Below are positions 1 through 32,866 of a DNA stretch of 32,866 nucleotides, piece by piece. Numbering within the stretch: position 1 is the stretch's first letter; every line of letters starts with the position of its first letter. A model generated the notes under the pieces. It ran no database searches. It saw nothing but the letters and a program-made list of their open reading frames with translations, and was not told where the DNA came from. The translations under genes and the position numbers were made by a program. The DNA comes from Prevotellaceae bacterium (lineage in GTDB: Bacteria; Bacteroidota; Bacteroidia; Bacteroidales; Paludibacteraceae), in NCBI GenBank assembly GCA_031260925.1, contig JAISKN010000290.1, positions 1 through 32,866 on the forward strand, given 5' to 3'.

Positions 1-7
1 CAGACAA

Positions 8-2392
8 TTATTTTTTTATAAATTTTAAAATTTGATTATCTATTTTTAAAAAATAAATTCCCTGCTGCAACGTACTGACATTGATTGAATTGTAAATTGT
101 AAATTGTAAATTGTAAATTGATTTCCCTGTAATATCAAATATTTGCGCATAATTATTCATTATTAATTTTTCATTATTCATTATAAATAATTCGTCAGCC
201 GCAGGGTTTGGATAAATAATAATTTTTTCACTTTCTTTTGGAGTGAAAACTGATAAAGCCGCGTTCATTGTAAAATTAAAATTTGCGCTGCACTGCGTTT
301 CTGCGCCGTTGCAGTTAATCGCTTTTACAAACCAGTTATATGTGCCGTTTGGGATATTTACAGTTGCTGATGTTTCGGTAGTTGCGGCTTTGAGCAAGCC
401 ATTAACATAAAGTTCGTAGCCCGCAATTTCTGTTAAATCGGTGCTTGCCTGCCACGAAAAAACCACATCAGAATTAGTCAAAACCGTTTCGTTGGCAGGT
501 GCGGTCAAATTGAATGCAGACGGCGCAACAACAACATCATCGCCCAAATCGGTAACTGCACAGCCCGCATTTTCCTGTTCCCAAGCGAGTGCTGACGGCG
601 GATTTTGAATATTTTGATTTACAACATTTTGAAAAGTCAAATCACAATATTTTATATTTCCTTTTGAATTATTAAAAAAAACGCCGTTGTTTTTTGCAGA
701 AAAAACATTTATATCGCGCAAATAAATCTCACTGTAATATTTGTTTCCGCTACTTATATTTATTGCGTTGTCTTTTGAATTATAGAGGTCAATCTTGTAA
801 ATAAGAAAATTTTTTAAATCGTAATTGTTTGCACTGTTGAGGTGAATTGCGCCTGCGCGGCTTCCCCACAAATCGCCCGAAATGCCGCGCGTACCTGATG
901 CACAACCGCCATTATAAACCGAAATGTCGTGCATTTCGCAAAAACCGTCTGCACTGAAAGGCGAGCCTGCAAAGTCGCAGGTAGCGCGCAAACCTGCCTC
1001 CAATCCGTCTATGATTACTATATTGTGCGCCTTGTTTTGCTTTCCGCCGAAAAAGCCGAGCGAAGAGGCACGCCAATTATTTTCGGCAGTGCAATAACGG
1101 AAAGTGTTGTTTATACATTCGCGGTTACTTCTTGACCAAGTAGCCATATCGTCATCGCCATTGTTGCGGAACAAACAATGTTCAACAATGCTGTTTTTTG
1201 TGCCGTAACTCAGATTTATTCCGTCTGCATAGTTATTTGCAAAACGGCAATTTTGCACTAAAAGATTTTCCGCGCCGTCTATCCACGCCCCACACTCAAA
1301 ATGCTCTGCACGAACATTTTTTACAACACAATCAACAGCCGCTGTGCCGCCAAAAATGGCTTTGCCAACCTGATTTGACGTATTGTTGTTATAATAACGC
1401 TTATTATTTATTGTATTGAGCGAAAGCCCTTCTATTACAACATTTGCGGTATTAAGTTTAATTCCGCGCCTGTTGTAAGTATTCGAGCGGTCAGACGAGG
1501 CATTAAAAAAAAGTTCGGTATGCCACATTCCCGCACCAATAATTTTTGTTCCGTTTGTGGTAATATCTATCGAATAGGCACTTTCAAATGTACCTTCGGG
1601 AATATAAATTGTTTTTCCTCTGTTGGTACTGATAAAATCATTAACAGCACCGTCTGTTGCAGGGTTGTAGGCAATTTTATCTACGTCTGTAATGTCGGAA
1701 AACAGCACAGGCGCAGGAACATTTTCCAATTCTACAAAATCAATAGTGTATGGAGTTAAATTATTATCTGTTTTTCTAATTTCAAAAATAGCACCTGCGG
1801 GAATTTTTTGAGCAAGTTTTATATGAATTTCATCAAAACGCATTCGAGCAAATTTTTCAGTATTTGTCAATGAGCCGGGTTTATTGTCTGCAATATTTGG
1901 GTTGCTGTTTGAAAAATATTGCCAAGCCCAATAAGAATCAAGCGTGATATTCTGCACAAAATTATTATTAACATACAGAGCAACCGTTCCTCGAATACCT
2001 GCGCCGTGTGTTACATAAACCGTGTCCCATACGTCTGTGCCTGCGGAATAATAGGGCAAAGTGTCGGTTTGTACGCTGTCGGGCAACGAAAAACGAATTG
2101 TCAAGCCGTCTGCCTGTTGCTCATTTGTCCATTGCACAAAATCGCCCTGCTCAACCAACTGCACCGCGCTTTGATTGCTCGCCTCGCTTTGCACTGCACT
2201 TTGATTGAATGTTGGCAGCAGAATTACGCCGTTTGTTGTGCAACGCTGCACACAATTACCAGCCTCTGCCTCGTAGCGCAAAAATGGGCGGTCGTAATAA
2301 CCGCGCTGAATGGCATCATCAGCAAAAACAACCGATTGCGCACTTACCAAAAGCGGCAAAAAAAGTATAAATATTGATAAAAGTTTTTTCAT
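8..2392 (-). CDS. Secreted right-handed parallel beta-helix (pectate-lyase-like) protein with fibronectin-like segment and T9SS type A C-terminal sorting domain
   Basis: 794 aa ORF; signal peptide MKKLLSIFILFLPLLVSAQ; beta-helix-like repeats (VVKNVRAEHFECGAWIDGAENLLVQNCRFANNYADGINL); C-terminus IIIYPNPAADELFI...GIYFLKIDNQILKFIKK typical of T9SS type A. Confidence 0.85.
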   Translation of the reverse strand: MKKLLSIFILFLPLLVSAQSVVFADDAIQRGYYDRPFLRYEAEAGNCVQRCTTNGVILLPTFNQSAVQSEASNQSAVQLVEQGDFVQWTNEQQADGLTIRFSLPDSVQTDTLPYYSAGTDVWDTVYVTHGAGIRGTVALYVNNNFVQNITLDSYWAWQYFSNSNPNIADNKPGSLTNTEKFARMRFDEIHIKLAQKIPAGAIFEIRKTDNNLTPYTIDFVELENVPAPVLFSDITDVDKIAYNPATDGAVNDFISTNRGKTIYIPEGTFESAYSIDITTNGTKIIGAGMWHTELFFNASSDRSNTYNRRGIKLNTANVVIEGLSLNTINNKRYYNNNTSNQVGKAIFGGTAAVDCVVKNVRAEHFECGAWIDGAENLLVQNCRFANNYADGINLSYGTKNSIVEHCLFRNNGDDDMATWSRSNRECINNTFRYCTAENNWRASSLGFFGGKQNKAHNIVIIDGLEAGLRATCDFAGSPFSADGFCEMHDISVYNGGCASGTRGISGDLWGSRAGAIHLNSANNYDLKNFLIYKIDLYNSKDNAINISSGNKYYSEIYLRDINVFSAKNNGVFFNNSKGNIKYCDLTFQNVVNQNIQNPPSALAWEQENAGCAVTDLGDDVVVAPSAFNLTAPANETVLTNSDVVFSWQASTDLTEIAGYELYVNGLLKAATTETSATVNIPNGTYNWFVKAINCNGAETQCSANFNFTMNAALSVFTPKESEKIIIYPNPAADELFIMNNEKLIMNNYAQIFDITGKSIYNLQFTIYNSINVSTLQQGIYFLKIDNQILKFIKK
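89..120. repeat. Heptanucleotide tandem repeat (ATTGTAA)n, about 4.5 copies, inside the T9SS C-terminal domain
   Basis: attgtaa attgtaa attgtaa attgtaa attg read directly. Confidence 0.95.
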
Positions 2393-2431
2393 TATGTAAA
2401 AATATCTTTTTTAATGTATCCGCTTATTGTA

Positions 2432-3748
2432 TTATTTTATTGCATTTCCAATTGCATAAAGCGGATAAATTTGTATATTATCGAATTTTCCAAAATTTTC
2501 CAGCGAAGTACGAATACCGTATTTTCTGTTTTTTTCTTTAAGAAACAAAAACATACTTTGCATCGAACCTTTTGTACCTGATTTAACCTCAACAGGTACA
2601 ATATTTTCCCCTCTTTGTATCACAAAATCTACTTCTGCCGAACTTCCATCTCTCTCTCGCCGCCAATAATAGAGGTCAGAAGGAGAATTTGCAGGCGTTG
2701 ATTTTTTAAGTTCCGTTGCCGCAAAAAGTTCTGCCAATGCACCTTTGTTTATATTGTCAAAATTATCGGCGTTTAATATTTGCGCAATATCAAGTTTCAA
2801 ATATCGTTGATAAATACCGACATCAAAAAGCATAAACTTGCGGTATTTTGTATTGATTTCTGCACCTAATGGCAGTCCATTTGCCGATGTGTGCGTAACA
2901 GGATAAATTAAACCAGCCATTTCGAGCATTTCGAGGCACTCTTTTATCTGTAAATGGTTTAGTTCCTGTATATTAGACAGTACAAACTTGCCGCCTGTTT
3001 GCTGAATTACAGCATTAAAAACCTCCCTTAAACGCAAAACAGACACTTTTTCTTTATATTTGGCAAAATCATCATACAAAGTATTTGTTAAATCATCTAA
3101 TATTTGCTGACAATCAAGCAACGAACCGCTATTAACATACTCTGCAACTACTTCCGGCATTCCGCCAACAAGTAAAAAATGTTTAAGTTGTTCAACACAT
3201 TTTTTGTGCATTGCTTCCGAAAATTCTGTTTCGGACGTTGCCTGTTGCACTTTGTCTGCCAAAACCTCAAAATCGTTTGCCCGCAAAAATTCGTTAAACG
3301 AAAGCGGATACATCCACAAAGAACGTATTCTGCCGACACCAAACGAAGGTATCTGTTGCAGTGCAAATTCCAAAAGCGACCCAGCCGCCACAACGTGCAA
3401 TTCCTGCATTTCTTCATAAAAATAGCGTAATGCCGATATTGCAGGAATACAATTTTGTATTTCGTCTAAAAACAAAAGTGTTTCGCCTGCAACAATTTTT
3501 ACTCCGAATATTGCCGACAATTCTTCACAGATTAATTTTGGTGAAGAATGTTTTTCAAAAATTTCTTTTGCCGTTTTAAAATCTTTGTGTTCAAAATTTA
3601 TTTCCACAAAATTTTCAAAAATTTTGCCTAATTCCCTTACAGAAGACGATTTGCCAACCTGTCGTGCGCCCCGCAACAATAGCGGCTTACGATTTTTTGC
3701 CGTTTTCCAAGACGCTAACTCATTATCTATTTGTCGTTTTATATACAT
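2432..3748 (-). CDS. ATPase of the AAA_14/DUF4143 family
   Basis: 438 aa; Walker A-like LLLRGARQVGKSSSVREL, Walker B-like LLFLDEIQ, C-terminal YYWRRERDGSSAEVDFVI..VEVKSG. Confidence 0.9.
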   Translation of the reverse strand: MYIKRQIDNELASWKTAKNRKPLLLRGARQVGKSSSVRELGKIFENFVEINFEHKDFKTAKEIFEKHSSPKLICEELSAIFGVKIVAGETLLFLDEIQNCIPAISALRYFYEEMQELHVVAAGSLLEFALQQIPSFGVGRIRSLWMYPLSFNEFLRANDFEVLADKVQQATSETEFSEAMHKKCVEQLKHFLLVGGMPEVVAEYVNSGSLLDCQQILDDLTNTLYDDFAKYKEKVSVLRLREVFNAVIQQTGGKFVLSNIQELNHLQIKECLEMLEMAGLIYPVTHTSANGLPLGAEINTKYRKFMLFDVGIYQRYLKLDIAQILNADNFDNINKGALAELFAATELKKSTPANSPSDLYYWRRERDGSSAEVDFVIQRGENIVPVEVKSGTKGSMQSMFLFLKEKNRKYGIRTSLENFGKFDNIQIYPLYAIGNAIK

Positions 3749-3799
3749 AACTCAATTTTTTATTATATTTTTCGGCTGCAAAGATAATATTTTTTTTAG

Positions 3800-3849
3800 A
3801 AAATGACGGCAATAATTGTAATAAATTTCAAAAAATGACGGCAATAATT
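3800..3849. repeat. Short direct repeat AAAATGACGGCAATAATT, two copies with 32 bp period
   Basis: Identical 18-mers at 3800-3817 and 3832-3849. Confidence 0.85.
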
Positions 3850-3876
3850 TTAAAAAAACACCTGTTTTTTTAAACA

Positions 3877-5511
3877 CTAATTAACTTTCACGTTGCATTC
3901 GGCAGTTTTGCTTCCGTCTTCTGTTGTAACAGTAATTTTAGCATTGCCTTTCGCTAATGCCATTACTACACCCGAATTACTTACTCGTGCCACATTATTA
4001 TCACTGCTAACCCAAGTAAATTTTTGGTTTGACGCATTTGACGGTAATATTGTTGCAGTTAATTGTTCTGAGTCACCAATAGAAAAAACGATGTTTGTTT
4101 TATCAAGTGTTACGCCTGTTACTGCAATGTATGGCGCAACTGTAACTTCACAAGTTGCTGTTAAACCATTGTGAGTAGTGGCTATTACGTTGGCAATACC
4201 TGCTTTTTTTGCTACAATTTTACCTGTAATACTATCAAGAGTAATAATTGTGTCAGTACCTATAATTGCATCTGCGCTTGTCCATTTTACAGTTTTATAC
4301 GATGCTGTATCGGGTGTAACCGTTGCCGTCAATGTTGCATTTTGAGTAACATATAAATCAAGCATTATTTTGTCCAAACTTACACTTTCAGCATCTACAA
4401 ATAAAACTATTATTTCACATTCCGCCATTTTATTTCCATCTTTTGTTTTTACAGTAATAATTGTAGTGTCCGCATCAAATGTTTCCGTATTTGGGGAAAC
4501 TGCTTTTACTAAACCCACGTTACTTACAGTTGCGACAGCAGGTTTGCTGCTTGTCCATATTAAATCGGTATAAGATGCGTTCTCAGGCAAAACAGATGCA
4601 AAAAGAGCATAAGTTTGTCCTTTATAGAGAGTAATAGTTGTATTAGTCTGCAAACTTACACTTTCCACAGCAACATAAGGCTTGCGAACAAGGCGAAACC
4701 CTACAAATGGGCTGCGCTCTGTTGATGAAATATTGCCTTTTGCAGCAACGCGGCAAGTGCTATCTGCGTTCATTACCGAGCCGCCACGAATAACGTGATT
4801 ACTACCACTTGCTGGACCTTTTGGGTTTAAATATACGCTGTCCTTGTATGTTGCTCCTGCAAAATCAAGACATATTTCGCTCATATTTCCGCTCATATCA
4901 AACAAACCGAGTTCATTTGCTGTTTTTCCACCTACAATATGGGCTCTTCTGCCTGTTTCGAATGCTTCACAGTAAATAATACTTGAGTTTTCTTTATACC
5001 ACGCAAGGTTATCAATTTCATTTCCGCCACTGTAAATATTACTTTGGCTTAATTTTCCACCACGCGCTGCATATTCCCATTCCGACTCGGTTGGCAATGA
5101 ATAAACGTATTCGCTTTGATTTGCATTAAGTTTTGAAATAAATTTTTGAATATCATCAAAACTAACGCGATAGGCAGGAAAATTATTTCCCCAACCGTAA
5201 GCATTATTCCAAGTGTCGTGTCCTTCGTCTCCCATCACTTGCTCCCACTGCGCTTGAGTAATTTCATACTTGCTAATTGAAAATGTATCTAAAAATACAG
5301 TGTGTTGAGTTTCATTGCTAAATCTGCCTGTTTCGGTTTCGGCACTGCCCATTATAAAGGTGCCACCATCTACGAGCACAAATTCCAAACCGAGTGGGTC
5401 GGAAGTATCAAACTTGTCGCAAGGGTCGATTGATTGTAGCGGCGGGTATTCGCAACTCGAAAAAAGCACAAGTGATATGCAAAAAATAATAACATTTAAT
5501 AATTTTTTCAT
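3877..5511 (-). CDS. Lipoprotein with SUMF1/FGE-sulfatase-like domain and three bacterial Ig-like (BIG2) repeats
   Basis: Lipobox-like LVLFSSCEYPP; LPTESEWEYAARGG, GLFDMSGNMSEICLD, FVGFRLVRK; three repeats of the type VSLDK...LTATVTPDTASYKTVKWTS. Confidence 0.85.
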   Translation of the reverse strand: MKKLLNVIIFCISLVLFSSCEYPPLQSIDPCDKFDTSDPLGLEFVLVDGGTFIMGSAETETGRFSNETQHTVFLDTFSISKYEITQAQWEQVMGDEGHDTWNNAYGWGNNFPAYRVSFDDIQKFISKLNANQSEYVYSLPTESEWEYAARGGKLSQSNIYSGGNEIDNLAWYKENSSIIYCEAFETGRRAHIVGGKTANELGLFDMSGNMSEICLDFAGATYKDSVYLNPKGPASGSNHVIRGGSVMNADSTCRVAAKGNISSTERSPFVGFRLVRKPYVAVESVSLQTNTTITLYKGQTYALFASVLPENASYTDLIWTSSKPAVATVSNVGLVKAVSPNTETFDADTTIITVKTKDGNKMAECEIIVLFVDAESVSLDKIMLDLYVTQNATLTATVTPDTASYKTVKWTSADAIIGTDTIITLDSITGKIVAKKAGIANVIATTHNGLTATCEVTVAPYIAVTGVTLDKTNIVFSIGDSEQLTATILPSNASNQKFTWVSSDNNVARVSNSGVVMALAKGNAKITVTTEDGSKTAECNVKVN

Positions 5512-5620
5512 AAAAAATTTAGTTTAAGAATTAATAATTTGATTTGGTTGATATTAAATTTAATAATATATATAATAGCACAGATTACAAAATTGTATCA
5601 GTAAAAATTTTTATTTACAA

Positions 5621-7498
5621 TCAATAACCATCTGACTGTTCCAAATTTTTATTGCGGTCAAGTTCCAACTGCGGAATTGGCTGGACATAATAGGCATTGC
5701 CTCTAAATTGAAGATTGGTTGCCCCCATTAGCACATTTTTATAAATTTTAACCTCATTTTCTTGCAATTTCCAACGGCGAACGTCCCACCACCATTGCCC
5801 TTCAGCAAAGAGTTCAGCCCAACGCTCATATTTTATTACGTCATTTGCAAGAATATCAGTCGGGTCAAATGCCTTTGTGCGCGCACCCAAACTTGCATAA
5901 TCAACAGGCGAAGGAGCGTTCGGGTCATAGCCATAAGCGCGGCGATGAACTTTATTTACATATTCCAAAGCAGTGGCATCATCACCCAAGTTGTGCATAC
6001 ATTCAGCATAAAGCAAATAAATATCAGCCAAACGAACAACAGGAATATTTGCATCGCTACTACGGTTTTTGCAGTGTTCAATCAAACTGCCCGTTTTCGC
6101 TGCTAATTCTATTCCGTTAAGGTTTGTGAATTTTTTATGCCACCAGCCCATTATAGAAGTGCGGTCAATGCCGCCAACAGGCGCAGCGCGTCCATAAAAA
6201 GTAGTTCTGCCTTTGTCGTCAATACCTTTATCTACCCAAGGTTGCGCAGCACAAACTGTTAAACGCGGGTCACAGGCTGCTCGCAAATCTAAACTGTTTT
6301 GATAATAATCATCATCTGTCATTTTATACGGGTAATTATCTGTTGTAATTGCCTCTGCAGGATTAAACGCAGGGTTAAGTATAAGCAGCGGCACTGTGTC
6401 TATATCAAAGCCAAAACGTCTGATATTAGCATCGTGTATAAAATTATTTTCATAACCTCCTAAATTTATTACTCCACTTGGAAAATTATACGTTCCATTG
6501 GTAGCATTCCAAGGGTCTGACACATTTGCAATTTTAATATCCAAATTAACAAATGTCGGTCCAAAAACCACAGGCATACCGCTCCCCATTGTGTAAGTAC
6601 TCCAAGGTCCGTCTTGATTAGGGTTATTTATCATATCAAGTTCATACAGCGATTCAGAGTTAAATTCGTTTGCCTCGTATGGACTGCCATAAAACATTTT
6701 TTCATAGACATCAAAAGAGACTAAACTTTTTCCGCTTTCATCAAAAATGGTGTCCATTTGCAGTTTTGCTTCTTGCCAATAACCATTACTGCTTGTTGCG
6801 CCCTGCATATAAACTTTTGCCAACAGCCCTCTTGCCGCCCATTCATCAGCGCGATACTTATCATTATGCCCTTTTAATAACTTAATTGCTGCCTTCAAAT
6901 CTTCCGCCATAAAAGCGTAACATTCGCCAGTTGTATTGCGCGGAATAGACATTTCGGCTACATTGGCAGGCGATTTTCTAAAAATCGGCAAGCCTCTTCC
7001 ATTTACATTGTCTATTTCATAAAAAATCTGTCCGTGCCAATAACTAAAAGCCCTAAAAAACAATGCCTGTCCAAAAATATAATCCAAAGCCGTATGTTCG
7101 TTTGCAGGTGCATTAGAACGGTATTTTTCCACTCCTGCCATTGCCTCATTAGCAGCGCGAATTGTTTTGAATATATCAATATAAGTCTGCGATAAATTGA
7201 TATTATTCACGTCTGTATGGTTTTCTATGACGTAAGTTCTGTCGCCGAATGCACCAAAAAGGTCTGACGTGTGGTCAAAAAGGTACAATTCATAAGGGAA
7301 CCACAACCAAGTATATAAGCCAGGTCTGTGAGTGCCTGCGTAGCAGGTAGTGAGCAGTCCTTCGCACTGTTCCAACGTTACAGGAAAATTATCGGTATTA
7401 ATAGTTCCCGGGTTGTTTATCGTGAGAAAATCGTTACAGCCTGCAAGCGTAAAAACCGCTGCAAAAACGATAACCAAATTTTTTATTCTGTTTTTCAT
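5621..7498 (-). CDS. RagB/SusD family nutrient-uptake outer membrane lipoprotein
   Basis: 625 aa; lipobox LAGCNDFLTINNPG; C-terminal YERWAELFAEGQWWWDVRRWK; adjacent to SusC. Confidence 0.93.
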   Translation of the reverse strand: MKNRIKNLVIVFAAVFTLAGCNDFLTINNPGTINTDNFPVTLEQCEGLLTTCYAGTHRPGLYTWLWFPYELYLFDHTSDLFGAFGDRTYVIENHTDVNNINLSQTYIDIFKTIRAANEAMAGVEKYRSNAPANEHTALDYIFGQALFFRAFSYWHGQIFYEIDNVNGRGLPIFRKSPANVAEMSIPRNTTGECYAFMAEDLKAAIKLLKGHNDKYRADEWAARGLLAKVYMQGATSSNGYWQEAKLQMDTIFDESGKSLVSFDVYEKMFYGSPYEANEFNSESLYELDMINNPNQDGPWSTYTMGSGMPVVFGPTFVNLDIKIANVSDPWNATNGTYNFPSGVINLGGYENNFIHDANIRRFGFDIDTVPLLILNPAFNPAEAITTDNYPYKMTDDDYYQNSLDLRAACDPRLTVCAAQPWVDKGIDDKGRTTFYGRAAPVGGIDRTSIMGWWHKKFTNLNGIELAAKTGSLIEHCKNRSSDANIPVVRLADIYLLYAECMHNLGDDATALEYVNKVHRRAYGYDPNAPSPVDYASLGARTKAFDPTDILANDVIKYERWAELFAEGQWWWDVRRWKLQENEVKIYKNVLMGATNLQFRGNAYYVQPIPQLELDRNKNLEQSDGY

Positions 7499-7542
7499 AT
7501 TTTTTTAATTTTAAAAAGTTAATTATAAATTATTTTTTTATT

Positions 7543-10500
7543 TTAAAATGTTAAATCAATACCGAAAGAAAATAATCTTGACGGCAAATAACGGTTATAA
7601 GTATCTACTCCGCGCTGCATCGAAGTTGAAGCACCGCTTACAGGGTCTTTTGTTTCGCCAATTTCGGGGTCAATACCTGTGTATTTTGTGATTGTGAAAA
7701 GATTTTGCGCGCTCATATAAATGCGGAGTTGCTGCATTTTTATTTTTTTCAAAGCCTTTTGCGGCAATGTATAACCAATAACAAGATTTTTGAGTTTCAG
7801 ATAATCGCCTTTTTCCACAAAATATGAGGAAATCTGACTGTAATTTTTATTGCAGTCGCCATCACCATACCAAAATAGGCGTCCGCTTGACAGCGTTTGC
7901 CAATAACCTACGCGAGGCTGGTTGGTCAAGCCATTTTCGCCAAGAAACGAGGCATTAAAGAAATCTGCCGTTGTATTTTCACCAGAAAAACTTTGCGTAT
8001 AGGTTTTAACAGCGTTAAAAATATCAAAACCGAATGCGCCCTGAAAATTCATACTCAAATCTATGCCTTTAAATTCAAAAGCGAGGTTTAAACCCAAAAT
8101 TGCTTTAGGCCAAGGATTACCGATAAAAGTACGGTCGGCATCAGTAATTCTGCCGTCTCCATTAATATCTGCATAAATTAAATCGCCCACGCCTGTTCTT
8201 TCTTCCTGATAATGTGATACCAAACCGCCTGTTTTTTCAAATGCGCTTCGATTGTAGTCATCAACCTGCTCTTGTGTTGCAAATATTCCATTAACTTTAT
8301 AACCGTAGAAAAGAGCCACAGGGTAACCGTCTGCTGTGCGGTTTGACGATTGGTTGCCCCAACCATACAATATAGCATCGTATGGTTTGCCTTCTCCCTC
8401 GACTTCTGCAAAGTTTTTCATCACATTTTTATTAAATGAGCCATTTACGCCGATAGAATATTTTAAGCCAAAAGATGTTTTATCTGCCCAAGTTACGGAT
8501 ATTTCGTGTCCTGTATTTTGCATTTGCCCTGCGTTGGTCATAATTCCTCCAAGCATTTGGTCGGTTATTGTGGCATAATAACCGTTTGGACCTCTTACTC
8601 CGCTTGTGAGCGGCACCTGCTGCGAATAGAGCATACCCGATGTTTGACGGTTGTAATAATCGTATGTAATGTTTAATCTTTGTTTCAGAAAAGCAAAATC
8701 AACGCCAAAATCCAGTTGATGTACAGATTCCCACCTTATATTTTCATTTGGGTGAGCAAGCAGTTCAAACCCATAAGTTTCCTTATCTCCAAAAGTATAT
8801 TTAACTTCAGCATTGGTTATTTCTGCGGAATACAAGAACTGTGGTATTTGGTCATTGCCCAAAATACCGTAACTTGCGCGAATTTTAGCATTATCAAGCC
8901 AATCAAGATTATCTTTGATAAATTTTTCTTCGCTTAAACGCCAGCCAACATTTACAGAAGGAAAAAGTCCCCATTTGTTGCGCGGTCCGAATTTATCAGA
9001 ACCGTCATAACGAAGATTTGCAGTAAGGAGATATTTGCCTGCATAAGAATAGTTTATTCGTCCAAAAAACGATGCTACACGATTGCGCCAACGTCCGTCC
9101 CACGCTTTTTTATCGTATGCGCTGCCTGACAAATTTACAGTTTCCGCAGTCGGCACAGGAAATCCAATTGCATTAATATCTACTCCGTAACGGTCGTATT
9201 GTAAAATTTCCGTTCCAACCATTATTTTAATATTGTGGTTGCCAAGCAGTTTTTTTGTATCGTATGTTAATGTTGAGTTAAAGGTCAAATTTTGCGAAGT
9301 ATTTCCGCCTGCGTCCATAGATTTATTGGGATTTTTATCCTGTCCAAAATCATACGATTCTGTAAATCTGTTGTATGATTCGCCATAAAATTCGCCTGCA
9401 ACAGTTGTGCGCCAATCTAATCCATCAACAAACATAATATTGGCAAAAATCTGCGCATTCAAAGTATAGCCTTTGTCATAATTTGAATGATAAACCATCT
9501 CATTGCCGTAAAGATTAGTTCTGTTGGTGTTATCAGATAGTTTCCCCCAATTATCGTTTTCATCTATTGGGTCAATAATTGGGTATGAAAAAAACGGAAT
9601 AGTGTTTGCAAACTCGCCAGGACGAGATGGATTGCTTGTGCGCAAACTTCCATAAAGCGATTCTCCTATTGTTATATGTTTATTAAATGAATATTCAAGG
9701 CTGTTTCTTATAGAAAAGCGTTTTGCCCAAGTATCAATAAAAGTTCCTTTTTCACCGTAATAACTACCTGAAAGATAAAATTTTATTTTTTGATTTCCGC
9801 CCGAAACAGCAATGTTGTATTCCTGCTCAATGCCTGTGCCGTAGAGTAGTTTAAACCAATCTACATCGGGCAATTCATTAATATCGCTTACCCCATAACC
9901 TGCAAGTACTCCATCAATGCCGTTTTGGTTTGACAACCCTTTTGCTCGTATAAATTCATCTCTGTTCAAAAGTTTAATATTTGTGTTAACATTGCGTAAT
10001 CCCACGCGCGCATTGGCAGTAATAGATGCGTTGCCTGCACAATCCGTTCCTTTTCCGCCTTTTTTGGTGGTAATAAGAATAACTCCGCCTGCTGCTCTTG
10101 CACCGTAAATTGCTGCCGAGCCTGCATCTTTAAGAATTTCGATACTTTCAACATCTCGCATATTGAAGTTGAAGCCCGCACCCTGCGCTACTCCATCAAC
10201 AATATAAAGCGGTTTCATTCCATTGACAGAGCCAAGACCACGAATCATAATATCTGCCTCTTCGCCCGGTGCGCCGCTGTTTTTGGTAACCATAACGCCC
10301 GCAGCCATTCCGCCGAGAGATTCCGCTAAACTTTTTGAGGAGAAATCTTTTACATCATTTGCCCTTACAGAAGAAATTGAGCCTGTAATTTCAGAACGCT
10401 TTTGAAAACCGTAGCCAGTGGCAACTACCTCGTCAAGTTCGCGGCTGTTTGCAACAAGTGTAAAATTATAAACATCTTTGCCTGCCGACACTTTTTCTTG

Positions 10501-10749
10501 TACTTTTTCGTGTCCTGTGTAGGTAACAGAGAGTATTGCTCCGTCTGAAACGGAAAGTTGAAACTGTCCGTTGTAGTCAGTAACAGTGCCGTTGCTTGTG
10601 CCTTGTTCCAAAACGGTGGCACCAATAAGAGCCTCGTTGTTTTGGTCGGAAACTTTACCGCTGATTGTCCGTTTTTCCTGCGCCGAAACGTTCGCAATAA
10701 ACCCGCACATCACAAAGAGCAACGTAATTTTTTTTAGCGTGTTTTTCAT
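7543..10749 (-). CDS. SusC/RagA family TonB-linked outer membrane receptor
   Basis: 1068 aa; carboxypeptidase-D-like N-terminus ISGKVSDQNNEALIGATVLEQGTSNGTVTDYNGQF; plug VANSRELDEVVATGYGFQKRSEITGSIS; C-terminal YNRYLPSRLFSFGIDLTF. Confidence 0.95.
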   Translation of the reverse strand: MKNTLKKITLLFVMCGFIANVSAQEKRTISGKVSDQNNEALIGATVLEQGTSNGTVTDYNGQFQLSVSDGAILSVTYTGHEKVQEKVSAGKDVYNFTLVANSRELDEVVATGYGFQKRSEITGSISSVRANDVKDFSSKSLAESLGGMAAGVMVTKNSGAPGEEADIMIRGLGSVNGMKPLYIVDGVAQGAGFNFNMRDVESIEILKDAGSAAIYGARAAGGVILITTKKGGKGTDCAGNASITANARVGLRNVNTNIKLLNRDEFIRAKGLSNQNGIDGVLAGYGVSDINELPDVDWFKLLYGTGIEQEYNIAVSGGNQKIKFYLSGSYYGEKGTFIDTWAKRFSIRNSLEYSFNKHITIGESLYGSLRTSNPSRPGEFANTIPFFSYPIIDPIDENDNWGKLSDNTNRTNLYGNEMVYHSNYDKGYTLNAQIFANIMFVDGLDWRTTVAGEFYGESYNRFTESYDFGQDKNPNKSMDAGGNTSQNLTFNSTLTYDTKKLLGNHNIKIMVGTEILQYDRYGVDINAIGFPVPTAETVNLSGSAYDKKAWDGRWRNRVASFFGRINYSYAGKYLLTANLRYDGSDKFGPRNKWGLFPSVNVGWRLSEEKFIKDNLDWLDNAKIRASYGILGNDQIPQFLYSAEITNAEVKYTFGDKETYGFELLAHPNENIRWESVHQLDFGVDFAFLKQRLNITYDYYNRQTSGMLYSQQVPLTSGVRGPNGYYATITDQMLGGIMTNAGQMQNTGHEISVTWADKTSFGLKYSIGVNGSFNKNVMKNFAEVEGEGKPYDAILYGWGNQSSNRTADGYPVALFYGYKVNGIFATQEQVDDYNRSAFEKTGGLVSHYQEERTGVGDLIYADINGDGRITDADRTFIGNPWPKAILGLNLAFEFKGIDLSMNFQGAFGFDIFNAVKTYTQSFSGENTTADFFNASFLGENGLTNQPRVGYWQTLSSGRLFWYGDGDCNKNYSQISSYFVEKGDYLKLKNLVIGYTLPQKALKKIKMQQLRIYMSAQNLFTITKYTGIDPEIGETKDPVSGASTSMQRGVDTYNRYLPSRLFSFGIDLTF

Positions 10750-10822
10750 AATTATAAGAAACTTGTTTTTTAGTTAAAGTTATTTTTTAAAATTTTGTTT
10801 TTTGTTTATTTTGTTTTCTAAT

Positions 10823-10840
10823 TTGGCAATATAATGCCAA
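10823..10840. repeat. Short inverted repeat TTGGCA-N6-TGCCAA
   Basis: ttggcaatataatgccaa read directly, upstream of the SusC start. Confidence 0.75.
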
Positions 10841-10842
10841 TA

Positions 10843-10914
10843 CGTCATTGCGAGAAAATGCGCAACTCAAATACTGTAAATATTCACTTCCAAATTGCAT
10901 TTTCGAAGCAATCG
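10843..10914. repeat. Palindromic element P1, family B (GTCATTGCGAG...CGAAGCAATC), imperfect arms
   Basis: gtcattgcgagaaaatgc ... gcattttcgaagcaatcg. Confidence 0.8.
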
Positions 10915-10935
10915 GAAAAGTGTAGATTTTTATTT

Positions 10936-11229
10936 TTAAAGTAACCGTTCAAATAAATCTTCCCAAGTAGGATTTTGTGTTTCTATCAATTTAATTTTTG
11001 TCGCTCTATTTCCACCTTTAATTCTTTTTTCTTCTGCAATAGCAAATTCAATACGTGTAAAAGAATAAAAATATACCAATAGATGACAGTTGTATTTTGC
11101 TGTAAATGAATTTGAATGAAAATTTTGTTTATGTTCCAATACTCTCTTTTTCAGGTTGCTTGTTACACCTGTGTATAATACTCCATTTTTTTTATTTGTC
11201 ATTATGTAGACACAACCGCCATATTCCAT
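10936..11229 (-). CDS. Small GIY-YIG (URI-type) endonuclease
   Basis: 97 aa; GCVYIMTNKKNGVLYTGVTSNLKKRVLEHK, typical GIY-YIG core. Confidence 0.9.
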   Translation of the reverse strand: MEYGGCVYIMTNKKNGVLYTGVTSNLKKRVLEHKQNFHSNSFTAKYNCHLLVYFYSFTRIEFAIAEEKRIKGGNRATKIKLIETQNPTWEDLFERLL

Positions 11230-11259
11230 ATTTTTTTTATTTTCATTGTTTCTGTTTTG

Positions 11260-11330
11260 CGATTGCTTCAGCCCGCACTATGTTTGTTATTATTGACAAT
11301 GTTAGTCCTGCGCGGGCTTCGCAATGACGT
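11260..11330. repeat. Palindromic element P2, family B variant
   Basis: cgattgcttcagcccgc ... gcgggcttcgcaatgacgt. Confidence 0.75.
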
Positions 11331-11337
11331 ACATTTT

Positions 11338-11373
11338 AAAAAAGCGAAGCGTTGTTAGCACTTCGCTTTTTTC
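11338..11373 (-). terminator. Rho-independent terminator downstream of the 258 aa ORF
   Basis: aaaaaagcgaag-cgttgttagca-cttcgctttttt; GCGAAG/CTTCGC stem followed by a T run on the minus strand. Confidence 0.75.
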
Positions 11374-11395
11374 TAAATGATTAACTGCAACGCTA

Positions 11396-12172
11396 TTAAC
11401 GTACATTCAACATTGTTTTAGCCACGCCTCTTGTTCCGTTTTTGAGGAAAGGAACTGCGATGAACATACCTTCAATTTGGTCAGCATCGGTAACATTAAG
11501 TTTCAACCCTTGCAAGTTGTAGAACTCAAAGTATTCAATGTTTTCTGTGTCAGCAAAAATATCTTCTAAACCTGCTGGAAGTTCAGACGGACGTGCAATT
11601 CCAGGAACTGCATATTCGCCTTCAAGTCCTTCATAACCGCCTGGCATTGCAGGAGCATCTGCGCCTGCAGCAATAGCAACAGCAAGATTGCCGTAACCAT
11701 AAACGTTGTACTCCCAAGTACCGTTGCCATCAACTCCACCTTGACCAATTTGGAAGTGGATATACTTGTTGTCATTGTTCAAAGTGCTGAAATTAATGTC
11801 GGGCATAAGTTGCTTAAATACAATAGCAATAGCATACACATTAGATGTGCCTTGTCTTTCCAAACGGAAAGAATGTTTGTTAACCGTTTCGCTAATTGCA
11901 GAACGAACATCTTGCAATGCCAAAGTATTACCTGGAGTTTCTGCAAGCCAAGATAGAACTTGAGCGTTAGTTACTTTGATAGCAAAAATGAACATCTGAT
12001 TTACAGCGGGTTCTTCAGCAATCCAAGTGCCTGTTTCCAAGTCGTAATTACCAACTTCACCTACAGGATTACCTGTACCGCCAGTTGCAGCACTGCCTTC
12101 AGAAAAGCCTAATTGTGCGTTAGCACTTACTGCCATTACAGCAGCAACAAAAAGAAAAGTAAATTTTTTCAT
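11396..12172 (-). CDS. Hypothetical secreted protein
   Basis: 258 aa; signal peptide MKKFTFLFVAAVMAVSANAQ; no recognised domain. Confidence 0.75.
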   Translation of the reverse strand: MKKFTFLFVAAVMAVSANAQLGFSEGSAATGGTGNPVGEVGNYDLETGTWIAEEPAVNQMFIFAIKVTNAQVLSWLAETPGNTLALQDVRSAISETVNKHSFRLERQGTSNVYAIAIVFKQLMPDINFSTLNNDNKYIHFQIGQGGVDGNGTWEYNVYGYGNLAVAIAAGADAPAMPGGYEGLEGEYAVPGIARPSELPAGLEDIFADTENIEYFEFYNLQGLKLNVTDADQIEGMFIAVPFLKNGTRGVAKTMLNVR

Positions 12173-12533
12173 AGTAAAAAAATGTTTTTAAGATGTAAAT
12201 AAATTATTAAAAATTGTAGTGCAAAATTACGGAAAAGCGTTTTTTAAATAATATAACAAAAATTTCAATATAGAAAAAAAAGGGTATTTTGATAATAAAT
12301 ATATTGATAATCAGAATTTTAGGTAAGCAAAAAATATGAAATAGTATTTAGAAAAATCAATATAAAGGTCAAAAACTAACAATAAAAACAGACTAAACAA
12401 ATGCTGTAATTCAAAGTCGAATTGTAAATAATATAAAATTATTTAGTCCTAAAAAATAGTTATCAGTTAATTTTTTATAATAACCTGCGTTTTCTTATCT
12501 GCGAAAATCTGTCTAATCCGCGTTATCTGCGTG

Positions 12534-13301
12534 CTAAACCGTAAATCTCTGTTTTACAGCCTCATACACTACAATTCCAGCAGCAACAGAAACGTTGAGA
12601 GATTGAATTTTGCCCAAAATCGGAATGGAAACTTTGCTGTCGGCAAGTTTTAAGATTTCGGGTGAAATACCAATGTCTTCCGCACCCAAAACCAATGCCA
12701 ACGGCGAGTTGTAACTCTCTTTGGTGTAATTCTTGTTGGCTTTTTCGCTCACGCAAATAATTTCTAACCCGCTGTCTTTGAGAAACTTAACAGTTTTTTC
12801 CAAATTTTCCGTTCTGCAAACAGGCAAAATATGGAGTGCGCCCGCCGAAGTTTTTACCGCATCGGCGTTTGCTGCTGCCGACTTGTGCGCAGGCACAATA
12901 AGCGCATCAACACCTGCACATTCGCAGGTGCGGGCAATCGCGCCGAAGTTGCGCACGTCTGTAACGCTGTCCAGCACAACCACAAAAGGCGTTTTACCTT
13001 CCTCGTAAAGCGTTGGGATTATGCTTGTTACGTCTTGATAGGTGATTGGCGAGATAAACGCCACAACGCCCTGATGATTTTTGTCTGTGAGCCGATTGAG
13101 TTTTTCGAGCGGCACGCGCTGCACAGGAATTTCACACAAACGAATTTTCTCGTAGAGTTCCTTCGCCAAACTTCCGCCCAACTCTCTGCGAATGAAAATT
13201 TTTTCAATATCTTTGCCTGCCTCCACCGCCTCAATCACAGCGTGCAGTCCAAAAATCATATTTTTTTCTTTAATTCTTTTTTCTCTGGTATTTTTTTCCA
13301 T
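12534..13301 (-). CDS. rlmB: TrmH/SpoU-family 23S rRNA (guanosine-2'-O)-methyltransferase RlmB
   Basis: 255 aa; GLHAVIEAVEAG, VVVLDSVTDVRNFGAIARTCECAGVDALIVP, LVLGAEDIGISPEILKLAD..VSIPILGKIQSLNVSVAAGIVVYEAV. Confidence 0.93.
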   Translation of the reverse strand: MEKNTREKRIKEKNMIFGLHAVIEAVEAGKDIEKIFIRRELGGSLAKELYEKIRLCEIPVQRVPLEKLNRLTDKNHQGVVAFISPITYQDVTSIIPTLYEEGKTPFVVVLDSVTDVRNFGAIARTCECAGVDALIVPAHKSAAANADAVKTSAGALHILPVCRTENLEKTVKFLKDSGLEIICVSEKANKNYTKESYNSPLALVLGAEDIGISPEILKLADSKVSIPILGKIQSLNVSVAAGIVVYEAVKQRFTV

Positions 13302-13331
13302 AAAATATTTTTTTGCAAAGTTACAATTTTT

Positions 13332-13541
13332 TTAGCCACGAATACACGAATATGCACGAATATTTTTTTTGTGTTAATTTGTGTATTCGCGGCTAAATTG
13401 CAAAGAGCGCAGAAAATAGAAAAAACCTGTCATTCCCGCGAAGGCGGGAATCTCCTTACTGTAATTTACAAATGGGATTCCCGCCTTCGCGGGAATGACA
13501 CCTGTTTTTTTGTGTTAATTCGTGTATTCGTGGCTAAATAT
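13332..13541. repeat. Composite intergenic repeat: (TTTTTTTGTGTTAATTYGTGTATTCGYGGCTAAA) direct copies flanking palindromic element P3
   Basis: Left copy about 13363-13397, right copy about 13504-13538, plus an inverted gccacgaatacacgaat copy at about 13335. Confidence 0.7.
13426..13503. repeat. Palindromic element P3, family A (GTCATTCCCGCGAAGGCGGGAATC / inverse)
   Basis: gtcattcccgcgaaggcgggaatc tccttactgtaatttacaaatgg gattcccgccttcgcgggaatgac. Confidence 0.95.
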
Positions 13542-14426
13542 TTTCTTAAAACCTGCACGTTTCAACGGCGAATTTTTGAAAAAGCGGTCAAATTTTCCGC
13601 GCGTAATTGTCTGCCAATCAAAATTATAAAATTCTTCTTGCGGGGAAAATTCAGGCGTTTTGTGCGGCGGCGAAGTTTTGTTGTAGGGACAAACATCGTT
13701 GCAGGTGTCGCAGCCGAAAAGGCGGTTGCCGAGCAGGGGTTTAAATTCGGCGGGAATTTCGCTGCGATGTTCGATTGTCAGGTACGACAGGCAACGGCGC
13801 GCATCAACAATTTTCGGGGAAATAATTGCTTTTGTCGGGCAGTTTTTTATGCAGTTTTCGCATTTATTGCAGTGATTTTCAGCAGGTTGCGAATATTCAA
13901 GTTCAATATCTAAAAAAAGTTCGCCGATAAAACAAAATGAGCCGAATTTTCGGTTAATCAGCATAGAATTTTTGCCTATCCAGCCCAAACCTGCCTTTTG
14001 CGCCAAAGCGCGCTCCAAAACGGGCGCGGAATCTACAAAGGCAATCCCATTGCAAGTTACAATTTCGGAGTTTATCTTTTCTAAAAGTTGATTTAATTTT
14101 TGCTTTATAACAAAGTGATAATCAACGCCGTAAGCATATTTTGCAATTTGCGGAACATTTTTTTCTAAAACTTTTTCAGGCTTGTAATTGAGCAAAACCA
14201 CCACCACCGATTTTGCGTTTTCAACTAACTTTTTTGGCGCAATTCTTTTATCAAAATAATTTTCCATATAACTCATTTCGCCGTTGTAAGATTTTGACAG
14301 CCAATCTCTTAAAAACTTTTCATCAGCAAAAAGCGGATCTGTATCTGCAAAACCGCAATCATCAAAGCCAAGTTTGAGGGCAAGGTCTTTTATTTGTTCA
14401 GTTGTAAGTTGCAAATCGTAAGTCAT
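13515..14426 (-). CDS. queG: Epoxyqueuosine reductase QueG
   Basis: MSYMENYFDKRIAPKKLVENAKSVVVVLLNY; ferredoxin-like CNKCENCIKNCPTKAI and LFGCDTCNDVCPYNK; ATG at 14426 preferred because the upstream extension is translated intergenic repeat. Confidence 0.92.
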   Translation of the reverse strand: MTYDLQLTTEQIKDLALKLGFDDCGFADTDPLFADEKFLRDWLSKSYNGEMSYMENYFDKRIAPKKLVENAKSVVVVLLNYKPEKVLEKNVPQIAKYAYGVDYHFVIKQKLNQLLEKINSEIVTCNGIAFVDSAPVLERALAQKAGLGWIGKNSMLINRKFGSFCFIGELFLDIELEYSQPAENHCNKCENCIKNCPTKAIISPKIVDARRCLSYLTIEHRSEIPAEFKPLLGNRLFGCDTCNDVCPYNKTSPPHKTPEFSPQEEFYNFDWQTITRGKFDRFFKNSPLKRAGFKKIFSHEYTN

Positions 14427-14570
14427 TGATTGATAATTAAGTAATGTAAAATAATTAATGTTATATTTTCTTTGCGGCTTTCCGACTTTGCGCCTTTGCG
14501 TTAAGAAATGTGTTTTTTGAACGCAAAGGCACAAAGACGCAAAGTATTACATTGATAATTTTTTTGCACT

Positions 14571-14614
14571 TAACAAGTATGTTAGTAACAACATTGTTAC
14601 TAACATACTTGTTA
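14571..14614. repeat. Perfect 44 bp palindrome (21 bp arms, 2 bp centre)
   Basis: taacaagtatgttagtaacaa-ca-ttgttactaacatacttgtta. Confidence 0.95.
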
Positions 14615-14659
14615 CATTTGTAATTATCTGATTGTAAGCACTTTATATTGCTTTTTCTT

Positions 14660-15130
14660 TCAGTTTTTCCAATTCAAAAACGGATTTTCGCTAATAAATG
14701 AATTGTAATATCGAATGTCCGCCGTAACTTCTTCGCCGATAAAAGGCGGGATTGCGAAAGTTTCGTCTTGGGTTTCAAGTTCGATTTCGGCGATAATTAA
14801 GCCCTCGTTTTCGTTGTTGAATACGTCAATTTCCCACTTTTTGCCTTTGTGCAGCAGGTCAAAGCGCGTTTTTGAAATAATCGGTTGCCGACACATTTCG
14901 GCGAGCATTGTTTGAGCATCGGCAAGCGGAATCTCATACTCGAACTCGTGGCGGGCAAAGCCGACAGAAGCAGTTTTGAGCGTCAAAAAAGCCTGCTGGT
15001 CTTTAATCCGTACCCTGACAACCCTGTTTTTATCGGCACAAATATAACCTTGCCTGATTTTGTGCGGCACGCCGTATTTCACAAAATCAAGGTTTTTTAC
15101 TAAAAATTTTCGTTCAATTTCTGTTGCCAT
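14660..15130 (-). CDS. CYTH domain protein (adenylate cyclase/thiamine-triphosphatase fold)
   Basis: 156 aa; MATEIERKFLVKNLDFVKY..IRQGYICADKNRVVRVRI. Confidence 0.92.
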   Translation of the reverse strand: MATEIERKFLVKNLDFVKYGVPHKIRQGYICADKNRVVRVRIKDQQAFLTLKTASVGFARHEFEYEIPLADAQTMLAEMCRQPIISKTRFDLLHKGKKWEIDVFNNENEGLIIAEIELETQDETFAIPPFIGEEVTADIRYYNSFISENPFLNWKN

Positions 15131-15140
15131 AATGTTTGTT

Positions 15141-15439
15141 AATTCAAAGATTTAAAAATTCAAAGTAAGATTTTTTCGGTTGATAATTTTTTGAGGTGCT
15201 ATTAGTTTTTAAAAATTATCAAGATAATAGAAAAACAATAAAAAACAGAATATAAAATAAAGAAACCTGTCATTCCCGCGCAGGCGGGAATCTCCTTACT
15301 GCAATGTGCCAATGGGATTCCCGCCTGCGCGGGAATGACACCTATTTTTTTAGTTATTGCCAAAATTTATTTTCATAGCACCTCAAAAAAATTATTAACC
15401 GATTTTTTTTCAAGAATTGAATTTTTAAATCTTTGAATT
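15141..15439. repeat. About 300 bp nested inverted repeat, approx. 61-65 bp imperfect outer arms enclosing palindromic element P4
   Basis: Left arm 15141-15202 aattcaaagatttaaaaattc...gattttttcggttgataattttttgaggtgctat; right arm 15375-15439 is its imperfect reverse complement. Confidence 0.85.
15266..15343. repeat. Palindromic element P4, family A
   Basis: gtcattcccgcgcaggcgggaatc tccttactgcaatgtgccaatgg gattcccgcctgcgcgggaatgac. Confidence 0.95.
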
Positions 15440-15453
15440 TTTGAATTTTGTAT

Positions 15454-15990
15454 TCACGCAATCAACGCCTCCGCCACTTCATCGGTTTTTTCCTGTCCGA
15501 GCAGCGTGAGGACTATCTCCAACGCGAACTGTTTGGTGCAGCCCGGACCTTTGCCTGTGATGATATTTTCGGACTTAACTACCCGTTTATCAACCACTTG
15601 CGCGCCTGTCAAATATTTTTCAAAACTTGGGTAACAGGTTACGGTTTTGCCTTCGAGAATGCCGAGTTTGCCCAAAACAGTGGGTGCGGCGCAAATCGCA
15701 GCAATTTTTTTGCCCTCATTATTGTGCTTTATCAGCAAATTATTCAAGCCTTCAAACTCGCACAGACGAATTGTCCCGCCGGGAAGAATTAAAATTTCGG
15801 CATCGGAATAATCGTTATCGGCGAACAGCGTGTCAGCCTTAACTATCACATTATGAGAGCCTTTCACCTCTAAAACATTTTCCATCGAAACGGAAATAAC
15901 GTTCAATTCCGCCCGCCGAAGAATATCAATCGTTTCAATGGCTTCGATTTCTTCAAAGCCGTTTGTTAGGAATAAATAACATTTTTTCAT
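15454..15990 (-). CDS. DJ-1/PfpI family protein
   Basis: 178 aa; LTNGFEEIEAIETIDILRRAELNVISVS; nucleophile elbow IAAICAAPTVLGKLGILEGK. Confidence 0.92.
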   Translation of the reverse strand: MKKCYLFLTNGFEEIEAIETIDILRRAELNVISVSMENVLEVKGSHNVIVKADTLFADNDYSDAEILILPGGTIRLCEFEGLNNLLIKHNNEGKKIAAICAAPTVLGKLGILEGKTVTCYPSFEKYLTGAQVVDKRVVKSENIITGKGPGCTKQFALEIVLTLLGQEKTDEVAEALIA

Positions 15991-16084
15991 TGTTTATATT
16001 TTTTATTTTCTATGCCAGATAAATATATTTTTACCACAAAATTCGCGAAGAATACACAGAGAAATTTTATAATTAAAATTTGTG

Positions 16085-16492
16085 TTAATTTGTGTAATCT
16101 GTGGACTTTTTAATTATATTTTCTATTTTTTTACCAAAACAAAGTACAACCAAAATTGCCAAAATTCCGCCTAAAAAATCTGACAGTAAATCAAGCCATT
16201 CTGCTGTGCGGTAGGGCAAAAAACCTTGAATAATCTCAATCGCCAAGCCAAATAAAAACGGAAACAGCACAAACATTAGCAGTTTGTTTTTCCACAATGC
16301 AAAGGTTTTGTTTTTGAGAAAATAATCAAGAAACATTGCCGCCCCGATGCCAAAATACATCAAAATATGCACGATTTTATCAATGTTCGGTATAGCACTT
16401 TTGGGCAGTGAGTTGCCCGACATTACCGATAAAATCAGCACCACCAAGCAGGCAACCGCTGTGAATTTATTTTTGATTAAAAAACTTTTCAA
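16085..16492 (-). CDS. VanZ-like family membrane protein
   Basis: 135 aa; LPKSAIPNIDKIVHILMYFGIGAAMFLDY..FGLAIEIIQGFLPYRTAEWLDLLSDFLGG. Confidence 0.85.
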   Translation of the reverse strand: MKSFLIKNKFTAVACLVVLILSVMSGNSLPKSAIPNIDKIVHILMYFGIGAAMFLDYFLKNKTFALWKNKLLMFVLFPFLFGLAIEIIQGFLPYRTAEWLDLLSDFLGGILAILVVLCFGKKIENIIKKSTDYTN

Positions 16493-16493
16493 T

Positions 16494-17369
16494 TTAATAA
16501 TATTTAATTTCTTTGTCGTAAATGCTTGATAACAAGTTATTTGCTAAACGGCTTGCACCGAAACGGAACAAATTTGAATTTAGCCACTCTTCGCCCAAAA
16601 TTTCTTTTACAACTGTATAAAATTCCACCGCCTCTTTGGTTGCGGCAACGCCGCCCGCTGGTTTGAAACCGATTTTGATGCCGTTTTTCTGGTGAAACTC
16701 CTTAATCGTCTGGCACATCACAAACGCCGCCTCCAATGTGGCGGCAGGCTCGCTTTTGCCTGTCGAGGTTTTGATAAAGTCCGCGCCAGCAGCAATGGCG
16801 ATAATAGAGGCTTTTTTGATGTCGGCGCAGGTCGGCAGCGCGCCGCTTTCGAGTATCACTTTGAGGTGCGCATTACGGCAGGCGGCTTTGATTTCTTCGA
16901 GTTCGTCTAAAACTTCGATGTAGTTGCCGCTGAGGAATTTGCCGAGCGAAATCACAACGTCAATCTCGTCTGCACCTGCCAATGCGGTAAGCGCAACTTC
17001 GGCAATTTTCGCCTCGATAAACGTTTGCGAAGATGGGAAACAAGCCGAAACGGCAGCAATCCTCGTGTTGCCTGTCAGCGTTTTGCGCGCAATCGGCACA
17101 AGCGCAGGATAAACGCAAACCGCAGGCACATTTTGAGTGTCAAAATGCTGCGGGAAATCATTGACTTTCGTCATCATTTTCTCAATTTTTTCCTCTGTAT
17201 CGGTTGCGTTGAGCGAAGTTAAATCAATGAGCGACAAACACTTACGATAAACTTCCTTTGTGTTGTTCGCCTCAAAATTTTTTGCCAAAATTTCTTTCAC
17301 CGAATTTTTTACACTTTCATCGGTAAAATTAAAATCATATTGGTTAAATAATTCTTCGATATTTTTCAT
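16494..17369 (-). CDS. deoC: Deoxyribose-phosphate aldolase
   Basis: TRIAAVSACFPSSQTFIEAKIAEVALTALAGADEIDVVISLGKFLSG, AGADFIKTSTGKSEPAATLEAAFVM, GIKIGFKPAGGVA; start at MKNIEELF preferred. Confidence 0.93.
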   Translation of the reverse strand: MKNIEELFNQYDFNFTDESVKNSVKEILAKNFEANNTKEVYRKCLSLIDLTSLNATDTEEKIEKMMTKVNDFPQHFDTQNVPAVCVYPALVPIARKTLTGNTRIAAVSACFPSSQTFIEAKIAEVALTALAGADEIDVVISLGKFLSGNYIEVLDELEEIKAACRNAHLKVILESGALPTCADIKKASIIAIAAGADFIKTSTGKSEPAATLEAAFVMCQTIKEFHQKNGIKIGFKPAGGVAATKEAVEFYTVVKEILGEEWLNSNLFRFGASRLANNLLSSIYDKEIKYY

Positions 17370-17424
17370 AATAAACTTTTTTTGTGCAAAATTACACATT
17401 TTTTTTAAATTACAGAAAAAATAG

Positions 17425-19458
17425 TTATTCAGGTTTTATCATCATTCCATTTTTCCATTGTCCTTTGACGGCGACCTGTCCATTGGGCAAATAGAGAATG
17501 CCGTAACCGTTCGGCAGGTTGTCTTCAAAATTGCCCTCATATTTTCGCCCGTCTTGAAAAATCTCATAACCTTTGCCCGATTTTACGCCGTTTTTGCGCT
17601 CGCCGTAGTAGCCCCATTTGTCGTTAAACTCAAAAACATAAGTCGGATTTATCATACGCTGATTATCTGCCTGCCCGATTTGCTTGAGTATTTTGAATTT
17701 TTCAGGGTATTGCTGTATCGCTGGAAAAAGCGTGCGGTAGCCGTGTTGATACCAATCGTCAAGGATAACGTGCGTTGCTTTTTTTGTTTTCAGATACGAA
17801 ATTATGCTGTCTGGCGAAGCAACCCAAGGGAACGAAGTAGAATGTTTGTAACCCGAAAACATATAAAAAATTTCGGGTTTGCGCGTTATCATTCTGATTG
17901 TTTCGGGCAGACTGTCTTTGGCAAATTGACAGGCTGCCAAGTAGTTAGTCATTTTCGGGTTATTGACGTATTCCCATTTAGGCACTTTTGCCGACAAACG
18001 CAAATCTTCCTGCGCTTTAATATGTTTAGGGTAAAGAAAAATTGCAAAAATGGCAAGAACAGCAATTTTTGGAATAAAAGAATTTTCTTTTTTTAATAAT
18101 TTTTGCCAGACAAAGCCCGTTATATTTGATATTCCGTTGAAAAAGAGAAAGATAAAAAACGGTATCATAGGCATTAAATAACGCGGTCCCTGATATTCCT
18201 CGAAATAAAAAATCATTACCGTCATTCCTATTGCTAAATAACTGAAAATCAGCCAAAAAGCGTTTCGTTTCAAGCAGCAAAATCCGAATATCATAACAAT
18301 TAGCAACAAAATTCCCCGCAACCATTCGCCGCTTACCGCTTTTGCGCCGTTGTTAAAAGGCGAGCCTGAAATTACATTGGGCAGCCATTTGGTAATATCG
18401 CCAGATATGTTGTATTCTATGCGCGTTTTCCAATCGTTCCAAGTTGCCATTGTTTCGCCGTTGCCGCCTTTTTTCTTTAAAAAATCACTTTTGTAGTCGC
18501 TTTCGGTTTTTCCGCAATTTGCCTGTCTGATATTCCAAAGCGTGTGTGTTGTCAGCAGTGCAAAAGCCGTTAAAAAGCAAAGAATTACGCGCTGGAAAAG
18601 CATTTTTTTTGTGATTGAAATATTTGAAATTTCCGATTTTTTTTCTTTTCTAAAAATTAAAAATGTTTGCAATGCCAAAATGCCAAACCAAATTCCGAGT
18701 GCCAAAATCAGTGAAATGCCCCACGAGCGCACAAGATAAATGTAGGCAATATTTAGCAAAAATAAAATTAAGAGTAAAATATTTTTCCACTTTCCACTCT
18801 GTTTTTTGTCATTCTGACGAAAGTCAGAATCGCTTGATTTTGAGAGCGATTGCGGGTCAAACCCGCAATGACAAAATAAAAATATTTTTTCGTTAAGATA
18901 AAGTGCTAAATGCAAGGCTGTTAGTGAAATAAAAATAAACAACATTTCGCTCATCATTATTGTGGAAAATTGCAGCAGCGAATATTGAATTGCGCAAAAA
19001 AGCGTTGCAAAAAAGGCTGTCGGCGTGTTTTTTGTTATTTTTTTTATAAGTAAAAAGAATAACAAAAGCGAGAGCCAAAGCAGTACGCCGTTTGCTTTTT
19101 TGCAAAAAAGAATATCATTTGGCGATATTTTTTGCAATCCTGCCAAAAATATCGGGTAGCCGATTGGGAAATGCGTTTGCGGCGTTTTTTCAAAGCCCAT
19201 TGGCGATGTGTAACCTTCGCCGTCTGCAATGGATTTTGCGCACGAAAAATAGATGATATTGTCGCCGTTCAAATCAATTTTCTTATCAAAAATTGCAGAA
19301 TAATTGCTATAAAAAACCAAACTGATAACCGCCAATAATCCGATTATCACAAATTTGTTATTCAAAAAATTTTCAACTTTTTGAGTTAAAGTTGTTTGTT
19401 GTTGTTGCGGCTTTTTCGGCGCAGTTTTTGGTTGAGGTTTAATTGCTTTTTTAGACAT
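17425..19458 (-). CDS. Polytopic membrane protein, PMT/GT39-like glycosyltransferase, with C-terminal MORN repeats
   Basis: 677 aa; many hydrophobic helices; DLNGDNIIYFSCAKSIADGEGYTSPMGFEKTPQTHFPIGYPIFLAGL; C-terminal KGYEIFQDGRKYEGNFEDNLPNGYGILYLPNGQVAVKGQWKNG. Confidence 0.8.
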   Translation of the reverse strand: MSKKAIKPQPKTAPKKPQQQQTTLTQKVENFLNNKFVIIGLLAVISLVFYSNYSAIFDKKIDLNGDNIIYFSCAKSIADGEGYTSPMGFEKTPQTHFPIGYPIFLAGLQKISPNDILFCKKANGVLLWLSLLLFFLLIKKITKNTPTAFFATLFCAIQYSLLQFSTIMMSEMLFIFISLTALHLALYLNEKIFLFCHCGFDPQSLSKSSDSDFRQNDKKQSGKWKNILLLILFLLNIAYIYLVRSWGISLILALGIWFGILALQTFLIFRKEKKSEISNISITKKMLFQRVILCFLTAFALLTTHTLWNIRQANCGKTESDYKSDFLKKKGGNGETMATWNDWKTRIEYNISGDITKWLPNVISGSPFNNGAKAVSGEWLRGILLLIVMIFGFCCLKRNAFWLIFSYLAIGMTVMIFYFEEYQGPRYLMPMIPFFIFLFFNGISNITGFVWQKLLKKENSFIPKIAVLAIFAIFLYPKHIKAQEDLRLSAKVPKWEYVNNPKMTNYLAACQFAKDSLPETIRMITRKPEIFYMFSGYKHSTSFPWVASPDSIISYLKTKKATHVILDDWYQHGYRTLFPAIQQYPEKFKILKQIGQADNQRMINPTYVFEFNDKWGYYGERKNGVKSGKGYEIFQDGRKYEGNFEDNLPNGYGILYLPNGQVAVKGQWKNGMMIKPE
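18808..18872. repeat. Palindromic element P6 (composite family C), located inside a CDS
   Basis: gtcattctgacgaaagtcagaatcgct tgattttgag agcgattgcgggtcaaacccgcaatgac. Confidence 0.9.
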
Positions 19459-19464
19459 AATTTT

Positions 19465-19893
19465 TTATTTTTTTGAGAATAAAATATATTTTCTTGCGAA
19501 AAAATTCCAAAACATTACTAAAACAGAAGAAATTATTTTTGAGATAAGATAGTGAAAATCAATTATTTCCGTACAAAACCACATTAAAAACAGATTGAGC
19601 AGCAGCCCGATACCGCTGATAACGGCAAAAAGCGCAAATTCCGAAAAAGCATTGTTGAAACGCCGTTTGTCGAACACCCAAAAAACGCTCAAAAAGTAAG
19701 TCGCAATCAGCCCGCAGACAAATCCCAATGTCGCCGACAGCAGGTAGTGCCACCCGCAAAACTCGGTCAGCGCGTACAAAACGCCAAAATCAACAACAAA
19801 GCCGATTATTCCTGTAATTGCAAACCGCAAAAACTGTATATAAAAATTTTCTGTTTTATTTTTTAATATCTTTGCAAACATTATTTTTTGCAT
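19465..19893 (-). CDS. GtrA family protein
   Basis: 142 aa; FLRFAITGIIGFVVDFGVLYALTEFCGWHYLLSATLGFVCGLIATYFLSVFWVF, four predicted TM helices. Confidence 0.9.
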   Translation of the reverse strand: MQKIMFAKILKNKTENFYIQFLRFAITGIIGFVVDFGVLYALTEFCGWHYLLSATLGFVCGLIATYFLSVFWVFDKRRFNNAFSEFALFAVISGIGLLLNLFLMWFCTEIIDFHYLISKIISSVLVMFWNFFARKYILFSKK

Positions 19894-19938
19894 TAGTAAA
19901 TAAATATAGAGATTATGTCATTTAAGTCATTTTTTTAT

Positions 19939-20021
19939 GGATTGCTTCGGAAATACCTCGCAATGACGGAAGTCGTTTAAGCAAAGGGATACGTCATTGC
20001 GAGGTATTTCCGAAGCAATCC
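19939..20021. repeat. Palindromic element P7, family B, perfect 30 bp arms, 23 nt loop
   Basis: ggattgcttcggaaatacctcgcaatgacg ... cgtcattgcgaggtatttccgaagcaatcc. Confidence 0.97.
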
Positions 20022-20070
20022 AGAGTTATTATAAAAATGCCTTTATCATAATATTACAATTCCATTTTTT

Positions 20071-20781
20071 TTAATTAAACAAAGCGTATTTTAACATACA
20101 GTAAAACGCTCTCACACCGTCTTTCCAACTGATTTTTTTGCCCTCTGCGTAAGTTCTGCCGTAATATGCAATGCCTACTTCGTAAATTCTAACTCCCTTA
20201 ATTTTAGCGACTTTCGCGGTAATTTCAGGTTCAAAACCAAATCTGTTTTCTTTCAGTTTTACATTTTTGATAATATCGGAACGGAACATTTTATAGCAGG
20301 TTTCCATATCGGTAAGGTTGAGATTTGTAAGCATATTCGATACTTTTGTCAGCAGCGCATTGCCGATAGAATGCCAAAAAAACAAAATTCTGTGTGGTTT
20401 TCCGCCCATAAATCTTGAGCCGTAGACAATGTCTGCAAATCCGTCTATGATTGGTTTCAACAGCACGTTATAGTCCTGCGGGTCGTATTCCAAATCGGCA
20501 TCTTGAATGACGATAAAATCGCCATTCGCCTCAGCAATTCCGCGCCGCAATGCCGCTCCTTTGCCCATATTTTTCGGTTGATTGAAAAATTCTATACCGC
20601 TTTCGATATGGCTTTCGATATATTTTTCAACAACTTCTGCCGTACCGTCTGTTGAACAGTCATTAATAATTATTATCTCTTTTTTAATATTATTAATCAA
20701 CTCGACATCTGCTATTTTGTTGAGTATCAAGTGAATAGTTTTTGCCTCGTTGTAGGCTGGAATTACGATTGACAGTTTCAT
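20071..20781 (-). CDS. Glycosyltransferase family 2, polyprenyl-phosphate sugar transferase (DPM1-like)
   Basis: 236 aa; [53 protein letters not shown]. Confidence 0.92.
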
Positions 20782-20804
20782 TTTGGTTTCAGATGTTTAA
20801 ACGT

Positions 20805-20854
20805 TTTTATAAGAGCAGTATACTGCTCTTATAAAAGGTATATACCTTTTATAA
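20805..20854. repeat. Two overlapping perfect palindromes sharing TTATAA
   Basis: 20805-20836 (TTTTATAAGAGCAGTA/TACTGCTCTTATAAAA) and 20829-20854 (TTATAAAAGGTAT/ATACCTTTTATAA). Confidence 0.95.
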
Positions 20855-20888
20855 TTTTTTTTAGGAGTGCAAAATTAATAATTTTTTT

Positions 20889-21980
20889 TTATTTCCACCT
20901 CGCTTTTCCGAAAATTCCCCAAAAAGTCGTAAAAACAATATAAAAAGGGTAAAAAATTGATAAAAATGGAATATATTTTATTAGATTTTTTTGTTTGGAA
21001 AATTTTAAAAATGGAATTAATAAAAGGCTGTCAATAAGTATTTTAGACAGAAAAATTATTAGGAAATAAATTTTGAAAAATGGCAGAAAAAATGCGGCAA
21101 CAAGCGAAAAAAGTATCTCAAAATTAAGCAGAAACACGATGAATGCGGTAAAAATCGTCTGCCAATCGGTGTAGGAGGTGCTTTTTGATGCCCAACGCTG
21201 CCTCTGCCTGAAAAACTGTTTGAGGTTTTTTGCAGGAAACGTTTCAACAAAATTTTCCGCCGATTTGAGAAACAAAATTTTTCCTCCGATTTTTTTAACA
21301 TAATGCAACAGAAAAACATCATCACCCGAAATTTCGCTCTCAACTAAGTGATTTTCAGCCTCTTGCCAGATTTCTCGGCGGAATGCCAAATTTGCGCCGT
21401 TACACATTATCGGCATTTTTGCCAACGCAGCCCCCGCCCCAAAAACCTGCAAACTTGCAAACTCCAACGATTGAATTTTTGAGAGTAGTGAGTAGTGAGT
21501 AGTGAGTAGTGAGTAGTGAGTAGTGGGTAGTGAGTATTTTACGCCGCCGATTACTAAATCTGGCTGATTTTCTTGTAGAAAACTTTTAATGATTGCAAAG
21601 TAATTTTTTGGTAAAATACAATCGGCATCAAAACAGACAACAAACTCATTTTTAGCAAATTGCATTGCTTCTTTTAAGGCATTTTTTTTACCAAAATTTG
21701 TTGTTGAAAATATTTTTACGTTTGAAAATTTTGTTGAAAATTCCTGCAAAATTTCAAGCGTTTTATCTGTTGAATTATCATTTGCAAAGATAATCTGCTC
21801 AATATCAGCAATTTGCGTTGCGATTGACGACAAAAGCAGCGGCAAATTTTCTTCCTCGTTTTTGCAGCAAACCACCGCCGAAAGCGAAACAGGTTTTGCA
21901 CTGTTTTTCGGCGAAAATGCTTTTGTTTTCAGCCAAAAAAACAGGCAAATAAAAACTAATATTGTGTATAAAATTAACAT
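20889..21980 (-). CDS. Glycosyltransferase family 2 membrane protein
   Basis: 364 aa; SAVVCCKNEEENLPLLLSSIA, VVCFDADCILPKNYF, FFRQRQRWASKS; ATG at 21980 preferred over TTG at 21983. Confidence 0.88.
   Translation of the reverse strand: MLILYTILVFICLFFWLKTKAFSPKNSAKPVSLSAVVCCKNEEENLPLLLSSIATQIADIEQIIFANDNSTDKTLEILQEFSTKFSNVKIFSTTNFGKKNALKEAMQFAKNEFVVCFDADCILPKNYFAIIKSFLQENQPDLVIGGVKYSLPTTHYSLLTTHYSLLSKIQSLEFASLQVFGAGAALAKMPIMCNGANLAFRREIWQEAENHLVESEISGDDVFLLHYVKKIGGKILFLKSAENFVETFPAKNLKQFFRQRQRWASKSTSYTDWQTIFTAFIVFLLNFEILFSLVAAFFLPFFKIYFLIIFLSKILIDSLLLIPFLKFSKQKNLIKYIPFLSIFYPFYIVFTTFWGIFGKARWK
21485..21533. repeat. Heptanucleotide tandem repeat (GTAGTGA)7 inside a glycosyltransferase CDS
   Basis: Seven consecutive 7-mers, one variant (gtagtgg); encodes TTHYSLLTTHYSLL. 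Confidence 0.97.
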
Positions 21981-21983
21981 CAA

Positions 21984-22041
21984 TTTTGATTTACGATTTA
22001 TGATTTACGATTTACAATTTTTGATTTACGATTTACGATTT
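21984..22041. repeat. Degenerate heptanucleotide tandem repeat (TTTACGA)n immediately upstream of the GT2 start
   Basis: tttacga tttatga tttacga tttacaa tttttga tttacga tttacga ttt. Confidence 0.9.
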
Positions 22042-22119
22042 GCTGCGCAAATTTGCAATATATACCTTTAACTTATTTATTATGGGGACTTCTAATAATT
22101 GACAAAAAATCAAAAGTAG

Positions 22120-22194
22120 GTGTCATTGCGGGCTTGACCCGCAATCTCTCGCAACTGTTTTTCAATCGATTGCGGGTCAAGCCCGCAATGACAC
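22120..22194. repeat. Palindromic element P8, family C, perfect 27 bp arms
   Basis: gtgtcattgcgggcttgacccgcaatc ... gattgcgggtcaagcccgcaatgacac. Confidence 0.97.
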
Positions 22195-22263
22195 GATATG
22201 TTCTTTTTATGTCGTATATTGAAAAGTTTAATTATTAAAAGTTCCCTTATGCTAATAACGGGT

Positions 22264-22417
22264 TGCATTCCTACGGAATGCACTGAAAATGTGATACTTA
22301 ATTTCTACCGAACGATTCATTCCTACGGAATGATGTCCATATTATACCGCAATCCGTTAGGATTGCATCGCTCGGTAGAAAAAATACAAATACGGACTTG
22401 CATTCCGTAGGAATGCA
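22264..22417. repeat. Cluster of four CATTCCTACGGAATG-type short palindromes with an outer inverted repeat
   Basis: tgcattcctacggaatgca; gattcattcctacggaatgatg; gcaatccgttaggattgc; tgcattccgtaggaatgca; outer tttctaccgaacgat / atcgctcggtagaaa. Confidence 0.9.
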
Positions 22418-22515
22418 CCCTTAAAAAAACATTTCAACCCGAAATTCGCATTACAACTGTATAACGCGAAGCGATTAACTATTGTATAACAGCGAAGCGG
22501 TCTTTTGTCTAATTT

Positions 22516-23208
22516 TCACGCTGCTGCCAAAGTAAAAATCGAAATCTTTGCATTGCAGACTTCGTGAATTGCTTCGGCGCAGGCAATCAGCGTTGAGCCT
22601 GTCGTCAGCACGTCATCGACAAGCAGAATACGCTTATTTTCAAAGAGTTGCGCGTTTTTGACAGCAAAAATCCCTTTCGTGTTTTCCCAACGCTCGTAAG
22701 CCGATTTTTTGGTTTGTGTCGGGTTTTCAATCACACGAACAAGATTTTCATCGTCAATTTCCGCCCTCAAAATTTCCGCCAAGCCCTGCGCAATGCAAAG
22801 GCTCTGATTGTAACCGCGTTTGCGCAGTTTATTCGGGTGCAGCGGCACAGGAACGATACAGTCAAAATTATTAAAGTCCTCATTTTCAACGATTTCCGCT
22901 GCTGCATATTTTCCCAAAACCGCGCCGATTTCTTTTCCGTCTTTATATTTTAATTTGTGCAAAAGTTTTTGAAATTTCGATTTTTTTGTAAAATAATAGA
23001 ACGCCGTTGCCCTCTCAATTTCAGTTTTGCCCCAAAAACGCTGTTCAAGGAGATTATTTTTTTCGTTATGCAAACCTGTTCGCGGCATTTTTTGCAAACA
23101 GGAAAGACAAATTGTGTTTTCGCCTTTCATTAGATTTTGCCCGCAAACTTCACAAATATTCGGGTAAAAAATGCCTATAAAATGGTGTATAATTTCGGAA
23201 AATTTCAT
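22516..23208 (-). CDS. ComF family phosphoribosyltransferase-like protein
   Basis: 230 aa; zinc-ribbon CEVCGQNLMKGENTICLSCL; VPLHPNKLRKRGYNQS; RILLVDDVLTTGSTL. Confidence 0.93.
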   Translation of the reverse strand: MKFSEIIHHFIGIFYPNICEVCGQNLMKGENTICLSCLQKMPRTGLHNEKNNLLEQRFWGKTEIERATAFYYFTKKSKFQKLLHKLKYKDGKEIGAVLGKYAAAEIVENEDFNNFDCIVPVPLHPNKLRKRGYNQSLCIAQGLAEILRAEIDDENLVRVIENPTQTKKSAYERWENTKGIFAVKNAQLFENKRILLVDDVLTTGSTLIACAEAIHEVCNAKISIFTLAAA

Positions 23209-23212
23209 AAAT

Positions 23213-23242
23213 GCAAAGTTATAAAATTTTTTGTAACTTTGC
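23213..23242. promoter_or_regulatory. Divergent Bacteroidota-type -7 boxes (TAACTTTG) in inverted orientation between comF-like and DUF5683 genes
   Basis: gCAAAGTTAtaaaattttttgTAACTTTGc matches the TAnnTTTG consensus on both strands. Confidence 0.6.
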
Positions 23243-23268
23243 CGTTCATAAAAACTTTGCTTTACACT

Positions 23269-23949
23269 TTGAAAAAAATATTTAATATATTGATAATCAG
23301 TCTATTTTTTGCTGCTGCGGGTTTTGCTCAAAGCAACGATAGCGTTGTTGCGGACACTCTCGCGCAAAAATCTGACTTTAAGAAAAAGTTTGCCTTTCAG
23401 AAAAAAGTTGCTGCCGACAGCGTTTCAACAGTGCATTTTGATACACTTGACAACAAAAAAATGCCGAAACCGAAAAAGATTTTTTTGCCTGACCCAAACA
23501 AAAGTATGTGGTACGGCTTGCTTTTTCCGGGCGGCGGGCAAATTTACAACCGCCGTTACTGGAAATTGCCGATTGTATATGGCGGCTTTGTGGCGTTGGC
23601 GTACGGCATAAGTAATAACGGCAAACTCTACAACGTTTATTCGCGCGCTTACCGCGATAAAATGGACAATAATCCAAATACAGACAGTTATTTGCTGCTT
23701 AACCGCAACAATTCTGAAATTCCAGAAACAACGCTAAAAAATAATATGAATAATTACCGCCGCAGCCGCGATTTGTGCATTATCGGCGCAGTGGCTTTTT
23801 ATGCGATAACGGTAGTAGATGCTTTTGTTGATGCGGCTTTGGCTGATTTCGACATTTCCCCAGACCTTTCAATGAAAATTAAACCGACTGTTGTTCCCAC
23901 ACAGGAAAACAGTATGACATTAGCAATGAGCCTGCAATTTAATTTTTAA
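23269..23949 (+). CDS. DUF5683 domain protein
   Basis: LKKIFNILIISLFFAAAGFAQ signal peptide (TTG start proposed); DPNKSMWYGLLFPGGGQIYNRRYWKLPIVYGGFVALAYGISNN. Confidence 0.82.
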   Translation: MKKIFNILIISLFFAAAGFAQSNDSVVADTLAQKSDFKKKFAFQKKVAADSVSTVHFDTLDNKKMPKPKKIFLPDPNKSMWYGLLFPGGGQIYNRRYWKLPIVYGGFVALAYGISNNGKLYNVYSRAYRDKMDNNPNTDSYLLLNRNNSEIPETTLKNNMNNYRRSRDLCIIGAVAFYAITVVDAFVDAALADFDISPDLSMKIKPTVVPTQENSMTLAMSLQFNF

Positions 23950-23950
23950 T

Positions 23951-23993
23951 GAATAATGATTAATGATTATTGTTTAATGTTTAATGTTTAATT
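23951..23993. repeat. Degenerate heptanucleotide-type repeat (TTTAATG)n directly after the DUF5683 stop
   Basis: gaataatgattaatgattattgtttaatgtttaatgtttaatt. Confidence 0.8.
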
Positions 23994-24009
23994 AGGCGAA
24001 TAGTTAAGA

Positions 24010-24088
24010 AACCTGTCATTCCCGCGCAGGCGGGAATCCCATTTGTACATTGCAGTAAGGAGATTCCCGCCTGCGCGGGAATGACACC
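24010..24088. repeat. Palindromic element P5, family A, loop inverted relative to P3/P4
   Basis: gtcattcccgcgcaggcgggaatc ccatttgtacattgcagtaagga gattcccgcctgcgcgggaatgac. Confidence 0.95.
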
Positions 24089-24223
24089 TGATTTTTTATT
24101 TACTGCAAAAATTTATTTTAATAGCAAAGCAAATAAAATATGGTTAAAGATAGTTAAATAATCGCCCTCGATGCAACATTTTTAATTTTTTTACGTCTTG
24201 TTAAATATATGTTGATTTTTTTT

Positions 24224-24231
24224 TACCTTTG
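24224..24231 (+). promoter_or_regulatory. Candidate -7 box TACCTTTG for the downstream lipoprotein
   Basis: Match to Bacteroidota TAnnTTTG, about 80 bp upstream of the start codon. Confidence 0.5.
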
Positions 24232-24312
24232 TAAAAAATTATTAAACAACATAATTTAAAAAAAACAATATTTTTATAACAATATTTATTTATCATTTAA
24301 AAATTTAAAACA

Positions 24313-25113
24313 ATGAAAAAATTTAGTTTGTTTGCAGCCGTATGTTTGGTTGCGTTGGTGTTCGCAAGTTGCGACAGCCCCAACAAAAATGGCGGAACTC
24401 TCAAAGTTACCGCAAAAGTAACAGATGGCGACATGGTTAATAGCCAAGTTGACGAAGTGCGTGCCGTTGGGTACATCTACGGGGAGGAAATTGAAGTTCC
24501 TGTTGATTGGGACGGTGACGGAGAAGTTGATTGGTACGAGTATCAGCGCGAAAGCACGGATATTATCATCGCTACCGCACCTTTTAAAAATGGCGGTTTC
24601 ACAATTACGCTGCCTAAACAAATTGACGAGCGTTTGCTTGAAGAGGGCGATTTTTCTTACTTAGAAGAGTATTATGGCGGAAAAGTTACTGTCAGCAACA
24701 AAAACTTCAAAACCACAATAGTTGAAGAATTTGAGGCGTACAAAAACAACAAACGTGTTGGCTATTTTGTTTATTACTACGCAAGTATGACGAGTGAGGG
24801 ATACGCAGTTTATATGTTTGTTGATTCTGATGTGAAAATTACAGGTACTATTTCAGAAAGTGAAGAATGGGACGGCAGAGTTTATACTGATGAAGAAATA
24901 TATGATATAAATCTGAAAGAAGGCTGGAATGCAGTTTATATGCTCTATTCAGAAGTTGGCAATTCAGAAAGGACTACATATTCCACATCAAAACCAGACA
25001 AAAATTTTGAATGGGTGTATGACGGCGGTTATTATTACGATTATGTAAAAGCAAAAGCACCTCACAAAGCCTTAAAAAAACATTCAAGCAAATTTTTGAA
25101 AATGTTTAGATAA
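24313..25113 (+). CDS. Hypothetical lipoprotein
   Basis: 266 aa; lipobox VALVFASCDSPN; acidic repetitive body, no recognised domain. Confidence 0.8.
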   Translation: MKKFSLFAAVCLVALVFASCDSPNKNGGTLKVTAKVTDGDMVNSQVDEVRAVGYIYGEEIEVPVDWDGDGEVDWYEYQRESTDIIIATAPFKNGGFTITLPKQIDERLLEEGDFSYLEEYYGGKVTVSNKNFKTTIVEEFEAYKNNKRVGYFVYYYASMTSEGYAVYMFVDSDVKITGTISESEEWDGRVYTDEEIYDINLKEGWNAVYMLYSEVGNSERTTYSTSKPDKNFEWVYDGGYYYDYVKAKAPHKALKKHSSKFLKMFR

Positions 25114-25135
25114 AAAAGCATGGAATATAAAAATA

Positions 25136-25175
25136 GACAGGCGCAAGATTTCAATAATTTTGCGCCTGTCTTTTA
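25136..25175 (+). terminator. Rho-independent terminator
   Basis: gacaggcgcaa-gatttcaataatt-ttgcgcctgtc followed by ttttat. Confidence 0.85.
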
Positions 25176-25540
25176 TCTTTATTTTTTGCTCTTATTATAA
25201 CCATAAAAAACAAGAAGGGATTGTCATCTCGACAACCCAATCTTTTCTTAACCTTAAATCTAATACCATGAAAAACACATTGCAAAGGTAAAGGTTTTTT
25301 TTATGCTGTACAACATATTTCCAAAGTTTTTTCAACTTTAACCTTTCTTAACTTTTTAAAAAATTTAAATAATTGATAATTAGATTTTTATGAATTTGAG
25401 CATTGTGATTTTTAATTGAAAAAAGAGTGAATTTTGTCGTTTTTTTGCCATTTTTACCCTATTTTTTAGAGCCTGTTTTAGTTAAAAAACCGTAAAATCG
25501 TCATTTTTTTTCATTTTTACTCAAAAAATTGCATTTCGTT

Positions 25541-25987
25541 TTATTTTTTGCGCACCCAATATTGAGTTCTGCCGAGAACGCCTGCTTTGTCGAGCGAGCC
25601 GCGAAGTTTGAGTTTGCCCGTTTTTTCGTCAAGCAAAATTTTCACATTGTAGGTTTTGCCGTTTTCGGGGTCAATAATCGTGCCGCCAACAAGTTTTCCG
25701 CCGTCTTCGGTCAGATTTTTAATAATCATCAGCCCCTCAACAGGCTTGTTTTTGTCTGCACCTGTGCATAAATCGCACAGAGAGCCTTTGTCTTCCTGTA
25801 CCAAAAGTTCTACAATTTTACCGTAATACTTGCCGTTTGTAGCCTTAAAAATTTGAACAACGCTTTTTTGCGTACCTGTGTTATCGTCAATCGTAATCCA
25901 ATTTCCGACAATTTTATCAACCTGCGCATTTACAAAAGTTGCTGTAAGGCAAAAAGCGAAAAATAATACTAATTTTCTCATAATCAA
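25541..25987 (-). CDS. DUF2147 domain protein
   Basis: 148 aa; VDKIVGNWITIDDNTGTQKSVVQIFKATNGKYYGKIVELL..YNVKILLDEKTGKLKLRGSL. Confidence 0.9.
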   Translation of the reverse strand: MIMRKLVLFFAFCLTATFVNAQVDKIVGNWITIDDNTGTQKSVVQIFKATNGKYYGKIVELLVQEDKGSLCDLCTGADKNKPVEGLMIIKNLTEDGGKLVGGTIIDPENGKTYNVKILLDEKTGKLKLRGSLDKAGVLGRTQYWVRKK

Positions 25988-26182
25988 TAAGTTATTAAAT
26001 ATTTGTAATAAAAAATTTTGCGCAAAGTTACAACTTTTTTCTTAAAAATTATGAGTTATGAATTTTTGTATTTTCTATATAACAATATATATTTCTTTGT
26101 GTAACTTCGTGTAAATAAATGTATTACACAAAGAGACACGAAGAAAACACGAAGTTGCACGAAGATTAATGTTATTTGTTAT

Positions 26183-26213
26183 TTTGCAAATTTCAAAGAA
26201 ATGCCTAACTTTG
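26183..26213 (+). promoter_or_regulatory. Canonical Bacteroidota promoter TTTG-N19-TAACTTTG
   Basis: tttg at 26183-26186, TAACTTTG at 26206-26213, about 88 bp upstream of the amylase ATG. Confidence 0.7.
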
Positions 26214-26244
26214 CATATTATTAGATAATAGATAATCAAAAAAA

Positions 26245-26289
26245 TTATTCATTGTTCATTATTCATTGTTCATTATTAATTATTCATTA
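26245..26289. repeat. Heptanucleotide tandem repeat (TTCATTR)n in the 5' UTR of the amylase gene
   Basis: attattcattgttcattattcattgttcattattaattattcatt. Confidence 0.9.
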
Positions 26290-26300
26290 AAAAAAATATT

Positions 26301-28130
26301 ATGAAAAAAGCATTGTGTATAATCTCTTTATTTTTCGCGCTGAACTCTTCGGCGCAAGTTGTTGAACGGCTTGAGCCTGCGCAGTGGTGGGTCGGAATGT
26401 ATTACTCCGAAGTGCAAATTATGCTGCACGGCGAAAATATTGCTGACTGTTCGGTGAAATTTGTTGATAACAAATTGAAAGTCAACCGAATAGAAAAAAC
26501 CGACAACCCGAATTATCTTTTTGTTTATGTTGAAACAAAAAATGCTCAGGCAGGCGAATATTTTTTATCAATAGAAAAAGGTAAAAACCGTCAAACTATG
26601 CCTTTTACGCTGAAAAACAGAGCAGCAAACGCGAAAACCAGACCAAGTTTTTCCGCTGCTGACGCAATGTATTTGCTGATGCCCGACAGATTTGCAAATG
26701 GAAACCCAGACAACGACAACCTGCCGAATTTTCACCAAAAAACCGACCGAACAATAGCGGGGGCGCGGCACGGCGGCGATATTCAGGGAATTATTGACAA
26801 AATTCCGTACATTGCAAATCTCGGGATTACCGCGCTTTGGACTACGCCGATGTTTGAAAACAACGACACCGAATATTCCTATCATCATTACGGCACAACC
26901 GATTATTACAAGATTGACGAGCGGCTCGGCACGGCAGAAGATTACAAAAAACTCGCTGATGTTTGCCATTTGAATGACATCAAACTCATACTTGACGTTG
27001 TGCCAAACCATTGCAGCGCGGCGCATTGGTGGCTCAAAGATTTGCCCGCGAAAGACTGGTTTAATATCTGGGACACTTACACCTCGACAAATTATCGCTG
27101 CAACCCGCAAACTGACATTCATTTTGCCGAAGCAGACCGCGAACTGCTTACAAAAGGCTGGTTTGCGCCTAATATGCCCGATTTTAATCTTGACAACCCG
27201 CTCGTGTTTGATTATCTGTGTCAGGCGTATGTTTTTTGGATAGAAACGGTTGGAATTGACGGCTTGCGCGTTGATACTTACCCTTATAACAATATTAATC
27301 AGGCTGCAAAATTCCTAAAATCAATAAAAGACGAATATCCGCAAATAACGATTGTGGGCGAATGCTGGCTGAAAACGCCTGCGGAAATCGCGTTTTATCA
27401 ATCGGGCAGTTTCAACAGGCAGGGATTTAATTCGCAAATTCAGTCGGTGATGGATTTTCCGCTCAAAGATGTGTTTGAAACTGCGCTCACAGAAGAAGAG
27501 GCGTGGGACAAGGGCTTGATAAAATTTTACAACCATTTTGCGCTCGATTTTTCGTACCGCGACCCAAATATGCTGATGAATTTGCTTGATAATCACGATA
27601 TTAGGCGTTATTCGGTAACGATAAATCGCGATATTGATGTCTATAAAATGGCGTTGGCGATGCTGACCACTGTGCGCGGTTACCCGCAAATTTACGCAGG
27701 AACGGAAATTATGCTTGACGGCGCGCAGGACAATTACGAAGGCACTCGTTACGATTTCCCCGGCGGTTGGAAAAGCGACAAGCGCGATGCTTTCACCGAA
27801 AACGGCAGGACAAAAGAAGAGAACGAAATTTTCCATTATCTGCAACGGCTGCTCTTTTTCAGAAAATCAAATTCGGCGTTGCAGACAGGTGAAATGAAAC
27901 AATTTATTCCGCAAAACGGCACATATTTTTATTTCCGTTATGACGAAAAAAATCTTGTAATGGTTGCCGTAAATAATTCTCAAACACCGAAAACCGTTGA
28001 TTTAGAACGCTTTAACGAAATGAATATCATAGGCACAAAAGCAGTCGAAGTTACCACAAACGAAGTCTATAATCTGGAAAAAACTTTGACAATACCACCA
28101 AAAACAGTGCTGGTGCTGAAAGTGGAGTAG
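26301..28130 (+). CDS. Alpha-amylase family GH13 (cyclomaltodextrinase/neopullulanase, SusA-like)
   Basis: 609 aa; YLLMPDRFANGNPDNDN, DVVPNHCS, GLRVDTYPYNN, IVGECW, LLDNHDIRR; N-terminal domain as in cyclomaltodextrinases. Confidence 0.93.
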   Translation: MKKALCIISLFFALNSSAQVVERLEPAQWWVGMYYSEVQIMLHGENIADCSVKFVDNKLKVNRIEKTDNPNYLFVYVETKNAQAGEYFLSIEKGKNRQTMPFTLKNRAANAKTRPSFSAADAMYLLMPDRFANGNPDNDNLPNFHQKTDRTIAGARHGGDIQGIIDKIPYIANLGITALWTTPMFENNDTEYSYHHYGTTDYYKIDERLGTAEDYKKLADVCHLNDIKLILDVVPNHCSAAHWWLKDLPAKDWFNIWDTYTSTNYRCNPQTDIHFAEADRELLTKGWFAPNMPDFNLDNPLVFDYLCQAYVFWIETVGIDGLRVDTYPYNNINQAAKFLKSIKDEYPQITIVGECWLKTPAEIAFYQSGSFNRQGFNSQIQSVMDFPLKDVFETALTEEEAWDKGLIKFYNHFALDFSYRDPNMLMNLLDNHDIRRYSVTINRDIDVYKMALAMLTTVRGYPQIYAGTEIMLDGAQDNYEGTRYDFPGGWKSDKRDAFTENGRTKEENEIFHYLQRLLFFRKSNSALQTGEMKQFIPQNGTYFYFRYDEKNLVMVAVNNSQTPKTVDLERFNEMNIIGTKAVEVTTNEVYNLEKTLTIPPKTVLVLKVE

Positions 28131-28205
28131 AGTATCAAGTTATTTTGGTTTCCCCTAAAAAATAGAAATGACGAAATTATTTATAAAATAATACCAATAA
28201 AAAAG

Positions 28206-28232
28206 AGCGTGTCTTTTTGGACACGCTTTTAT
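28206..28232. terminator. Bidirectional rho-independent terminator
   Basis: agcgtgtc-tttttg-gacacgct with T/A runs on both sides. Confidence 0.8.
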
Positions 28233-28234
28233 AG

Positions 28235-28276
28235 TGGACCCTGTTGGGCTTGAACCAACGACCCCCTGATTATGAG
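28235..28276 (-). other. 3' fragment of tRNA-Met(CAU): candidate attachment site (distal att) of an integrated element
   Basis: Minus strand CTCATAATCAGGGGGTCGTTGGTTCAAGCCCAACAGGGTCCA = anticodon loop, 3' anticodon stem, variable loop, complete T arm, 3' acceptor strand; no 5' half present. Confidence 0.8.
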
Positions 28277-28421
28277 TGATTTTTAAAATTTTATACAATA
28301 AATTGATTATCAATGTATTATATAAATTAAATTATTTTTTTGTAAAAAATGCGTAAAAAAAATTTCATTTTTAAATTGCTTTTTTTGTGTCCAAACGTCC
28401 AAATGTCCTAATTTTTATCAC

Positions 28422-28452
28422 AAAAAAACAGGTGCGCTGCGCCTGTTTTTTT
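28422..28452 (-). terminator. Rho-independent terminator downstream of the 77 aa ORF
   Basis: aaaaaaacaggtgcgctgcgcctgttttttt. Confidence 0.75.
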
Positions 28453-28477
28453 TACAAGTAAATCATTGATAATCTGC

Positions 28478-28711
28478 TTATTGCTCAATATAGCCAAATT
28501 TTTGCAAGTCATCAAGAAATATTTCGGCATTGTCAGTTCTGACGATATTCCCTGTTTGAATTTTGTACCTGTCGGCAAAATTTTGCATATATTGCTCGTT
28601 CGTGCAATCGCTATCGAACAAACTGCCTATACGCAGTTGCTCAACAAATTCTTGTGCTGTGGCAGCGGTGATACGCCCACCGTCTGCCAAATTATAAATT
28701 TTCTTTTTCAT
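28478..28711 (-). CDS. Hypothetical 77 aa protein, downstream partner of the amidoligase
   Basis: Clean ORF MKKKIYNLADGGRITAATAQEFVEQLRIGSLFDSD..., same strand, between amidoligase and terminator. Confidence 0.7.
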   Translation of the reverse strand: MKKKIYNLADGGRITAATAQEFVEQLRIGSLFDSDCTNEQYMQNFADRYKIQTGNIVRTDNAEIFLDDLQKFGYIEQ

Positions 28712-28768
28712 TTTAAAATATTTTTTTTAGAGTTCAAAATTACTAAATTATTTTGAAACTGCCGTCTG

Positions 28769-29725
28769 TTAAGCAGCAAGTTCCAAAGTTCTGTATTTAT
28801 AAAAATCAACCGTTTCGGCGTTATTAAAATTTTTCAAGCCGTTAAGCGATTTATCAGTGATTTCGTATTGGGCTGAGAAATCTACCAAGTTACTTAAAAA
28901 TCTTACCCAAGTGCTGATTTTCAAAAAGTCCGTTGTACCGTTGTGCTGACGAAATTCGCAGGTTTTATGTCTGCTGTACGATTGTGGATTGACTTTCCAA
29001 TATCGACTGTTTCCGAGTATTCGGTTAAACTCTTCAACGTTTGTTGCCGATTTAATTTTTGTTTCAAAATTCATAACCTGCTGAAAGCCTTTGCAGTAGG
29101 TATTCGCATTGCCGCGTCTGCTTTCGGGCATAAAACCGTCAATTACTTTTTCGAGCCGCGCATAGTTGATGTAAATTCGTTTCCATTGGTCAAGCGTGAA
29201 GTTTGCGCCGTTGATATGAACGTGTGTTCCGCAGGATTTATTGACTTTTGCACCACATTTTTCAAGCACTCGGCACACTTTCATCATTTCGTCAAGCCCT
29301 GCTTGTCCTTTTAAAATTGGGCTTACAAGTTCAAATGTGCTGTTTCCTGTCAAACTGCCATCGTGTACAATTTTCCAATGTCTGCGGGTTGTATGGTTGT
29401 AATCTTCGGTTTCGCAGGCGATGCCCACAGCATTGAGTTTTTGTTTCAAAACCGATTTTGCAACGTTGTACGCCTCGAACTCAACGCCGAATTCTTTGTT
29501 AAAAATTGCAGGCGTGATGCTTGCCGATTCTATTATTTGCGTTAAATTGCTAATTTGCAGCCCTTCAAGTTGCATTTTTTTATAAACGTTTTGCACAAAA
29601 CCATAATTGCCGTTTGTGAGCAGGTCAGCGATTTGCCGTTTTGTTAATCCAAGTGCGAGCATTGCGCGAATTTTTGCGGTTTTTGTTCCGTTTTGATTTA
29701 AAATCTGTTGTATTTGCGGTTGCAT
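28769..29725 (-). CDS. Putative amidoligase (Amidoligase_2-like) with N-terminal helix-turn-helix-like region
   Basis: FELVSPILKGQAGLDEMMKVCRVLEKCGAKVNKSCGTHVHINGANFTLDQWKRI; N-term TAKIRAMLALGLTKRQIADLLTNGNYGFVQNVYKKM; start at MQPQIQQIL preferred. Confidence 0.82.
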   Translation of the reverse strand: MQPQIQQILNQNGTKTAKIRAMLALGLTKRQIADLLTNGNYGFVQNVYKKMQLEGLQISNLTQIIESASITPAIFNKEFGVEFEAYNVAKSVLKQKLNAVGIACETEDYNHTTRRHWKIVHDGSLTGNSTFELVSPILKGQAGLDEMMKVCRVLEKCGAKVNKSCGTHVHINGANFTLDQWKRIYINYARLEKVIDGFMPESRRGNANTYCKGFQQVMNFETKIKSATNVEEFNRILGNSRYWKVNPQSYSRHKTCEFRQHNGTTDFLKISTWVRFLSNLVDFSAQYEITDKSLNGLKNFNNAETVDFYKYRTLELAA

Positions 29726-29768
29726 AATTTTATTTAATTTACTGATTATCAACTTGTTAATTATACAA

Positions 29769-29776
29769 CAAAGATA
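29769..29776 (-). promoter_or_regulatory. Candidate -7 box TATCTTTG upstream of the amidoligase
   Basis: caaagata on the plus strand, about 44 bp upstream of the ATG. Confidence 0.5.
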
Positions 29777-29852
29777 ACACAATGATTTGGAACGTGCAAA
29801 TATAATACGCTGATTTACAGATATTTACGAAGATTTAAGGAAGTTTAGCAAA

Positions 29853-31865
29853 TTATCGTTTTTTTGTAAATTTATTAATGTTTTCAAGATTAGTTTCGGC
29901 ATCTTTAAATTCAAAATAATTGACTTCTGCTTGTAATTTTTGATTGAAAATTTTTCTTAACTCATTAATAATAAATACATTAACATCATTTTGCTGTACA
30001 GATAACTGCGATGAGTTATCGCTTGCAAAACCACCATCGGCGTAACCTGCACCATAAGAGTTGGGTAAAGGATTAGATTTTGTACGTTTGAGACGAACTC
30101 CTTCAATTGCTCTTATCATAGGCACAAGAGCAGGATTTTTTAACTCTTCTTGTGGAATGACATATTCGCTTGCGTGAATAGGAAGCCCGTCAGAAGCCGT
30201 TCCGCGAACTTCGTATTTTTCGCCTTCACCCGTAAAACCACCATCAGCGTAACCTTCTCTTAATTGAATTTGCGCAGTTCCTTGTGTGCTACTTGCTGGT
30301 GCTTCAAGTGTCATTGCTTTAACTCTGTCGCGTTCGGCTTTGGCTTTGGCAATTTGTGCGCCAGCCGTAATACCAAGCAAAGCAGTAAGTGCAGCAGCGG
30401 CAATAGGTCCCGCAATGGGTCCAAGTTGCATCGCAGTTGCCCACGCAGTAATAATTCCCTGTGCTGTACTTGCAATAATCTGTGCCGTCTGCATCGCAAA
30501 ATTTGCATCAGCAAATTTTTTCTCAATTTCCAACTCTTCCGATTTTTGCTCGTAATCAAGTTTTTTCTTTTCTTCGTTATATTCGTCCTGTGAAATAATT
30601 CCTTCATTAAGTTGGTTAGTGAGTTTTGCCTGTCGTTTTTCGTATTCAGCACCGACTTTTGCAGTTTGCGCTTCCTCAATGGCAGAAACAGCATTTGCAG
30701 CCGCACCGATAAACTGCTCTGTTTGCTGAGCGTATTGTTGAGCATATTTAAGTCCAATTTGCAGTTTTGCCATTTGGAACTCTTCCTCGCTCAATAATTT
30801 TTGTTCATACTGCTTTTGCAGAATTTCCATTTCATTGGCAAAATTTTCGGAAAAAGATACAAGTTCATACTGTTCGCGTACTTGCTTTACTTTGTCCTGA
30901 AAATCTTTCTCTTTCGTATGTTTCTGTTCGTTTGTCTGTGTTTGAATTTCGTCAAGTTTGACTTGGGCAGCAGCAAGTTCTTTTGCTTGCTCGTCAGTTG
31001 GGTTTAGAACTTTTAACGCATTAACGTAATTTTGTTGAGCCACGAGCCGTTCGGCAAGCGCATCGCTTTCAATTTTTTTCTTACGTTTTTCAAGGTCTTC
31101 AACATTTTTTGCTTCGCTACTTGCAGCCAAAAGGGCTGTCTGCTGTTTAGCGTCAATAGCATCAAGTGCGGTTTTATTAACGTCTTTTACAGATTTTAGA
31201 ACTGTTGCGTCAATAGTTTTTTGAATATCAATAAGTTTTTTTGCACTATCGTCTTTAATTTTTTGCAAATTTGCTTCGTGCCGCGCCTGTAATAATTCAA
31301 GAACTTTATTTTGCTCTTCTGTCAATTTTGTTTTATCGCCATCAACGCCTAAATCTTTCTTTTGTTTTTCAAAATTTTTATTTTCATATTCAAGCGCAAT
31401 TTCTCGTAAATTATTTTGATATTCGGTTTCAAGTTCCAATTGCTTATCACGTTGCTCTTTGGTCATTTTTTCGAGTTTCACGCCGTATATTTCAGCATCT
31501 TTCAGACGTTGATTGTAGGCAGCGGTTTCAATGTCAATTTTAGCATTAATGTCTAAAAGAAGTTTTTTGCGTTCTTCGGCTTGTTTTTTAGCAAGTTTTT
31601 CATCTTCTTTTTCGGCTTTTTCGTCAGGTAATTCAAAAGAAGTAGTTTTTTTGTTTTTATTTTTTGCTTTTTTTTCGGCTTCTGAAGCATCGTCATATAG
31701 AACTTTTAACGCCATTGCCTCATTTTGCATAGTTTTAATACCCTTTGTAATTTCGCTTTCGTAATTAGCAAAATCTGATGTGCCTTCATATTTTTGTTTT
31801 TGCGCTTGTAAAGTTGCTTCAGCATTAATAATGTCTTTATTCATTGCTTCAATTATTGATAGCAA
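29853..31865 (-). CDS. Phage tail tape-measure-like protein, probably 5'-truncated
   Basis: 670 aa, long coiled coil then hydrophobic ITAWATAMQLGPIAGPIAAAALTALLGITAGAQIAKAKAERD, then YADGGFTGEGEKYEVRGTASDGLPIHASEYVIPQEEL; no good start codon upstream, in-frame stop at about 31918. Confidence 0.75.
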   Translation of the reverse strand: MLSIIEAMNKDIINAEATLQAQKQKYEGTSDFANYESEITKGIKTMQNEAMALKVLYDDASEAEKKAKNKNKKTTSFELPDEKAEKEDEKLAKKQAEERKKLLLDINAKIDIETAAYNQRLKDAEIYGVKLEKMTKEQRDKQLELETEYQNNLREIALEYENKNFEKQKKDLGVDGDKTKLTEEQNKVLELLQARHEANLQKIKDDSAKKLIDIQKTIDATVLKSVKDVNKTALDAIDAKQQTALLAASSEAKNVEDLEKRKKKIESDALAERLVAQQNYVNALKVLNPTDEQAKELAAAQVKLDEIQTQTNEQKHTKEKDFQDKVKQVREQYELVSFSENFANEMEILQKQYEQKLLSEEEFQMAKLQIGLKYAQQYAQQTEQFIGAAANAVSAIEEAQTAKVGAEYEKRQAKLTNQLNEGIISQDEYNEEKKKLDYEQKSEELEIEKKFADANFAMQTAQIIASTAQGIITAWATAMQLGPIAGPIAAAALTALLGITAGAQIAKAKAERDRVKAMTLEAPASSTQGTAQIQLREGYADGGFTGEGEKYEVRGTASDGLPIHASEYVIPQEELKNPALVPMIRAIEGVRLKRTKSNPLPNSYGAGYADGGFASDNSSQLSVQQNDVNVFIINELRKIFNQKLQAEVNYFEFKDAETNLENINKFTKKR

Positions 31866-31875
31866 AGAATCTGAT

Positions 31876-32223
31876 ATGCCTTTATCATTTGCGTACGCCA
31901 GTAGTTTTAATGATTTTTATGGAAAAACTGGAAGTTCTCACAGAAAAACGAAATATGGCGATTATTTAAATGTTGCAAATCTTGCCTACCCGATGTCCGA
32001 TGGACTGTATGAGCATTTTTTCAAACTCTACGATGAATGCTTAAAGAAAGGAATGCATAAGATAACGAGCGCACTTAATTTGTCTTCATCAGATATTGTT
32101 AATTATAATTTTTTTAAATCTCTATTAATTAACGGCTCTCGCTATATTCCTAATAGTTTAAAATTTGAAATTACAGACGAAAAAATAAAAGTTATAGATG
32201 CCGAATTTTTGTTATTACATTAG
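31876..32223 (+). pseudogene. Probable gene fragment (C-terminal part of an unidentified protein) in the opposite orientation
   Basis: SSFNDFYGKTGSSHRKTKYGDYLNVANLAYPMSDGLYEHFFKLYDECLKK... looks protein-like; N-terminal portion overlaps the tape-measure frame. Confidence 0.5.
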
Positions 32224-32225
32224 AT

Positions 32226-32675
32226 TTATAAGTTCTTAAATCTTTTACCAGTTAATGCTGTCATATCATCGTTACGAATCAACGCCCCTCCATATTGAAA
32301 GAAAACAGGTACTCCAATCATAGAATCAATGTTATATTTCATTTCGGTTTGATACATCCAAAAATTATAAAAATCCGATTGTCCAATTAATTTTCTTATA
32401 TAAGCAACAATTATCGTGCTGTCGTTTTTCTGTCTCCAATAACCTGAAATACTATATTCGCTTGGCACATAAGAAGTTAATGTGCTGTCGGCATTGGCAA
32501 TAATCAAACAACTAATAACGCCGCCATCGCCGTTAGGAAAGGTATCTAACTGTGTATCGAAACTAAACTCCCAGACCGCATTTTCAAACTTCAAATTTTT
32601 CGGTTTTTCAATCGGCGGCTTTTCGCAGCAGGCAAGCAAGAGGGCTGCGGTAAAAATTAATGCAAGTTTTTTCAT
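32226..32675 (-). CDS. Hypothetical lipoprotein
   Basis: 149 aa; MKKLALIFTAALLLACCEKPPIEKP lipobox. Confidence 0.8.
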   Translation of the reverse strand: MKKLALIFTAALLLACCEKPPIEKPKNLKFENAVWEFSFDTQLDTFPNGDGGVISCLIIANADSTLTSYVPSEYSISGYWRQKNDSTIIVAYIRKLIGQSDFYNFWMYQTEMKYNIDSMIGVPVFFQYGGALIRNDDMTALTGKRFKNL

Positions 32676-32732
32676 AAATTTTCAATTTTAGGTTAATATT
32701 TTTTTAGACCGCAAAGATAGTGATTTTTTTTA

Positions 32733-32760
32733 TAAAAAAACCCCCGAAAAAAAATCGGGG
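32733..32760 (-). terminator. Rho-independent terminator
   Basis: minus strand CCCCGATTTTTTTTCGGGGGTTTTTTTATA. Confidence 0.85.
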
Positions 32761-32792
32761 CATAGCCGTAAAGAGTGTTAAATAATAAAAAA

Positions 32793-32866
32793 TTAAGCTA
32801 CGGCTAAAAGGTCGCTTCCTATTTTGTGAAGTCCTGATATTATTTTTCTGCGCTGCTGCGGGCGCG
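32793..32866 (-). CDS. C-terminal end of a CDS running off the window
   Basis: minus strand frame ...RPQQRRKIISGLHKIGSDLLAVA*, followed by the terminator at 32733-32760. Confidence 0.6.
   Translation of the reverse strand, partial: RPQQRRKIISGLHKIGSDLLAVA

Follow-up and report, generated by a model that had tools for sequence, protein, structure and literature searches.

A displaced tRNA-Ile2(CAU) 3′ half as the probable attR scar of a tyrosine-integrase prophage in a Prevotellaceae draft genome

Introduction

Islander-class genomic islands in tRNA genes combine a whole tRNA with a displaced 3′ fragment and carry their integrase beside the rebuilt tRNA; an identity block that begins at the anticodon loop defines the A-type sublocation of the Islander survey (PMC4383910). 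Among described phages, Bacteroides phage Versailles (ON453897.1) has an integrase related to the one discussed below, and temperate phages of Porphyromonas gingivalis (e.g., phage017a, BK068098.1) carry a related amidoligase and tape measure.

Here we describe a locus of this kind in the window, by which we mean the whole 32,866-nucleotide stretch of DNA analyzed. The window is contig C97 of a draft genome of 3.02 Mb in 357 contigs, from a bin that is 89% complete with 4.3% contamination. We conclude, with a probability of roughly 0.9, that a tyrosine-integrase prophage inserted into a tRNA-Ile2(CAU) gene, which formerly lay between ftsZ and an amylase gene, and that a tRNA fragment in the window is its attR scar.

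Results

On the minus strand, from 28276 to 28235, the window contains a tRNA 3′ half that starts on base 1 of the anticodon loop (CTCATAA) and ends with discriminator A73. This half lies within a 45-bp block (28277-28233) that is identical to positions 6218-6262 of contig C171 (100% identity, E = 3.6e-17) and spans from 1 base before the anticodon loop to 2 bases past the discriminator. Similarity between the two contigs breaks off sharply at both ends of the block, and the flanks are unrelated. The junction consists of the following features.

28206-28227, minus strand: intrinsic terminator stem-loop, one terminator-like site
28233-28277, minus strand: displaced tRNA-Ile2(CAU) 3′ half, the probable attR core, with A73 at 28235 and CTCATAA at 28276-28270
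28278-28368, no strand: AT-rich, non-coding element-side arm of the probable attR

ARAGORN found no whole tRNA in the window, and an Rfam search of the window did not recover the half tRNA, as expected; Rfam matches around the scar that scored below the gathering threshold were set aside as chance. The tRNA half and the terminator together fold better than shuffled sequences (z = -2.9). The terminator is probably the tRNA gene's original chromosomal one, left with the fragment, and a displaced tRNA-Val half in the same genome likewise retains a terminator. On the plus strand the stem-loop has a shorter T-run, which could also serve the convergent amylase gene.

The genes on the two sides of the junction are as follows.

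26301-28130, plus strand: cyclomaltodextrinase/alpha-amylase, chromosomal side (Pfam PF00128, PF09087, PF10438)
28369-28453, plus strand: 85-bp element sequence with a strong hairpin terminator, T2, at its end
28478-28711, minus strand: 77-aa ORF with no family match, the element's last gene before T2
28769-29782, minus strand: phage amidoligase (PF12224, phrog_2443), 52% identical to Porphyromonas gingivalis phage amidoligases
29853-31865, minus strand: C-terminal part of a tail tape-measure protein
32226-32675, minus strand: small lipoprotein-like ORF with no family match, placed in the element by position only

The amylase has an orthologue that is 78% identical in a same-genus genome. The phage structural genes in the element are those for the tape measure and the amidoligase, the latter without a match among the viral contigs. 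As the tape measure has no detectable homology to the N-terminal part of its longer relatives, its gene is probably truncated and the prophage may be decayed.

A sequence-only reading of this DNA had reported the minus-strand 3′ half at 28235-28276 with its CTCATAA loop, a stop in homology at the anticodon loop, a chromosome on the left (amylase side) and an element on the right, and a turn to phage-like genes at the junction. Our analysis agrees on each point: the sequence is as described, the break is abrupt and falls 1 base before the loop, the amylase is chromosomal, and the amidoligase and tape measure lie right of 28277. Two other statements can be made more precise. The shared 3′ half, put at about 42 bp, lies within an exact block of 45 bp, and the bidirectional terminator proposed at 28206-28232 is a minus-strand site with its stem at 28206-28227 that has only the shorter T-run on the plus strand.

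Two further features of the window lie on the amylase side. A member of the Bacteroidetes FopS sRNA family (RF04319, 75.9 bits) maps to the minus strand at 25204-25278, about 1 kb from the amylase gene. Positions 1-119 overlap exactly, over 119 bp, with the end of contig C143; this is probably the assembler's k-mer overlap, and C143 likely continues the chromosome leftward.

The genome contains one intact CAU tRNA with this 3′ half, at C171:6186-6261 (labeled Met by ARAGORN), and one half copy, in the window. On C171, ftsA and ftsZ are followed by the intact tRNA, a hairpin terminator, and the end of a tyrosine integrase gene on the opposite strand. The integrase piece is a C terminus of 115 aa that ends 57 bp from the tRNA, with the contig edge inside the gene. 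It matches phrog_216 and phrog_1, retains the R, H, and Y catalytic positions, and is 60% identical to a full-length integrase from a viral contig (L080) that likewise lies beside a tRNA; the fragment alone had no Pfam match. The terminator-like hairpin 3′ of the rebuilt tRNA is on the element side. Since phage-like genes lie right of 28277 and the chromosomal amylase left, C171 is probably attL and the window attR.

On C171 (L004, 1895-6090), ftsA and ftsZ adjoin an opposite-strand decarboxylase-like gene (speA-like by eye), with no visible cell-wall gene cluster. The C171 FtsZ is only 56-59% identical to those of same-genus genomes, versus 78% for the amylase with one of them.

tRNA-Ile2 decodes AUA after lysidine modification. 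In the acceptor stem of the C171 tRNA (GGACCCT / AGGGTCC), the C4:G69 and C5:G68 pairs, which are identity elements of E. coli TilS (PMC12514573), are both present. Separate Met tRNAs are encoded elsewhere in the genome, the initiator on C209 and the elongator on C355. The C171 tRNA is 80% identical to E. coli Ile2 (the copy used is annotated as tRNA-Ile) versus 74% to E. coli elongator Met. On these features the C171 tRNA is best read as tRNA-Ile2(CAU), a predicted TilS substrate. The sequence-only reading had anticipated that an intact CAU tRNA sharing this 3′ half would lie beside an integrase; such a tRNA exists, on C171 rather than on the window's contig, but the identification of the parent as tRNA-Met(CAU) is rejected, given the acceptor pairs and the two other CAU tRNAs.

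The same genome encodes two full-length relatives of the C171 integrase, one on C61 at tRNA-Val(UAC) and one on C209 at tRNA-Arg(UCU). Searches with both of these tRNAs returned an exact 43-bp 3′ half of each elsewhere, at C61:3648-3690 and C265:298-340, respectively. The 5′ edge of the loop that carries the anticodon is where all three identity blocks (Ile2, Arg, and Val) begin. The C265 fragment, which has a CI-like repressor gene next to it on the element side, is presumed to be the attR of the tRNA-Arg element. The tRNA-Arg (C209/C265) and tRNA-Val (C61) elements resemble the Ile2 element in integrase family, in the anticodon-loop boundary, and in an element-supplied hairpin after the tRNA. 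In contrast, their att core lies before the integrase start, whereas in the Ile2 element it lies after the integrase end.

A single contig, C61 (L083, 3648-9928), carries both the displaced tRNA-Val half, on the minus strand, and the intact tRNA-Val in the opposite orientation, on the plus strand; between them lie first a repressor-like gene and then an AMP-binding gene of the chromosome. This arrangement would fit either a misassembly or an inversion for which one of the breakpoints fell within the prophage. In both sisters, paired direct repeats of the TTACAAA type also flank the att core, lying immediately before the start of the integrase and next to attR; they are possibly integrase arm-binding sites. 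Their positions are:

C209 (L082), 2150-2300: TTACAAA-type repeats
C61 (L083), 10003-10135: TTACAAA-type repeats
L087 and L088, beside tRNA halves: TTACAAA-type repeats

Paired repeats of this type are not evident in the tRNA-Ile2 element. A TTGTATA motif shared by the sequences to the left of all three attR cores is not claimed as a feature, as its spacing varies (15 versus 18-19 bp) and the DNA is AT-rich.

Relatives of the C171 integrase, which come from the same bacterial family, from viral contig L080, and from phage Versailles, often adjoin a tRNA gene, be it Pro, Arg, Ser, Val, Leu, Met, or Asn. A nearby tRNA usually shares the strand of the integrase, and about 110-200 bp separate the 3′ end of the tRNA from the start of the integrase that follows (272 bp in one fragmentary relative). 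In one exception, L108, the upstream tRNA is on the opposite strand, and about a third of the relatives have no tRNA in the stretch examined. We did not count tRNA clusters on the tail side of the L094, L097, and L098 integrases as att sites, as they face the wrong way and are >500 bp off. The arrangement in the sisters, and in most of the relatives, has the integrase pointing away from the tRNA, and only on C171 did we see an integrase whose end faces its tRNA.

These parallels bear on whether the half could be a chance duplication or a degenerate tRNA remnant that arose without site-specific integration. Degenerate tandem copies of the tRNA-Ile2 3′ end do exist in a genome of the family (L006). 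The window copy, by comparison, is exact over 45 bp and bounded at the anticodon loop, the integrase and the phage genes are on the expected sides, and the genome holds two parallel cases. We consider an origin by duplication or decay of a tRNA scarcely credible.

In the L006 array itself (G014:C125, 1-740, another genus), a tRNA-Ile2 precedes three degenerate copies of its own 3′ half, and in these copies a CCCGATAGCTATCGGG-type palindrome replaces the anticodon loop. An ORF for a GIY-YIG endonuclease (PF01541) lies between the second and third degenerate copies, and the array resembles an expansion at the same tRNA, either of the homing type or driven by repeats.

The intact tRNA and the half are on separate contigs, and the gene content that flanks them fits the expected order. 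The 85 bp at 28369-28453 share 96% identity with the stretch immediately behind the tRNA-Arg integrase on C209, and these are the only two close copies in the genome. Because T2 so closely matches the sequence behind a related integrase and has no other close copy, the view that C171 and the window are ends of one element is supported by sequence. Joining them would recreate the order in the tRNA-Arg sister, where the integrase and a late gene converge on the terminator, except for the position of the core.

We propose that the tRNA-Ile2(CAU) gene originally lay between ftsZ and the amylase gene and that, on integration, the strands were exchanged at the anticodon loop or close to it. The 3′ half brought in by the phage, together with a new terminator, would have rebuilt a whole tRNA beside ftsZ (C171), while the original 3′ half and its terminator would have been pushed to the amylase side (window). 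The circular form would read integrase, T1, attP core, T2, late genes, with the integrase directed toward T1 and the late genes toward T2.

Alternatively, the half could be an attR scar left by another or an older element, not the one that carries the C171 integrase, if this tRNA received insertions in tandem or in succession. Tandem insertion into a single tRNA has precedent (PMC4383910), the two ends are on separate contigs, and the tape measure looks truncated. We regard this as improbable, given that the genome has a single intact and a single half copy of the tRNA and that T2 ties the window end to the integrase family.

A contig that is foreign, or chimeric at a repeat, could also mimic two ends of one element. 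The contamination of the bin (4.3%) and its 357 contigs allow for such an artefact of assembly or binning, and short repeats such as the 45-bp core are spots where assemblies break or misjoin. Against this, the FtsZ of C171 and the amylase of the window are each closest to same-genus genomes, and both junctions are internal to their contigs with consistent content on each side, making an artefact very improbable.

Within the bin, no contigs overlap the element ends, the sole end overlap being that of the window's left end with C143, and the interior of the element is missing from the bin. A search of the bin for the N-terminal half of the C171 integrase matched only the sister integrases. We also looked for an empty site. 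The tRNA, amylase, and FtsZ showed no common neighborhood in 60 relatives, and in four other genomes of the genus ftsZ, tRNA-Ile2, and the amylase gene are not neighbors and no empty site was present.

Discussion

The scar in the window is of a well-known kind, and the biology is otherwise textbook. Our analysis corrects the identity of the tRNA and adds a minor twist in the architecture, namely an integrase that faces its tRNA. The scar also places at exact coordinates a boundary between chromosome and element that gene callers and tRNA finders overlook. Since the tRNA-Ile2 gene was found only once in the draft genome, the element must rebuild this tRNA for AUA decoding. More broadly, one Bacteroidales phage integrase family is found next to a variety of tRNA genes, with three instances in this genome.

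One account of the twist is that the att core moved from the integrase start, as in the Arg and Val elements, to the integrase end in the Ile2 element, with the 85-bp terminator staying with the late genes. We hold the odds of such a move to be even, as the reading draws on one sister comparison and on the proposed join of C171 and the window. If the core did move, integration now parts the integrase from the 85-bp terminator. Phage lambda has the order int-attP-sib, which the Ile2 arrangement would resemble.

Compared with known systems, the locus is closest in layout to the Islander-class tDNA islands with anticodon-loop (A) sites (PMC4383910), which share its whole tRNA and displaced 3′ fragment, the integrase beside the rebuilt tRNA, and the identity block from the anticodon loop; here, unlike in that class, the two ends fall on different contigs of a draft assembly. 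The integrase of phage Versailles is 50.5% identical over 97 aa to the C171 piece and also lies beside a tRNA, in this case tRNA-Arg, but it starts 108 bp after the tRNA and reads away from it, whereas the C171 integrase ends facing its tRNA. The P. gingivalis temperate phages encode an amidoligase about 50-52% identical to that of the window, placed before a full tape measure of 1349 aa, while in the window the amidoligase follows a shortened tape measure and lies next to the att site.
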